Positions 1 to 64,000 of a stretch of 64,000 nt of DNA are shown piece after piece. The position numbers and the translations under genes are program-made. The stretch is from Affinundibacterium macrobrachii (lineage in GTDB: Bacteria; Pseudomonadota; Gammaproteobacteria; Burkholderiales; Burkholderiaceae_D): contig NZ_BMYT01000001.1 in NCBI RefSeq assembly GCF_014652415.1, positions 925,352 through 989,351 on the forward strand, read 5' to 3'. Under the pieces are notes generated by a model, which was not told where the DNA came from, ran no database searches, and was given only the letters and a program-made list of their open reading frames with translations. Numbering within the stretch: the stretch's first letter is position 1; each line of letters begins with the position of its first letter.

Positions 1-768
1 AGCTGTAATATTTTTCACGTAGCCCATATCTTTATAGCGTCCTTCAATCTTTAAGGATTGAATACCGGCATCCAATAATGCTTCTAGATTCGCACTCTGA
101 TCGTTATCCTTCATCGATAACAAATGCTTATCGTAAGCCACTACACGACCTTCGCTATCGGTTAAGGTGTAAGGCAAGCGACAAGCTTGCGAACAGTCAC
201 CACGATTCGCACTACGACCATCTTTTGCATGTGAGATATAGCATTGACCTGAGTAAGCAACACACAAAGCGCCATGCACAAAATATTCAAGTGGCGTGTT
301 GGTCTGTGCCTTGATCGCCTTAATCTGCGCTATCGTTAATTCACGCGCCAGCACCAATTGTGAAAAACCAGAAGCCCCCAGAAAATGCGCTTTGGCTGGT
401 GTGCGAATATCACATTGCGTACTCGCATGAATTTGAATCGGTGGAATATCCAATTCCATCACGCCCATGTCTTGTACGATCAAGGCATCGACGCCAGCAT
501 CATAGAATTGCCCGATCAATTTTTGCGCTGGTTCTAACTCGCTGTCGTGCAAAATCGTGTTGAGTGTGACGAAAATTCTCGCATGATAGCGATGCGCAAA
601 TTCGACCAATTTCGCAATATCGCTAATCTCATTACTTGCATTGTGACGCGCACCGAAGGAAGGGCCGCCGATATAAACCGCATCTGCACCATGTAATATT
701 GCCTCTCGACCGATTTCGACAGTCTTTGCTGGTGAGAGTAATTCGATTTCATTAATACGTAAGGTCAT
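1..768 (-). CDS. rlhA: U32-family 23S rRNA C2501 hydroxylation protein RlhA (5' part only)
   Basis: The gene runs off the left edge, so only about 256 N-terminal codons are present; it starts with ATG at 768. The protein opens with the ELLSPAKT motif and continues with ILHGADAVYIGGPSFGARHN, LNTILHDSELEPAQ, HASTQCDIRT and the cysteine-rich GQCYISH...NRGDCSQACRLPYTL segment, where U32 proteins carry clustered cysteines. This pattern matches E. coli RlhA (YdcP) better than the related UbiU/UbiV or TrhP (YegQ). RlhA is known to be needed for forming 5-hydroxycytidine at position 2501 of 23S rRNA. Family membership is certain; the choice of RlhA over another U32 paralogue rests on remembered sequence similarity. 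The neighbouring kinase lies on the same strand but upstream, 92 bp away, and is probably unrelated. Confidence 0.85.
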   Translation of the reverse strand, partial: MTLRINEIELLSPAKTVEIGREAILHGADAVYIGGPSFGARHNASNEISDIAKLVEFAHRYHARIFVTLNTILHDSELEPAQKLIGQFYDAGVDALIVQDMGVMELDIPPIQIHASTQCDIRTPAKAHFLGASGFSQLVLARELTIAQIKAIKAQTNTPLEYFVHGALCVAYSGQCYISHAKDGRSANRGDCSQACRLPYTLTDSEGRVVAYDKHLLSMKDNDQSANLEALLDAGIQSLKIEGRYKDMGYVKNITA

Positions 769-860
769 GGCAACACCCACATGTAGGCAAACATGCGAAC
801 AAAAGAAAGGGGTGGATTATAACGAAAAGCCTGATGCCACGCTTGTTTTGGGCGAGATAG

Positions 861-3800
861 TTAAGATTCTGCTTGTTGATTTAACCACGCTTGCGCTTCC
901 TGCAGCGTCGTTTCCAATATAGCTTGCATTTCTACAAATAAGCTTTCAACCTCTACCTCTTGCTCGGCCAAAATGGCTGATTCAATTTGCCGCGAGGCTT
1001 CGACAAAAACGCCAGCGCCCAAGGTCCCCATCGATCCGCGCATGGTATGAAACACACGTGCAGCATCTTCAACCCTACGCTCATCCCAAGCCTTCCATGC
1101 AGAATCGAATTGTTCTGGCCCTCTTTTCAGCATATTTTGAATCAAGCCTATAAAAGTACTGCGATAGGCAGGATTGCCCTCGCAAAAAGCCATAAAACGA
1201 TTTGGATCAAAATACCTTAGTGGTTCTGCTGAAGCATCTGAGGAATCTGAGGCAGCGGGCAAGGAAGCACCTGATTCTGTTTCGCTATTACGCCGAACTT
1301 CAAATCCTTTGGCGCGTAAGAACCGCTCTAAAGCTGCTTGCAACTCCGCATTCTCCAGCGGTTTGCTCACATAATCATTCATTCCTGCTTGCAAGCAAAT
1401 CTCTTTATCGCCATGCATCGCTGCAGCGGTAACGGCGATGATTTGCGGTTGCTGAATTTGCGCACAGCGCACGATCTTAGTACTTTCTAGACCATCTAAA
1501 ATCGGCATGTGTAAATCCATCCATACCACGTCAAACCTTTGCTTTTTCGCATCAGCCGCCAATATTTGATCGACGGCATCACGACCATCGACCGCACTAC
1601 TTGTCTGATAACCTAAGCGCTCCAACATCATGCCGGCCACTTTGCGATTGGTCGGATTATCGTCGACCACCAACATACGCAGCGGGAAGCGATTACCCAA
1701 ACTAGGAATCCCCTGACGTCGCTCTTGTTCTTGCTCATGTTTTAATTTGCCCATTTGCTTTGACACAAACAGTAACTGCAACAAGGCTTCAGTCAAATGC
1801 GATTCACGCACAGGTTTTAGTAAGCAAGCTGGATCAGCTGCACCTAAGTTGAGTTTGTAGTTAACATGCAAATCAGCTTGCATCGTCAAAGCCAACACAG
1901 GAACTTGCACCAACTTATCTGAACTTTGCATTAGTTGATGTAATTCTGGAAGTGTCATTGGACTATGTTCTACATCAATCACAATCAAGTCCAAGTTCAG
2001 CGCTGCCGCTTTTAAATGGGAAGTTATCTGCGTTGCGTCAGAAACGACTATCACATCCATTTGATAATCAAGCAATCGTTGACGCATGATGCGGCTGCTA
2101 GTCGCACTTTGGTCTATCAATAGCACTCTTTTACCAATTACTGATTTCAATTGCTCACGCGCAGCCATATCACTGGTATTTGGATTCACCGTCGCTTCAT
2201 CAAAGAACGCTTCTGCTTGTAACTGCACTGTGAAAACACTACCTTTTCCTTCTTCGCTTTGTAAGCGGATTCCGCCGCCCATCAATTCGGCCAAGCGACG
2301 ACTAATTGCCAAACCTAGTCCCGTGCCCCCGTACTTACGCGTGGTTGCCGCATCGATTTGGGTAAAAGCAGTAAATAAATGATCGATTCGATCAGCCGGG
2401 ATACCAATACCGGTGTCCTTTACATGAATCTCCCACAAGTCTGTCTTTGCTGGATCAGCGACTGCCTTGCTCACTTGCACAGTGACTTCGCCGCTATCAG
2501 TGAATTTCACTGCATTACTCAATAAATTGAGAACAATCTGGCGCACGCGCGTGATATCGCCCAAGATAAACTTAGGGACATCCGGATCAAACTCATACAG
2601 CAATTCGAGCTGCTTTTGATTTGCAGTATTGGCGAGCAAAGCGAGACAATCTTCTATCATCTGCTGCAAAGAAAATGGCTCGCACTCTAAGGTCATTTTG
2701 CCCGATTCGATTTTGGAGAAATCTAAAATATCGTTAATAATCGTCAATAAGGCGTTTCCTGAGGTTCGCATGGTGTTGACGTAATCTTGTTGCTCACTGG
2801 TCAGCGAAGTGCTTGCTAACAAATCAGCCATGCCGATGACACCATTCATTGGTGTTCTTATTTCGTGACTCATGGTGGCCAAAAATGCTGCTTTCGCGCT
2901 CGCTGCTTGTAAAGCTTGTTCGGTCTGATGTTCAAGATCGATCGTTCTCTCACGCACACGTTGCTCCAACTCGGCGTTTTGTAACAGCAAAGAATCGCGT
3001 GACTGTTGCAACGCATCCGAAGCATGCCTTAATTCATCACTAATTTGTTGAAATTCAACAAAATTCGTCTGTATCTGCTCGCTATCGAGCTGTCCAGTAC
3101 GACCGAGCTTCAGCGCTGCGCCAGCAATCGCTGAGATCGTTTTATTTAAACGACTCGCAAACAAGATACCCAAAATAGATGCAAGTACTGCCAACGCCAA
3201 CGCAATCATCAATGTTCTTTGCGCTCGCTGCTTAATCACATAGTTGAAATCATCAACTGGTGCAGCGATCACCAAGCGCCAATCTGGAAAATTCACATCT
3301 TCTTGCTGGTGCTTCAGCAGCGCATTTGAAGTAACACTTCCACCCTGATTCAAAACCAATGCATGCGCAAGATACTGCTTGTCGTTTAAATTAAATTGAA
3401 AGCTCTCACAGACTCCGGTTTGCAAACAGGGCGCCGCGACTTTCGCAGAGTTCTTATCTGCACCATTGCGTCCAAGAATTGTTGTGCGTTCGGGTAATTT
3501 TTTTAATGCAGCACGAATCACTGTCGAATTCAAATCGGTATTCGCGACACCGTTCACTTCCAATAAGTTGTTCTCATGCGAAGTTGCAATGACTTGACCT
3601 CGCTTATCAACAATAAATGCCAACGCATTAGGACTCACTTCAAGATTACGTAACGAAGTACCTAATAATTTGAATGACACATCCAATGCGAGCACGCCGA
3701 TGACTTCTTTTTTCTTATTGCGTACAACAGTGGAATGCGCAACTTGTAATTGTTTGCCAGAAAAAGACTGATAAACATCGGTCCAAGCACGTCTATCTAA

Positions 3801-4355
3801 ACCTTGTCCAGTTCTATCTGCAGCTGCCATCGCCGAGCTAAACCAGGGGCGCGCACTAGGAACATAAACTTGATCCTCTGTGTGTAACAGATCGCGTCGA
3901 TCTAAGGGATAGTGGCTACGAAAACGCTGACGTAAATCAGTATCTTTTTCTTGTACCAAAATTTCTGGTGCAGCCTCTTCATCATAAACATTAATCGCAC
4001 GATAACCTCCGGCGATCGGTGCATAAGCAATAAATTTCACTAAGCGCGTGCTGTGCATCGCACCCCAAGCAACTTCTTCAAATCGATCAAGGCTGATGAA
4101 ATTTTGCGGGTCAGGTTGCCCTTTTTCTGCGCCTCCAAACTGAGAAAAATAATTAAAAAGACGTGTGGGCTCAGCTAAATCGGCATCAGCTGCATCGCTA
4201 GCGCGCAAACCCGCTTGTATCATGACCGCTTTGGCCGCATCCAAAGTCGCCTGTTGCGCTGCACGGTAGCCAAACCAAGTGATCAGTAGTGCTGGCAACA
4301 ACACCAATACACCAATTGCCAATGGTAGAAATAGCTTTAAATGGACTTTCTTCAC
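861..4355 (-). CDS. Hybrid sensor histidine kinase (Cache sensor, HisKA, HATPase, two receiver domains, HPt)
   Basis: This is a membrane-bound phosphorelay kinase of about 1164 aa. It has a first transmembrane segment near residues 8-32 and a large periplasmic double-Cache-like sensor up to about 370. A second transmembrane segment at about 380-405 is followed by a HAMP-like/coiled-coil stretch. The H-box SHEIRTPMNG has its histidine near 496. The ATPase domain shows NAVKF, DTGIGIP and GGTGLGLAIS. Receiver 1 has IDQS where the acidic pair should be, so it is probably degenerate. Receiver 2 has VVDDN and the phospho-acceptor in WMDLHMP (about 943), and the C-terminal HPt histidine is in FHTMRGS (about 1102). 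I chose the GTG at 4353-4355 because it puts the first membrane helix at the N-terminus; the frame stays open to a TTG at 4442. Signal and output partner are unknown, and no response regulator is adjacent. Confidence 0.9.
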   Translation of the reverse strand: MKKVHLKLFLPLAIGVLVLLPALLITWFGYRAAQQATLDAAKAVMIQAGLRASDAADADLAEPTRLFNYFSQFGGAEKGQPDPQNFISLDRFEEVAWGAMHSTRLVKFIAYAPIAGGYRAINVYDEEAAPEILVQEKDTDLRQRFRSHYPLDRRDLLHTEDQVYVPSARPWFSSAMAAADRTGQGLDRRAWTDVYQSFSGKQLQVAHSTVVRNKKKEVIGVLALDVSFKLLGTSLRNLEVSPNALAFIVDKRGQVIATSHENNLLEVNGVANTDLNSTVIRAALKKLPERTTILGRNGADKNSAKVAAPCLQTGVCESFQFNLNDKQYLAHALVLNQGGSVTSNALLKHQQEDVNFPDWRLVIAAPVDDFNYVIKQRAQRTLMIALALAVLASILGILFASRLNKTISAIAGAALKLGRTGQLDSEQIQTNFVEFQQISDELRHASDALQQSRDSLLLQNAELEQRVRERTIDLEHQTEQALQAASAKAAFLATMSHEIRTPMNGVIGMADLLASTSLTSEQQDYVNTMRTSGNALLTIINDILDFSKIESGKMTLECEPFSLQQMIEDCLALLANTANQKQLELLYEFDPDVPKFILGDITRVRQIVLNLLSNAVKFTDSGEVTVQVSKAVADPAKTDLWEIHVKDTGIGIPADRIDHLFTAFTQIDAATTRKYGGTGLGLAISRRLAELMGGGIRLQSEEGKGSVFTVQLQAEAFFDEATVNPNTSDMAAREQLKSVIGKRVLLIDQSATSSRIMRQRLLDYQMDVIVVSDATQITSHLKAAALNLDLIVIDVEHSPMTLPELHQLMQSSDKLVQVPVLALTMQADLHVNYKLNLGAADPACLLKPVRESHLTEALLQLLFVSKQMGKLKHEQEQERRQGIPSLGNRFPLRMLVVDDNPTNRKVAGMMLERLGYQTSSAVDGRDAVDQILAADAKKQRFDVVWMDLHMPILDGLESTKIVRCAQIQQPQIIAVTAAAMHGDKEICLQAGMNDYVSKPLENAELQAALERFLRAKGFEVRRNSETESGASLPAASDSSDASAEPLRYFDPNRFMAFCEGNPAYRSTFIGLIQNMLKRGPEQFDSAWKAWDERRVEDAARVFHTMRGSMGTLGAGVFVEASRQIESAILAEQEVEVESLFVEMQAILETTLQEAQAWLNQQAES

Positions 4356-4708
4356 ACCGGATGTTTCCCAATTTAAGTCACACCAACGAGAGATTCTCGA
4401 TGGAAACAAATTGAGTATCCAAGTTGAAAAAGCGAGTGTCAATCACTTTTGTATCAGTAATTGGATCGGGCCTCTATTCCGCTAACTTATCAATAAGAAA
4501 ACGTTGAATTTAAGCTACAAAATCGTCCTTGCTCCAAGATTTGCGTCTGCGTAAGTAATATCTGCAAATTAGACAAAAAAACAGCCGAACTTGTTATCTG
4601 TTCGGCTGTTTTTCAGTTAGAAGAACTTATTAGTACTAAAAGTGCTATCCAGTGCTAACGATATAGCTACAAAGACCAACAAACACTCCGTAATAATTTA
4701 TAGCGCTA
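4356..4708. other. Intergenic spacer, no gene seen
   Basis: The 353-bp spacer between the kinase and the CsgG-like gene holds one clear terminator hairpin (4575-4613). The left part may still be coding if the kinase starts at the TTG at 4442. I see no other ORF, RNA gene or repeat. Confidence 0.6.
4575..4613 (-). terminator. Rho-independent terminator after the CsgG-like gene
   Basis: A 10-bp perfect stem (4581-4590 with 4600-4609, arm ACAGCCGAAC) closes a 9-nt loop. It is flanked by an A-run on the left and a T-run on the right, so it could work in both directions. It lies about 100 bp downstream of the minus-strand gene that ends at 4709. Confidence 0.85.
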
Positions 4709-5863
4709 TTACAGTTTATGACCATTAAACGTGCCTTGACCTGCATGATCACCATCAAACTGCCACATACCGACCACTGCACCTGTTTTTAAATCAACGT
4801 TACCCATAAACTTGGCGTTCCCTGCTTTGCCACTTCCAGCCAAATGCATCTCGCCATCAGCGCTGACCGTACCAGTAACATTAAAGTTAAAGTTGTACTT
4901 GGTTGACTTGCCCATCCCTGTGACGCTGCCATTCTTGTTGATCATTACGTTGACGCTACCTTCATCATCGCCAGCGAATTTGACGCTATACATGCCAACC
5001 AAACCTGGGGTGGAAGCACTAGCTGAAGGCTGCACGGTCGGAGCAGGAGCTGCAGGTTGTGCATACTGCTGCGCTGCCACTTGTGAAGGCGGTGTTGCTT
5101 GAATCGAATTCGCCGCGTTATTTTTCGAGGCTTGGGAAGTAGCTTGAATCAATTGGTCTTTGTTTCTAACGGTTTGTACGATCTTGTTGTAATTATCAAG
5201 CAAACTAGCTGCAATCAACTTTCCTTCTGGCGTTTTGCTATAACCACCCGCACTCGCCCATCCAAAGCCGCCCCAGCCCCAACCACCTAAACTAAAATCC
5301 ATCTTACTTGCTTGGCCTTCGGCGCTCGCCACTTGAATACCTGAACGTACATCCGCCAATAACAGTGTGGTTTCTGCTTCTTTAAATTTCACGCCACCTG
5401 CTAAACCACCTAAAGCGCCAAGTGCGCCACCAAATCGTCCGAGCAATCCACCTACTGCACCGCCAACACCGCCCGTATCACTAGCAAACTGTACTGATGG
5501 CGTCATCACAAAATCCGCCGCTTGTAATTGTCCACCACCAACATTCGAACCTTGCTGCAATTGACCCGCAGAAGCTAACTCGCGTTCTTGACGAATATTT
5601 TGCATCGCCACGCCACGCTCCACCACGGTGAAGCATCCTGACTCCTCAACGATCATACGCAGCATCGTCGATGGTGAGCCAAGTTTATAAGTAGAGAGTG
5701 AGGCCAACATATGACTCTGCGGTTCCACCACCGCTAAGGTCCCTAAATTTTTGCTACATTTCTCAATCGCTCCTTTTTGTATGCTTTGCGCCTGCGCATA
5801 CTCTGTCACAGTCAAACCAACTGCAAGTGAAGCGGCAATCATCGAGAAGTGTGGGTATTTCAT
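4709..5863 (-). CDS. CsgG/HfaB-like secreted protein with an extra C-terminal domain
   Basis: The 384-aa protein has a cleavable signal peptide (residues 1-26, ending AQA/QS). A CsgG-type core follows at about 40-250, with ESGCFTVVERGVAMQNIRQER and the glycine-rich stretch usual before the DVRSGIQVASAEG strand. After a proline/alanine-rich linker (about 265-300) comes an 85-residue C-terminal domain rich in beta strands and glycine. CsgG proteins form the outer-membrane curli secretion channel or act as related periplasmic lipoproteins. This one lacks a lipobox cysteine at the cleavage site, and no curli genes (csgA, csgB, csgE, csgF) are nearby, so curli export is unlikely. The gene stands alone with its own terminator. 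Family assignment is good; function is unknown. Confidence 0.75.
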   Translation of the reverse strand: MKYPHFSMIAASLAVGLTVTEYAQAQSIQKGAIEKCSKNLGTLAVVEPQSHMLASLSTYKLGSPSTMLRMIVEESGCFTVVERGVAMQNIRQERELASAGQLQQGSNVGGGQLQAADFVMTPSVQFASDTGGVGGAVGGLLGRFGGALGALGGLAGGVKFKEAETTLLLADVRSGIQVASAEGQASKMDFSLGGWGWGGFGWASAGGYSKTPEGKLIAASLLDNYNKIVQTVRNKDQLIQATSQASKNNAANSIQATPPSQVAAQQYAQPAAPAPTVQPSASASTPGLVGMYSVKFAGDDEGSVNVMINKNGSVTGMGKSTKYNFNFNVTGTVSADGEMHLAGSGKAGNAKFMGNVDLKTGAVVGMWQFDGDHAGQGTFNGHKL

Positions 5864-6020
5864 TATCGGCGTCCTTTAGCTTTGAAATGATCGATCAAAT
5901 ATGTCGAGTATTATAAAAAATCAAAGGCGTAAGTATATCTTAAACAAACACCAATACCGCTCAATCTCCGACCAGAGGTCGACTTCGGGCGATAGCAGTC
6001 AAACTACCGGTAAGCGATAT

Positions 6021-6057
6021 AAAAAAATGGGTGAATAATTTTCTTATTCACCCATTT
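6021..6057 (-). terminator. Rho-independent terminator after the M1 peptidase gene
   Basis: A 13-bp perfect stem (6025-6037 with 6045-6057) with a 7-nt loop is preceded by seven A residues, which read as a T-run on the minus strand. It sits about 75 bp past the stop codon at 6131. Confidence 0.85.
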
Positions 6058-6088
6058 ACTGTCTTTTGCCAGCAAGAATAGCCAAGAT

Positions 6089-6135
6089 ACTTACTTACCT
6101 ATTTGCCTACTTAGCTACTTAGCTACTCAGCTACT
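6089..6135. repeat. Short degenerate CTACTTAG tandem repeat
   Basis: About six imperfect copies of an 8-bp unit related to CTACTTAG (CTTACCTA, CTACTTAG, CTACTCAG) run into the 3' end of the M1 peptidase gene and include its stop codon. They fall between that stop and its terminator. No function is evident. Confidence 0.6.
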
Positions 6136-7861
6136 TTATCGCCCTCGCCAAACGCGCCTTCGCCTGCACATCGGCAATCCAAGCTTCGATTTGCGGTTCA
6201 TGTCTCAACAGCTTTGCGGCAGGATCAATCGTGAAAGTGGCGTGTACGGGTAGTTGTATTTGCCCCTTTCCCTTTTCCATCGCAACACGCACGATTTTAT
6301 TATTGACGCTGACTTCAACTGGTAAAGGAAACTCACTACCATCGGACAATTTCCATTCTAGCTTCAACGCATTTCCATCGCGCTTGGACAAAAGTTCTGG
6401 CAATGCCGCATGCATCAAATAGCCTTTGAAAAACCAATTCCATTCTTTCTTGGTTATCTGGTTCACGATCTGAATAAACTCTTTGGTCGTTCTGTAACGC
6501 GGTGAAAAATTCCCAGGTTTGGGGTCATTGCGACCATAAATCAATAAGCGTACTGCTTTAAAAAATGCGTCGTCACCAATTTGTCCGCGTAAGGTGTGCA
6601 AGATATGCGAACCTTTAAAATACACGTCATTGCCCGGACCGTTCGCAACCTCTTTTTCACTCATGGAACGACCAGTTACCATCGGAAATTTATTTACAAT
6701 GCGCAAACGCTGCTCATGCATTCCGACCTGATAATCACGCTCGCCACGTAAATATTGCAAATACAAAGGTTGCATATATGAGGCAAAACCTTCATGCAAC
6801 CAAAAATCATCCCAATTCTGGTTGGTCATTTGATTGCCAAACCATTCGTGCGCAAACTCATGATGCAATAACCAATCATATCCATGCGGCGACTTTTTAT
6901 ACTCATTGCCATACGCATTGATCGTCTGATGTTCCATTCCAAGATGCGGTGTTTCGACCACACCCATCTTTTCATCGCCAAAAGGATATGGACCGAATTT
7001 GCTTTCAAAGAAATCTAACATTGGCGCAAATTCGCTCATCAGATCTTTGGCTTTTTCTTGATTACCAGGCAAATGCCACATCTTTAAAGCGATTCGATTG
7101 CCAAAGCGACTTTGGTAACTATCTTCAAGTAGTTCATACGGTCCCACGTTCATCGCGATTCCATAAGTACTTGGATGCTTAATTTGCCAGTGGTAGGTGC
7201 GCCAACCGTCTTTTTCGTCCACCCCCTGCGCAATACCGTTACCAGCAACCACCAATGGCGATGGAACAGTAATGTGTAAGCGCATCAATTTAGGTTTTCC
7301 CATCGGGTGGTCAATACAAGGCCAAAACAAATCGCAGCCCTCGCCTTGTACCGCTGAAGCAATCCAAGGTGCGCCGCTCGCAGTTTGACTCCAAACAAAG
7401 CCGCCATCCCAAGGAGCACGCTTGGCGATACGTGGCACACCTTGATAACGAATACTTACCTCAGCAATTTCACCTTTCTGCAGAGGTTGGCTAAGATTTA
7501 AAAACAAACGTCCTTCTAGATTACTAATCGCTTCGTTTGCTAAGGCTTTACCATTCACACTCACTGACTCGATCCTCAGATTTTTGTCGAGCTCTAACAC
7601 CAGACGTTTTAATTCTGCATTAGCTTTAAAGCTCAACACCGCATTACCACTGACACTGCGTGTTTGTGGATCAAGCTTCAAACTCAAATCAGCGTTCTCA
7701 AACAGCATCGCCAATTGTTCTGGGGTACGTTCCGTTCCTGAACTCATGGTAAATGCGGTCGGCTCAGAAGATGCCGGCAAAGTCGCCTGCGCTTGAGATT
7801 GCGCTTGCGCGAGACCACTAAACGCTAAAGTCAGTGCAAAAGATAAAGTAGAAAGTTTCAT
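6131..7861 (-). CDS. M1-family zinc aminopeptidase, exported
   Basis: The 576-aa protein has a signal peptide (1-21, ending AQA). The N-terminal beta domain is followed by the M1 catalytic domain. The zinc motif HEFAH (H334, E335, H338) and the third ligand E357 in WLHEGF give the exact HExxH-18-E spacing, so the site looks intact. The exopeptidase motif is LGMEHQT, a variant of the usual GAMEN. A tyrosine in NDVYFKGSHIL fits the transition-state residue. M1 enzymes remove N-terminal amino acids from peptides; the signal peptide places this one in the periplasm or outside the cell. At 576 aa it is shorter than classical PepN (about 870 aa) and resembles the LTA4H/cold-active aminopeptidase group. 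It is divergent from the M14 pair, with which it probably shares a role in peptide use. Confidence 0.9.
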   Translation of the reverse strand: MKLSTLSFALTLAFSGLAQAQSQAQATLPASSEPTAFTMSSGTERTPEQLAMLFENADLSLKLDPQTRSVSGNAVLSFKANAELKRLVLELDKNLRIESVSVNGKALANEAISNLEGRLFLNLSQPLQKGEIAEVSIRYQGVPRIAKRAPWDGGFVWSQTASGAPWIASAVQGEGCDLFWPCIDHPMGKPKLMRLHITVPSPLVVAGNGIAQGVDEKDGWRTYHWQIKHPSTYGIAMNVGPYELLEDSYQSRFGNRIALKMWHLPGNQEKAKDLMSEFAPMLDFFESKFGPYPFGDEKMGVVETPHLGMEHQTINAYGNEYKKSPHGYDWLLHHEFAHEWFGNQMTNQNWDDFWLHEGFASYMQPLYLQYLRGERDYQVGMHEQRLRIVNKFPMVTGRSMSEKEVANGPGNDVYFKGSHILHTLRGQIGDDAFFKAVRLLIYGRNDPKPGNFSPRYRTTKEFIQIVNQITKKEWNWFFKGYLMHAALPELLSKRDGNALKLEWKLSDGSEFPLPVEVSVNNKIVRVAMEKGKGQIQLPVHATFTIDPAAKLLRHEPQIEAWIADVQAKARLARAIK

Positions 7862-8149
7862 AGTTAGGAATTAAGTAAGAATCAAATCGGCGTCAAACGG
7901 AAATCATCAATGAGAATAACAAGCTAAGCAAACAAACGATATCAGCACTCAGAGCGCATAACGCTTATGCTGCAATAGAAATGTATTAGCTTTAATTAAT
8001 ATATTTAGAGCATAAATGACTTAGTTAAGTTCCACAAGCAAGAAACCGTACAACTAAAAAATTCAAAATTTAAAACATCGTAAGTGTCAGCGTTTGAACT
8101 AAATATAAATCAAGATAGTCAAAAGCCCACATTTCCAACGGAGGATGAC
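7862..8149. promoter_or_regulatory. Divergent promoter region between the M1 and M14 peptidase genes
   Basis: This 288-bp AT-rich spacer separates two divergently transcribed peptidase genes and must hold both promoters. I could not pick convincing -35/-10 pairs. The GGAGG at 8140-8144 fixes the start of the M14 gene at 8150 and argues against the in-frame upstream start at 8084. Confidence 0.5.
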
Positions 8150-9895
8150 ATGGTAAGACCTTTTAAAAAAACAGCGTTACAACTTGGTATAGGACTTAGT
8201 CTTGGATTGGCGACATTAACAGCCACCGCGGCAAATCCAGATTACCGCAATTTCGAAACCATAGAAAAACAAATTCAAGCCTTTGCTCAAAAACATCCGG
8301 ATCGCATCAAAGTACAAGTAATAGGCAAAAGCTCAGGCGGTGATGCACTGTATTTTGTACAAATTGCGGGAGCCGGCAAGGTCAATCCCAACAAACGCCC
8401 TGCACTATTTGTTGGTGCAAATATCGCTGGCTTTCATCATGCTGGTTCTGAAGCCGCTATGCATTTAATCGAGACTTTGGCCACGTCAAAAGAAAAAAAA
8501 GTAGAAGACTTGTTGGCTAATCGCACTATTTACGTCGCGCCTGTTTTGAATCCAGATGCGCACAATGCACTGTTCGCCACACCTCGCCAATTACGTGCCG
8601 GTGTCGATGGCAAACTCGACCGTGATCTCGATGGTTTAATTGCAGAGGATGGTGCAGATGATTTAGACGGTAATGGCATCATCACGCAAATGCGCATCAA
8701 AGATCCAAGTGGCGACATGATGATTGACCCTAAAGATCCTCGACGCATGATTAAGGCTGATACCAGCAAAGGAGAACGCGGTACACATCGCGTTTATATT
8801 GAAGGCAAAGATGACGACAAAGATGGCATCTACAATGAGGATGGCATAGGTGGAATTCATCCAGACCGCAACTTCCCTGCGGGCTTTCCAGTCGCGGATA
8901 CCAGCGCGGGTTCATGGCCAGGCGTTTTATCAGAAAGCAAATCCATCATGGACGCTGTATTGGCACACAAAAATATCGCGATGGCGGTGGTATTTGGTCC
9001 AGCAAACCAATTGCTATCAGCCCCAACAGGTTTTGAGCGCATCACACCACCAGGAGCAACACCAGCAGCAGAAGCGAATAAAATCGAAGCAGACGATTTG
9101 AAGACGTTAGCAAGCCTCAGTGAAGGATATAAAAAATCCTTAGAACAAGCAGGCTTAGATAGTAAGCGTAGTGCGAAGCAGACTGGCAAAGGAAGCCTCG
9201 CAAATTGGCTGTATTTCCACTATGGCGTGCAAACGATCGAACTTGATGTTTGGGGAGCACCAAGCACCAAACCAGCAACACCAGAAAACACAAACAGTGG
9301 AGCAAACCCAGCTACTCGCCCTAACGCAAATCCAGCTGCAACAGGCAAACCAGACAGTGAAAAAGATCTGCTCAACTATCTCGCTAGCAATGCACCTGAA
9401 TCCATCATTGCATGGAAAGCAGTCAAATTACCAAATGGTACAGAAGTAGAAGTCGGTGGAGTTGCGCCATACGCAGAATATGCGCCGACGGCCAAAGTTT
9501 TAGAGCCAGCATTAAAGGTACATACCAGCCAAATTCTTGAATGGGGTAGTAAGTTAGCACAACTAGAAATTCTCGAAACCAAAGTCGTCGCACAAGGAAA
9601 CGATGTATGGAAAATTAGTGCAGTCGGCGGCGTTCAAGGCGAACTACCTACACACAGCAAATTAGCCACTCGGATGCGTAATAAACTTCCAGTTCGATTA
9701 GAAATGCGTCCAGGTCAAGGTGTCACTGCCTTAACGCTGAACCGCGCAGCCACCGTCGAACGTTTGGAACCAGCAACCACGATCAAGGGTGAATGGTTGG
9801 TCAAAGGTAGTAAAGGCAGCACCGTAGACATTGGCTTGTGGACGAGTCAAGCAGGACAAGCATTGACGACAATTACTTTGGGAAAGGCAAACTGA
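8150..9895 (+). CDS. M14 carboxypeptidase-like secreted protein, probable pseudoenzyme
   Basis: The 581-aa protein has a signal peptide (about 1-27, ending TATAA). It aligns with the gene that follows, including the YVAP-NPDA region and two acidic calcium-loop-like blocks (DLDG...DLDGNG and DKDGIYNEDG). Key M14 residues are altered. The zinc motif that should read HxxE is HHAGSE (H96, H97, E101), so the histidine is shifted and an alanine holds its place. The third zinc histidine, expected near residue 281, is missing (VVFGPANQLL). The glutamate in TIELDVWG (about 364) remains. A C-terminal beta domain follows a proline/asparagine-rich linker (about 375-400). I infer a non-catalytic or repurposed paralogue. 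The start is set by the GGAGG at 8140-8144. The stop is followed after one base by the next ATG, so the two are translationally coupled. Confidence 0.8.
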   Translation: MVRPFKKTALQLGIGLSLGLATLTATAANPDYRNFETIEKQIQAFAQKHPDRIKVQVIGKSSGGDALYFVQIAGAGKVNPNKRPALFVGANIAGFHHAGSEAAMHLIETLATSKEKKVEDLLANRTIYVAPVLNPDAHNALFATPRQLRAGVDGKLDRDLDGLIAEDGADDLDGNGIITQMRIKDPSGDMMIDPKDPRRMIKADTSKGERGTHRVYIEGKDDDKDGIYNEDGIGGIHPDRNFPAGFPVADTSAGSWPGVLSESKSIMDAVLAHKNIAMAVVFGPANQLLSAPTGFERITPPGATPAAEANKIEADDLKTLASLSEGYKKSLEQAGLDSKRSAKQTGKGSLANWLYFHYGVQTIELDVWGAPSTKPATPENTNSGANPATRPNANPAATGKPDSEKDLLNYLASNAPESIIAWKAVKLPNGTEVEVGGVAPYAEYAPTAKVLEPALKVHTSQILEWGSKLAQLEILETKVVAQGNDVWKISAVGGVQGELPTHSKLATRMRNKLPVRLEMRPGQGVTALTLNRAATVERLEPATTIKGEWLVKGSKGSTVDIGLWTSQAGQALTTITLGKAN

Positions 9896-9896
9896 G

Positions 9897-11675
9897 ATGA
9901 AGACCAAACTATCAAACAAAATGCAATTTCAATTGTCTGCCATCAGCCTCGCTTTATTCATGTGTCACTCTAGCTTTGCGGATACGGTAAAGCCGCCGCA
10001 ACCGCATTTCAATCGTGTTCATCACAACAAAGAAATTGTCGAATACATGAAGGGCTATGCGGCCGCATATCCAAACTTAGTCACACTAAAAAGTATCGGC
10101 AAAACTGCCGCTGGCACCGATATGTGGATGTTAACCATCAACAATGAAAAAACCGGTAAAGCTGGCGACAAACCAGCTACTTACGTCGATGGCGCGATTC
10201 ATGCAAATGAAGCGCAAGCAGCTGACACCGTGCTTTACACAATCGACTATATTTTGAAGAACTACGGCAAGTTAGAAAAAATTACTGAAACTGTCGATCG
10301 GTCCACGCTTTACTTTGTACCCTCCGTAAGTCCAGATAGTCGTGCAAAATGGTTTGACGAGCCGTCGACTGCCAGTTATCCACGCTCATCACCATGGCCT
10401 TTCGACGATGACCGGGACGGCAAAATAGATGAAGATGGTCCGGTCGATATTAATAAAGACGGTGTGATCACCACTATGCGCAAGAAAGTGCAAATGGGCT
10501 TGGGCAACCGTAAATTAGATCCTAAAGATCCTCGCGTGTTACTGCCACTAGAACCAGGTGAACTAGGTGACTACCTGCTACTTGGGCAAGAAGGCATAGA
10601 CCAAGATGGCGACGGCATGATGGGTGAAGATAGCGTAGGCTACGCCGATCCAAATCGTACCTGGGGCTATGACTGGGCACCACGCTATATTCAAAATGGC
10701 GCAACCGATTACCCTTTACAAATTCCAGAGACACGAAGCATTGCAAATTGGGCTCTCGATCACTTAGAAGTATCCAGCGTCATCAGCTTCCATAATTCTG
10801 GTCGCATGATTTTACGTGGGCCAGGTTCTCCAACCCAAACTCCCGTGAATGCTGCTGATAATCGCACTTTCGATTTTCTAGGTCGTGAGGGCGAAAAAAT
10901 GATGCCCGGCTATCGCTACATGATTACTTGGCGTGATTTATACACCGCTTATGGCAGTACGACCGATCACTTCTATGGCATTGTCGGTGCATTTGGATTT
11001 GTCCCGGAATTATTCGGTCGCGTAATGGACGATGCTAACATCGTGCGTTTTGACCCGGCACCAAAAGTCGGCGATCCTGTACGTCCACCATCGAACGAGC
11101 CAAAAGGCTATGATCAAATGAAATGGAATGACATGCTCACATTTGGACGTCAATTCATTCCATTCAAAGACGCTGAACATCCACAATATGGCAAAGTTGA
11201 AGTCGGCGGTTGGCGTCAAAACACCGGACGCATGCCAGAAGGCTGGATGCTAGAAGAAGAAACGCACCGCAACGCGGCTTTCGTTTTACTCAATGCGATG
11301 CACGTACCTAAGCTACGATTCTTAGAACCGACAGTCAAGAAAGAAGGACGTAATTTATGGCGGGTAGAATTACCGTTGATCAATGAGCGAGCGATTCCAA
11401 GTGTCAGCAATATCGTCATCGCGAACAAATTGCATCGCGTGGATCTAGCTACGGTCAATGGCGGCAAAGTGCTAGCAAGTGGCATCGTACGCAATCCTTA
11501 CACCAACCAAATTGATCTGCAAGAACACCGTCCTGAACGCTTGATGGTCAATGGCGTGCAAGGGTTTGGCAATACAACGCTGTACTTTTTAGTGGAAAGT
11601 AGCGGAGGTGATATCGTCGTTAATTATGACAGTATCAAAGGCGGCAAGTTAAGCCAAAAAGTGGCACTGAGATAA
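9897..11675 (+). CDS. M14-family zinc carboxypeptidase, exported, intact active site
   Basis: The 592-aa protein has a signal peptide (1-28, ending SSFA). It carries the complete M14 set: HANE (H102, E105), DPNRTWGYDW for substrate carboxylate binding, the third zinc ligand in SFHNSGR (H299), and the catalytic glutamate in VPELFG (E371). Acidic loops such as DDDRDGKIDEDG and DQDGDGMMGED look like calcium-binding inserts between the zinc motifs. A C-terminal beta-sandwich region follows at about 440-592. The enzyme should release C-terminal residues from peptides outside the cytoplasm. Its ATG lies one base after the TGA of the degenerate paralogue upstream, with GGAAAGG at about 9881-9887 as the ribosome binding site, so the two are co-expressed and may form a complex. 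Confidence 0.9.
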   Translation: MKTKLSNKMQFQLSAISLALFMCHSSFADTVKPPQPHFNRVHHNKEIVEYMKGYAAAYPNLVTLKSIGKTAAGTDMWMLTINNEKTGKAGDKPATYVDGAIHANEAQAADTVLYTIDYILKNYGKLEKITETVDRSTLYFVPSVSPDSRAKWFDEPSTASYPRSSPWPFDDDRDGKIDEDGPVDINKDGVITTMRKKVQMGLGNRKLDPKDPRVLLPLEPGELGDYLLLGQEGIDQDGDGMMGEDSVGYADPNRTWGYDWAPRYIQNGATDYPLQIPETRSIANWALDHLEVSSVISFHNSGRMILRGPGSPTQTPVNAADNRTFDFLGREGEKMMPGYRYMITWRDLYTAYGSTTDHFYGIVGAFGFVPELFGRVMDDANIVRFDPAPKVGDPVRPPSNEPKGYDQMKWNDMLTFGRQFIPFKDAEHPQYGKVEVGGWRQNTGRMPEGWMLEEETHRNAAFVLLNAMHVPKLRFLEPTVKKEGRNLWRVELPLINERAIPSVSNIVIANKLHRVDLATVNGGKVLASGIVRNPYTNQIDLQEHRPERLMVNGVQGFGNTTLYFLVESSGGDIVVNYDSIKGGKLSQKVALR

Positions 11676-11714
11676 TTAAATCAGTTACTAAATATAAGTC
11701 GTCAACACTGACAT

Positions 11715-11752
11715 AAAAAAAGCCACCGTGATTTTTTCACGGTGGCTTTTTT
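11715..11752. terminator. Bidirectional terminator between convergent M14 and S9 genes
   Basis: A perfect 11-bp stem (11721-11731 with 11737-11747, arm AGCCACCGTGA) has a 5-nt T loop, an A-run before it and a T-run after it. It lies between stop codons at 11675 (+) and 11768 (-) and can end both transcripts. Confidence 0.9.
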
Positions 11753-11767
11753 AATTCATCTTAAACT

Positions 11768-14173
11768 CTACTGCCGCCCCTTCACTTCTCTCTCCATCAA
11801 TTTGAAGATACGACGGTATTCATCCAACCAACTTTCTGGCTCACGGAAACCGTGCGGCTCAATTGGATAAACAGCTAATTCGAAGTTTGGATTTCTCAGT
11901 TCTATCAGCTTTTGCACCATGCGAACGCTGTCTTGGAAAAATACATTGTCGTCCAAGATACCAGAACAAATTAACAGTGGACGCTTTAATCCAGCTGCGA
12001 ATTCTATCGGTGAGCTACGTGCATAAGCATCAGGATCAACGTCTGGCGTATTCAAAATATTCGAGGTATAACCGTGGTTGTAATGCGCCCAATCAGCGAC
12101 TGGTCGCAACGCCGCACCTGCCGCAAATTTTTCCGATTTAAATAGCGCCATAAACGCCATAAAGCCGCCGTAGGAGCCACCATAAATACCAACACGATTA
12201 CGGTCTGCATTGGCATTATCTACCAACCAATCAATGCCATCTTCGTAGTCTTCTAACTCTGGCGTGCCCATGCGTTGATAAATCGCGGTGCGCCAGTCGC
12301 GGCCATAGCCTGCCGAGGCACGGAAATCCATATCGATAACAACATATCCTTGTTGCACCAACAAATTGTGGAACAACATTTCACGGAAATAATTTGACCA
12401 TCCATGATGAGCAGCTTGTAAATAACCCGCGCCATGAACAAACATAACAACTGGCTTGCGCTCGCCAGTCTGTGTTTTATTATCACGATAAACTCGAGAG
12501 TAAATTGGCGCGGCACCATGTTTAGACGGAACCGCAACGATCTCTGGTTTAATCCAATTAATTTGTGCAAATTCTTTTGAAGTCGAGTCCGTCAAACGAA
12601 TTGCTTTCGCACCAGGATTTGCAGCTTGCACAAACAAATCTGGTTGGCGTAACGTAGTCGAATGCGTCAATAACAACTTGTCTTCGGTTGGCGCGAGTTC
12701 AAACTCCATGCCACCATTCATATCGGTTAAAGCCTCGTCACGCTTACCGTCAGAGGAGACGCGATAAACTTCATGAATTCCCGGATGTTTGCGATTAGCG
12801 CGGTAATAAAACCACTTGCCATCATGGGTGGGCTGAACATTGTTGACTTCAAATCGACCGTTTGTCAGAGCAAGTGTTTTACCATCACGCTGCAGATACA
12901 AATGACTATAACCAGATTCTTCCGACAAATACCACAGAGCTTTTCCATCGGAACTCCAACCAAACTCATTAAAACTGCCGTCATTTACCCAAGCTTGATC
13001 AGTTAAACGGTGCGCTAATTGCCATTGACTCTTGTTCTCGCCCGACAGATTCATGCGCAGAATCCAACGATCTTTATTGTCGGCGCTGAAAAGACTGAAC
13101 GCAACTTGCTGCCCGATCGGACTCCAACGAATACCACGGAAATTGATATAAACCGCTCTTGGCACGCCTGCTTTCGGTGCTGGCTTAGAAAGACGTTTTG
13201 CCGCTTCCGTTTTCAAAGCGAGCAATGGGTCTTCGTTTATGCCAGCTAGTTGATCCAAACTCAGCTTATGTGCTTTTTTTGCTTGCACATCGATCACATA
13301 AATTTGTTCATCACTTTCCGCACCAGTGCCCACTTTGCTACGAACATCTTCAATTTTGACGTAGCCATCACTGCTTACGTAATGTGGCATCTTATCGGTA
13401 CGCCCGTCCTTTCGTGGCGCAGCGGTGCTTACTAGGACATATTGCCCATCTGGTGACAAACTAAAACTACGAAACTCGCGCCCTTTTCCTAAATAAACTG
13501 GCGTCGGCGCGCTAGCACTTTGAATTGCCAATTCACGCTGACGCGCTTCGGCAGCCTTTTTATCGCTATCACGTTTTTTAATAATATCGAACAAGCGAGT
13601 TTGTTGTGCACTCAAGTAATCGTATGGCTCTTTTTTACTACTTGGATCATCATCGTTCTTGATGTTCACCAACATCGCTTGCTCACCATTTCGCAGATTC
13701 ATGAGGATAATTTTTCCATCATTGCGAAATGCAAGTTGATCATTTCCAACAAAGCCCAGCAAACCACTTGTTTCACCAGTACGCGTTAATTGTTGGCGTT
13801 TACCGTCCTTCAAAATAAACAAATTCCCATTGCGCAACCATGCTGTTGATTGACGATCCGGGCTTATAAATTTTTGTTCGGACTCAGCGACAACCACGTC
13901 GGCAGCATCTAATTTTTGCGCCGTTCCACCATTCACACTGATGCGATATAAATCACGAATTTCGGATCCAGATGCCTTGCGCTGAAAATACACATGCTTG
14001 CCGTCTTGACTAAAATAAGGACGCTCAGGCGCGATTCCCATCCAATCTGGATGCGCCATAATCTGCTCCATAGTAAGTGGCTTAGTCACTTGTGCATTAG
14101 CACTTGGTATGAAACCGAGACTAACGACACTAGCTGCTAATAAAAGCACTACACCATTCTTTTTCATTCTCAT
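11768..14173 (-). CDS. S9-family serine peptidase (dipeptidyl/prolyl oligopeptidase type), exported
   Basis: The 801-aa protein has a signal peptide (about 1-28, ending ANA). An N-terminal beta-propeller with many DGK/DGR blade turns is followed by an alpha/beta-hydrolase domain. The nucleophile is in YGGSYGG (about S666), the aspartate in GILDDN (about 742) and the histidine in EPHGF (about 773), the S9 triad order. MFVHGAGY upstream fits the oxyanion region. Such enzymes cleave short peptides, often after proline or by removing dipeptides. I chose the ATG at 14171-14173 because TGAGGGA sits 7 bp upstream; the ATG at 14186 would lie inside that site. It converges with the M14 pair and is followed in the same direction by the symporter gene upstream, which has its own terminator. 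Confidence 0.88.
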   Translation of the reverse strand: MRMKKNGVVLLLAASVVSLGFIPSANAQVTKPLTMEQIMAHPDWMGIAPERPYFSQDGKHVYFQRKASGSEIRDLYRISVNGGTAQKLDAADVVVAESEQKFISPDRQSTAWLRNGNLFILKDGKRQQLTRTGETSGLLGFVGNDQLAFRNDGKIILMNLRNGEQAMLVNIKNDDDPSSKKEPYDYLSAQQTRLFDIIKKRDSDKKAAEARQRELAIQSASAPTPVYLGKGREFRSFSLSPDGQYVLVSTAAPRKDGRTDKMPHYVSSDGYVKIEDVRSKVGTGAESDEQIYVIDVQAKKAHKLSLDQLAGINEDPLLALKTEAAKRLSKPAPKAGVPRAVYINFRGIRWSPIGQQVAFSLFSADNKDRWILRMNLSGENKSQWQLAHRLTDQAWVNDGSFNEFGWSSDGKALWYLSEESGYSHLYLQRDGKTLALTNGRFEVNNVQPTHDGKWFYYRANRKHPGIHEVYRVSSDGKRDEALTDMNGGMEFELAPTEDKLLLTHSTTLRQPDLFVQAANPGAKAIRLTDSTSKEFAQINWIKPEIVAVPSKHGAAPIYSRVYRDNKTQTGERKPVVMFVHGAGYLQAAHHGWSNYFREMLFHNLLVQQGYVVIDMDFRASAGYGRDWRTAIYQRMGTPELEDYEDGIDWLVDNANADRNRVGIYGGSYGGFMAFMALFKSEKFAAGAALRPVADWAHYNHGYTSNILNTPDVDPDAYARSSPIEFAAGLKRPLLICSGILDDNVFFQDSVRMVQKLIELRNPNFELAVYPIEPHGFREPESWLDEYRRIFKLMEREVKGRQ

Positions 14174-14203
14174 TGTTGTTTCCCTCATCGGGTAAGATGG
14201 TCA

Positions 14204-14242
14204 ATAAAAAAACGCTGAATCTTAAGCAGAATTCAGCGTTTA
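14204..14242 (-). terminator. Terminator after the symporter gene
   Basis: An 11-bp stem (14210-14220 with 14231-14241, arm AAACGCTGAAT) with a 10-nt loop is preceded by an A-run that reads as a T-run on the minus strand. It follows the symporter stop at 14271 and separates that gene from the S9 peptidase. Confidence 0.8.
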
Positions 14243-14270
14243 TTGGACAGGCAAGTTCTAAAAAAATTCC

Positions 14271-15533
14271 TTATTCAGGTAACTTTTGATTTGCTAAATC
14301 CCCTTCTACATGCTGCCCCAATTCGCCCTCCCATTTGGCGACAACTGCCGTTGCCAATCCGTTACCAATCACATTGGTAGCAGAACGTGCCATATCCAAG
14401 AAATGATCGACACCCAACAACAATAACAAGCCTGCTTCTGGAATATTAAACTGCGCTAAGGTTGCTGCAATAACGACTAATGAAGCGCGTGGTACGCCAG
14501 CCATACCTTTTGAAGTCAACATCAAAATTAACATCATCGTGATTTGAGTACCCAGTGATAATTCGATGCCATACGCCTGTGCAATGAACACGGTCGCAAA
14601 GGTGCAATACATCATTGAGCCATCTAAGTTGAAAGAGTAACCAAGCGGTAAAACAAAAGATGCAATACGATTTTTCACACCGAATCGCTCTAATCCTTCT
14701 AGTGTCTTAGGAAAGGCCGCTTCTGACGATGCGGTCGAGAATGCCAAAATTGTAGGCATACGCAATTCACGCAACAAACCAACGACACGACCTTTTAAGA
14801 ATAAATAGCCGATGAAAATTAATACCAACCACAATACCAAGATAGAGAAATAGAACTCCGCCATAAAGACACCATAGGTGCCCAACACAGCTAATCCACT
14901 CTTAGCAACCACACCAGAAACCGCAGCAAATACCGCGATAGGAGCAAAATTCATCACATAACCAGTCAATTTCAACATGATGTGTGCAACACCATCAATT
15001 GCCTCAATTACCACTTTACTACGTTCACCAACGGCTGCGGCCGCAGTACCAAAGAAGATAGAAAACACCACAATTTGCAAAATTTCATTCTTCGCCATAC
15101 CGTCAACAATTGATGATGGAATTAAGTGCGTAATAAATTCCTTCATACTCAAATTGCTAGTGGCAATACCAGAAACTGCATCACTCGCTGGCAACATCGC
15201 ATGCATCGCGTCACCTGGGCGGAAGATATTGACCATCACTAAACCTAAGGTCAATGAAATCAAAGATGCAATGATGAACCAGCCTAATGCTTTACCACCG
15301 ACACGCCCGACCTCATTTACATCACCCATTTTGGCGATACCAACCACCAGTGTCGCAAACACCAGCGGCGCAATAATCATCTTAATCAAACGCAAAAACA
15401 TGGTAGTAATTAAGGACATTGCATCGGCGAAATCAGTCGGCTTTGCCATGTGCGCGTTAACGAAATAACCAACGACGATACCAAGTATTAAGCCAAAAAT
15501 AATGTAGCTAGTAAGGTTGAGGCGTTTTGTCAT
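14271..15533 (-). CDS. Dicarboxylate/amino acid:cation symporter (DctA/GltP family)
   Basis: This 420-aa inner-membrane protein has the DAACS fold with about eight transmembrane helices and two re-entrant loops. Visible signatures are LIKMIIAPLVFATLV near residue 50, the serine-rich hairpin STASSEAAFPKTLE, the NLDGS motif of helix 7 and SKGMAGVPRAS of the second hairpin. Family members take up C4-dicarboxylates, glutamate or aspartate with protons or sodium. The substrate cannot be decided from sequence: the spacing resembles GltP-like proteins at least as much as E. coli DctA. Its position beside four exported peptidases suggests uptake of released acidic amino acids, which is inference. An AGGA lies upstream of the ATG at 15533. 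Confidence 0.88.
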   Translation of the reverse strand: MTKRLNLTSYIIFGLILGIVVGYFVNAHMAKPTDFADAMSLITTMFLRLIKMIIAPLVFATLVVGIAKMGDVNEVGRVGGKALGWFIIASLISLTLGLVMVNIFRPGDAMHAMLPASDAVSGIATSNLSMKEFITHLIPSSIVDGMAKNEILQIVVFSIFFGTAAAAVGERSKVVIEAIDGVAHIMLKLTGYVMNFAPIAVFAAVSGVVAKSGLAVLGTYGVFMAEFYFSILVLWLVLIFIGYLFLKGRVVGLLRELRMPTILAFSTASSEAAFPKTLEGLERFGVKNRIASFVLPLGYSFNLDGSMMYCTFATVFIAQAYGIELSLGTQITMMLILMLTSKGMAGVPRASLVVIAATLAQFNIPEAGLLLLLGVDHFLDMARSATNVIGNGLATAVVAKWEGELGQHVEGDLANQKLPE

Positions 15534-15740
15534 GTTTTATACGTCCTTATAATATTGAAAGCCTGCACTGATTTTCTATCAACTCCCGCCACGCAAGGTC
15601 TTAGGTCGGCGAAAAAATGTGGCTCAGTATACTTGAGGAAGCGAGTACAGACCACTTTTATTGAAATCACATGTAAGAAATTTTTCATTTCCAACATAAG
15701 TCAAAATGCAAATGTGTATAACAATCAATTGGGATACGAA

Positions 15741-15770
15741 AAAAAAACCCAGACCGCAGTCTGGGTTTTT
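15741..15770. terminator. Terminator after clpA
   Basis: A 12-bp stem (15743-15754 with 15759-15770, core ACCCAGAC/GTCTGGGT) has a CGCA tetraloop with A and T runs on the two sides. It lies 29 bp past the clpA stop at 15799. Confidence 0.9.
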
Positions 15771-15798
15771 CATCTCATAATTTATTATTGCGCAAAAT

Positions 15799-18099
15799 TT
15801 AGTCTATCTCAACCACTTCTTGCGATGCGACAGGTGGCGGCACATCTCCTTCGGGAAATTCGAGCTTGATTTGGTCTTTGTCATCCAAATCCACACTGAC
15901 TCGACCACCACTTACTAGGCGTCCAAACAAAAGCTCATCCGCCAAAGCTTTACGGATCATGTCTTGAATCAGGCGCGCCATTGGACGAGCGCCCATCAAA
16001 GGATCAAATCCTTTTTTCGCCAAGAATTTGCGCAAACTTTCACTAAATATTGCTTCGACTTTCTTCTCGTGCAATTGCTCTTCCAATTGCATTAAGAACT
16101 TATCAACGACACGTAAAATAATTTCTTCATCCAATGAGCGGAAACTAATGATTGAATCGAGACGATTACGGAACTCAGGCGTAAACATACGCTTGATATC
16201 CGCCATCTCATCACCTGCTTGCTTACTATTATTAAAGCCAATCGATGCTTTTTGCAGACTTTCTGCGCCCGCATTGGTCGTCATAATAATTATCACATTG
16301 CGGAAATCTGCTTTACGTCCATTGTTATCCGTCAAGGTACCGTGATCCATCACCTGCAACAAGATATTAAATACGTCTGGATGTGCTTTTTCTATTTCGT
16401 CCAACAACAACACGGCATGCGGTTTCTTGGTGATCGCTTCAGTCAATAAACCACCTTGATCAAAACCCACATAACCCGGTGGCGCGCCAATTAAACGACT
16501 AACCGCATGACGCTCCATGTATTCAGACATGTCGAAACGGATCAACTCAATACCCAAAGTAAATGCAAGTTGTTTTGCCACTTCGGTTTTACCAACACCG
16601 GTTGGACCAGAAAACAAGAAGGAGCCAATTGGTTTATCGGTCTTACCTAATCCAGCACGCGACATTTTTATTGCAGCAGCTAAAGCGTCGATTGCTGGAT
16701 CTTGACCGAATACGACATTTTTCAAATCGCGATCGATTGTCTGCAATTTGCTACGGTCATCTTGATTCACGGTTTGCGGTGGAATACGGGCGATCTTAGA
16801 AATAATGTCCTCGATATCCGCCTTACCAATGGTTTTCTTTTGCTTCGACTTGGGCAAAATTCTTTGCGCCGCACCAGCCTCATCAATCACATCGATCGCT
16901 TTATCTGGCAAATGTCGGTCATTTAAGAAACGTGCAGATAACTCCGCTGCTGTCGTCAAGGCTGCGGCAGAATATTTCACATTATGATGTTCTTCAAACT
17001 TGGATTTGAGTCCACGCAAAATCTGCACCGTTTGTTCTACGGTTGGCTCGTTGACATCCACCTTTTGGAAACGACGTGCAAGTGCATGATCTTTTTCAAA
17101 TACGCCTCGATATTCGGTATAAGTTGTCGCACCGATGCATTTCAACTGACCATTTGATAAAGCCGGTTTTAGCAAATTGGATGCATCCATCGTACCGCCC
17201 GAAGCAGAACCTGCGCCGATAATGGTATGAATTTCGTCAATAAACAGGATGGCATCTGGTGCATCTTTTAACTGCTTCAAAACACCCTTCAAGCGCAGCT
17301 CAAAGTCACCACGGTACTTTGTACCAGCCAACAACGCGCCCATATCAAGTGAGTACACGACTGCCTGACTCAAGATATCAGGAACATCATTCTGTGTGAT
17401 TCGCCAAGCTAACCCCTCGGCAATCGCTGTTTTTCCTACGCCTGCCTCACCTACTAGCAAAGGATTGTTTTTGCGACGACGGCATAAGATTTGAATGACA
17501 CGTTCAACCTCGTTATCACGTCCGATCAAGGGATCAATTTTTCCTTCCGCTGCCGCCTTGTTTAAATTCTGCGTGAATTGCTCCAGCGGATTTTCTTTTG
17601 CCTGCGCATCTGCCTGTGCATCTTCAGCACCTTCAGGCGATTTCTGCGGTTCGTTGTGGTTGTCTTTGCGCACACCATGCGAGATGAAATTCACCACATC
17701 AAGGCGAGTCACGCCTTGTTGATGCAAATAATAAACAGCGTGTGAATCTTTTTCACCGAAGATGGCAACCAAGACGTTCGCGCCTGTTACCTCTTTCTTG
17801 CCATTCGAAGCAGATTGAACGTGCATAATCGCACGCTGAATGACGCGCTGGAAGCCCAAAGTCGGTTGCGTATCGACCTCGCCAGTACCTTGTACTGTGG
17901 GCGTGTTGTCCGCAATAAAGTTTGCCAAGGTTTTACGCAAGTCTTCAATATTCACCGCACAAGCGCGCATCACCTCTGCTGCGGATGGGTTATCTAATAA
18001 CGCGAGAAGCAAATGCTCGACTGTAATAAATTCGTAACGAGCCTGCCTAGCCTCAACAAAGGCCATATGCAAACTAACTTCTAATTCTTGCGCAATCAT
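15799..18099 (-). CDS. clpA: ATP-dependent Clp protease ATP-binding subunit ClpA
   Basis: This 766-aa AAA+ unfoldase feeds substrates into the ClpP peptidase in the cytoplasm. It has an N-domain (about 1-140) and an AAA1 module with Walker [14 protein letters not shown] and Walker [10 protein letters not shown]. The AAA2 module has [13 protein letters not shown] and [14 protein letters not shown], and a D2-small domain with an acidic tail ends in VVEID. Length and layout fit ClpA rather than ClpB, because the middle coiled coil is absent. The start is the ATG at 18097-18099, which overlaps the clpS stop (ATGA) and is preceded by GGAGGAA; an in-frame ATG six codons earlier lies inside clpS. 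The operon is clpS-clpA. Confidence 0.97.
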
Positions 18100-18404
18100 A
18101 CTTCCTCCATCACACATTGCAGCGGATGCCCCGCATGCTTAGCGTGTGTTAACACTAACTCAACTTTAGTCAACGCGACATCTTTCGTATAAACACCACA
18201 TACACCACGTCCTTCAACATGCACTTTTAGCATGATCTGCATCGCGGTTTCTTTATCTTTACTAAAGTACTCCTGAATAATCGCGACTACAAACTCCATA
18301 GGCGTGTAATCGTCATTCAGAAGCACCACCTGATACATCGAAGGCGGTTTTAATTTCTGCGCCTGTTTTTCGAGTACCGTACTATTTTCATGCTTTATTC
18401 CCAT
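18096..18404 (-). CDS. clpS: ClpS adaptor protein (N-degron recognition for ClpAP)
   Basis: The 102-aa adaptor binds the ClpA N-domain and delivers proteins with destabilising N-terminal residues. The signature region [17 protein letters not shown], followed by the [16 protein letters not shown] segment, carries the pocket that reads N-terminal residues (NDDYT and the H of KVHVEG). It overlaps clpA by four bases, the usual coupling. The cold-shock gene is divergent from it. Confidence 0.97.
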
Positions 18405-18815
18405 ACGTCTATTCTAGTACGTTGATCGTGGTCGAAGTCAAAAATCAGACAAATAAAACGACTTCTATTCATTGTAAAGCGCTTGTGACATTCTTGCTTA
18501 CACTTCAAAATATTTAACGCTTTCGTAGCATTCTTGGACCTATCTCTCGTTCTAAGAGAATTTTCTTCTTGGTGCTTAAATGGAGATCAATAGCGCTAGA
18601 TCAAGAGCACCACTTTTCAAGTAAAAAAACAACAATGCTACAAGGACAAGCTAATTTTCTTGACTTTACTTTTTTTTCCGCCAAGAATGATATTTATTGA
18701 TATCTAACTTAAGTTTTTATTATCAATATGAAGTGGGCAGGTTAAGAAAGGTAGCTTTATAGAGTTTTCTTGCTTTTTCGGCTCGTGTGATTAGTTTATA
18801 TTTGAAAGATGTATT
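18405..18815. promoter_or_regulatory. Divergent promoter and leader region, clpS / cold-shock gene
   Basis: This AT-rich 411-bp spacer must carry the clpS promoter on one side and the cold-shock gene promoter with a 5' leader on the other. A weak candidate for the latter is TTGATA at 18697-18702 with TATTAT at 18718-18723 (short 15-bp spacing) or TTATCA at 18720-18725 (17-bp spacing), which would leave a leader of about 85 nt. Cold-shock mRNAs often have structured leaders. I see no strong Shine-Dalgarno before the ATG at 18816, only GAAAG. Confidence 0.4.
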
Positions 18816-19019
18816 ATGGCAACAGGTACCGTAAAATGGTTCAATGACTCCAAGGGCTTTGGTTTTATCACTCCTGATGATGGCGGTGAGGATTTGTTCG
18901 CCCACTTCTCCGCGATCCAAATGAACGGCTTCAAGACTTTGAAAGAAGGTCAAAAAGTGTCATTTGAAGTAACACAAGGCCCAAAAGGCAAGCAAGCTTC
19001 TAACATCCAAAATCCTTAA
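18816..19019 (+). CDS. CspA-family cold-shock protein
   Basis: This 67-aa single-domain nucleic-acid chaperone has the RNP1 motif KGFGFI and the RNP2-like DLFAHFSAI, the two surfaces that bind single-stranded RNA and DNA. Start and length fit the family exactly ([16 protein letters not shown]). It is divergent from clpS and followed by its own terminator, so it is monocistronic. Which paralogue it corresponds to (CspA, CspC, CspD) cannot be told. Confidence 0.96.
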
Positions 19020-19040
19020 TTCGATTTTGCAATGTTTTCA

Positions 19041-19066
19041 AAAACCCGCTGCGGCGGGTTTTTTTA
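19041..19066 (+). terminator. Terminator of the cold-shock gene
   Basis: A stem of AAAACCCGC with GCGGGTTTT (19041-19049 / 19054-19062) and a TGCG loop is followed by a T-run. It lies 22 bp after the stop codon. Confidence 0.92.
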
Positions 19067-19188
19067 TGGGTGTTTGAAATGTATTCGAAACAAAATGAAA
19101 GTCTCGGTCTAATTCAAATGAAGAATACTGGCGATTTGTTTCACCAAACTGTCTAATTGAGCCGAACTTCAACCCATCCCCATCCCAA

Positions 19189-19209
19189 CCTTCCCCTTGA
19201 AGGGGAAGG
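19189..19209. repeat. CCTTCCCCT / AGGGGAAGG hairpin
   Basis: Perfect 9-bp arms (19189-19197 and 19201-19209) flank a TGA loop in the spacer between the cold-shock gene and icd. Similar CCCCTT-GAAGGGG hairpins are common dispersed intergenic repeats in Burkholderiales; the only copy I noticed in this window is this one. Confidence 0.6.
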
Positions 19210-19240
19210 AGTTAACAACACAAGTCCGTCTCCAAAATAC

Positions 19241-19270
19241 AAAAAAAGCCGACACAAGGTCGGCTTTTTT
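19241..19270. terminator. Terminator downstream of icd
   Basis: A 12-bp stem (19242-19253 with 19259-19270, core GCCGAC/GTCGGC) with a 5-nt ACAAG loop is flanked by A and T runs. It lies about 150 bp past the icd stop, beyond a long palindrome, and may also back up the cold-shock terminator. Confidence 0.85.
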
Positions 19271-19288
19271 TACTAATACTCGACTGCA

Positions 19289-19416
19289 TTTTTAAGCCTC
19301 GGAAAATTCAATTATAGGGATGCAGCGCTAGGCGCTTCCCGCAGCAATACACAAGTATTGCGAGGACAAGCAACAACGCGATGTACCCTAGAATTGGACT
19401 TAACGACGCTTAAAAA
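19289..19416. repeat. Long imperfect palindrome abutting the icd stop codon (family copy A)
   Basis: The 128-bp element is an imperfect inverted repeat. Outer arms start TTTTTAAGC on the left and GCTTAAAAA on the right and continue inwards with several mismatches to CTAGGG-type sequence. The centre is a perfect hairpin, GCAATAC-ACAA-GTATTGC. It ends directly against the icd stop codon at 19417. Read in the icd direction its core is GCTTGTCCTCGCAATAC, shared almost exactly with the copy after parE (26712-26849). No ORF overlaps it. It is probably a structured 3'-UTR or a REP/BIME-like mobile repeat. Confidence 0.75.
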
Positions 19417-20670
19417 TTACATGTTTTCGATCATTACATCACCAAAGCCTGAACAAGACACTTGCGTAGCGCCTTCCATCAAACGGGCGAAGTCATAGGT
19501 TACTTTCTTCGCAGTGATCGCTTTTTCTGTAGATGAAATCAACAAGTCAGCAGCTTCAAACCAGCCCATGTGACGCAACATCATTTCCGCGGACAAAATC
19601 AATGAACCAGGGTTCACGTAATCTTTACCTGCATACTTCGGTGCTGTACCGTGAGTCGCTTCGAACATCGCGATAGAGTCAGACAAGTTTGCACCTGGAG
19701 CAATACCGATACCGCCAACTTGTGCAGCCAAAGCGTCAGAAATGTAATCGCCGTTCAAGTTCAATGTCGCGATAACGCTGTATTCTGCTGGACGCAACAA
19801 GATTTGCTGCAAGAATGCGTCAGCGATGGAATCCTTAACGATAATTTCTTTACCTGTTTTTGGATTCTTGAATTTGCACCATGGGCCGCCGTCGATCAAT
19901 TCAGCGCCGAATTCTTTTTGTGCCAATGCGTATGCCCAATCACGGAAGCCACCTTCGGTGTACTTCATGATGTTACCTTTGTGAACGATAGTCACGGATG
20001 GTTTGTCATTGTCGATTGCGTATTGAATCGCTTTACGTACCAAACGCTCTGTACCTTCGATAGAAACGGGTTTTACGCCAATACCAGAAGTTTCTGGGAA
20101 GCGGATTTTCTTGACGCCCATTTCTTCTTGCAAGAATTTAATCAATTTCTTAACTTGATCTGTACCTTGCGCAAATTCAACACCTGCGTAGATGTCTTCT
20201 GAGTTTTCACGGAAGATCACCATATCGGTTTTTTCTGGCTCACGTACTGGGGATGGCACGCCTTTGAAATAACGCACTGGACGCAAGCAAACATACAAAT
20301 CTAACTCTTGGCGCAAAGCCACGTTCAAAGAACGGATACCGCCGCCAACTGGTGTAGTCAAAGGACCTTTGATGGAAACAACGTAGTCTTTCAGCGCAGA
20401 CAAAGTTTCTTCTGGCAACCATACGTCTGGACCGTACACTTTCGTAGATTTTTCACCTGCAAAAATTTCCATCCAGCTGATTTTACGTTTGCCGCCGTAA
20501 GCTTTTGCAACCGCTGCATCCACCACCTTGATCATGACTGGGCTAATATCAACGCCAGTACCGTCACCTTCGATGTAAGGAATAATTGGATTTTCTGGAA
20601 CATTCAATGAGAAGTCAGCATTGACGGTAATTTTTTGGCCTTCTGCCGGTACTTTAATATGTTGATACAT
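19417..20670 (-). CDS. icd: NADP-dependent isocitrate dehydrogenase
   Basis: The 417-aa TCA-cycle enzyme oxidatively decarboxylates isocitrate to 2-oxoglutarate. The N-terminal [12 protein letters not shown] and the active-site loop [13 protein letters not shown] are intact. The serine in that loop is the residue phosphorylated by AceK in enteric bacteria, and [19 protein letters not shown] is the conserved metal/cofactor region. Length and sequence match the homodimeric bacterial Icd. It is monocistronic, converges with the cold-shock gene, and is divergent from the pseudouridine synthase gene. Confidence 0.97.
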
Positions 20671-20926
20671 CGTTTTCTCCGTAGATACGTGCGATCAAGC
20701 GCTACACTACACTTTGCGAATATAGAATCACGCTTTACTGTTAACATGTCTCTATGTCGTACATAAAAGATTTTTCTGGTGCAAACACGCCAAAACTTAA
20801 ACTCTTATATAAGACAGAAGACCACCATTTCGTATTATGCACTACTATTTTACTTGATGCCATAATTTTGCGACACTCGCAAAACCGCTTTTGGCGTGCA
20901 TTTTTACCGTTTTACCGATTAGATCA

Positions 20927-21472
20927 ATGAAACTTATCTTATTTAACAAACCGTTTGATGTAATGTGTCAATTTTCACCACATCCGACACGCGCAACTCT
21001 AGCGAACTACATCAAAACCCCAAACATCTATCCCGCTGGGCGACTCGATGCCGATAGCGAGGGATTAGTTTTATTAACAGACGACGGCAAACTACAACAT
21101 AAGATTAGCCACCCTAACTGGAAAGAAGCCAAAACCTACCTAGTTCAAGTTGAGGGCAATGCGAACTCCGAGCAACTGACCCGTCTAGCAAACCCACTCG
21201 ACTTAGGCGACTTCATCACACTCCCCTGCAAAGCAGTCAAAATTGCGGAACCAGAGTGGATTTGGCCACGCACACCGCCCATTCGTGAACGAGCTAATAT
21301 ACCCACTAGCTGGCTGTGCATCGTCTTATCAGAAGGAAAAAATCGTCAAGTTAGACGGATGACCGCTGCGGTGGGATTGCCCACGTTACGTCTAATTCGT
21401 AGTGGCATAGGCGATTACAATCTCGCGACACATCCATTGCTACCTGGCGAAGCGATGGAAATTTCCACCTAA
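20927..21472 (+). CDS. rluE: 23S rRNA pseudouridine synthase, RluE/RsuA family
   Basis: The 181-aa enzyme isomerises a uridine in large-subunit rRNA. It starts with KLILFNKPFDVMCQF and carries the catalytic aspartate motif GRLDADSEGLVLLTDDG and the C-terminal GKNRQVRRMTAAVGLPTLRLIR segment typical of RsuA/RluE proteins. It lacks the N-terminal S4 domain, which fits RluE (E. coli target U2457). The ATG at 20927 gives this standard start; an in-frame start 12 codons earlier adds an unrelated tail. The neighbours are icd (divergent) and a DUF192 gene about 100 bp downstream. Confidence 0.88.
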   Translation: MKLILFNKPFDVMCQFSPHPTRATLANYIKTPNIYPAGRLDADSEGLVLLTDDGKLQHKISHPNWKEAKTYLVQVEGNANSEQLTRLANPLDLGDFITLPCKAVKIAEPEWIWPRTPPIRERANIPTSWLCIVLSEGKNRQVRRMTAAVGLPTLRLIRSGIGDYNLATHPLLPGEAMEIST

Positions 21473-21570
21473 AATTGCATCAGCGTCGCATCAGCAAACA
21501 AATAAAGTGAACGAATTTCAAAAATAGTAGTCAGACTGCAAGTCATTTTTACCATGCATTCAAACTATCC

Positions 21571-22029
21571 ATGTCCAATCGTTTCCTTACCAAAGTATTG
21601 GTTTTATCTTGCTCTGCGATTTACACACACATCGCTATCGCGACCGAACCAAGCTTAAAACGTCAGCAATTTCAAATTGCAACAAACATAATCGATGCTG
21701 AGTTGGCGCTCAATGCCGAAGAGCGTCAACGCGGCTTAATGTTTAGAGAATCACTAGGTGAAAATCAAGGAATGATGTTCCAGTTTGCGCATGCAGACCA
21801 TTACTGCATGTGGATGAAAAACACTTTAATTCCACTATCAATTGCGTTCATTGATGAGCAAGGCAAAATCATTAACATCGAAGAAATGAAGGCCAATAGC
21901 GAGGAAACCACCTGCGCAAAAAACAAAGCACGTTATGCATTAGAAATGAACGCCGGCTGGTACCAACAGCGACATATTAAAGCTGGGCAGTACATTCACG
22001 GCTTACCATTAGATACTGACCAACAGTAA
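21571..22029 (+). CDS. DUF192 family protein, probably exported
   Basis: The 152-aa protein has an N-terminal hydrophobic signal (about 1-25, ending IAIA) and a single DUF192 domain. Diagnostic segments are ALNAEERQRGLMFRESLGENQGM, HYCMWMKNTLIPLSIAFID and YALEMNAGWYQQRHIKAG. The domain is a small beta-barrel of unknown function, widespread in bacteria and archaea. No clear Shine-Dalgarno sits before the ATG. It is followed by a terminator shared with rpsT. Confidence 0.85.
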   Translation: MSNRFLTKVLVLSCSAIYTHIAIATEPSLKRQQFQIATNIIDAELALNAEERQRGLMFRESLGENQGMMFQFAHADHYCMWMKNTLIPLSIAFIDEQGKIINIEEMKANSEETTCAKNKARYALEMNAGWYQQRHIKAGQYIHGLPLDTDQQ

Positions 22030-22085
22030 TGCAAAGAAAACGAGTAATTTCCAGAAGAATACGTTCTTAATACTTCAGAAAAGAC

Positions 22086-22113
22086 AAAAACCGCAATAAA
22101 AATTGCGGTTTTT
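22086..22113. terminator. Bidirectional terminator between the DUF192 gene and rpsT
   Basis: The stem CCGCAAT/ATTGCGG (22091-22097 with 22102-22108), an AAAA loop and flanking A and T runs serve convergent genes ending at 22029 (+) and 22185 (-). Confidence 0.85.
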
Positions 22114-22184
22114 TATTTTTTTAAGCTAACTACAAAGTAACTAACTTATTTTTTGCACCAATAAATCAGTGCAAATCAAAACAA

Positions 22185-22448
22185 TTAAGCCAATGCTTTC
22201 AAAGCAGAAGCTAAACGGCTCTTATGACGAGCTGCCTTGTTTTTGTGAATGATTTTTTTGTCAGCAATGCTATCGATCTTAGAAACTGAGTTCTGAAAGA
22301 TCACTGCAGCAGCAGCTTTGTCACCCGCTTCGATTGCCTTACGAACAGCTTTGATTGCTGTGCGCAATGCAGAACGTTGACTAGAGTTGTGTGCATTTTG
22401 TTTAACTGCTTGACGAGCACGTTTGCGTGCTTGTGCGGTATTTGCCAT
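22185..22448 (-). CDS. rpsT: 30S ribosomal protein S20
   Basis: The 87-aa protein is lysine/arginine-rich and helical, with the canonical start [13 protein letters not shown] and the [13 protein letters not shown]-terminal part. S20 binds 16S rRNA early in 30S assembly. It is monocistronic, as in most proteobacteria. Confidence 0.98.
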
Positions 22449-22712
22449 GAGATTTCCTAAACGTGGTCAACGCGACGGGTTCAAGATGTGAATTTAATTA
22501 CTCACATGGCCGCGCCGCAAAATTCTGTACAGCTTTGCAGTATAACGGGTTTTAAATCCATGTGCAAGTCGCTTCATGCTTTTGCTGATGAAAACTGTGG
22601 CAGCGCTGCAAAAATCACAATAAAACCGATGCAATCCACCAATGATAGCTGCAGCTTGAGGCATTACAATAGCCGCATCTCCTAGCCTACAGCTAGCCCT
22701 ATAGGAAGCACT

Positions 22713-23327
22713 ATGTCGACTCACAATAACCAATTAACTGGCAAATTTGCTGTACTGATGCCGCTGCAACGCGAGCATTTGAGCGGACTCGCCGCCGCAG
22801 CCAATGATGGAAAACTTTGGGAGTTATTCTTCACCTCCGTTCCAGCACCAGAGACGATGACGAATTGGTTTGATAAAGCGATGGAGCAGAAAGACAAAGG
22901 ATTGGCTATTCCTTTCACAGTCTTTGATCAATCACGCAAAAACATCCTCGGCTCCATTCGCTACTGCAATATTGATATTGCGAATAAACGTTTGGAAATC
23001 GGTTACACCTGGTATGCCCAATCCTATCAACGCAGTCCGATTAACACTGAATGCAAGCTTTTGCTATTAACCCACGCTTTTGAGGTACTCGACTGCAATG
23101 CAGTTGAATTTCGAACTGACTGGTTTAATCAGCGTTCGCAAAAGGCCATCGAACGCTTGGGAGCAAAACGCGATGGCGTACTTCGTAGTCACATGATCTT
23201 GCCCGACGGACGTGTACGCGATACGGTGGTGTACAGCATACTGAAACACGAATGGCCCGGCGTCAAAGCCAACCTACAATTTAAACTTTCCCGAGATCCA
23301 GCTAGCTTTACCAATCCTACAAAATAA
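22713..23327 (+). CDS. GNAT-family N-acetyltransferase (RimJ/RimL type)
   Basis: The 204-aa protein has the RimJ/RimL layout: LMPLQREHLSGL at the start, ILGSIRYCNID for the core beta strand, and LEIGYTWYAQSYQRSPIN where motif A binds acetyl-CoA. The C-terminal NQRSQKAIERLGAKRDGVLRS segment is typical of protein or small-molecule acetyltransferases of this clade. The substrate is unknown. The next gene starts 12 bp after the stop, so the two may be one transcript. Confidence 0.88.
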   Translation: MSTHNNQLTGKFAVLMPLQREHLSGLAAAANDGKLWELFFTSVPAPETMTNWFDKAMEQKDKGLAIPFTVFDQSRKNILGSIRYCNIDIANKRLEIGYTWYAQSYQRSPINTECKLLLLTHAFEVLDCNAVEFRTDWFNQRSQKAIERLGAKRDGVLRSHMILPDGRVRDTVVYSILKHEWPGVKANLQFKLSRDPASFTNPTK

Positions 23328-23339
23328 TAGGCAAACAGC

Positions 23340-24509
23340 GTGTTAATTGATTTTTTCTTCATTCTAAAAGACGCCAAAATCCCGGTATCGATCAAAGAGT
23401 TTTTGACCTTACTGGAAGCGATGCAGCAAGGCATCGTTGGCACATCAATCGACGAATTCTATTTTTTGTCGCGCACCATGCTCGTGAAAGACGAAGCCAA
23501 TTACGACAAGTTTGATCGCGCTTTTGGTTTGTATTTCAAAGGCATACAGACGATTTTTGAAAAGCATCCTGAAATTCCCTTGGATTGGTTAAAGAAACGA
23601 CTCCAACGTGAACTCACAGATGAGCAACGCGCCGCATTAGAAAAATTTGGCTACGACAAATTAATGGACAGGCTCAAGCAATTACTCGAAGAACAAAAAG
23701 AGCGACACGAAGGCGGCAATCGCTGGATAGGCACGGGTGGCACTTCGCCTTTCGGCAATGGTGGAAACAATCCTGAAGGCATACGCATAGGAGGCAAAAG
23801 CGAACGTCGTTCCGCAATCAAAGTCTGGGAAGCGCGCGCGTTCAAAGATTACGACACCGAGCGTGAACTCGGCACCCGCAATATCAAAGTCGCACTGCGT
23901 CGCCTGCGCAAATTCGCCAGACAAGGTGCTGAAGAAGAATTAGCCTTAGATGCAACGATCAAAGCGACCGCCAACAATGCGGGCTACCTCGATATCAAAA
24001 TGCAGCCAGAACGCAAAAACAATATCAAGGTACTCATGTTATTCGACGTGGGTGGCACCATGGATGATCACATTGCACAGATTGAAGAGCTATTTTCCGC
24101 GGCAAAAACAGAATTCAAAAATATGGAGTTCTACTATTTCCATAATTGTGTGTACGACTATTTATGGAAAAACAACCATCGACGCCATTCGGAAAAATTT
24201 GCTACGTGGGATGTCTTACGTAAATACACGCCGGATACCAAATTAATTTTTGTCGGCGATGCCACCATGAGTCCCTATGAGATTTTGCAGGCAGGCGGCT
24301 CGGTGGAATACAACAATGAAGAAGCAGGTGCGGTTTGGATACAACGATTTACCGCCCACTTCCCCAAGTATTTATGGCTCAATCCCGAACCAGAAGGAAT
24401 TTGGCAATATCGCCAATCTATCGACATCATGCGTAAATTACTTAGCAATCGGATGTTCCCGATTACTTTGTCTGGTTTGGAACAGGGAATGCGTTTATTG
24501 AGTAAATAA
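23340..24509 (+). CDS. VWA-domain protein, CoxE-like
   Basis: The 389-aa cytoplasmic protein starts with GTG (MLIDFFFILKDAKIPVS). Its N-terminal half has the SIKEFLTLLEA/FYFLSRTMLVKDE pattern of CoxE-like proteins, followed by a glycine-rich linker (about 125-150). The C-terminal half is a VWA domain with a metal-site-like motif LFDVGGTMD (about residue 237). Such proteins usually work with a MoxR AAA+ ATPase in metal-centre or protein-complex maturation. No MoxR gene is present here; the preceding gene is an acetyltransferase. The Shine-Dalgarno is weak. The function is not known. Confidence 0.82.
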   Translation: MLIDFFFILKDAKIPVSIKEFLTLLEAMQQGIVGTSIDEFYFLSRTMLVKDEANYDKFDRAFGLYFKGIQTIFEKHPEIPLDWLKKRLQRELTDEQRAALEKFGYDKLMDRLKQLLEEQKERHEGGNRWIGTGGTSPFGNGGNNPEGIRIGGKSERRSAIKVWEARAFKDYDTERELGTRNIKVALRRLRKFARQGAEEELALDATIKATANNAGYLDIKMQPERKNNIKVLMLFDVGGTMDDHIAQIEELFSAAKTEFKNMEFYYFHNCVYDYLWKNNHRRHSEKFATWDVLRKYTPDTKLIFVGDATMSPYEILQAGGSVEYNNEEAGAVWIQRFTAHFPKYLWLNPEPEGIWQYRQSIDIMRKLLSNRMFPITLSGLEQGMRLLSK

Positions 24510-24719
24510 TCAGCCTTTACCGTTAGGGCATTTGTCTTTTTCCCACGCAAACAAAAATTTAACTGTACATAAAACCAGTATTTCGCTTTACAATAATTCG
24601 TCAAATTGGCGGTTTTCCGTGTAGGATAAAAAAAGAACAGCGCCGTTCGAATTCAGGCGAAAGCAAATAAACAAGTCAATAAATTAACATATCAATAAAC
24701 TTCTCACCCATTTCATCGC

Positions 24720-26711
24720 ATGGCAACTAAAAAAACCACAACTCCATCCGACTACAGCGAATCATCCATCCGCGTCCTGAAAGGACTGGAACCTGTCAAA
24801 CAAAGACCTGGGATGTACACCCGCACCGAGAACCCGCTGCATATTATCCAAGAAGTCATCGACAATGCCTCTGACGAAGCTTTAGGCGGACATTGCAAAA
24901 ACATCCAAGTCACCCTGAACACTGATGGCAGTATCAGCGTAGAAGACGATGGGCGCGGCATTCCTGTCGGCTTACACCCTGAAGAAGGCGTTCCAACCGT
25001 CGAAATCGTATTTACCCGTTTGCATGCTGGCGGCAAATTCGACAAAGGTTCAGGCGGTGCTTATGCCTTCTCTGGCGGTTTGCACGGGGTGGGTGTCTCT
25101 GTCACGAATGCGCTTTCTAAGCGCTTAGAAATTACCGTATGGCGCGAAGGTGGATTACACAATCTCGTCTTTGCAGACGGCGAAGTCATTCAGCCATTAA
25201 GTACCCAGCCATTAGGTCGTGGCGATAAGAAAAACGGTACACGCGTCTCCGTCTGGCCCGATGGAAAATATTTTGATTCACCGAATATCTCCATCCCCGA
25301 AATGCAACGTTTATTGCGTTCGAAAGCCGTGCTGCTGCCAGGTGTCAAAGTCACTTTCACCAATGCGAAAACTGGCGAAAGTCAAACCTGGCAATACGAT
25401 CAAGGCTTGCGCGGTTATTTGACCGAAGCATTAACACAAGCCTCACACGGCGAGCTCGTCATTCCCATGTTTGAAGGCGAACAATTTGCCAATGCCGACG
25501 CCGATGGCTTTGCCGAAGGTGAGGGCGCATCATGGGTGGTTGCGTGGACGGAAGATGGCGGCGTCGTACGCGAATCCTATGTTAACTTGATTCCAACGCC
25601 GGCTGGCGGCACCCATGAATCGGGCTTACGCGAAGGTTTGTTCGGCGCGGTAAAAAGCTTCGCTGAAATGCATTCTTTGCTACCTAAAGGGGTCAAACTT
25701 TTACCAGAAGACGTGTTCGCCCGCGCCTCCTTTGTGCTGTCTGCAAAAGTATTAGATCCGCAATTCCAAGGGCAAATTAAAGAACGCTTGAATTCACGCG
25801 ATGCGGTGCGCTTAGTTTCGAGCTTCGCCAAACCGCCTTTAGAATTGTGGCTCAATTCGCACGTAGAGCTTGGTAAAAAACTCGCTGAACTAGTGATCAA
25901 ACAAGCGCAATCACGCTTACGTTCACTGCAAAAAGTCGAGAAGAAAAAATCCTCTGGCGTCGCCGTTTTGCCGGGCAAATTAACGGATTGCGAATCGAAC
26001 GACATCACTCGCAATGAATTGTTTTTAGTCGAAGGGGATTCCGCTGGTGGCTCAGCCAAAATGGGCCGCGATAAGGAATTTCAAGCAATTCTGCCATTGC
26101 GCGGTAAAGTGTTGAACTCATGGGAATCTGAACGCGATCGTCTGTTCGCCAACAATGAGATTCACGATATCGCCGTCGCGATTGGTGTCGATCCACACAG
26201 CATCAATGACAATATAGATCTGAGCAATCTACGTTACGGCAAGATCTGCATACTCTCAGATGCGGACGTGGATGGTTCGCATATTCAAGTCTTGTTATTG
26301 ACGCTGTTCTTCAAGCACTTTCCACAGCTGATCGCACGCGGTCATATTTGCATCGCCCGCCCTCCTCTATTCCGCGTTGACGCACCAGCGCGCGGTAAAA
26401 AACCAGCGCAGAAAATCTATGCACTGGATCAAGGAGAACTCACCGCGATCGAAGATAAATTGCGCAAAGACGGCGTCAAAGATGGGGCTTGGGCAATTTC
26501 TCGCTTTAAAGGCTTGGGCGAAATGAACGCGAACCAGTTATGGGAAACCACCATGAACCCGGACACACGTCGTTTATTGCCAGTAGCTCTGGGTGAATTC
26601 GATCAAGAATTTTCCGAAGGCCGCTTCAATATGCTGATGGGCAAAGGTGAAGCGTCGGCGCGTAAGGCTTGGCTGGAAGAGCATGGGAATGAGGTAGAAG
26701 CCGACATCTAG
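24720..26711 (+). CDS. parE: DNA topoisomerase IV subunit B
   Basis: The 663-aa ATPase subunit of topoisomerase IV unlinks replicated chromosomes. The GHKL ATPase begins LEPVKQRPGMYT, with EVIDNASDEA, EDDGRGIPVG and HGVGVSVTNALS. The TOPRIM domain has LVEGDSAGGSAKMGR and LSDADVDGSHIQVLLLT. The length and the absence of the GyrB-specific insert favour ParE over GyrB, and parC follows. The two genes are separated by a 232-bp spacer filled largely by a palindromic repeat that begins right after this stop codon. Confidence 0.96.
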   Translation: MATKKTTTPSDYSESSIRVLKGLEPVKQRPGMYTRTENPLHIIQEVIDNASDEALGGHCKNIQVTLNTDGSISVEDDGRGIPVGLHPEEGVPTVEIVFTRLHAGGKFDKGSGGAYAFSGGLHGVGVSVTNALSKRLEITVWREGGLHNLVFADGEVIQPLSTQPLGRGDKKNGTRVSVWPDGKYFDSPNISIPEMQRLLRSKAVLLPGVKVTFTNAKTGESQTWQYDQGLRGYLTEALTQASHGELVIPMFEGEQFANADADGFAEGEGASWVVAWTEDGGVVRESYVNLIPTPAGGTHESGLREGLFGAVKSFAEMHSLLPKGVKLLPEDVFARASFVLSAKVLDPQFQGQIKERLNSRDAVRLVSSFAKPPLELWLNSHVELGKKLAELVIKQAQSRLRSLQKVEKKKSSGVAVLPGKLTDCESNDITRNELFLVEGDSAGGSAKMGRDKEFQAILPLRGKVLNSWESERDRLFANNEIHDIAVAIGVDPHSINDNIDLSNLRYGKICILSDADVDGSHIQVLLLTLFFKHFPQLIARGHICIARPPLFRVDAPARGKKPAQKIYALDQGELTAIEDKLRKDGVKDGAWAISRFKGLGEMNANQLWETTMNPDTRRLLPVALGEFDQEFSEGRFNMLMGKGEASARKAWLEEHGNEVEADI

Positions 26712-26849
26712 CTTGTGGACTTCTAAAACCGCATACTTGGGCGAATTGCGGCGTTGCTTGTCCTCGCAATACTCCAGTATTGCTGCAGAATTTTACACAA
26801 GCGGCGCCTTGCACTTCATCCCAACTAAGCAGTTTTAGAAGCCCCCAAG
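26712..26849. repeat. Long imperfect palindrome abutting the parE stop codon (family copy B)
   Basis: The 138-bp inverted repeat starts one base after the parE stop. The outer arms (about 26712-26741 and 26820-26849) pair over some 30 bp with few mismatches and include TTCTAAAAC/GTTTTAGAA. The centre is CAATAC-TCCA-GTATTG. The internal core GCTTGTCCTCGCAATAC is shared with the copy after icd, in the same orientation relative to the upstream gene, but the outer arms are unrelated to that copy's arms. It lies inside the parE-parC unit. Confidence 0.75.
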
Positions 26850-26943
26850 TTTCAGTGAAAACATAAAGTGGCAAAATCCGCCATGCGGTAACAAAAAGCC
26901 AAAAAATGCGGGTCATACCCGCCCAAAATTAGATTGTAAGACT

Positions 26944-29271
26944 ATGAGCGAACAAGCAAATTTATTTGATGAAGCCCCTGACAATAGTGGTGGTAATGGT
27001 GGAGATGGTGAGACACTGACGCTAGCGACTTTCGCTGAACGCGCTTATCTCGATTACGCGATTTCTGTCGTCAAAGGACGTGCCTTACCCGACGTGAGCG
27101 ATGGACAAAAACCGGTACAACGCCGCATCCTGTATTCAATGAATGAATTGGGATTGAACTCGACGGCTAAACCGCGTAAATCAGCAACTGTGGTCGGTGA
27201 TGTACTCGGTAAATTGCACCCCCACGGTGATCAGTCGGTGTATGACGCGATGGTGCGAATGGCACAAGATTTTTCTTTACGCTACCCTTTAATTGATGGT
27301 CAAGGTAACTTCGGTTCACGCGATGGTGATGGTGCGGCGGCGATGCGTTATACCGAAGCGCGTTTAACACCGATATCAAAATTATTGCTCGATGAAATTA
27401 ATCTTGGCACCGTTGATTTCCAGCCCAACTACGATGGTTCTTATGAAGAACCGACCCTGCTTCCAGGACGTTTGCCGTTTGTTCTTTTGAACGGTGCTTC
27501 TGGTATTGCGGTCGGTATGGCGACTGAAATTCCCTCGCACAATTTGACAGAAGTCGCCAAAGCCGCGGTTGCTTTAATTCGCAATCCGAAAACGACGCAT
27601 GCCGAATTGATGGAATTGATTCCCGGCCCAGATTTTCCGGGTGGCGGTCAAATCATTACGCCAGCAGCGGCGATTAGTGAGATCTATTCCAGCGGTCGTG
27701 GCAGTATCAAAGTACGCGCACGTTGGAAGATCGAAGAACTGGCGCGTGGTCAATGGCAAGCAGTCATCACTGAACTGCCACCAGGTACATCATCACAAAA
27801 AGTTTTAGAAGAAATCGAAGAGATTACCAATCCGAAAATCAAGATCGGTAAAAAGTCGCTGTCACCAGAACAAGTCAGCTTGAAGCAAGTGATGTTATCG
27901 GTACTCGACGCGGTACGCGATGAATCAGGTAAGGATGCTGCTGTACGTTTGGTCTTGGAGCCTAAATCCAAAAATCAAGATCAAGCTGAATTCATGCAAA
28001 TGTTATTGGCGCACACATCGCTTGAAACCTCTGCTTCGCTGAACTTAGTGATGATAGGTGGCGATGGTCGTCCACGTCAAAAATCATTAACGGAAATTTT
28101 GACCGAATGGACTAGTTTCCGCTTTGAGACAGTGACACGCCGCACCCAATTTAAGCTGAAAAAAGTCAATGACCGTATCCATATTTTAGAAGGTCGCGAA
28201 GCGGTTCTATTGAACATCGATAAAGTCATTAAGATCATTCGTGAATCGGATGAACCTAAGCCAGCTTTGATCGAAGCTTTCCGTTTATCTGATCGTCAGG
28301 CGGAAGACATTTTAGAGATTCGCTTGCGTCAATTGGCGCGCTTAGAAGCGATCAAAATTCAGCAAGAATTAGCAGAATTACGTAACGAAAAAACTAATTT
28401 ACAAAACCTCTTAGATGATCCTTCGGCGATGAAGAAGTGCATCATCAAAGAGATCGAAGCTGATGCGAAACAGTATGGCGATGCACGTCGAACCGTGATC
28501 GAAGAAGCGCAACGCGCCTCGGTAGAACAGAAAGTCATTGATGAGCCTGTCACTGTTGTGATTTCTGAAAAAGGCTGGGTCAGAGCACGTACTGGACATG
28601 ATCATGATCCAGCGCAATTCAGTTTTAAAGCGGGTGATAGTTTATATGGCACCTTTGAATGCCGCACGGTCGATCACATGCTAGTGTTCGGTTCGAACGG
28701 TCGCGTTTATTCCGTACCTGTTTCCGCACTGCCGGGCGCACGTGGTGACGGCGTACCAGTCACCACCTTAATTGACTTAGCAACTGGCACACGTATCTTG
28801 CATTATTTCGCTGGCAAAGCTGAAACACCTCTTTTATTAGCATCTACCGCCGGTTACGGCTTTACCGCCAAACTCGGTGACATGGTTGGTCGAATGAAAG
28901 CTGGTAAAGCCTTCATGACATTGGACGATGGCGACGAACCATTAGCACCAAGTGCAGTCGCTGACGACGCCAGCGCCATCGCTTGTTTGTCAGAAAAAGG
29001 ACGCTTACTGGTATTTGGCTTAAACGAAATCAAACAATTATCCAGCGGTGGACGCGGGGTGATTTTGATGGAACTAGAACCAAAAGAAAAACTCATCGCA
29101 GCAACCGCGATTAGCCAAAAAGGCGTGAAAGTTAGCGGTATTGGTCGTGCTGCAAAACCACAGGAAGTCAGCTTAAGTGCAAGTGGCCTAGCAATCCATA
29201 TCGGCAAACGTGCACGCAAAGGCAAGGCCTTGGAATCCAAAATCAAAGCAACACATTTAACGAAGAACTAA
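26944..29271 (+). CDS. parC: DNA topoisomerase IV subunit A
   Basis: This 775-aa subunit holds the DNA breakage-reunion site. The winged-helix region has [20 protein letters not shown], and the catalytic tyrosine is in [10 protein letters not shown] (about 140). A coiled-coil tower and a C-terminal beta-pinwheel (about 500-775) follow. At the quinolone-resistance positions matching E. coli Ser80 and Glu84 it has Gln97 and Asp101. I recall Gln at this place as normal in Burkholderiales ParC, so this is probably lineage background rather than selected resistance. ParC rather than GyrA is supported by length and by parE upstream. Confidence 0.95.
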
Positions 29272-29314
29272 TACGTTTAAAGCGAATCCAAAAGTAAATT
29301 CAAGTAGTCGCAAT

Positions 29315-29353
29315 AAAAAAGCCCTAGCAAATTAGTTTGCTAGGGCTTTTTTT
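29315..29353. terminator. Bidirectional terminator after parC
   Basis: A perfect 11-bp stem (29321-29331 with 29336-29346, arm GCCCTAGCAAA), a TTAG loop and flanking A and T runs. It serves parC (+) and the convergent GGDEF regulator gene (-, stop at 29405). Confidence 0.92.
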
Positions 29354-29404
29354 GATCGTTTCAAGTCATCTATGCAAGAACGGAAGCGCAATAAAATTGA
29401 GCGA

Positions 29405-31075
29405 CTAAATCTCTTGATCACCTAATACGATTTTATTCTTTCCACTGTGCTTTGCGCGGTATAGCGCAGCATCCGCAATCGCCAATAAATCATCTGGACT
29501 TGTCGTTTGTCTTGAATCAGCAACGCCAGCTGAAAAGCCAACACAAAACTCGCCTTGCTCTGAGCTATGGTGTAAATGGTTAAAAGCTAATCGTACCTTG
29601 TCCAATACAGCATAAGCGACATCTGCCGTCGTGTTTGGGAAAATAACGATGAACTCTTCACCACCATAGCGCCCAACAACATCGCTCTTGCGCAAACGTT
29701 GTCTCAACAAATGCGACAAGGTGCGTAACACTTGGTCACCAATTTGGTGCCCGTAGGTGTCATTAACTTTCTTAAAATTATCAAGATCGAGCATCGCGAC
29801 AGAAACGCAAGTGACATTACGACTTGCGCTCGACATCTTCGCGATTAAATCTTCTTTAATTGCAGAATGGTTATACAAGCCCGTTAAACCATCGCGCATA
29901 ACTAAAGTACGCAGCGCACGATAACGCTCAGCACGTGTCGAGAGCGAAGAGATCAACAATTCAGGCGAAATTGGTTTAACTAAAAAATCATCCGCACCAA
30001 CTTTCACAGCAGCGAGTTGTTTTTGCAAATTATTTTCGCTAGATAGAAAAACGATAGGCACGTCCAGATAAGAACGATCCTGACGAATCACTTTGGATAA
30101 TTCCACCCCATCACAGTCAGGCATATAAACGTCCATTAAGACCAATTCTGGTCTAAAAGTAGCCATTTTTTCCAAAACAAAGGCCGGATCATTGAGCACC
30201 TCGACAATCATTCCTGCTCCCTGCAAGACGCGACTGTAGTACTCAGCCAAATCAACATCATCATCGATAATCATGATGCGATAGTGCTTGGGATTAATAC
30301 GACTTAAGATGTCTTCGACACTTTCGGTCAATGCGAGAATATCGATAGGTTTGAGAAAAAATGCTTCGCCACCAGCACGAACCGCCCGCAAGCGGGTCTC
30401 AAAACTATTCGTTTTTGAGGTGAATAACACTGGCGGCAAATTGACACCATGTGCTCTGAGACGTTTAATTTCATCGCTTCCAGCAAAATGTGAATGCTGA
30501 AAATCAGCATCAATAATCAGTAATGCTGGCTGTTTATGCTGGATCGCATGTTCAAGTTCATGAACTTGATTTACGTGTTGCACTTCAAATGCAAATTGCT
30601 CCAAGACTTGAGTAATCTCTTGATTCTTCTCGTCGACATCATCTGCCCACAAGATCATTCGGACTGAATCATGAGTCGGTGCTGGCGCAATATTCGTCGT
30701 TTGACTCGTTACTTCAGCCTGCGCTTCAATGACCGACGCATGTATGCCCTTTGCTGCAGCAAGATAATTCAGCACCTCAGCTACGAAGACGTGAATTTTG
30801 TTGCTATCCCAAGTCTCGCCACTAATATAGGCTTTCAGTTTAATCTCGAGTTGTCGCGCGCTATCGCCCATTTCAGGGAAGCCAAAAGTTCCAGCAGAAC
30901 CGGCCATCGTATGTAATTGACGATGTAACGAGGTATAGTTTTCACGATTGGATGGATCGGATTCGAATCGCTGACAAGTCAGGCGCATTTCTTCCAGCTT
31001 TGCAGGAAGTTTGGCTATGTACAACTGAGCCAAAGCCTGTAAGGCATCATTCAGCTCCTGATCCCGCGCACTCAC
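29405..31075 (-). CDS. HPt-REC-REC-GGDEF response regulator, probable diguanylate cyclase
   Basis: The 556-aa cytoplasmic protein has four domains. An HPt domain carries LHTMAGSAGTFGF (His about 55). The first receiver (about 140-255) has WADDVD and LIIDAD, and the second (about 265-385) has MIIDDDVD, LVLMDVYMPDCDG and FLVKPI. The C-terminal GGDEF domain (about 390-550) has an intact GGEEF active site near 470 and an RKSD inhibitory site five residues before it, so it should make cyclic-di-GMP with product feedback. The start is a GTG directly after the TAA of the CheY-like gene, so the two are translationally coupled. An HPt plus two receivers on a cyclase suggests a phosphorelay node; no hybrid kinase is adjacent. 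Confidence 0.92.
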   Translation of the reverse strand: MSARDQELNDALQALAQLYIAKLPAKLEEMRLTCQRFESDPSNRENYTSLHRQLHTMAGSAGTFGFPEMGDSARQLEIKLKAYISGETWDSNKIHVFVAEVLNYLAAAKGIHASVIEAQAEVTSQTTNIAPAPTHDSVRMILWADDVDEKNQEITQVLEQFAFEVQHVNQVHELEHAIQHKQPALLIIDADFQHSHFAGSDEIKRLRAHGVNLPPVLFTSKTNSFETRLRAVRAGGEAFFLKPIDILALTESVEDILSRINPKHYRIMIIDDDVDLAEYYSRVLQGAGMIVEVLNDPAFVLEKMATFRPELVLMDVYMPDCDGVELSKVIRQDRSYLDVPIVFLSSENNLQKQLAAVKVGADDFLVKPISPELLISSLSTRAERYRALRTLVMRDGLTGLYNHSAIKEDLIAKMSSASRNVTCVSVAMLDLDNFKKVNDTYGHQIGDQVLRTLSHLLRQRLRKSDVVGRYGGEEFIVIFPNTTADVAYAVLDKVRLAFNHLHHSSEQGEFCVGFSAGVADSRQTTSPDDLLAIADAALYRAKHSGKNKIVLGDQEI

Positions 31076-31468
31076 TTATGCCACCTTGTTCCAAAGCGCC
31101 CGCGCTTGATCTGCTAAGGCCATAGGGTCAAATGGTTTGGCGATAACACCAATTGCTCCCAGCGTGTAATAGTAATCCTGCTCGCTGGACTGTACTTTCG
31201 CCGTCATAAAAATCACAGGAGTAGCACTGGTCGCTGGTAACTTGCGCAAATGCGACAAGGTAGTCGGACCGTCCATATTAGGCATCATGACATCGAGCAG
31301 CAACAGATCAGGAACAAATCCTTGTTCAATTGCTGCGATTGCTTCAGCACCAGAGCTACAAGTTTTTAAGGTAAATCCGCCAACTACCTCTAAGGCAATT
31401 TGCGCGACAGCTTGAATATCTAAGTCGTCTTCTACGTATAAAATTGTGCTTAATGACTTTGCTGTCAT
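31076..31468 (-). CDS. Single-domain CheY-like response regulator
   Basis: The 130-aa receiver has an acidic pocket VEDDLD, the phospho-acceptor in LLLLDVMMPNMDG (about Asp57), the switch threonine in IFMTAK and the lysine in IAKPFDP. There is no output domain, so it passes phosphate on or acts by protein contact. Its stop codon touches the GTG start of the HPt-REC-REC-GGDEF gene, and the two probably form one relay. I chose the ATG at 31466-31468 because AAGGA lies six bases upstream; an ATG two codons earlier is inside that site. Confidence 0.93.
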   Translation of the reverse strand: MTAKSLSTILYVEDDLDIQAVAQIALEVVGGFTLKTCSSGAEAIAAIEQGFVPDLLLLDVMMPNMDGPTTLSHLRKLPATSATPVIFMTAKVQSSEQDYYYTLGAIGVIAKPFDPMALADQARALWNKVA

Positions 31469-31674
31469 ACCCATCCTTTAGCAAAAACGATAATGATATT
31501 GAGCTTTATGTTCATCGAGAAATTATGACTGGCTCACGTGTGTCATCATAATAGCTCTATGACATATGTTATCAAAGCAATTTTACGTCATGAAGAAATT
31601 TTTCCAACAAGAAACTTCCGATATTTACTATAAAAACAATTCAAAGTTTGCAAATGGAGTGAAATCGGCGATTC

Positions 31675-32904
31675 TTAATTATATGTTCGTAGCTCACCTG
31701 CATAGACGCTGAATCGACAGGGATTTACGCCTATCATATAAGCTAAATCTGCAGGTCGCTCAATCTGCCATAAAGCAAAATCAGCTTGTTTTCCCAACGC
31801 TAAACTACCAATGGTCTGCTGTAAACCAAGTGCTTTTGCCGCATTTACAGTAAGTCCCTGTAATGCTTCTAAAGGTGTCATTCGAAATAGCGTACACGCC
31901 ATATTCATCGTCAGCAAAGGTGATGTCATCGGGGATGTACCCGGATTGCAATCCGTCGCCAAGGCAATCGGCACATTCGCCGCGCGTAATGCAGCGATCG
32001 GTGGATACTTGGTCTCACGTAAATAATAGAAAGCACCAGGCAATAAAACAGCAACGGTGCCATGTGATTTCATGGCGGCGATGCCGGCTTCACTTAAGTA
32101 TTCAAGATGATCAGCGGATAGCCCTTGGTATTGCGCGGTCAATGCCGCACCACCTTGATCTGAAAGCTGCTCTGCATGCAATTTGACTGGTAAGTTATGC
32201 TTTTTTGCAGCTTGAAAAACGCGTTCGGTTTGCGCAGGCGTAAAGCCTATCTTTTCGCAAAACACATCGACCGCGTCTGCTAAACCTTCCGCCACAATTG
32301 CTGGCAACATACGTTCACATACCTCTTCAATATAATCATCAGCGCGACCAGCAAATTCGGGCGGTATGGCATGTGCACCTAAAAAAGTCGTGGTAACCGT
32401 CACAGGTAAATCCCGCTGAATCTGGCGTGCGACACGCAATATCTTTGCCTCGGTTTCGGTATCAAGTCCGTAACCAGATTTAATTTCCAGCGTAGTGACA
32501 CCCTCGCGCAAACTGCTAAGTACGCGCGGCAAACTGGCTTGCATTAATTCTTGTTCCGTTGCAGCACGCGTCGCTTTAACGGTCGACACGATGCCCCCGC
32601 CTTGTCGTGCAATTTCTTCATACACGACGCCATTTAAGCGTGCTTCAAACTCATTGCTACGGTTACCCGCATATACCATATGCGTATGGCAATCGATCAA
32701 ACCTGGCGTTAGCCAACAGCCTTGGCCATCGTGCTGCACCTTTACCTTGTAATCTGTCGGTAAATCTTGGGCTGCACCTATCCAGGCGATCTTGCCATCT
32801 TTCACGGCAATCGCAGCATCACGAATGATGCCGTAATCAAGCGCAGCATCCATCGTGGCCAGATGAACGTTAAGCCATAAGCTATCCCAATTAGCTGACT
32901 GCAT
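31675..32904 (-). CDS. hutI: Imidazolonepropionase
   Basis: The 409-aa amidohydrolase opens 4-imidazolone-5-propionate to N-formimino-glutamate, the third step of histidine degradation. It has [16 protein letters not shown] with the metal-binding [25 protein letters not shown] and [15 protein letters not shown] at about 32911-32914 precedes the ATG. The gene overlaps the 3' end of hutD by 14 bp and is the last hut gene of the operon. Confidence 0.96.
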
Positions 32905-33523
32905 GAAGACCTCCGTGTTGCGCTGGATGATTCAAAAAACTAATTCGCATGACATACAAAAGACTCGCTTCTTCAGCTTCAATATGACAACGTATGCCAC
33001 TCGCTTCATGCTCTTCTTCGAGCAACACCAACTCACCCGCTTCCAAGCTGGTTTGGTTTAACAATTGCGCACGGCCTTTTTCGCAGAACACCAAAACTTG
33101 CTGCGCATCTTCTGCATGGATCAAATGCTGGCCCGCACTCAAGCGTTGCATATAGTGCTGGCAAACATCGCGTCGCGTCATCAAATTCAAATCGACTACG
33201 GTACCATCAATCAGTTCCGCAAAAATATTGTCTTCACCAGCAAAACGATGCGGCAAACTTTCTTGCGTCAGACTAATCATCTTCTCCGCTACGCTACCCG
33301 CATCGGTTTTCAAGACCAAACCTGCTCCCGTCAAAATCGCCAAGCTACGATCAATTTGTGCGAAATGAGAAAACGGTCCATCTTGCGCCACCGTCGCCGT
33401 ACTTAATCGCCAAACAAAGTGATCCATTCCCGTTCCTTCTGGAAAGATCGCCAATTCAGTGGTACTGCCACCACCGTTTTTCCACGGCATGGTGCGGAAA
33501 TCTTTTGCGGTCCATTTACGCAT
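32891..33523 (-). CDS. hutD: HutD family protein
   Basis: The 210-aa cupin-fold protein starts [25 protein letters not shown], the HutD signature. HutD is encoded in hut operons and is thought to limit urocanate build-up or fine-tune hut expression; its biochemical role is unsettled. The ATG at 33521-33523 is preferred over a TTG four codons upstream, although neither has a clear Shine-Dalgarno. It sits between hutH and hutI and overlaps hutI. Confidence 0.92.
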
Positions 33524-33571
33524 AGCTATTTTCAAAAAATTGATGAAATTTTAGATCATATTCAAAAGCAA

Positions 33572-33638
33572 GCCGCAGAGACACAAAGATCGCGGAGTTC
33601 TTTAAATTTTTCTCTGCAATCTCTGCGCCTCTGCGGCA
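33572..33638. repeat. Imperfect inverted repeat between hutH and hutD
   Basis: Arms of 26 bp (33572-33597 and 33613-33638, starting GCCGCAGAG and ending CTCTGCGGC) pair with several mismatches around a 15-bp centre. A related CCGCAGAGGCGC arm is found in the hutU-hutH spacer. The repeat may act as an intra-operon stem-loop. Confidence 0.7.
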
Positions 33639-33663
33639 AAAAAAACTAATGTGAAAGATTTAC

Positions 33664-35205
33664 TTAAGCCAGATACAAATGTGAATACAAATCGGCACAT
33701 TGTGCGCTCAAAGCGCCTTCAACCACCAAAGACTTGGCAGCTTCAATATCAGGAGCAAAGAAACGATCTTTGTCATAAAACGCCACTTTAGAACGCAACA
33801 ATTGATGTACCATCGTCAGTTTATCTGAGGTTTTTAATGGCTGATGGAAATCCACGCCCTGTGCTGCGGCCAACAACTCAATGCCTACGATGGTTGCAGT
33901 GTTATGTGCCATCTCATGCAAACGACGACCAGCATAGGTTGCCATACTAACGTGATCTTCTTGATTGGCAGAGGTTGGAATGGTATCGACGCTAGCTGGA
34001 TGTGCATGCGATTTATTTTCCGATGCCAATGCGGCAGCTGTCACGTGGGCGATCATAAAGCCAGAATTCAAACCTGAGGATGGCACCAAGAATGGTGGCA
34101 AACCTGAGATCGAGGCGTCGATCAGCAAGGCGATACGTCGCTCAGAAATAGAACCGATTTCTGCAATCGCCAAAGCCAAAGTATCGGCTGCAAAAGCAAC
34201 TGGCTCGGCGTGGAAATTACCGCCAGAAATCACTTCATTCGTATCCACAAACACCAAAGGATTATCGGTTACCGCATTCGCTTCAGTCAACAAAGTACGC
34301 GCGGCATTATTAATGATGTCCAAGCACGCGCCCATGACTTGTGGCTGACAACGCAAGCAATATGGATCTTGCACACGTTCATCATTCACCAAATGCGATT
34401 GACGAATTTCACTGCCATTCAACAAAGTACGATAAATATTTGCGGTCGCAATTTGACCAGGCTGACCACGCACAGCATGAATACGTGGATCAAATGGCGC
34501 ATCGCTACCTTTTGCTGCATCAACAGACAAAGCACCGGTAATCGTTGCCGCTTCTAATAAACGCTCAGCGAGAAATAGACCATTCAATGCCAAGGCGGTC
34601 GACACTTGTGTACCATTGATCAGCGCCAAACCTTCTTTCGCCGCCAACACAACTGGCGTAATTCCTGCTTTCGCTAAGGCCTCTTTCGCATCAACCAATT
34701 TGCCGTCAACCCGCACTTGACCTTCACCCATGATCGCTAAAGTCATATGCGATAAAGGTGCTAAATCGCCTGATGCGCCGACAGATCCTTTGACCGGAAT
34801 CGCAGGCATGATGCCGGCGTTGTAGGCAGCAATCATGGTGTCAATCACAGATGCGCGAATACCTGAAAAGCCTCGCGCCAGACTCGCAATCTTCATCGCA
34901 ATAATCAAACGCACCACTTCATCAGCAATCAATTCACCAGAACCAACTGAGTGCGACAAGATCAAATTCTTTTGCAGTAATTCCAAGTCTTCATCTGGAA
35001 TGCGCGTTTTCGCTAATTTGCCAAAACCAGTATTAATACCGTAAGCCGCGTCGCCTTTAGCGACGATACGGTCGATGGTCGCAGAGGATTCATTGATGGC
35101 AGCATAAGCAGATTCTGCTAAGGCTAACTTAAAAGGCTTTTGCCAGATCGCGCGCAAGTCTGCGAGTTTGAATTGGCCTGGTTGTATAGTGAAAGTTGTG
35201 CTCAT
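33664..35205 (-). CDS. hutH: Histidine ammonia-lyase
   Basis: The 513-aa enzyme converts histidine to urocanate and ammonia. The Ala-Ser-Gly triad that forms the MIO electrophile is in [14 protein letters not shown] (about 145). [26 protein letters not shown] and [10 protein letters not shown] are further family blocks. The start is ATG 35203-35205 with AAAGGAC upstream. An in-frame extension of 40 codons upstream translates intergenic repeat sequence and is not part of the protein. It lies in the hutU-hutH-hutD-hutI order. Confidence 0.97.
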
Positions 35206-35234
35206 ATTCTTGTCCTTTATCTTTACATTCTTTT

Positions 35235-35399
35235 CGCCGCAGAGGCGCTGAGTACGCGGAGTTTTTTGTTTGTCACTCCTGCGTAGGCAGGAGTCTAGTG
35301 TCTTCGGTCGCACTACCAACCTCACCGGATTCCCGCCTTCGCGGGAATGACATTAATAAGCTAATCGCTTTTCTCCGCGTACTCCGCGCCTCAGCGGAA
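35235..35399. repeat. Nested inverted-repeat cluster between hutU and hutH
   Basis: The spacer holds an outer imperfect inverted repeat of 25-bp arms (35237-35261 and 35373-35397, CCGCAGAGGCGC... and ...GCGCCTCAGCGG). Inside are two perfect 8-bp hairpins: ACTCCTGC-GTAG-GCAGGAGT (35275-35294) and ATTCCCGC-CTTC-GCGGGAAT (35329-35348). The two hairpins are bordered by GTCA and TGAC in head-to-head orientation, as in paired REP/BIME units. The ATTCCC...GGGAAT hairpin is like the dRS3-type repeat known from Neisseria. Confidence 0.8.
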
Positions 35400-35412
35400 A
35401 AATATTCAAAAT

Positions 35413-37104
35413 TTATTTAATCATCGGCAATTGCAAGCCATTACGTTTAGCACATGCCACTGCTTGTTCATATCCTGCATCGGCATGACGCATTACACCA
35501 GAGCCGCAATCGTTGACCAACACGCGCGCTAAACGCTTCGCGGCTGCATCTGTACCGTCTGCCACAATCACCATGCCGGAATGCTGTGAGTAGCCCATAC
35601 CGACACCACCACCATGATGCAAAGAGACCCAACTTGCGCCACCTGCCGTATTCAACAAGGCATTCAGCAAAGGCCAATCCGACACTGCATCGGTGCCGTC
35701 TTTCATACTTTCGGTTTCACGATTCGGGCTGGATACAGAACCTGTATCGAGATGATCACGACCAATCACAATTGGTGCTTTCAATTCACCGTTTTTCACC
35801 ATCTCATTAAATGCTAAACCAGCGATGTGACGCTCGCCCAAACCTAACCAGCAAATACGCGCAGGCAGACCTTGGAAGGCAATACGTTCACCCGCCATAT
35901 CTAACCATTTATGCACGCCTTTATTTTCGGGGAATAATTCTTTGATCTTAGCATCGGTTTTACGAATGTCTTCAGGATCACCAGACAACGCTACCCAACG
36001 GAATGGCCCTTTGCCATCACAGAACAAAGGACGAATATATGCAGGAACAAATCCTGGGAAATCGAACGCGTTTTTCACGCCCGTATCGAAGGCAACCTGA
36101 CGGATATTATTCCCATAATCCACCGTCGGAATGCCCATTGCATGAAAATCCAACATCGCTTGCACGTGGACCGCACAAGCTTGCGCCGCATCCGCTGTTA
36201 ATTTCGCGTGTTGGCTCGCATCTTGCTGTGCGGCCTTCCATTGCTCCACGCTCCAACCGATAGGTAAATAGCCATTGATCAAATCATGGGCGGAGGTTTG
36301 GTCGGTAACCAGATCAGGCTTGATACCACCAGCTTTCGCGCGTTTTACCAATTCTGGCAAAATCTCTGCAGCGTTGCCCAGCAAGGCAATCGAAATCGCG
36401 TCTTTACGTGCGGTGTGATATTTAATCAGTTCGATAGCGTCGTCGATGTCTTTTGCTTGTTTATCGACGTAACGTGTGCGCAAACGGAAGTCGATGCTTG
36501 ATTGTTGGCATTCAATATTCAAAGAAACTGCACCGGCAAATGTCGCTGCCAAAGGTTGCGCGCCACCCATGCCGCCCAAGCCTGCTGTCAAAATCCAACG
36601 ACCGCCCCACTCACCGCCAAAATGCTGACGACCTGCTTCAGCGAAAGTCTCGTAAGTACCTTGCACGATGCCTTGGGTACCAATGTAAATCCAGCTACCG
36701 GCGGTCATCTGACCATACATGAACAAGCCTTTGCGGTCGAGTTCATTGAAGTGTTCCCAATTCGCCCATTTTGGTACCAAATTGGAATTAGCAATCAAGA
36801 CGCGTGGTGAATCTTCCGTGGTTTTGAAAATACCGACCGGCTTACCCGATTGAATCAACAAGGTTTCGTCTTCGCCCAAGTCTTTCAAGCTCGCCAAAAT
36901 CTGGTCATAGCATTCCCAATTACGTGCCGCGCGACCAATGCCGCCGTACACGACCAAGTGCTTAGGATTTTCTGCGACTTCTGTATCGAGATTATTTTGA
37001 ATCATGCGGTAAGCCGCTTCGGCTACCCAGGTCTTACAGACTTTTTCTGCGCCGCGTGGTGCGCGGATTTCACGACTTGCATCCCAGCGTGGATCATTGT
37101 TCAT
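35413..37104 (-). CDS. hutU: Urocanate hydratase
   Basis: The 563-aa NAD-dependent enzyme hydrates urocanate to imidazolone propionate. Visible blocks are [33 protein letters not shown] for dinucleotide binding and [17 protein letters not shown]. Length matches the family. AGGAGAT lies just upstream of the ATG at 37104. It is the first gene of the hut operon, divergent from hutC, with a perfect 20-bp palindrome at 37210-37229 in the shared promoter region. Confidence 0.97.
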
Positions 37105-37209
37105 AGTTATCTCCTAAAAATAAAGACATCAAAAACTCCCAACGACACCAACTGCTGCGCATACGCATAGGATGTGGCAAGGACATAGTAGGTATTTTGC
37201 GGCACAGTT

Positions 37210-37229
37210 TAAGTTGTATATACAACTTA
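37210..37229. promoter_or_regulatory. HutC operator-like palindrome
   Basis: A perfect 20-bp palindrome, with TTGTATATACAA at its core, lies midway in the 205-bp spacer between divergent hutU and hutC. HutC repressors of the GntR family bind TTGTAT-TACAA-like palindromes and are released by urocanate in other bacteria. The position allows control of hutU-H-D-I and of hutC itself. Binding here is inference. Confidence 0.8.
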
Positions 37230-37309
37230 TGCAAGCGATTTTTTTGTATTCTGTGCGAAAATAGATGGCATTTACTGTTAGCTAGTAAATATCAATTCAC
37301 CCATCGATT

Positions 37310-38026
37310 ATGACTATGTCCACAACGCCTGCCGCAGTTCCCGCTTTTCAAATCATCAAAGACTTCTTATTAAAAGAAATTCAAGCTGGAACTTGGAAAG
37401 AAGGCGATGCGGTTCCCTCGGAAGCGGCATTGGCTCAGCAGTTTAATGTCTCACGTATGACCGTTAATCGTGCTGTTCGCGAGCTTACCAGTGAACAAAT
37501 TCTGACCCGAATTCAAGGCTCAGGCACCTATGTGGCACAACAAAAATATCAAGCGACCTTAGTCGCGATTAAAAGCATTGCCGAAGAAGTTCGCGCGCGC
37601 GGGCATGAACACCGCAGCGAGTTGCACGAGTTAAACGCAGTTGAGGCCAATGATGCGCTGGCCGAACAATTTCAAGTCAATGTTGGCCACAGCTTATTTC
37701 ATTCAGTCATCGTGCATTTTGAAAATGAAGTTGCAATACAAGTGGAAGATCGCTGGGTCAATTCAGCACTTGCACAAGATTATCTTGCGCAAAATTTTAC
37801 TAGTAAGACACCGAATGAATATTTGATGGAAGTCGCTCCTTTGCAAGGCGTGGATTACAGTATCGAAGCGGTGATGCCGCCCAAATTAATCGCCGAGATG
37901 TTACACATCTCGAGCAAAGATGCTTGCTTAGTATTACATCGGAAAACCCGTTCACAAAATCAGATTGCAACCATTGTTACAATGTGGCATCCAGGAAATC
38001 GTTATCAATTTACTGGTAGCTTTTAA
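37310..38026 (+). CDS. hutC: Histidine utilisation repressor HutC (GntR family)
   Basis: The 238-aa regulator has an N-terminal winged helix (about 10-78) with WKEGDAVPSEAALAQQFNVSRMTVNRAVREL and GSGTYVA. The C-terminal UTRA ligand domain (about 95-235) contains HRKTRSQNQIATIVTMWHPG. HutC represses hut genes until urocanate accumulates. It is divergent from hutU with the operator-like palindrome between them. Translation could start at the ATG at 37310 or at the one two codons later. Confidence 0.94.
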   Translation: MTMSTTPAAVPAFQIIKDFLLKEIQAGTWKEGDAVPSEAALAQQFNVSRMTVNRAVRELTSEQILTRIQGSGTYVAQQKYQATLVAIKSIAEEVRARGHEHRSELHELNAVEANDALAEQFQVNVGHSLFHSVIVHFENEVAIQVEDRWVNSALAQDYLAQNFTSKTPNEYLMEVAPLQGVDYSIEAVMPPKLIAEMLHISSKDACLVLHRKTRSQNQIATIVTMWHPGNRYQFTGSF

Positions 38027-38182
38027 ATCACGATATTAAGTTGCGCTTTTAGATCACAAATAAAGCGTGTTAGTGCAGTAATTCATAGCGTCGCTGTGAA
38101 CGAAAAAGAGAAGCAAAACTTGTGCGGTACAAACGAAGCAACGCTCCCCTCAACTATGCATTGTTATTCTAAGCAGGTAAGT

Positions 38183-40429
38183 ATGTTATTTCATCAGCGC
38201 TTAAAAAAACTGTCAGCAACTCTTGTATTTGTTAGTGGCATGTTTGTCCTAACAAGTGCTCATGCACAAGTTAAACCACATTTAGAAGAAAACATTACAT
38301 CGATAAAAGAGCGCCCAAAGGTAGCTTTGGTGTTGTCAGGTGGTGGTGCGCGTGGATTCGCCCACGTTGGTGTACTGCGTGTTTTAAAAGAGATGCGTAT
38401 TCCGATTGATTTCGTGGTCGGCACTAGCATGGGAGCAGTCGTCGGTGGCGCTTATGCTGCAGGTCGCTCAGTCGAAGAAATCGAAGATATTGTGCGTAAT
38501 ACCTCATGGGATACGGTACTAGCTGATCGCCCAGCGCGCGATGCTTTGGATTTTAGACGTCGTGAGGAAGACGTAAACCTTCCCTCGCGTATTGAATTTG
38601 CGGTCACTAAATCAGGTATCACATTTCCACCATCAGCCGCTGGAAATTCGGCGCTAGAACAGGCGCTGACTCGCTTGTTACCGAATGGCATGAAGAGTGA
38701 ACACATCAATCATTTACCGATTCCGTTTCGTTCAGTTGCCTCGGATCTCGTCACAGGCGAAATGGTGGAATTGACCGACACGCCACTTTTTATCACCTTG
38801 CGAGCGTCACTTGCAGTTCCTGGCATGTTCGCACCAGTGCACATTAATAAACGCTTAGTGGTTGACGGTGGTTTAGTCCGCAATTTGCCAATTGATATGG
38901 CAAAAAAAATGGGGGCGGATATCGTCATCGCAGTCAACGTAGGTACTCCTTTAGCGCAAGAAAAAGAATTGGGTAGTGCGATCAGCGTAGCGCAACAAAT
39001 GCTACAGATTTTGACCGAGCAAAATGTACAGCGCTCACTCAAAGAACTACGACCCAAAGACATTTTAATCGCGCCAAATTTAAGTGGAATCGATTTTCTG
39101 GACTTCGATGAACATCATAATGCGATGCTCGCTGGTGACATCGCTACACGCCAACTCGAAACTCGCCTACAACAATTAAGAGCAACGCCAGAAGAATATC
39201 GCCGTTATGAGCAATTGCGTACCGCTGAAAGCAGCTCACCTGACAAAGCATTAAAGATTGCTAGTATCGAAATCCAGGGCACACAAAACATCAATCCCGA
39301 CATTCTTCTCAAGCAGTCTGGACTTCAATTAAATGAAGTGACCAGCGAAGAAAAAATCCGCCAAGTCACCGGCAAGCTGTATGGCCGCGGAGATCTCGAT
39401 CACGTTGAGGTAGAAATCGATGATCGCGAAGATGAACGTGAAGTCGTCATCAAAACGCATGAAGCTGTATGGAGTAAAAATCGTCTACGCCTTGGTCTGG
39501 AATTATCCAGCGATTTCAATGACACGCACAAATTTTCACTCGGTGCGATGCACGTTGCAGCTTCTCAAAATAAATGGGGCGGCGAAGCGCGAGTCATCGC
39601 CAAAATCGGTTCAGATCGCATTTTGGGAGCACAATTTTTTCAGCCCTTAGGTGTAGGCAGTGAATGGTTTATTGCTCCTTCGTTGCAAAGCAATGCCTCG
39701 TCTACCGATCTATTTTCTGAAGGCCGCAAACTGATTCGCTATGGTTACAAAGCGAATAGCGTGATTTTGCCAATTGGTCGCCAAATCGGCAATTGGGGTG
39801 ATATTCAACTAGGTGTACGGCGCGAACGCGTTGAAGTCAAAAAATTATTGCCTGAAGAAGTTGGACCAGACGTGCGTGTATTTCAAACCACTGAGTTTCT
39901 GCGCTATCGTGTGGACACTTTAGACTCGCTCGCCTATCCAACACGCGGCAATTATTTAACGGTCGAATGGGATCGCGCGCTCGATCGAGATGGCAATAAA
40001 AAAGCAATTTTAAACTCGTCGATATTAGGCATGACTGCGTTTAAACGCGGTGAATGGGCAGGTCATATTTATGGCGAGTGGTCACGCTCACAAGGTGATA
40101 TTGCACCTTTGTCTTTAGGAGGTTTCTTGCGTTTATCAGGGACGCCAGCGGAGTCCCTCTCGAATAAGACAGTTGCCTTGGGTCGCGTTGTCATGGCGCA
40201 TCGCATCGGCAGTATGCCAGCCGCTTTAGGTGGTGCAGTTCGTCTCGGATTTTCTGCTGAATTGGGTGGTGGCTTTAAAGAGAACGAAGCTGTTAAATTC
40301 AGCAAAATTAAACGTGCTGTTAGCAGCTTCGTTGCCTTCGATACGCGGTTTGGCCCACTTTATTTTGGCGCTGGTGCCACGCAAGGCAGCGGTTCCAGTT
40401 TTTATCTATTCTTAGGGCCGATCTGGTGA
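38183..40429 (+). CDS. Patatin-like phospholipase with POTRA and outer-membrane barrel (PlpD / type Vd autotransporter family)
   Basis: The 748-aa protein has a signal peptide (1-29, ending AHAQ). The patatin domain follows at about 45-250, with the oxyanion loop SGGGARGFAHVG, the nucleophile in VGTSMGAVVGG and the dyad aspartate in VDGGLVRNLP. A POTRA-like domain (about 360-430) and a BamA/Omp85-type 16-strand barrel (about 440-748) ending in an aromatic tryptophan come next. Such proteins secrete or display a lipase through their own barrel. I chose ATG 38183, which yields the proper signal peptide; the open frame upstream (from GTG 38096) is unlikely to be used. The last 28 bp overlap the convergent XRE gene. 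Confidence 0.88.
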   Translation: MLFHQRLKKLSATLVFVSGMFVLTSAHAQVKPHLEENITSIKERPKVALVLSGGGARGFAHVGVLRVLKEMRIPIDFVVGTSMGAVVGGAYAAGRSVEEIEDIVRNTSWDTVLADRPARDALDFRRREEDVNLPSRIEFAVTKSGITFPPSAAGNSALEQALTRLLPNGMKSEHINHLPIPFRSVASDLVTGEMVELTDTPLFITLRASLAVPGMFAPVHINKRLVVDGGLVRNLPIDMAKKMGADIVIAVNVGTPLAQEKELGSAISVAQQMLQILTEQNVQRSLKELRPKDILIAPNLSGIDFLDFDEHHNAMLAGDIATRQLETRLQQLRATPEEYRRYEQLRTAESSSPDKALKIASIEIQGTQNINPDILLKQSGLQLNEVTSEEKIRQVTGKLYGRGDLDHVEVEIDDREDEREVVIKTHEAVWSKNRLRLGLELSSDFNDTHKFSLGAMHVAASQNKWGGEARVIAKIGSDRILGAQFFQPLGVGSEWFIAPSLQSNASSTDLFSEGRKLIRYGYKANSVILPIGRQIGNWGDIQLGVRRERVEVKKLLPEEVGPDVRVFQTTEFLRYRVDTLDSLAYPTRGNYLTVEWDRALDRDGNKKAILNSSILGMTAFKRGEWAGHIYGEWSRSQGDIAPLSLGGFLRLSGTPAESLSNKTVALGRVVMAHRIGSMPAALGGAVRLGFSAELGGGFKENEAVKFSKIKRAVSSFVAFDTRFGPLYFGAGATQGSGSSFYLFLGPIW

Positions 40430-41193
40430 ACCACACGCCCTTTCGTATTAGCCATGGTAGCGGGACGACGTAGTGCGGTGAACGCAGAAAATTCCCAAGA
40501 TCGAAATCCCAACATCAAGGTATAACCATCACGATCTTCAGCAGGCAGGCGTCGATCTTCATGCTGAAGACGTGCAATTTCGGCAGTCAATTGCTGTATC
40601 TTTTGTTGTATCTCTTGCGCACTATTTTTGGAAAGGCGCGCTGGTACGCACATCAAAGTTTCGCCAGTACCGTCAAATCGACCATTGAAATAATCCGCAA
40701 CAACCACTTCTTTGAAAAATGCTTGTATCGGACCATCTGCGCGCCAACGAAAAGCTGGTGAGACACGCAGACGATATCGGTTCATCGGCTTGAGTTCAAT
40801 CAACTCATGCTTATCCAATTCAATCATACAAAGTATGCATTCGGCTTCGGTTAAAGTGTAGGTCTCAACGATTTGCTCAAATGTCCAATGACCAAGACAA
40901 GAGATCGCGACCAATAACAATTTCGGATTCTCCATCAAGGCACGCTCTTGCGATAAAGTCAGATGATCAGCTTGTGGCGTCACATCAGCGGCTTGACGCA
41001 ATACATCCTCTAATGAAATCTCTGATACCTTGCAAATTTGCGCCATACGCGACAAGGTCATATCTTTTTGCCCAAACATACGTTTGATACTCGATTCGCT
41101 CATATCAATCAAACGCGCCAGCTGTTTGTAAGTCATGCCGACTCGACGCAATTCTTTTCGCAACACATCTAATAGCATTTCTGGGGAACTCAT
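40402..41193 (-). CDS. XRE-family helix-turn-helix transcriptional regulator
   Basis: The 263-aa protein has an N-terminal HTH (about 5-62: GMTYKQLARLIDMSESSIKRMFGQ...TLSRMAQIC). A middle region (about 80-170) of unknown fold has a second winged-helix flavour (HWTFEQIVETYTLTEAECI). The C-terminal coiled-coil-like part (about 195-215) precedes YTLMLGFRSWEFSAFTALRR. This layout is common in Burkholderiales regulators without known targets. Its 3' end overlaps the patatin gene tail to tail by 28 bp, so antisense effects are possible. Confidence 0.82.
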   Translation of the reverse strand: MSSPEMLLDVLRKELRRVGMTYKQLARLIDMSESSIKRMFGQKDMTLSRMAQICKVSEISLEDVLRQAADVTPQADHLTLSQERALMENPKLLLVAISCLGHWTFEQIVETYTLTEAECILCMIELDKHELIELKPMNRYRLRVSPAFRWRADGPIQAFFKEVVVADYFNGRFDGTGETLMCVPARLSKNSAQEIQQKIQQLTAEIARLQHEDRRLPAEDRDGYTLMLGFRSWEFSAFTALRRPATMANTKGRVVHQIGPKNR

Positions 41194-41234
41194 TTATTGC
41201 TCCTAAAATCTACCAACGAAGATTATTTTTTAAA

Positions 41235-42014
41235 CTAATTGCTGTCTGGTTTGGCGAGAAACCGAATTTCCTGCGCGGTTTTAGTGCCGATCACAACACG
41301 ATTCAGATGGCTAGGAATGACAGCATCAAACTGATTTAAAGCCAAACGTCCGCCCATGATCTCAGCAAAGCGCTGCGGATGTAAGGGGGTCTTGTCTGGC
41401 TCGGCATAACCATCTGGGAACACCGGAAAATCGGTGCTCATATCGTACTTATCCGTGGCACCCAAGGTATGAAGAAACTCGTGTGCAATCACAACATTAT
41501 TTTTTTCACGCATTTCCGTACTAGCAAACACATTCACCTGACCGATCAAGCCCTCTTGCAAGGCAGTTGAATGATGTACCTGCTGTCTTTGCGGATCGAA
41601 ATATTGAACAAACAACCGTACTTGGGTTCCCGGCCCCTGCACTTTCGCATTGCGATAAGCCCACCAACGAAATTGCAAACTCCACCACATCACTTCCAAC
41701 ACATTGGCATTTGCGGGTGGCGCGGGAGGACGTTTTGCCAGCTTTCTTTGTAAACGAATCTGGATCGAAGCATGCTGAGTACGCCCATACTTCTCCGCTT
41801 CGGTCAGCATAAACTGTTCAATCGACGCAAATTCATCATGCGTTAAGCGAGAAATATAATCCTCTGCGATCTCGCTGCCATCTCCATTGATCGGGTACAG
41901 GTTGACCATCAAAGTGTACTTCCACTCGACGGACTGTGTTTTAGCCCGATAACCAGAATAGCTAACAGCAGCTAAGATAAACAACAAAATGAAAATACGG
42001 ATCGTTTTAAACAT
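41235..42014 (-). CDS. Membrane-anchored HExxH protein, putative metalloprotease of unknown family
   Basis: The 259-aa protein has one N-terminal transmembrane segment (about 5-22) and no cleavage motif, so the rest probably faces the periplasm. HEFLHTLGATDKYD at 178-191 gives HExxHxxGxxD, with Asp188 where metzincins have the third zinc histidine. Asp is an allowed third ligand in some metzincin groups. A tryptophan-rich segment (VMWWSLQFRWWAYRN, about 110-125) precedes it. NAFASTE-like and FAEIMGGRLALNQ segments follow the style of conserved hypothetical proteins. I do not recognise the family. It lies between an XRE regulator and a secreted protein gene. Confidence 0.6.
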   Translation of the reverse strand: MFKTIRIFILLFILAAVSYSGYRAKTQSVEWKYTLMVNLYPINGDGSEIAEDYISRLTHDEFASIEQFMLTEAEKYGRTQHASIQIRLQRKLAKRPPAPPANANVLEVMWWSLQFRWWAYRNAKVQGPGTQVRLFVQYFDPQRQQVHHSTALQEGLIGQVNVFASTEMREKNNVVIAHEFLHTLGATDKYDMSTDFPVFPDGYAEPDKTPLHPQRFAEIMGGRLALNQFDAVIPSHLNRVVIGTKTAQEIRFLAKPDSN

Positions 42015-42164
42015 GCAAAGAATATTTTGAAATAATGCGCATGATTGTAACTGATAGGCTGATGAGCGACTATGCTAGTTTGTTACCATGTCGTCAGCAA
42101 TTGCAGTGCCGACTTTTGGTCAAGCCCTGATCACGAGGCAGACCGAAATCAAAATTAAAGGACA

Positions 42165-42194
42165 AAACAAAAAAGCAGCCGAAGCTGCTTTTTT
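42165..42194. terminator. Terminator after the small secreted protein gene
   Basis: The stem AAAAAGCAGC/GCTGCTTTTT (42170-42179 with 42184-42193) with a CGAA loop and flanking A and T runs lies 22 bp past the stop at 42216. Confidence 0.88.
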
Positions 42195-42215
42195 GTTTAT
42201 TTTCCTGATGAAAAA

Positions 42216-42602
42216 TTATTTTTTAGCTTTCTTACCCGCTGCTGTTGCTGGCAAATAAGCGAGTGGATCATTCAAACCACTTTCGTATGCAGTCATGACT
42301 GTTTTTGGACGCATACAAGTTGCACCCAGAGTTGTGGAGTCAGCGGATACAGAATTCACGCAGACTTGCAATTTCATGATCTTGCTTTGTGGGATACCAG
42401 CTGCAGCAGCGATGGATACTACTGAGTGATGATTCGCACCGTTTGCAATCAGTTGATCAACTGTCTTTTGTAAATTACGGCTAGTAGACAAAGCAGTAAA
42501 AATACCGTCTACAGAGGTATCAACTGGTTTCGCTGCTTCAATCGCACAAGCGCTTCCTGCAACAGCCAATCCCAAACACGCGCCAATAATCATTTTCTTC
42601 AT
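42216..42602 (-). CDS. Small secreted protein of unknown function
   Basis: The 128-aa protein has a signal peptide (1-20, ending SACA). The mature part is about 108 aa and has two cysteines (in QVCVNSV and ATCMRP) that may form a disulphide. A helical start (ALSTSRNLQKTVDQLIANGANHH) is followed by VVSIAAAAGIPQSKIMK, and the tail is lysine-rich. It is monocistronic with a strong AAGGAGA Shine-Dalgarno and its own terminator, which suggests good expression. I do not recognise a family. Confidence 0.75.
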   Translation of the reverse strand: MKKMIIGACLGLAVAGSACAIEAAKPVDTSVDGIFTALSTSRNLQKTVDQLIANGANHHSVVSIAAAAGIPQSKIMKLQVCVNSVSADSTTLGATCMRPKTVMTAYESGLNDPLAYLPATAAGKKAKK

Positions 42603-43042
42603 AGTAGTCTCCTTAATTCGACAAACAATTTTGCCTAACGACTTGATTCTAGTGAGTTTTTACGACACTGCAAAGAATTAATTAGAAAAATCTCGGAAAA
42701 AGATTTCGAAGTTAAAATTCAGACAAATACTCTGTTCTCGATTTACGACAAAAATCAATTATCCTGCGTTTTATGCAGCTTTCTCTGCATCAATAAATGT
42801 GTCGTTACTAACAATCATCAATTGCCCTCGATATTTTTTAGACAAAGATAAGCCTTAAGGTTTCAGCAATAGTCCAAGCTGGCCGGTTTATCTATACAGT
42901 GGCGCTAAGCGTTGCAAAATTTTCTTCACATCAATGTGTTTTGATTGACGCACCAGAACAGCAGGAATACAGTGAATCACTAGTAATCAGAATATCTCAC
43001 CAAACTCTGCGTTGAAACACAATCTTAAAGGTCGTGATCGCC
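42603..43042. promoter_or_regulatory. Divergent intergenic region, no gene seen
   Basis: The 440-bp AT-rich spacer lies between the small secreted protein gene and the Reg_prop kinase gene, which are divergent, so it holds both promoters. I see no ORF with coding character and no strong inverted repeat. AAAGG at 43027-43031 is the likely ribosome binding site for the kinase start at 43043. Confidence 0.45.
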
Positions 43043-46000
43043 ATGCAATGCCTTGGATTTCAAAGAGTATTCCACACCATCTGCTGCCTAATTATTTGGC
43101 TAGCCTGCACTGGCGCAGATCAAGCCTATGCCAATTCCAAACAAACCTTACGCTTCACCCATATTTCACAAGAACAAGGATTATCTGACGGCTCCATCCC
43201 AAGCATTTATCAAGATGAACAAGGATTGATGTGGTTAGGAACCTCAACTGGCTTAGTTCGCTTTGATGGTCGGCACGCACGTGAATGGAAGGCCAATCCT
43301 GAAGATGAAAATAGTTTGAGTGGTCCATTGGTGTCGGCCATCTTGAAAGGACATCAAAACTATTTATGGATAGGTACCTCTGGTGGTCTCGATAGACTTG
43401 ACACTAAAACCGAAAAAATTGAACGCGTAGCGATGCCTAGCGAGCTCTCTTTTCAGCAAAAACGTATTTGGTGTTTAGCATCAAATATCAACGACAAAAT
43501 TTGGATCGCGACCCAGCAACAACTTTATTTATTCGATCCGCATGCCACCAATCAACAAGGATTTACAGCCATCAAACTGACTGGAGATTCTGGTGCCCTA
43601 CTACGCTCGCTAGCGAGTGACGGCCGCGGCGGCGTTTGGGCAGCCTTGGGATCACGGGTGTTCCATCTGAATGAATCTGCACAACTTGATGTGCAATTTG
43701 ATGCGGCAAGTGTCACACCTAACAAAGCGCGAGTCGATGCATCGATACGTTTCATGCAACTAGATAATCAGGGGCGTTTATGGCTGGGAACCCAAACAGG
43801 TTTACAAGTTTGGAATGTCGCCAAGCCAGAACCGAAACTCGACATTATTGACACGCAAATCAACTTACCGAAAGAACGTATCTTTGCAATCCTCATGGAT
43901 GAAGCAAAATCAATGTGGATAGGATTTGGTGGCAGCATTGGCCTCTATCGTATTCGTACAGATCAAACCGAGCAACCAATAAAGATAGAACAGTACAAAA
44001 ACTATCCAACCTTAAGCTCAAGCATCATCAACAACTCCATCGCCTCACTATTTCAAGATCGCACTGGTACTTTGTGGGTGGGTACTTGGGGTTACGGTAT
44101 CAGCTTAGTCAATTTACGAAGCAAAAGCTTCACTCATTATTTTCATCTTGAAGAAGAGAAAAACAGTCTTAGCAATAACAATGTCATGTCGATAAATGTG
44201 GACCGCGCAGGCAAGGCTTGGGTCGCCAGCTACGGCGGCGCACTCAACTATTTAGATCTTGAGACCGGCGAAGCGCAGCATTTTACGAGCACACAAACTG
44301 GCTTACGCTTTATGAAGGCATTACATTTAGAAACTGATCGTCGATTGTGGCTTGGTGGTGATGACGGCTTAACTTTATTTGATCCGCAAATCAAACGGTC
44401 GCAAAAAATTCCATTGTCGCCAAATAGCCCTAGTGCGGGATCAATCAGTTCCATCATCATCGATCGACATGGTGATACATGGGCCGGCAGTGGTAATGGT
44501 TTATATCGAATTTCTCCTGACCTACAAGTAAGGACCTATAAAGCCAATCCAAATCAAACCGGGGCTTTAAGTCATGACACTGTCGATTGCTTATTGGAAG
44601 ACAAAGAAGGAAGAATCTGGATCGGTACCAAAGGTGGTCTGCAATTATGGGACCGTGGGAAGCAACAATTTATACAGGCGATTCGCCCCAATAGTGAACT
44701 AAAAAATCCAAACTCGCTATCAATTTACGGCTTACACCAAGATTCAGCAGGTCGCATTTGGGTTGGTACCTCGACTGGATTATTTCAGCTAATCCAACAT
44801 CAAGATCAGTGGCAATTAAAGCCTTGGAACAAGATCAAGGGCATGCCTGCCGGCTGGGTCATCAGCATACAAGAGGACGCCATTGGAAATTTATGGTTAG
44901 GAGCCGAAAAGGGTCTAGTGAAATTATCGATCGATACCACAAGCGCGCGTGTTTACAGCAATTTCAATGGACCTGTGACGGGTAGTTTTAATTTTGGCGC
45001 TAGCACAAAAGCAAAGGACGGCCGCTTATTCTTTGGAGCATGGGGCTTGATTGCATTTCATCCTCAAGAGTTACAGGACAATCAATCGCTAGTGCAAGTC
45101 GTGTTGTCCGACATTTTAGTATTCAACCGCTCACTCAAGAATTCAAGCGTAGCGGATAAACAAATTCAGCAAACCCTGCAAACCAATTATGTAGCGTCAA
45201 AGCAGGCTGATACGCACCAGCATAATCTAGCGGAAATTGGTGTAAACACGCTGATACATGAAGCAAAGGAAATAAGACTCTCACCCAAGTACAGCATGAT
45301 AAGTTTCGAATTCTCCGCTTTGCAATTTTATGACCACAAACAAAATCGATATGCTTGGCAGCTAGAGGGTTTCGATAACGAATGGATTTACGGCAAACCC
45401 GGCGAGGCACTCGCGACCTATACCAATTTGGATCAAGGTAATTACACGCTCAAAGTGAAAGTAGCAAGTTCAACCGGTGATTGGAACGAAACCGCGCTGA
45501 CATTAAAGATCAAAGTTTTTCCACCATTTTGGAAAAGTTGGTGGTTTATCTCGCTCTTAACTCTAAGTATCTCTGCGCTGTTTATTTGGTTCTATCGGTT
45601 TCGTGTTGGCTTCTTAAAACGTGCGCGCGACCAACTAGAGCTGCAAGTCAATTTACGCACGCAAGAAGTACAAGTGCAGAAAGAACAACTACGCAGAGAA
45701 AAAGAAATTGCCGAACAAGAACGTGAAATCGCAGATAAAGCGCGGCACGACATTACGCTATTAAGTGAAATTGGTAGAGAAATTAGCGCATCCCTAGACA
45801 TCGAAGCAATTCAAAAAGTGTTTTATACGCATGTCTCAAAATTAATGGACGCCGATGTTTATGGCATCGGCATGGTCGACTGGGATCAGCGTATCGTCAG
45901 CTTCGACAATGTACTAGACCGTGGCGTACAAACCAAACGCTATTACCGACACTTAGACGATGTAAATCAACCCGCAGCACAATGCATATTGCAAGCGAAA

Positions 46001-47053
46001 GAATTGAACATTGGGCAGTTTGAATACAACAATACGGTCGTCAATCACACACTTCAAGATTCCGTCTATAACCAGCGCATCGACAACTCAGAAGTAACGC
46101 GTACAAATTCAGGCTTATACGTACCGATGCTGATCGATGAACAAGTCATCGGTGTAATCACGGTATTAAGTGCGCGCCCTTACGCTTATGATTCAACCCA
46201 TCTCGACATGCTTCGAACCTTGGGGGCTTACGCCGCAGTTGCACTTGATAAAGCGCGTGCTTACGAGCGAGTGAAATTAACCCAATCAAAACTGGTCGAA
46301 CAGGAAAAACTCGCGGCCTTAGGTTCTATCGTCGCTGGTGTTGCGCATGAGTTAAATACACCAATAGGCAATAGCTTACTGGTGGCGAGCGCGCTCAAAG
46401 AAAAAAATGATGAGTTTATCCAAACAATACAGGGCGGTAATTTAAAGCGCTCAGAGATGGAAAGATACTGTCGAAACTCGACAGAAGCAGTCGATATTAT
46501 CGTAAGGAATCTAGATACATCTGCCCAATTGGTAGCAAGCTTCAAACAAATATCGGCGGATCAGACTTCAAATCAACGCCGACGATTTGATCTGGCGAAA
46601 ATATGTGAAGAACTTGCGAGAACCCTAGCTGCACGGATTCGGCGCGAGGGACATCAACTAGAAGTCAATATCGAACCCGGTATTTTGATCGATAGTTATC
46701 CCGGATCATTAGGACAAGTTTTAAGTAATCTGATCATTAACGCGATAGTACACGGATTCGATTCAGGTGAACCGGGACGCATCGTCATCACCGCCGAGTT
46801 GGCAAATAAATCCTTGGTTGTGATTCAATGCCAAGACAATGGCAAGGGCATTCCACAGAAAAATCTCAAACGTATTTTTGAGCCCTTTTTCACCACACGA
46901 CTAGGACAAGGTGGCAGCGGCCTCGGCTTACATATTAGCTATAACATCGTGCATTCGATTTTAGGCGGCAACATCGCCGTGCATAGCAAAGAGCATGAAG
47001 GTGCATGTTTCGTCATAGAGCTTCCGCTAGTCGCACCGCAAATCGCCAACTAA
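43043..47053 (+). CDS. Reg_prop beta-propeller sensor histidine kinase with Y_Y_Y and GAF domains
   Basis: The 1336-aa inner-membrane kinase starts with a signal-like segment (1-30). Two periplasmic beta-propellers (about 35-680) are built of repeated WLGTSTGL, LWIGTSGGL and IWIGTKGGL-type units. A Y_Y_Y domain (about 745-825), one transmembrane helix (about 833-855) and a coiled coil follow. A GAF domain lies at about 900-1075. The H-box GVAHELNTPIG has its His near 1101, and the ATPase domain has NLIINAIVHGF, DNGKGIP and GGSGLGLHIS. There is no receiver or DNA-binding domain, unlike the Bacteroidetes hybrid versions that sense polysaccharides. The ligand and the partner regulator are unknown; none is encoded alongside. 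The ATG at 43043 is preferred over the GTG at 43034 because of Shine-Dalgarno spacing. Confidence 0.9.
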   Translation: MQCLGFQRVFHTICCLIIWLACTGADQAYANSKQTLRFTHISQEQGLSDGSIPSIYQDEQGLMWLGTSTGLVRFDGRHAREWKANPEDENSLSGPLVSAILKGHQNYLWIGTSGGLDRLDTKTEKIERVAMPSELSFQQKRIWCLASNINDKIWIATQQQLYLFDPHATNQQGFTAIKLTGDSGALLRSLASDGRGGVWAALGSRVFHLNESAQLDVQFDAASVTPNKARVDASIRFMQLDNQGRLWLGTQTGLQVWNVAKPEPKLDIIDTQINLPKERIFAILMDEAKSMWIGFGGSIGLYRIRTDQTEQPIKIEQYKNYPTLSSSIINNSIASLFQDRTGTLWVGTWGYGISLVNLRSKSFTHYFHLEEEKNSLSNNNVMSINVDRAGKAWVASYGGALNYLDLETGEAQHFTSTQTGLRFMKALHLETDRRLWLGGDDGLTLFDPQIKRSQKIPLSPNSPSAGSISSIIIDRHGDTWAGSGNGLYRISPDLQVRTYKANPNQTGALSHDTVDCLLEDKEGRIWIGTKGGLQLWDRGKQQFIQAIRPNSELKNPNSLSIYGLHQDSAGRIWVGTSTGLFQLIQHQDQWQLKPWNKIKGMPAGWVISIQEDAIGNLWLGAEKGLVKLSIDTTSARVYSNFNGPVTGSFNFGASTKAKDGRLFFGAWGLIAFHPQELQDNQSLVQVVLSDILVFNRSLKNSSVADKQIQQTLQTNYVASKQADTHQHNLAEIGVNTLIHEAKEIRLSPKYSMISFEFSALQFYDHKQNRYAWQLEGFDNEWIYGKPGEALATYTNLDQGNYTLKVKVASSTGDWNETALTLKIKVFPPFWKSWWFISLLTLSISALFIWFYRFRVGFLKRARDQLELQVNLRTQEVQVQKEQLRREKEIAEQEREIADKARHDITLLSEIGREISASLDIEAIQKVFYTHVSKLMDADVYGIGMVDWDQRIVSFDNVLDRGVQTKRYYRHLDDVNQPAAQCILQAKELNIGQFEYNNTVVNHTLQDSVYNQRIDNSEVTRTNSGLYVPMLIDEQVIGVITVLSARPYAYDSTHLDMLRTLGAYAAVALDKARAYERVKLTQSKLVEQEKLAALGSIVAGVAHELNTPIGNSLLVASALKEKNDEFIQTIQGGNLKRSEMERYCRNSTEAVDIIVRNLDTSAQLVASFKQISADQTSNQRRRFDLAKICEELARTLAARIRREGHQLEVNIEPGILIDSYPGSLGQVLSNLIINAIVHGFDSGEPGRIVITAELANKSLVVIQCQDNGKGIPQKNLKRIFEPFFTTRLGQGGSGLGLHISYNIVHSILGGNIAVHSKEHEGACFVIELPLVAPQIAN

Positions 47054-47064
47054 AAAAATCAGAA

Positions 47065-47256
47065 CTAACTAAGCGCAGGCAAACCAAGGTCGATGCCATC
47101 AAAGTCGAGTAGAGGAATTAAATTCGTCGCGTGTCCGACAAATGGAGAGCGTTCGTGCCAGCCTTGCTCTCTGGCCGGCACTAACCAATAACCATCTTCG
47201 TCATGCGCAACCCAATATCTGGGTTGCTGCGTGAACTCATAAAAAACTATCGTCAT
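47065..47256 (-). CDS. Small conserved-looking protein, coupled to the M14 peptidase gene
   Basis: A 63-aa product starts MTIVFYEFTQQPRYWVAHDEDGYW. Its ATG lies one base after the stop of the peptidase gene (TGAGATG), the same coupling seen at 9893-9899, which supports it as a real gene. It is rich in tryptophan and acidic residues and has no signal or membrane segment. I do not recognise a family. It converges with the large kinase gene with 11 bp between stop codons. Confidence 0.6.
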   Translation of the reverse strand: MTIVFYEFTQQPRYWVAHDEDGYWLVPAREQGWHERSPFVGHATNLIPLLDFDGIDLGLPALS

Positions 47257-47257
47257 C

Positions 47258-48970
47258 TCACTCAACAATAGAATAGATAGGATAGCGACGCCACTCAGGT
47301 TCATGGAAGCGCTTGCCATTGGCGAAGATAAAACTCAATACAGCTTCCTGATTATCTAATAGTGAGGGATTAGCGGCTTTCCAAACCGCGAACTTCTCGG
47401 CTAACTCAGGTTCCGTCTGCAACATCTCATAGGCACTATCTTCAAACACGTAGTCAGAGAATGCTTCTTTCTTCTCCAAGACACTATTAAAGAATCCCCA
47501 ACGGAAAAAACTGTCATGCGCTTGCGGCTCTAAAGTCTCGACCGCGTAACGCGCATTCGGCTGATTTAGCGATAACACATAATCTCCAGCTCTGGCATTG
47601 ATTGTCTGCGTAGTCACCGACAATTCCATCGCATCATGAAACATATGTCCTTCATAAGCATTTGCGCGCGATTGCACATCCACAATATGGTAAGCCTGAA
47701 CCTGCATACTGCGATCTTCGCTGAGCTTTTCCAACACCACACCATTCCATTGCAAACGCTCAATCACTTCACGCCATGCTTGTGGGATCAAATACGCTTT
47801 CGGTGCTTTCACCACAACATCTTCGACGAAGTGATCAAAGTACTCGATATCTTTTTCCCATACTTGATTACGGTCATAGGATAAACGCATGTAGCTACCG
47901 ATCTTACTTGGGCTATACACCGCCTGATAGCCTTTAAAACGAAAGCGTGATGGACGAGAGTAATCGGCCTTCCAGGTGACAGGCCACTGCTTTTTCTGCG
48001 CTGCATTTTGCTTGGCTTCTAGTCGCAAAGTTTGAATCTGGGCTGCACGCGCAATAGTAAAATCTAACACCACTTCAACCAATGCGCGCATCGAATCATA
48101 GCGATCAGCATATGGTTTTAGCATATGCGTTTCTGGCATAAAACCAATAGTGTGATGTAATGCTGCAAATCCTGTAGAGAAACGCGGCACCTCTAAAAAA
48201 TCTTCAATCCCATCATCGGGAGTCACTTTAACCGGATTCACATATGGGCAAGTCGGCCACCCACGTTGTTCCATCTGCGCATAAATTTCTGGCAGCATAG
48301 TTTCTCTGAGAAATGGTCCCAAACCATCGCCGAGTTTATCTGCCTGAGTTTGAATCAAGGTCATCGTGTAGCTGTAGTCTGCTCCATTTGAAGTATGGGT
48401 ATCCACCATCACATCGGGATCCCACATGGCAAAGAATCGATTGAACACTTGCGCAGCCAAGCTATCACACTTCACAAAATCACGATTCAAATCAAGATTG
48501 CGGGCGTTTGCGCGGAAACCAAACATTTCCGGACCATCTTGATTGACGCGCGAAGTATTTTGACGGTTTAAACATCCATCAACGTTATAGATAGGAATAA
48601 ACAAGAACACCGTTTTTCCCAAAGCAGCGAGACGCTCAGGCTGAATACAAAAATCACGTACCAAGGCCATGCAAGCATCGATTCCCTCAGGTTCGCCGGG
48701 ATGAATACCATTGTTATTAAAAAAGATAGGACGCCCTGCCGCTTTTAAAGTTTCACGATCAAATACCGCATCCGCAGTGATTACGCCTGCATGCATAGGA
48801 ATGCCGTTATCGGAAACACCAATTTGCGAAAAATGTAAAACCTGTGGAAAGTCCTCGGCCAATTTCTCATAAAACGCAATACAAGCATCCCATGTACTTG
48901 TTTGATTTTGATTCCCTATTTCATAAGGCGTTGGGTAGGATGAATTGGCAGGATGTAATGGCATATTCAT
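47258..48970 (-). CDS. M14-family zinc metallocarboxypeptidase, cytoplasmic type
   Basis: The 570-aa protein lacks a signal peptide. M14 residues are complete: GIHPGEPEG supplies HxxE (about H90, E93), ARNLDLNRDF the carboxylate-binding Asn-Arg, VDTHTSNGAD the third zinc histidine (about 192) and GFMPETHM the catalytic glutamate (about 285). A C-terminal region of about 250 residues has no recognised domain. It is unlike the secreted M14 pair at 8150-11675 and probably trims peptides or peptide-like molecules in the cytosol. It is co-translated with the 63-aa ORF downstream. Confidence 0.87.
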   Translation of the reverse strand: MNMPLHPANSSYPTPYEIGNQNQTSTWDACIAFYEKLAEDFPQVLHFSQIGVSDNGIPMHAGVITADAVFDRETLKAAGRPIFFNNNGIHPGEPEGIDACMALVRDFCIQPERLAALGKTVFLFIPIYNVDGCLNRQNTSRVNQDGPEMFGFRANARNLDLNRDFVKCDSLAAQVFNRFFAMWDPDVMVDTHTSNGADYSYTMTLIQTQADKLGDGLGPFLRETMLPEIYAQMEQRGWPTCPYVNPVKVTPDDGIEDFLEVPRFSTGFAALHHTIGFMPETHMLKPYADRYDSMRALVEVVLDFTIARAAQIQTLRLEAKQNAAQKKQWPVTWKADYSRPSRFRFKGYQAVYSPSKIGSYMRLSYDRNQVWEKDIEYFDHFVEDVVVKAPKAYLIPQAWREVIERLQWNGVVLEKLSEDRSMQVQAYHIVDVQSRANAYEGHMFHDAMELSVTTQTINARAGDYVLSLNQPNARYAVETLEPQAHDSFFRWGFFNSVLEKKEAFSDYVFEDSAYEMLQTEPELAEKFAVWKAANPSLLDNQEAVLSFIFANGKRFHEPEWRRYPIYSIVE

Positions 48971-49092
48971 GAGATTGAGTATTCGATAAAATGAGCAAGA
49001 TGGGCTGCGATTGTAGCATCGACCCTCCAGAATTTTTCATGTAATCAAGACCGTCCAACCAAACGAAGGCAGCCATATGGCGATCAAAAACT

Positions 49093-49308
49093 ATGCAAAC
49101 AGATGATTTAATTTCTTTAGTCACAAAAACGATGCCTTACGGTAAATTTCAAGGTCGCTTACTCGCGGACTTACCTGGCCACTATTTAGGATGGTTTGCT
49201 CGCGAAGGATTTCCACGTGGCGAAATCGGCAGGCTGTTAGAACTGATGTATGAAATTGATCACAATAATTTACGTGAATTATTGACACCACTGAGGAACA
49301 ATAAATGA
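49093..49308 (+). CDS. DUF3820 family protein
   Basis: The 71-aa protein has the pattern of the family: MPYGKFQGRLLADLPGHYLGWFAREGFPRGEIGRLL. It is small, cytoplasmic and of unknown role; some members are linked to DNA-related functions. It is divergent from the M14 peptidase and followed by a long non-coding stretch. Confidence 0.82.
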   Translation: MQTDDLISLVTKTMPYGKFQGRLLADLPGHYLGWFAREGFPRGEIGRLLELMYEIDHNNLRELLTPLRNNK

Positions 49309-49783
49309 GAAGCCACAAATAAGTCGAATACCATTGCCGCTATTGAGCAAAATGCCAACTACGCAAAAAAGTTCAAAAATCAGGAAAAGTATTGGTTAAC
49401 AATACCCTCAATCTTATCTGCCTATCCCTAATAACTATTTTTGGTTTTCTAAGGCTGAACTGAAGACACTCCCTCTCCAGTAACAAACTTTGTGCACTTC
49501 ACATGATCAAGGATGAATTCATGCCGATGTTTGTGACTAAACACTCGGAGCAAGTAATAAAAGTAAGCACGAGAAATACGCACAAGAAATAAACACTAAA
49601 AGTAAATTACAAATTTAAGACAATTTACATAGAACTTAACGAAATGCCGACAGTCTTAGCTCAGCGAATATGTTTGAATGTGAATCTAGTTGCATAAGCT
49701 TTAAGCCGACGATTGCAACAAGTAACAAGATAGGTCGCACCCATTTTTGATAGCTCTTTGACTGATCATAAAGAACCACTGAT

Positions 49784-49857
49784 GTACAGAGACACACACC
49801 TACCTGTGAAAAAACAAGATACTCCCCTCCGTCTTGTAATTTCGTGTGTCTCTGTAC
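49784..49857. repeat. 14-bp inverted repeat with direct-repeat borders
   Basis: The arms GTACAGAGACACAC (49784-49797) and GTGTGTCTCTGTAC (49844-49857) are perfect complements around 46 bp. The 46 bp contain a second ACAAGA/TCTTGT pair (49814-49819, 49832-49837). ACTGATG occurs at both borders (49778-49784 and 49856-49862), as expected for a target duplication, though the right copy overlaps the arm. It may be a very small mobile element or a stem-loop RNA. Confidence 0.65.
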
Positions 49858-49983
49858 TGATGGGGTTTATTAAATAGAAGTTAATAGAATTTCTAATCTG
49901 CATACTTGGCGTGATAGTAGGGTCACAGTAGCCTTATAGCTACATCTTAGCAGTACCCTCGCCGCAACCTCACCGCTCTCTTC

Positions 49984-50027
49984 CAACTTATTTGCGACTT
50001 ACTTTCAACTTACTTGCAACTTATTTG
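49984..50027. repeat. 11-bp tandem repeat, four units
   Basis: Four units of CAACTTATTTG (units 1 and 4 identical; unit 2 is CGACTTACTTT, unit 3 CAACTTACTTG) lie just past the stop of the TAXI gene, which ends at 50056. Confidence 0.75.
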
Positions 50028-50055
50028 CAATTTTTTTGCTGCAAATCAAATTCTC

Positions 50056-51375
50056 TCAAACACCATTCTGAACGCGCTTACGGACAAACTGTATGTGGCT
50101 TCGTAAGCCATATAACTCTTCTGCATAAGCTAAAGGAATAGAAATGTGATTCACTTTATTTTCGATTTCATTGAGTCTTTGTAATTGCTGTTGGGCGATT
50201 TGTTGCTTTTGCTCAGGCGATGCTTCATCTAGCGCGTGCTCTACCGCGCGCAATTGTCCATACCAACGATAGATACGCGAGCGCACACGCCACACATACA
50301 ATGGAGGAATAATTTTCGATAGCGGTAACGCCAATGCACCAAAGGCGATGAACAAGACCCACATACGCTCCAAGAAATTCGACATCCAAAAACTCAGATA
50401 TCGCTGCAAAAATGGTGGGCCACTTTTATAAAATTTTTCAGCCTGCGGTTCGACTGTAATTTCGGTATAACGGTCAGATGGGAATTCACCCTGCTTGCTA
50501 AACCAATTCGCGCCACCATGAATTTTCTTGGCAGCTTGCAAAAATAAACTGATTAAAGCTGGATGCAAACTTTCATGTGCGACCAAGGTCGCAGTCGGTG
50601 AAATTAAATGGTAATCGCGTGAAGGAATATCTCTTCCCATATCGACAATACCACGTGGCAGCACCACGTGCGACAAAAATGGAAAGCGACGGGTATAAGC
50701 TTCTGCCTGTACAAAATCAAATAACTTGACACCCGGCGTTTGTAATAGCATCTGAATCAATTGTGAATCCGATGCCGAACTCATTACCAACACATCGATC
50801 TGTTCATTCACAAATGCAACCGTTGCTGGCGTGCTCTCCAACTGATGTATCTCTAATTGATTTTCATCCAGATTATTCACTGACAGAAGCTGTTGAAATA
50901 AACGTCGCACGCCAAATCCATCAGGGCCAACATTCACACGCTTAGCTTTGAACTCGGTTAAGCTCGTGACTTCTTTTTTACCTCGATAAAATATCCAGAT
51001 CGGTTCGTAAAATAAACTACCTAAAGAAATCAAACCTTTTTCTTGGGCATCTTTCTCCGTCGTTGAGCCACTCTGCACAAAGCCAATATCAATCTTTGAA
51101 TCCAAGTCAGCGATGTGTTGTAGATTTTCTTGCGATCCTTGCGATTTGTGAATACGCAAGGTAATTTGGTTCTGCGCTAATTCTTCTGCATACTGCTTTG
51201 CAAAGCGTTCGTAAGCGCTATTTTCCTGCCCCGCACTAAAGTCCAATGTTCTACCCGGTGCTGGGTCAACCACATAATAGGCTGCCAGTATCACCGCAAT
51301 AATCATCAGCGCAATCGGGCCAAATGCAATCAAGGCATCTTTGGTAGAAATCAGCGTAAATTTAATCTTAGGCAT
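50056..51375 (-). CDS. TAXI-family solute-binding protein with two membrane anchors
   Basis: The 439-aa protein has an N-terminal transmembrane segment (about 14-36) and a TAXI-type periplasmic binding domain (about 45-320: FSAGQENSAYERFAKQY, IGFVQSGS, VNVGPDGFGVRRL, LVMSSASDS). A second transmembrane segment (about 340-362) and a cytoplasmic coiled-coil tail (about 365-439, rich in glutamine) follow. Classical TAXI proteins are free periplasmic partners of TRAP carriers; this one is tethered on both sides, and no TRAP permease gene is nearby. It may work as a sensor or scaffold. The gene is preceded by a 9-bp tandem repeat ending 26 bp before the ATG. Confidence 0.82.
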   Translation of the reverse strand: MPKIKFTLISTKDALIAFGPIALMIIAVILAAYYVVDPAPGRTLDFSAGQENSAYERFAKQYAEELAQNQITLRIHKSQGSQENLQHIADLDSKIDIGFVQSGSTTEKDAQEKGLISLGSLFYEPIWIFYRGKKEVTSLTEFKAKRVNVGPDGFGVRRLFQQLLSVNNLDENQLEIHQLESTPATVAFVNEQIDVLVMSSASDSQLIQMLLQTPGVKLFDFVQAEAYTRRFPFLSHVVLPRGIVDMGRDIPSRDYHLISPTATLVAHESLHPALISLFLQAAKKIHGGANWFSKQGEFPSDRYTEITVEPQAEKFYKSGPPFLQRYLSFWMSNFLERMWVLFIAFGALALPLSKIIPPLYVWRVRSRIYRWYGQLRAVEHALDEASPEQKQQIAQQQLQRLNEIENKVNHISIPLAYAEELYGLRSHIQFVRKRVQNGV

Positions 51376-51400
51376 CGTTTATAAAAACCAAGTTGATATG

Positions 51401-51472
51401 ATCCATTTGATCCATTTGATCCATTTGATCCATTTGATCCATTTGATCCATTTGATCCGATTGATCCAAGCG
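51401..51472. repeat. 9-bp tandem repeat ATCCATTTG
   Basis: Six perfect units (51401-51454) and two diverged ones (51455-51472) fill most of the 103-bp spacer between the CinA-like gene and the TAXI gene. They lie immediately upstream of the TAXI start codon (51375). Such repeats change copy number by slippage and here would alter the leader or promoter spacing. 9 bp is a multiple of three, but the repeat is outside the coding frame. Confidence 0.92.
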
Positions 51473-51478
51473 ATTTCA

Positions 51479-52267
51479 CTAAGCTAGTTTTTGATACTCT
51501 GATTGAAATTGATCTAAGCCTTGCAACATGTCAGCAAACGCCAATTGCACTTGCGTTGGATCGCCTTTAACGCCTAACTCAATATGCCGTCGCATTGTGT
51601 CGGTTCCAACACTGGGCAAACTAAACACTTTGATTAATGGATAACGCGATTCAAGTTCTTCCATCATCGGCGTTAACAAGGATTCTGCAACTTCGAATAC
51701 TAATACCGCTTTTTCATCAGAGGCCTGTTGATGAAATAGATGTGCGTAGTGTGTATCCAACACCCAAGCAATCATTGGCCACGCCATTACTGGAAACCCT
51801 GGTACAAAATAATGCTGCTGTATGGCAAAGCCCGGAATTTTATTGAATGGATTAGGGATAATATCGGCACCTTCAGGAAACTCCCCCATTTTCAATCGAT
51901 GTAAATGATCTGGGCTATTGAGATCAAGCGCATGTTCAGATCCTACATGCATCTCGGTAATGCGCTCTTGAATAAGTTTTTTTGCCTCAGGATGCAAGAC
52001 TATCGGCAATCCCAAAGCTGCCGCTGCACACTGGCGAGTATGATCGTCAGGTGTCGCACCAATTCCACCAGTACTAAAAACAATATCACCACTGGCAAAG
52101 CTGCGCTTGAGTAGATTAGTGATTCGAACGCGATCATCACCAACATACTCAGCCCAATCCAAGCTCAAGCCACGTTCCTTCAGAATCTCAATCACTTTCG
52201 GCAAATGTTGGTCTATCCTTTTGCCAGAGAGAATTTCATCGCCAATAATAATTAAACCAATTCCCAT
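51479..52267 (-). CDS. CinA-N / MoCF-type molybdopterin-binding domain protein
   Basis: The 262-aa protein consists of a MoaB/Mog-like domain (about 1-170): IGDEILSGKRIDQHLPKVIEIL and IVFSTGGIGATPDDHTRQCAAAALG are diagnostic of the CinA N-terminal half. It lacks the C-terminal PncC amidase domain of full CinA. The molecular role of such stand-alone proteins is unclear (nucleotide-derivative hydrolysis or molybdopterin binding). The ATG at 52265-52267 has AGGAG six bases upstream and is preferred over the GTG just before it. It lies 9 bp after the EI24 gene, so they form one operon. Confidence 0.85.
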   Translation of the reverse strand: MGIGLIIIGDEILSGKRIDQHLPKVIEILKERGLSLDWAEYVGDDRVRITNLLKRSFASGDIVFSTGGIGATPDDHTRQCAAAALGLPIVLHPEAKKLIQERITEMHVGSEHALDLNSPDHLHRLKMGEFPEGADIIPNPFNKIPGFAIQQHYFVPGFPVMAWPMIAWVLDTHYAHLFHQQASDEKAVLVFEVAESLLTPMMEELESRYPLIKVFSLPSVGTDTMRRHIELGVKGDPTQVQLAFADMLQGLDQFQSEYQKLA

Positions 52268-52276
52268 CACTTACTC

Positions 52277-53143
52277 CTATATCTGTGAATTACCTTGTGC
52301 ATCAATACCAACTGCCAGTCTCATATCTGGTGCAGAGGTTTGACGTAAGTCTTGTAGTGCACGCAAACAAAAATGTTGGTACCACAAGCCAGTAAAAATA
52401 AAAATCAAGAGATAAACCCAAATAGCCATGCTAGCGATGATGGGGAAGAAAAATAAATGCGCCACAGAAATCGCACTTCCCAGCCATAGCATGGATGGCA
52501 AAGAACTAAACCACCCGGCAATCAAACCAATTAATAAAAGCGAACCACGATATTTCGACACAATTTGCTTACGTTCTTCTGGTTCGGCAAACATCGCCAA
52601 TGCATCATAGCTCATGACACGGTAGGTTAACCATCCCCACAGTAAGGGCTGCACAAAGACATAAATTGGTGGAATAAAAATCAGTGGCAAAGTGATTACC
52701 CAGCCCAGCACAAATAGAAAAACCGAGCCCAATGAAAAGCCAAAGCTGCGTAAAAATGATGCCCCATAGCGTTTTTCTAATGAGGGAAAATCTCTTTCTC
52801 CTACATGCTTAGAAATGACTGGCATAATCAAGACGCCGATAAACAGTAAACTGCTAATGATCACCACTGGTAGCAGCACCCACATCGCCAATAAGGGAAT
52901 CACCACGGTTTTTAATGCCAATAAACCCAGTGAATTCAACACCTGCGCTGCACTCGAATAGGCCTCGTTTGCCGCAAAATAGGATTGAAAAAAGTCGATC
53001 ACCGCTTGCAAACGCCACGCCATTAATCCGCCCCACAGCAATACAGAACTAATTAATGGAATTATGCTCAACAAGATTATTTTGAAGCGAAACTGCGTCG
53101 CAAACGCTTGCGCCCAAGATCGCATCAGTGCGGATAAATTCAT
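52277..53143 (-). CDS. EI24 / CysZ-like integral membrane protein
   Basis: This 288-aa protein has about six hydrophobic segments (roughly 22-48, 75-115, 145-190, 215-260). The hydrophobic helices and SLEKRYGASFLRS and WYQHFCLRALQDLR segments match EI24-domain proteins of Burkholderiales. CysZ members transport sulphate; that role is not shown here. The start is ATG 53141-53143 with AAAGG upstream. It is first in the EI24-CinA-(TAXI) gene series. Confidence 0.85.
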   Translation of the reverse strand: MNLSALMRSWAQAFATQFRFKIILLSIIPLISSVLLWGGLMAWRLQAVIDFFQSYFAANEAYSSAAQVLNSLGLLALKTVVIPLLAMWVLLPVVIISSLLFIGVLIMPVISKHVGERDFPSLEKRYGASFLRSFGFSLGSVFLFVLGWVITLPLIFIPPIYVFVQPLLWGWLTYRVMSYDALAMFAEPEERKQIVSKYRGSLLLIGLIAGWFSSLPSMLWLGSAISVAHLFFFPIIASMAIWVYLLIFIFTGLWYQHFCLRALQDLRQTSAPDMRLAVGIDAQGNSQI

Positions 53144-53291
53144 GCAATTACCTTTATAAACAGAGAACAACACAGACAGGTATTCTACCTTGCATTAACA
53201 ATATAGACACATGCACAAAGATACAAAGACCTAGGCTTTTGATCTACAATTGCGCCACCTATTTTTCATTACTCTTATTCAAGGATCAATT

Positions 53292-53648
53292 ATGTCCTCT
53301 ATCACTACTGTCAGCGGTCTGCAATACGAAGATAAAGTCGAAGGTAGCGGTGCGGAAGCCACTGCTGGTAAAAACGTCGAAGTACATTACACAGGCTGGT
53401 TACAAAACCCAGACGGCAGCGCCGGCAAAAAATTTGATTCAAGCAAAGATCGCGGCCAGCCATTTGAATTTGCACTTGGCGCTGGTCAAGTAATTAAAGG
53501 TTGGGATGAAGGCGTACAAGGAATGAAAGTTGGCGGGACTCGCTTACTAACGATTCCATCCGCCCTAGGCTACGGACCACGCGGTGCAGGCGGCGTGATT
53601 CCACCAAACGCAACTTTAATTTTTGAAGTTGAATTACTGGGCGTATAA
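53292..53648 (+). CDS. FKBP-type peptidyl-prolyl cis-trans isomerase
   Basis: The 118-aa single-domain FKBP catalyses proline isomerisation in folding proteins. The core residues are in [39 protein letters not shown] and [23 protein letters not shown]. No signal peptide is visible, so it is cytoplasmic. The ATG at 53292 has AAGGA upstream. The gene stands alone with a terminator shared with the small lipoprotein gene. Confidence 0.95.
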
Positions 53649-53666
53649 ACTCTCGCTCACTAACAT

Positions 53667-53706
53667 AAAAAATGGCTGCTTCTTTTACGAGAAGCAGCCA
53701 TTTTTA
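53667..53706. terminator. Bidirectional terminator after the FKBP gene
   Basis: A 14-bp perfect stem (53670-53683 with 53690-53703, core GGCTGCTTCT) with a 6-nt loop and flanking A and T runs lies between convergent genes ending at 53648 and 53787. Confidence 0.92.
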
Positions 53707-53786
53707 CTTAAAGATTACAGATTCAATCATGTGCAACTTAGAGAAGATGCCTAAACATCGCTAAATTTGATGAGCAATCGCGCTGA

Positions 53787-54116
53787 TTATTTAAACGGAC
53801 TACTACTATTTAAAGGCGTTCCTTTTTTGGCGCATGTTGGTGGATTCGTCATGCCAAAACTCAGCAAATTACCACCATTGATCACGCAATTATATTCACC
53901 GCCATTTGCTTTAACTGCGACATAAGTATTGGTGCCATCGACGTGTTTATTCACTACAACGACGTCATTTGGCTGCACGCCTAAGGCACCCGCAGTCTTC
54001 GTCTTTACATCGTCATCTGAAAGCATATTTGTTTTCGTCGCAATCGTATTACATGCTGACAATAACAGCACCAAAGCTGACATCAGGACACTGGTTTTTA
54101 CGCGTTTGCTAGTCAT
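53787..54116 (-). CDS. Small lipoprotein of unknown function
   Basis: The 109-aa precursor has a lipobox LLSAC with the lipidated cysteine at 22. Two cysteines in the mature part (EYNCVING and PPTCAKKG) may pair. The segment DDVKTKTAGALGVQPNDVVVVNKHVDG has a BON-like sound, but I would not assign a family. A serine-rich tail follows. It converges with the FKBP gene. Confidence 0.75.
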   Translation of the reverse strand: MTSKRVKTSVLMSALVLLLSACNTIATKTNMLSDDDVKTKTAGALGVQPNDVVVVNKHVDGTNTYVAVKANGGEYNCVINGGNLLSFGMTNPPTCAKKGTPLNSSSPFK

Positions 54117-54360
54117 TGATTCCCCCTTAAAAATAACAAAAAAGAATCATCACTATACATATCAAATTATTTTTAAATTAAACAAATACTTCTCAAAGCG
54201 TATAGAAAGTGTATCTATTTAATAAAAGTAAAATACATTTAATGAATAGCAATTTATGATTAGCAATTAGCGCTCAGCGCAAACTTTCCTTAACTCAATA
54301 CAATGACAAGCAGACTATGACGAATACAACTGCACCAATAAACGATCAAGATGCGATCGA

Positions 54361-54966
54361 CTACTCCTTGATAAAGTGCTCGCGATAGTATTTTAATTCC
54401 TCAATCGATTCGATGATGTCGGCTAAGGCTGTATGTTTTTGATGTTTTTTAAAGCCACTTGCTAAGGCTGGCTTCCAGCGACGACACAACTCTTTCAAGG
54501 TCGACACATCGAGATTTCGATAATGGAAAAACTCCTCCAACTTTGGCATTCCGCGGAACATAAAGCGACGATCTTGGCAAATTGTGTTGCCGCACATCGG
54601 TGATTTTCCTGCTGGAACATATGCTTTCAAAAAGCTAATCAAGGCCTTTTCAGCGTCTGCCTCGGTTATCGTCGATGCTTTAACTCGATCTATTAGTCCA
54701 GAGCGACCATGCGTGCCTTTGTTCCAAGCATCCATTTTATTCAAGACTTCATCTGATTGATGAATCGCAAATACGGGACCTTCAGCCAATACGTTTAACT
54801 GCATATCGGTCACAACCACCGCAATTTCGATAATTTTATCGTTGTCGGGATCTAAGCCAGTCATTTCCATATCGACCCAAATTAGATTCATCTCATTTGG
54901 CTTAGCTGGTTTCACCGCGCTTGCTGTTGTGGTTTCATTTACTTCGATATTGCTCTCTTGTGACAT
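54361..54966 (-). CDS. orn: Oligoribonuclease
   Basis: The 201-aa 3'-5' exoribonuclease of the DEDDh family degrades 2- to 5-mer RNAs, including pGpG from cyclic-di-GMP turnover. [11 protein letters not shown] holds the first acidic pair; [27 protein letters not shown] and [12 protein letters not shown] complete the site. A 25-residue N-terminal extension precedes the usual [10 protein letters not shown] start. GGAAGA upstream of the first ATG supports the longer form. It is divergent from the M48 gene, a common order in Burkholderiales. Confidence 0.96.
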
Positions 54967-55068
54967 AATTCTTCCTAGACGCTAATTTGCTTAATTTCTC
55001 AAAATAAACAAAAGCTTAATTTTGAGATAACTAACTTCACTATTTTTCTGATAAAGCAGCATTTTCCC

Positions 55069-56340
55069 ATGAATTCATACACGTTTTCGGTTTTATTCAT
55101 TGTTTTTCTTGGCATCACAGTTAGCCTGCAATTCTGGTTGTCGTCTCGCCAGCTACGTCATGTGAGCAAACATCGCGCAGAAGTTCCTGCCGAATTTAAA
55201 GAGAAAATTGCGCTAGATGCACATCAAAAGGCTGCCGACTACACGATCGCAAAAACCAAATTTGGTCTTTTATCTTTATTTTTTAGTGTCATCGTGCTGT
55301 TAGGCTTTACCCTGTTCGGCGGACTGCAATTATTATCATTGAGTCTTTATCGCTGGCTAGGCGATGGCATGACTTACCAACTGGGCTTAATCGCCGCCTT
55401 TGCCCTGATCAGTGGCGCATTAGATTTGCCGTTTGACCTATATCGCCAATTTGTGTTGGAGGAAAAATTTGGCTTCAATAAAATGAATTTAAAATTATTC
55501 ATCAGTGACTTAATCAAAGGCAGTTTAATCGGCGCTGCGATTGGTCTGCCTTTAGTCTGGGTAGTGATCACCCTTATGGATAAATCGGGCGATTTGTGGT
55601 GGTTATATGCTTGGTTAGTGTGGACCGGTTTTCAACTCTTAATGATGTTAATTTTCCCGACCTGGATCGCGCCATTGTTCAATAAGTTTACACCTTTGGC
55701 GGATGACAGTTTGCGTCTACGCATCGAAGGCTTGATGCAGCGTGTTGGCTTTGCCTCTAGCGGATTATTTGTGATGGATGGCTCTAAACGTAGCGCGCAC
55801 GGTAATGCTTACTTTTCAGGCTTCGGCAAAACCAAGCGTATCGTTTTCTTCGATACACTCATTGCAAGATTAGCGCCACAAGAAGTCGAAGCAGTGTTGG
55901 CACATGAGCTTGGGCATTTCAAACTCAAACATATTATTAAAAGAATGATAGTGATGTTCCTTGTTTCACTCGGATTCTTAGCTCTGCTGGGTTACTTAAA
56001 ACAACAAGTTTGGTTCTTTACAGGTTTAGGCGTAGATCCAATTTTATTCTCCTCCTCCAACAATGCCATGGCATTAATTTTGTTTATGCTGACCTTGCCG
56101 GTGTTCACATTTGTACTGTCACCATTAACATCGATTAGTTCGCGTAAGCATGAGTTTGAAGCAGACGCTTTTGCAGTGAAACACACTAATGCAGGTGATT
56201 TAGTTTCAGCGCTTGTCAAATTGTATGAAGACAATGCGTCAACACTGACTCCTGATCCAATACACTCTGCTTTCTATGACTCGCATCCACCCGCGTCTAT
56301 TAGAATTGCTCACTTGCACCAGCAAGCGAAACTAGCATAA
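55069..56340 (+). CDS. M48-family membrane metallopeptidase (Ste24/CAAX protease-like)
   Basis: This 423-aa inner-membrane protein has about five to seven transmembrane helices and a zinc site: AHELGHFKLKH (about 280) with the third ligand in EFEADAFAV (about 365). FVLEEKFGFNKMNLK and the final FYDSHPPASIRIAHL motif are typical of Ste24-type M48A peptidases. Bacterial members cleave membrane proteins; the target here is unknown. It stands upstream of phhB and rsgA on the same strand, with orn divergent. Confidence 0.92.
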   Translation: MNSYTFSVLFIVFLGITVSLQFWLSSRQLRHVSKHRAEVPAEFKEKIALDAHQKAADYTIAKTKFGLLSLFFSVIVLLGFTLFGGLQLLSLSLYRWLGDGMTYQLGLIAAFALISGALDLPFDLYRQFVLEEKFGFNKMNLKLFISDLIKGSLIGAAIGLPLVWVVITLMDKSGDLWWLYAWLVWTGFQLLMMLIFPTWIAPLFNKFTPLADDSLRLRIEGLMQRVGFASSGLFVMDGSKRSAHGNAYFSGFGKTKRIVFFDTLIARLAPQEVEAVLAHELGHFKLKHIIKRMIVMFLVSLGFLALLGYLKQQVWFFTGLGVDPILFSSSNNAMALILFMLTLPVFTFVLSPLTSISSRKHEFEADAFAVKHTNAGDLVSALVKLYEDNASTLTPDPIHSAFYDSHPPASIRIAHLHQQAKLA

Positions 56341-56402
56341 TTTACTAACTGCAATTAGCGTGAAATAAACTATTTTCCGAACGACTTAATCAAAACTCGC
56401 AT

Positions 56403-56750
56403 ATGAAAACTTCTGATCTCTTAGCAAAAAAATCAGCGCACACTGAAATGGGCTTACAAGAACAAGAACTGCCGACTTACTTTGCAGCGACACCAGGTTG
56501 GACACAAGATGGTCCGCGCATTGTCAAAACCTATAACTTCAAGAATTATTACGAAACACTCGCTTTCGTCAACGCGATTGCTTACACCATTCATGAGGAA
56601 GACCATCATCCTGAATTAGTCGTCACCTATAATCGCTGTGTCATCAAATTTGATACGCACACTGTCAATGGTGGAAAAGGTGGTATCTCTGAAAATGACT
56701 TCATTTGCGCAGCAAAAATCGATGTGATTTTTACGCAGACCTTCGGTTGA
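56403..56750 (+). CDS. phhB: 4a-hydroxytetrahydrobiopterin dehydratase
   Basis: The 115-aa PCD/DCoH-fold enzyme dehydrates the carbinolamine formed by phenylalanine hydroxylase and so recycles the pterin cofactor. The active-site segment [21 protein letters not shown] and the family [15 protein letters not shown] pattern are present. phhA is not next to it in this window. It lies in a unit with the M48 gene upstream and rsgA 9 bp downstream. Confidence 0.93.
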
Positions 56751-56758
56751 TTCACCGC

Positions 56759-57697
56759 ATGTCAAAAAAAATCGCTGCACAAAAAAAATCAGGTCCAACC
56801 GAGCAAGCTACGGTGATTGCCGCTCACGGGCGGCACTATCTGGTTCAAGCCAAGGGTATCAAATTACATTGCGTAACACGTGGTAAAAAGAGTGATGTTG
56901 CTGTTGGTGATATCGTTGAATACCAACTCACCTCTGCCAACCAAGGCGTGATTGAAGCGATCGTGCCGCGCAGCACTTTGCTTTATCGCTCGGATCAATA
57001 TAAGTCGAAAATGCTTGCGGCGAACTTAACGCAATTGATCATTGTCGTCGCTACCGAACCTAGCTTTTCCGATGATTTGATTTCACGAGCCTTAGTCGCC
57101 TCTGAATCGTCTGGCATCAAAGCCCATATTGTTCTGAACAAAATCGACGTAGCTACAAGCTTGCCAAAAGCGAGAGAACGTATCGCTCTGTATGCATCGC
57201 TTGGCTATCCAGTGCACGAAGTATCTGTCACCGCACAAGCCGAAGCAACCCGCGAAAAAATGCTGTCGCTCATACAAGGTCAACGTACTATTTTGATTGG
57301 GCAATCGGGTATGGGAAAATCGTCGCTCATCAATCTCTTAATCCCCGATGCGGAAATTGCGACACGTGAGATTTCTGCTGCATTAGATACCGGAAAACAC
57401 ACCACCACCTTCACTCGCCTATTTCAAATGGCGGAGTATCAAGATCAAGCAACGTATGTGATTGACTCACCAGGGTTTCAAGAATTCGGTTTACATCATT
57501 TAAGCGAAGGTATGCTTGAACGCGCTTTTCCAGAATTTCTGCCACACCTAGGCCACTGCAAATTCTATAACTGCCACCATCATACCGAGCCAGGTTGTAC
57601 AGTTCTCGAAGCACTTAAGCGTGGTGAAATTAGTCAAATGCGCCATGATTTGTTTAAACAACTAGTCCATGAAGCGGCGCAGACGATAGGCTATTGA
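56759..57697 (+). CDS. rsgA: Ribosome small-subunit GTPase RsgA
   Basis: The 312-aa circularly permuted GTPase helps late 30S assembly. An OB-fold N-terminus is followed by G4 LNKIDVA, G1 [12 protein letters not shown] and G3 DSPGF in permuted order. A C-terminal zinc knuckle [14 protein letters not shown] completes it. The ATG at 56759 comes 9 bp after the phhB stop, and the two are probably translated from one mRNA. A longer open frame upstream overlaps phhB and is not used. Confidence 0.96.
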
Positions 57698-57787
57698 TGT
57701 GCAACTTGGCTAATCACGTTTTATTGTGATTGCGTGCATTTCGGCTGAGTAACTCAATGGATGAAATTTAGGGCATTTAAAAAATAT

Positions 57788-57821
57788 AGAAGTGATTTAA
57801 ATTTTTATTTAAGTCATTTCT
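57788..57821. terminator. Possible AT-rich terminator between rsgA and the binding-protein gene
   Basis: Two 15-nt arms (57788-57802 and 57807-57821) pair at 13 positions around a TTTT loop in the 156-bp spacer between convergent genes. The stem is AT-rich and there is no long T-run, so this is a weak candidate. Confidence 0.4.
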
Positions 57822-57853
57822 AGTTTGATATAGACAAGCTACAAGACATCAAA

Positions 57854-58648
57854 TTAAGGAACTGGCTTACTCCATTTTTGTTCCAATTTCGCGTAGATTC
57901 CATTCTTTTTAATCTTACGCAAACCACGATCTAGTAACTCAGCATATTTAGTCGAATCTGCTCTTTGACGTGAAAAACTCACATACAAAGAGTTTTGTCC
58001 GATACTACCGACCTGCTTAATCTTTCCACTAAATTCCTCAGGATAACGATTCACCAAATAGTCGACCACGCGTGTATAAATCAAGGAATACTCAGAACGT
58101 TGGCGCACTAATTTTCTAAGATTCGATAAGTCGGTTGGTGCAACCTCACGGCTGATACTTTGATCGGTGTCGACTTCATCCGTATAGGTATATCCATGTG
58201 TCACACCGACTTGCTTTCCGCGTAAATGTGTCACCTGTAAATTGCTCGCGGTAGAGCTCCGCAAAGCATAAATTCCGATCTCTGCTTTAAAAATAGGTTC
58301 GGTATGAAACAGCAAGACCTTACTTAGTTTGCTGTCTTTCAAGCTGTCAAAGCAGCCTAACTCTTGCCCGGTTTCGGCTAGCATCAAACATCTGGCATAA
58401 GGAGCCGATTTGAAATTCACCTTCACGTCGACGGCAGCAAAGGCCGCTTCTATGATATCCACTGCCCAACCTTGCAATTTACCGTCTTTATACGCGGCGT
58501 AAGGATACCATTCATCCTCGCCGACCAAGCTAATACTCTGCGTTTGCTCTGCCGCGTAAATAGATGGAACGTTCGCCATATAAATGACGAAACCAATAGC
58601 GATTAGGAGGATCTTTTTTAAGCCACTTAAATAAGCGCTGTCATGCAT
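57854..58648 (-). CDS. Periplasmic substrate-binding protein (SBP_bac_3-like)
   Basis: The 264-aa protein has a signal peptide (about 1-33, ending YAAE). The mature domain is of the SBP_bac_3/polar amino-acid type: EDEWYPYAAYKDGKLQGWAVDIIEAAF, KSAPYARCLMLAETG, GKQVGVTHGYTYTDEV and LDRGLRKIKKNGIYAKLEQKW. No ABC permease or ATPase genes are adjacent. Such stand-alone proteins are common in Oxalobacteraceae, and the ligand is unknown. Confidence 0.85.
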   Translation of the reverse strand: MHDSAYLSGLKKILLIAIGFVIYMANVPSIYAAEQTQSISLVGEDEWYPYAAYKDGKLQGWAVDIIEAAFAAVDVKVNFKSAPYARCLMLAETGQELGCFDSLKDSKLSKVLLFHTEPIFKAEIGIYALRSSTASNLQVTHLRGKQVGVTHGYTYTDEVDTDQSISREVAPTDLSNLRKLVRQRSEYSLIYTRVVDYLVNRYPEEFSGKIKQVGSIGQNSLYVSFSRQRADSTKYAELLDRGLRKIKKNGIYAKLEQKWSKPVP

Positions 58649-58895
58649 AAAATGCTCTCAATATTTACTACAAGCATTTAAACATAAAACTTTATTTGTA
58701 CAAAAAAATAAGATCAGTTTTGTCTGAAATAACCAAATAGTTACTGATTTAACGCAATCTGTGCAGAACTAAATCACATTCTCACTGTCTGTAAAAATCA
58801 ACGATATGATCTCGTGATGTCGAGTTCCTTGACCAAATCTTGGCTCGAATACCTAGGATGAGCCTTTTTATTTCAACCTTTAGATAAGAAAAATT

Positions 58896-61800
58896 ATGAA
58901 ACTTCAGCCATTATTTCTTAGTCTCTCCCTCGCAGGAATGATCTCTTCTGCTTATGCGGCGGATAACCAAGCGTATGCACGATTTCCGACAATTCGCGCG
59001 GACACGGTTGTGTTCACGGCGGAAGGAGATTTATGGAAAACAAGTACGAATGGTGGCACAGCGCAACGCTTAACAACGCACTTGGGTGCAGAAACGCATG
59101 CTGCAATATCACAAGACGGTCAATGGTTGGCTTTTTCGGCTACTTATGAAGGTGCGCAAGAAGCTTACGTGATGCCAATTCAAGGCGGCGTACCGAAACG
59201 GATTAGCTTCGACAATACCGCTGTCACGGTACTAGGCTGGAGCGCGCAAGGTGAAGTATTGGTTACTAGTCAGAACCAAGTGGGTCCGACTTCACAAACT
59301 GTGATCTCGGCGATCAACCCTAAAAATTTACAACGTCAGATTTTCCCGGTAACTGATGCAAATGAAGCCGCCGTAGATGACGCAGGCAAAACTTTATTTT
59401 TTACCCGACTTGGTCTGCATACACGCAATGACAATGCAAAAATGTACCGCGGCGGCGCGGTCGCACAATTGTGGAAGTTTGATCTGCAAGCGAAGAGCGA
59501 AGCTGTCAATTTATTTGCGACTGAAAAATCCAATAACCGCCGCCCTATGCTGTGGAAAAATCGCTTATATTTTTTAAGTGATCGAGATGGTGCCTACAAT
59601 ATCTATGCAGCCAATCTCGACGGTAGCGACGCTAAAGCCATAACCAAGCATCGCGATTGGGAAGTAAGAAATCCACAATTAGGCGATGGCAAAATCGCGT
59701 ATCAGTTGGGGGCCAATTTACACGTACTCGATCTCAATAAACAAGACGATAAATTACTAAACCTCGCCCTAGTTTCCGACTTTGACCAATCTCGGCAACG
59801 TCATATTAAAAATCCACTCGACTTTTTGACGAATACACAGATTGCTGCAAAAGACGATAAATTGGTATTCACGGCACGCGGTCAAATCACCGTCGCCACT
59901 ACCGGCAATCAACGTCGTGTCGACATCGTTTTACCAGAAGGTGCGAGAGCACGCGAAGCCGTATTCTCGCACGACGATCGTTATATCTATGCTTTTGCTG
60001 ACAGTAGTGGCGAAAATGAAATTTGGCGTTTTCCCGCCAACGGCAATGGTAAACCAGAGCAATTAACCAAAGATGGCGAAACCCATCGTCTCACATTAGC
60101 GCCCTCGCCTGATGGCAAGTTTATTGCACATACCGACAAGCGTGGCAGACTGTGGTTACTTGAACTCGCAACCAAAACAAACACTGTCATCGATGATGCT
60201 TCGAAAGAAGGTCACGGCACCCACGATGAAATAGTCTGGTCGCCCGATAGTAAAACCTTGGCGATGGTACGTGGCAATAGCAGTCAAGGACGCAATCAAA
60301 TCGGCTTGTACGATTTAGACAGCAAACAAACGCATTTTGTAACAACCGATCGTTATGAGTCAGAGTCACCAAATTTTTCTGGCGATGGAAAATGGCTCTA
60401 TTTCTTATCGAATCGCAATTTCCAACCTGGTGTCGGTGCGCCATGGGGCGATCGTAACATGGGCACTTATTTTGACAAACGTGCTGGGATTTTTGCATTA
60501 GCCTTACAACCAGGAAATCGCTTTCCGTTTAAGCCGGATGACGAGTTGAGTAAAACTGGCGATAAGGCCAACGATAAAGCAAACGATAAGCCAACCGAAA
60601 AATCCAGTGACAAAACGGAGGCTAGCGATGCCAACAAAGAATCTAAAAAAGTAGAGAATACGGCGGCAAAAAAATCAAACAGTATTGTCTATCAAGGACT
60701 GGCTGAGCGTTTGTATGAAGTTCCTATCGCGGCTGGCAATTATCGTCGCTTAGTCACTGACGATAAACGCTTGTATTTCCTTGAGCGTGATCCAGTTGAT
60801 CGTAGCCGTAGCCATGTAAAGACACTGGCAATCACGAAAACGGCGCCACAAGCGGAAGTGTTCGCGGCTGGCGTACGTAATTTTGACTTATCTCTAGATA
60901 AGAAACGTGTATTCCTGCACAGCGGTAATGGTACGGGTGATTTCTTCGTTGTCGATACTGGAGCAAAAGCACCGCCCGACATGAGCAAAGCCAAGCTCAA
61001 GGTTGACGATTGGACTTTTAGCTCCAATCCACGTCAAGAATGGAAACAAATGTTCACCGATGCTTGGCGTATGCATCGTGACTTCTTATACGATACCAAT
61101 ATGCGTGGCGTCGATTGGGTCAAAGTACGTGAGAAGTACGCGCCTTTGGTTGAACGAATCACAGATCGCGCGGAGCTAAATGACCTGCTTGGATTAATGG
61201 TCAGTGAAGTTAGTTCATTGCACTCACAAGTGCGTCCTGGCGATATCCGTCGCGCCACACCAGATGGTGTAGCGGCTGGACTTGGTGCGGTGCTGAGCAA
61301 GACCAATGAAGGCTATCGCATAGATCACATCTATCGCAGCGAGCCCGATCTACCATCGCAACGTGCCCCGCTCGACAATCCCGATCTAGACGTGAAAGTA
61401 GGTGACTTGATCACTGCAATCAATGGCAAAGATGTGAACACGGTGCGCGACATTTCTGATCTACTATTAAATCAAGCCGACAAGCAGGTATTACTTCAAG
61501 TGAAACGTGGCAGCAACAGCAAGTCAATGTTAGTGTCGCCGATCAATATGATGAAACAAGCGAACTTGCGTTATAGCGACTGGGAGCAAAGTTTATCTAG
61601 CAAAGTCGATCGCGCATCAAATGGCAAAATTGGCTATCTGCATCTGAGGGCAATGACCCCTGCTGATGTCTCCAGTTTTGCACGCGATTTCTATGCAAAC
61701 TATGATCGCGATGGATTAATCATCGATGTGCGTCGCAATAACGGTGGCAATATCGATAGCTGGATCATTGAAAAACTCTTGCGTAAAGCGTGGGCGTTTT

Positions 61801-62228
61801 GGGCGCCGTCAGGACAACAAGCTTACGCAAACATGCAACAAACTTTCCGTGGTCATTTGGTCGTACTAATTGATGAGCTGACGTATTCAGATGGTGAAAC
61901 ATTTGCAGCTGGCGTCAAAGCGCTCAATCTTGGCCCACTAGTCGGTAAACGAACCGCCGGCGCTGGGGTTTGGTTGTCAGATAGAAATACGCTAGCGGAC
62001 AATGGGATGGTACGCGCGGCAGAGAATGCGCAATTTGATGCGAGAGACGGCCGCTGGATGGTGGAAGGTGTTGGTGTTGCGCCTGATATTGAGGTCGACA
62101 ATCCACCGAATGCTAGCTTCAAAGGCGAAGACAAACAGTTAGAAGCAGCGATTAATTATCTGCAGAAGAAACTGAAAGAACAGCCGATTAAACCACTACG
62201 ACCACAAGCGATTCCGCCATTGAAGTAA
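58896..62228 (+). CDS. Tricorn-type S41 protease, exported
   Basis: The 1110-aa protein has a signal peptide (1-21, ending AYA). An N-terminal six-bladed propeller (about 30-330) and a seven-bladed propeller (about 330-620) have WD-like DG turns. The C1 helical domain, a PDZ domain (about 770-870: AAGLGAVLSK, VGDLITAINGKDV) and the S41 catalytic core (about 890-1080) follow. The nucleophile serine is in TYSDGETFAAG (about 995), with LIIDVRRNNGGNIDSW before it. A Lys/Asp-rich low-complexity insert lies at about 545-600. Tricorn proteases are giant peptide-degrading complexes; a signal peptide places this member outside the cytoplasm, unlike archaeal tricorn. Confidence 0.9.
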   Translation: MKLQPLFLSLSLAGMISSAYAADNQAYARFPTIRADTVVFTAEGDLWKTSTNGGTAQRLTTHLGAETHAAISQDGQWLAFSATYEGAQEAYVMPIQGGVPKRISFDNTAVTVLGWSAQGEVLVTSQNQVGPTSQTVISAINPKNLQRQIFPVTDANEAAVDDAGKTLFFTRLGLHTRNDNAKMYRGGAVAQLWKFDLQAKSEAVNLFATEKSNNRRPMLWKNRLYFLSDRDGAYNIYAANLDGSDAKAITKHRDWEVRNPQLGDGKIAYQLGANLHVLDLNKQDDKLLNLALVSDFDQSRQRHIKNPLDFLTNTQIAAKDDKLVFTARGQITVATTGNQRRVDIVLPEGARAREAVFSHDDRYIYAFADSSGENEIWRFPANGNGKPEQLTKDGETHRLTLAPSPDGKFIAHTDKRGRLWLLELATKTNTVIDDASKEGHGTHDEIVWSPDSKTLAMVRGNSSQGRNQIGLYDLDSKQTHFVTTDRYESESPNFSGDGKWLYFLSNRNFQPGVGAPWGDRNMGTYFDKRAGIFALALQPGNRFPFKPDDELSKTGDKANDKANDKPTEKSSDKTEASDANKESKKVENTAAKKSNSIVYQGLAERLYEVPIAAGNYRRLVTDDKRLYFLERDPVDRSRSHVKTLAITKTAPQAEVFAAGVRNFDLSLDKKRVFLHSGNGTGDFFVVDTGAKAPPDMSKAKLKVDDWTFSSNPRQEWKQMFTDAWRMHRDFLYDTNMRGVDWVKVREKYAPLVERITDRAELNDLLGLMVSEVSSLHSQVRPGDIRRATPDGVAAGLGAVLSKTNEGYRIDHIYRSEPDLPSQRAPLDNPDLDVKVGDLITAINGKDVNTVRDISDLLLNQADKQVLLQVKRGSNSKSMLVSPINMMKQANLRYSDWEQSLSSKVDRASNGKIGYLHLRAMTPADVSSFARDFYANYDRDGLIIDVRRNNGGNIDSWIIEKLLRKAWAFWAPSGQQAYANMQQTFRGHLVVLIDELTYSDGETFAAGVKALNLGPLVGKRTAGAGVWLSDRNTLADNGMVRAAENAQFDARDGRWMVEGVGVAPDIEVDNPPNASFKGEDKQLEAAINYLQKKLKEQPIKPLRPQAIPPLK

Positions 62229-62240
62229 TCGGAATAGCAT

Positions 62241-62280
62241 AAAAAATGGCGCAGAGATGATTAGATCTGCGCCATTTTTA
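62241..62280. terminator. Bidirectional terminator after the tricorn protease gene
   Basis: A 14-bp stem (62242-62255 with 62266-62279, core TGGCGCAGA/TCTGCGCCA) with a 10-nt loop and flanking A and T runs. It sits between the stop codons at 62228 (+) and 62346 (-). Confidence 0.9.
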
Positions 62281-62345
62281 TTTTGATTTCTATCGAGAAA
62301 GATGCAACTCGTATTTTGGCTTTAGCTTATGTAAACCCGATATTT

Positions 62346-63170
62346 TCAAGAACGCTGATCCGCTGGGCCAACCACCTCTCGATATGCATGCCAAGTAGCA
62401 TGCCCAATAATCGGCATCGCAATAATAAATCCCAGATTCCAAGTCATAAACCCTAATACGACAAAACCGACAATCGTTAAGCCCCAAATCATCGTCAGAG
62501 GAACATTCACAAACAATGCGACGATACTGATGATCATCGCGGTAATCGCGTCGGTATCTCGGTCTAACATCAAGGGAATGGATACCCAACTAATCGCAAA
62601 TACAATACTCGCGAAAATAAAACCGATGCAGGCATACACCACCAAGAATTCGAGATTCTCTAAGGAGAATAATTTCGCCAAGAATCCTTCCATCGTTGGC
62701 ATGCCCTTGTTGTAGAACAAAGCAAAAATAACTAAGGACGCACGTGCCCACACCATCATAATCACGGCTAGCACCACAGCAAAAGTACCGATATTACTCC
62801 AACGACCGCGCATAGAAAATGCACTGCCTAGCATACCAGAGCGCAAGTTCTCAATCCGACGGCTAACATCATACAAACCTAAAGCCAACAGCGGACCTAC
62901 CAATAAAAAACCACAAGTTAATGCCGACAAATACTGCGGCGCATTGGCCAAAGTGAGTTTTAAAATGCCGCCCATGACGGCAAAGCAAACACCATAGAAG
63001 AGGCCTGCCATCGGTTCCGCGCGAAAATCTTGCCAACCTAAATAAAGCCAATGAAATGCGCGAAAAGCGCCCAAGCGCGCAACAGGCGGGAACGCACTTT
63101 TCTGATCAATTACCATACGAATATCGGGTGCAGCGCTGTCACCATCGCGCCCACTTGTTGAATCACTCAT
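62346..63170 (-). CDS. DUF2189 family membrane protein
   Basis: This 274-aa integral membrane protein has about six transmembrane segments (roughly 55-105, 130-160, 175-210, 215-260). The soluble N-terminus has RLGAFRAFHWLYLGWQDFRAEP, the DUF2189 start, and NLGFIIAMPIIGHATWHAYREVV is the family end. Some members are annotated near cytochrome c oxidase genes; none is here. Function is unknown. Its upstream side carries the 271-bp repeat element. Confidence 0.88.
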   Translation of the reverse strand: MSDSTSGRDGDSAAPDIRMVIDQKSAFPPVARLGAFRAFHWLYLGWQDFRAEPMAGLFYGVCFAVMGGILKLTLANAPQYLSALTCGFLLVGPLLALGLYDVSRRIENLRSGMLGSAFSMRGRWSNIGTFAVVLAVIMMVWARASLVIFALFYNKGMPTMEGFLAKLFSLENLEFLVVYACIGFIFASIVFAISWVSIPLMLDRDTDAITAMIISIVALFVNVPLTMIWGLTIVGFVVLGFMTWNLGFIIAMPIIGHATWHAYREVVGPADQRS

Positions 63171-63778
63171 AATGTCTCCAGATTTTCTAATTTTTTTGAT
63201 GTGGTTTGCTAGGGCCTGTTAACATTTAAATTGGGAGTGCGAATGTGGAAAAACGGGCACAGGGCTAGGCGTCAAGGCGCGCGGCAGTGCAAGCACTGTA
63301 AGCGACTTGCAACAACGCCATGTGCCCGTTTTTCCCATTCCCGAAGGGTTCAAGCCAAAACGCGCGATGGACAGCGTTGTAGCTCTTGCCGAGGCACCTG
63401 CCTCGGCGGCGAACTACGCCTTGCCATCCCACCTTTTGGCTTGAACGCATCTCCCAATTTAAACGTTAACAGGCCCTAGTCCTTGACCAAAATCAAATCA
63501 CGAGCTCTCATGCTAAGCGAGTTTATATTCATGTCGCAAGCGCCACAGTCGGTTAACATTCGAAATGAACAACACTTTCTAGAAAAGTTTGGTGAAATTT
63601 CACACAAACCAGTAGTCCAAAGTTATTTACGGCAAATTTCATGCGGTTCGCGTTATAAAGTAACACTTACGTCGCAGAAATTTTCGAATTGTCGATAGCT
63701 CATCTACACTTCTCTATATCGAGCGAGATCTAATTTATAAAAAGACGCTACTGCACAATTCAACTTTGTTTCTCTCAA
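63171..63778. other. Intergenic region holding a repeat element
   Basis: The 608-bp spacer between the DUF2189 gene and the next membrane-protein gene contains the composite element 63209-63479 and about 300 bp of AT-rich sequence without a convincing ORF. A 71-codon frame starting with TTG at 63483 shows no recognisable protein. Confidence 0.6.
63209..63479. mobile_element. 271-bp MITE-like element with 29-bp terminal inverted repeats
   Basis: The ends 63209-63237 and 63451-63479 are inverted repeats with one mismatch in 29 bp (CTAGGGCCTGTTAAC at the outside). Inside are two head-to-head palindromes. One is 63247-63335 with 15-bp perfect arms (GGAAAAACGGGCACA) and a CAGTGC-AA-GCACTG centre. 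The other is 63348-63446 with 13-bp perfect arms (GTTCAAGCCAAAA) and a GCCGAGGCA-CC-TGCCTCGGC centre. Internal motifs GCTAGGCG and GCAACAACGC match the palindrome after icd. No transposase is encoded. Confidence 0.8.
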
Positions 63779-64000
63779 ATGAAAAATCTCTTGTCTTTAT
63801 CTACTATTCCTCATTTTCTCAATGAACACAAACGCTCGCTGATTTGGCTAAGCTGCTTTAATACCGGTGTCGCGCTATTCATTACGTTGGTATTACCGAC
63901 CAAGCAAAGCTTTGCAGTGAATTGGGTGTTCTCGATGTTAATTGGCTATAGCATCAACATCGTCATCGTGTTAACACGGTGGGTCATTTGGCGCGATCAA
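63779..64000 (+). CDS. Membrane protein, N-terminal part, cut by the window edge
   Basis: An ATG at 63779 opens a frame of 74 codons to the right edge. It encodes a short cytoplasmic head and two hydrophobic segments (about 22-43 and 47-65: CFNTGVALFITLVLP, VFSMLIGYSINIVIVL). The style recalls N-termini of LytS/YehU-type sensor kinases in this lineage, but the diagnostic parts lie outside the window, so I leave it unassigned. Confidence 0.55.
   Translation, partial: MKNLLSLSTIPHFLNEHKRSLIWLSCFNTGVALFITLVLPTKQSFAVNWVFSMLIGYSINIVIVLTRWVIWRDQ

Follow-up and report, generated by a model that had tools for sequence, protein, structure and literature searches.

The imperfect palindrome that follows icd belongs to a real and widespread repeat family of the MITE/REP kind, and is best read as a dispersed, non-autonomous mobile DNA palindrome of ~100-110 bp (core and inner arms) with outer inverted ends of ~13 nt. 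Its unusual properties are, from the surest down, its orientation and position relative to stop codons and its site-specific ends of near-fixed length, both directly observed, followed by the copying of the target in inverted form, which we infer. Comparison of the copies leads us to favor a MITE-like element whose ends would come to repeat the target flank in inverted form, a reading to which we assign a probability of about one half.

Within the window (the whole stretch of 64,000 nucleotides analysed here), the element occupies positions 19289-19416 on the minus strand and reads in the same direction as icd (19417-20670, minus strand; NADP-dependent isocitrate dehydrogenase, assigned by ORF and NCBIfam match). 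The initial annotation placed the start of the palindrome exactly at the icd stop, and this is correct, with the icd ORF ending at 19417 and the palindrome adjoining it. A covariance model of the family (R1, described below) scores the copy at 120 bits over 19291-19416. From its 5’ side, it consists of a copy-specific outer arm immediately 3’ of the icd stop (19402-19416; sequence and arm-length analysis), an inner arm (19389-19401) with the sequence AAGTCCAATTCTA (family consensus AAATCCAATT), a conserved core (19317-19388) with asymmetric internal loops and a co-varying middle stem, a 3’ inner arm (19304-19316), and a 3’ outer arm (19289-19303) that pairs with 19402-19416. The core encloses a central hairpin, GCAATAC-TTGT-GTATTGC (19344-19361); inner arms, core and hairpin were delimited by alignment and pair counts. 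The predicted fold of this copy was more stable than that of dinucleotide-shuffled sequences (z = -5.3 with DNA and -6.2 with RNA parameters). Downstream, the element is followed by a terminator-like hairpin (19241-19271), which also separates it from a cspA thermoregulator RNA (RF01766; 18713-19067) lying convergent with icd.

A second copy (26711-26848, plus strand; R1 73 bits), with a middle stem ~12 bases longer and diverged arms, follows parE (24720-26711, plus strand; topoisomerase IV subunit B, assigned by ORF and NCBIfam match, the top model TIGR01055 giving 704 bits against a cut-off of 723, slightly short). As the initial annotation had noted, the cores of the two copies are nearly alike, with 17 bases, GCTTGTCCTCGCAATAC, identical between 19355-19371 (minus strand) and 26756-26772 (plus strand). 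Allowing up to three mismatches, this 17-mer had two matches in the window, as compared with a mean of 0.22 in shuffled sequences, of which 3/100 had at least two. Arm comparison also bore out the claim that the two copies differ in their outer arms and that each set of arms nevertheless pairs with itself. Of the "four copies" counted in that annotation, these two are genuine, and the other two are distant relatives of the palindrome, one with a different central hairpin (63228-63355, minus strand; 42 bits) and one at 63336-63456 (plus strand; 29 bits). Both lie in a MITE-like unit (63209-63479) with 29-nt terminal repeats (CTAGGGCCTGTTAAC...), in which the two palindromes face opposite ways. 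Elsewhere in the window, a 9-bp repeat, ATTTGATCC, forms a short array at 51387-51476, between minus-strand ORFs at 50056-51375 and 51479-52270.

The R1 model was built from 16 own-genome copies, including that of icd (the alignment omitted L036 and also L032, which is the parE copy). It detected 26 places scoring above 65 bits in the genome, in addition to two relatives with a different central hairpin; BLAST with the core found 18 copies in 26 rows. The search of genome and relatives suggested by the initial annotation, performed with this 16-copy model, further yielded matches in 41/43 Undibacterium genomes, at 0 to 54 per genome, counts that include opposite-strand readings of one palindrome. 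Across the GTDB family, matches at E ≤ 0.001 occurred in 132 of the 245 sampled genomes and in 28/44 genera. Presence of the element is patchy among close species. The nearest named relatives place the genome in Undibacterium (icd 97% identical in U. flavidum), and among 80 named icd loci the element was found only in that of U. flavidum. A similar core was found in six copies from two further genera (L362-L367), and four of these are located in MITE-like units with very different ends. No Rfam family reached its gathering score on the element anywhere in the 64-kb window, and in a search at E ≤ 10 of 6 of the 18 own-genome copy loci the matches on the element did not come near such a score. 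Titles and the openings of abstracts, with subscription journals thinly covered, revealed no paper on this element family.

Members of the family fall into two types. Type A, a sister subtype that resembles an ordinary MITE, is present in other species of the genus (genomes G013, G015, G030, G032 and G036); its copies have fixed 12-nt ends, GGGAACTTCTAA, and direct 4-bp repeats in most, though not all, of the flanks inspected by eye, and thus the common terminal repeats and direct duplication that characterize MITEs. In G013, G015, G032 and G036, type A end pairs are spaced 105-145 bp apart, and no facing pair (up to one mismatch) was found in these genomes at the distance of an insertion sequence, as an autonomous partner would have. 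Type B, the kind found in the window, has copy-specific outer arms and lacks terminal inverted repeats common to all members. Examination by eye of the flanks of further type B copies, whose exact ends are not defined by close filled/empty pairs, showed no direct repeats. A single fixed arm sequence, which the initial annotation had held would speak against its view, is found in type A only.

Type B copies occur at the 3’ ends of genes and in one orientation. For 25/26 own-genome copies, the stop of a same-strand gene falls in the interval from 2 nt inside the inner-arm boundary (AAATCC) to 17 nt before it, and on the far side of the 26 copies no convergent stop was equally near among the two longest ORFs listed per side. 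Among 60 further copies from other genomes, 34 of the 39 type B copies were positioned at -2 to +17 nt, as compared with 0/21 type A copies; one convergent stop lay equally near on the far side of the 39 (among the one or two longest ORFs listed). The commonest distance from stop to boundary was 12-14 nt (57 of 131 type B copies; the copy sets contain orthologs, so that copies are not independent). The upstream genes include icd, parE, yebC, argB, gdhA, pyk, ffh, rpsJ, rpmH, iscS, gcvH, cmk, ubiU, mutL, queA, ahcY, purH, holA, icmF and prpC (gdhA, parE and a partial icmF scoring below the cut-offs of their nearest NCBIfam models). The gene upstream of copy L047, which had no NCBIfam match, we take to be rimI. 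The C-termini of the upstream proteins were mostly the same as in element-free orthologs, with the exception of queA and cmk: at these loci (L067 and L062, respectively) a new stop, aTAAATCC, and a few extra C-terminal residues are derived from the element.

A second palindrome family (CCGCAGAGGCGC...) is present in the window at 33612-33645, 35228-35261 and 35373-35402, the first and third of these lying 18 and 10 nt, respectively, past the stops of minus-strand ORFs. In the genome as a whole, a stop was found 8-49 nt away at 21/30 CCGCAGAGGCGC loci (searching up to 60 nt), some of the 30 being paired ends of a single unit. Palindromes of this kind in other species occur at gene ends without an icd-type element. 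Since this family too lies near stops, the preference for stops may in part be a property of the host.

The outer arms of type B copies pair over a short and nearly constant length. In a set of 131 copies, from which those below 60-70 bits with a simple profile were dropped, complementarity, counting outward from the boundary, was 0.44-0.80 at 2-13 nt and dropped to 0.23 at 14 nt, as compared with a baseline of 0.25-0.33 for arms swapped between copies (0.58 at 2 nt). When gaps were allowed, pairing extended outward for 11-14 nt in 89/131 copies versus 174/2000 swapped pairs. The same extent was found in 61 of 75 well-aligned copies whose stop distances ranged from -2 to 31 nt; without gaps, the outer arms paired weakly (0.21-0.50 at 3-13 nt) in the 24 copies with a stop no more than 4 nt away. 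Arms of paralogs within one genome were 0.20-0.30 identical in every class of core identity, the upper classes holding 27 pairs at 85-90% and only 2 above 90%. In orthologs, 5’ arms were 0.39-0.49 identical where cores were less than 90% identical and 0.81 above this (38 pairs). Random identity between paralogs, together with higher identity between orthologs, indicates that arm sequence is tied to the site and not to the lineage of the core. These patterns suggest that the ~13-base ends may be made at the site of insertion.

If the arm includes the stop codon, the opposite arm often mirrors it: in 19/35 such copies, representing ten of about twenty gene ends, the far arm carried the complement of the same stop to within one base. 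At larger distances mirrored stops were found in 3/63 copies (11-14 nt) and in 0/12 beyond. At yebC the far arm tracks lineage-specific codons, matching TTGAG TAA in G006, TAA GATG in G000 and G001 and, lacking one base, TTTGG-C TGA in G038; host codons are likewise mirrored at argB. Mirrored outer arms were absent from ech (G000), from the newer icd copy of G038 and from a thiolase gene (G000, G006). Mirroring is thus common and not universal. In the G038 case, the icd 3’ end holds tandem copies (L107), of which the one adjoining the stop seems the newer and lies before the older copy. Decayed forms were also observed, for example deletion derivatives at the 3’ end of ech in which most of the palindrome between the arms is gone (L173 in G001, L172 in G007), and a degenerate copy at the 3’ end of parE in G032 (L161), with paired arms and no central hairpin.

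Copying of the flank in inverted form, one of the possibilities raised in the initial annotation, fits these data best, since the arms are site-specific, extend ~13 nt largely regardless of where the stop lies, and often mirror it; the mechanism that follows is itself inferred from the arms. During insertion or later, the 5’ flank would serve as template for the 3’ end of the folded element, by fold-back or template-switch synthesis, so that ~13 nt of the left flank, with the stop codon if within reach, would be repeated in inverted form on the right. Either this hairpin-directed correction or selection on the DNA hairpin would then maintain matched changes in the stem. As a stem in the 3’-UTR, the element may also act on the mRNA as REPs do in E. 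coli, which we take to be a side effect. Some observations count against fold-back, among them the copies that lack mirrored arms and the weak ungapped pairing where the stop is close: at filled sites, at least 9 of 11 outer bases were complementary across the element in only 32/74 cases, and stem positions changed on both sides were not arranged in blocks (7 adjacent, 8.3 expected). Multi-base template switching thus found no support in the block test, which is little informative because correction of a single mismatch alters one pair. Comparison with empty orthologs showed the 5’ arm to be native host sequence clearly at prpC only, with the other genes giving no clear answer, and an apparent result at L047 was rejected because its "empty" partner in G007 was a degraded filled copy.

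A fuller version of this proposal, in which fold-back copying of the left flank generates a near-fixed inverted target duplication of ~13 nt, a process linked to the end of translation or transcription places the element at stops, and related cores may seed new palindromic elements, is tentative, and we hold it to be on balance doubtful. The seeding of new elements is suggested by two further genera in which related cores lie at the center of MITE-like units whose ends differ.

In the main alternative account of the arms, a rather unlikely one in which the ends are inherited, a MITE with terminal repeats derived from an ancestor like GGGAACTTCTAT inserts at stops, and its ends then drift together, their complementarity being preserved through selection on a hairpin in the DNA or through quasipalindrome correction. 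The fixed ends and mostly 4-bp direct repeats of type A are what such an ancestor would have, and type B arms carry a weak consensus, GGnAC.TCTAT, that resembles the type A end (information content no higher than 0.32 bits at positions 3-13), with 457/1310 positions alike in both arms but unlike the type A end. The arms at cmk and queA also look derived from the element, as the added C-termini indicate. However, the random identity of paralog arms would demand a much quicker turnover of the ends than of the core, the type B flanks inspected by eye showed no direct repeats, and the mirrored host codons at yebC and argB would be unexpected if the ends were inherited.

A functional RNA hairpin in the 3’-UTR, acting as a REP-like ribosome brake or 3’ end protector and kept by selection on RNA pairing, would agree with the fixed orientation and stop distance of the element and with its strong RNA fold, and a parallel exists in E. 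coli, where REPs are reported to reduce translation only at distances below 16 nt from the stop codon (PMC12306157). The stems do co-vary. In the 16 aligned copies, 90.6% of the cells at 38 pairs were paired, and 88 cells were changed on both sides, as compared with 28.7 in shuffled alignments (0/500 as high) and 12-22 with slid partners, upholding the earlier claim that the arms change together while pairing is kept. Inner arms paired at 10.9/13 positions within a copy and at 8.5/13 when exchanged between copies. The central hairpin and the asymmetric internal loops are conserved across copies, and variants in the loop region are linked (GTTGTT with CCTAGC, GGCGTT with CCTTGC).

A hairpin selected as sense RNA is expected to favor G.U pairs strongly over A.C mismatches. 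Across 154 copies (selected by the same score limit, with the parE copy and the icd and parE copies found only in ortholog gene-end comparisons outside the set), 32 variable pair columns of the inner arm and core contained 4,703 Watson-Crick pairs, 35 G.T and 66 A.C on the sense strand, totals that omit columns 20/109, 26/103, 41/88, 50/79, 51/78 and 52/77. G.U was therefore not in excess over A.C. We dropped the surplus of A.C as a signal of strand, because two A.C-rich columns (21/108 and 22/107) carry much of it; without them the counts were 33 G.T and 45 A.C, and in the own genome alone 14 versus 16. Three core pairs (41/88, 51/78 and 54/75) are conserved wobbles, G.T on the sense strand, with no A.C, one of them alternating between U-A and G.U, which favors RNA selection there; conserved A.C positions also exist (20/109, 32/96). 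With A.C at least as frequent as G.U, folded sense RNA is the least supported of the options put forward in the initial annotation, retaining the conserved core wobbles in its favor and losing the variable pairs. Patchy presence between close species and uncompensated outer-arm mismatches in some icd and ubiU orthologs also argue against it, and we regard this explanation as improbable. We conclude from the pair counts that RNA selection is not what chiefly maintains the pairing of the arms, and draw no such conclusion for the core.

Insertion of the core into the tip of a pre-existing hairpin, with arms older than the element, would account for self-complementary, site-specific arms and for the single orientation, and is very improbable: of 73 gene ends scored as empty (genes other than icd), some of which are degraded copies or hold other palindromes, 9 carried, close to the stop, an 11-nt arm in which 9 or more bases were complementary (shuffling predicts 2.9), including pyk in G029, where the hairpin starts at the stop codon, and these raised our estimate only marginally, as most begin at least 9 nt past the stop and are terminator-like, 64/73 ends had nothing comparable, and 21/30 icd loci lack the element and have ordinary 3’ ends by eye.

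The family shares features with several known systems. REPs and REPINs, associated with RAYT (Y1 tyrosine) transposases, are likewise dispersed palindromes of 3’ regions near stops, and many E. coli REPs lie 1-20 nt from the 3’ end of an ORF (PMC12306157). However, REPs measure 20-40 bp (PMC3733652), as compared with the ~125-bp palindrome and copy-specific ends of the present element, whose copy number shows no clear relation to that of Y1 transposases. The latter were found in 42/43 genomes, including G012 (5 matches), which has no copy of the element. Copy number and Y1 count were weakly correlated (Spearman 0.40); both also scale with genome size, which confounds the link to RAYTs. The size range of roughly 100-155 bp and the terminal inverted repeats of ERIC/IRU, Correia (NEMIS) and RUP elements are similar; a table in the review PMC2229807 credits these elements with target duplications and with terminal inverted repeats that have TA at the ends, and the same source reports that the orientation of ERIC decides its effect on the upstream mRNA. 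Type A resembles such MITEs, whereas type B has no common ends and no visible duplication.

The attC sites of integron cassettes also keep a structure while their arm sequence varies, and lie directly after stops in one orientation. In attC, however, the outer boxes are conserved (R boxes RYYYAAC/GTTRRRY) and the middle is variable, whereas here the middle is conserved and the outside variable, no conserved R-type box was found in the outer arms (at most 0.32 bits at positions 3-13), and the copies are scattered over housekeeping genes rather than arrayed. Template-switch (quasipalindrome) mutation, which creates or perfects inverted repeats by copying the opposite arm, comes close to the flank copying proposed here; it is a general process, and the available text of PMC8794818 does not tie it to a mobile core, a reach of ~13 nt or stop codons.

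Insertion of a mobile element normally produces direct repeats of the target, and the origin of palindromic MITEs is, to our knowledge, an open question. If the copying of the flank is correct, the inverted, site-specific repeat of near-fixed length would represent a new insertion signature and a route to palindromic MITEs. It would also mean that co-varying stems beside genes, the usual mark of a selected RNA, can have a cause at the DNA level, for which the comparison of G.U with A.C mismatches may serve as a simple check for RNA selection.
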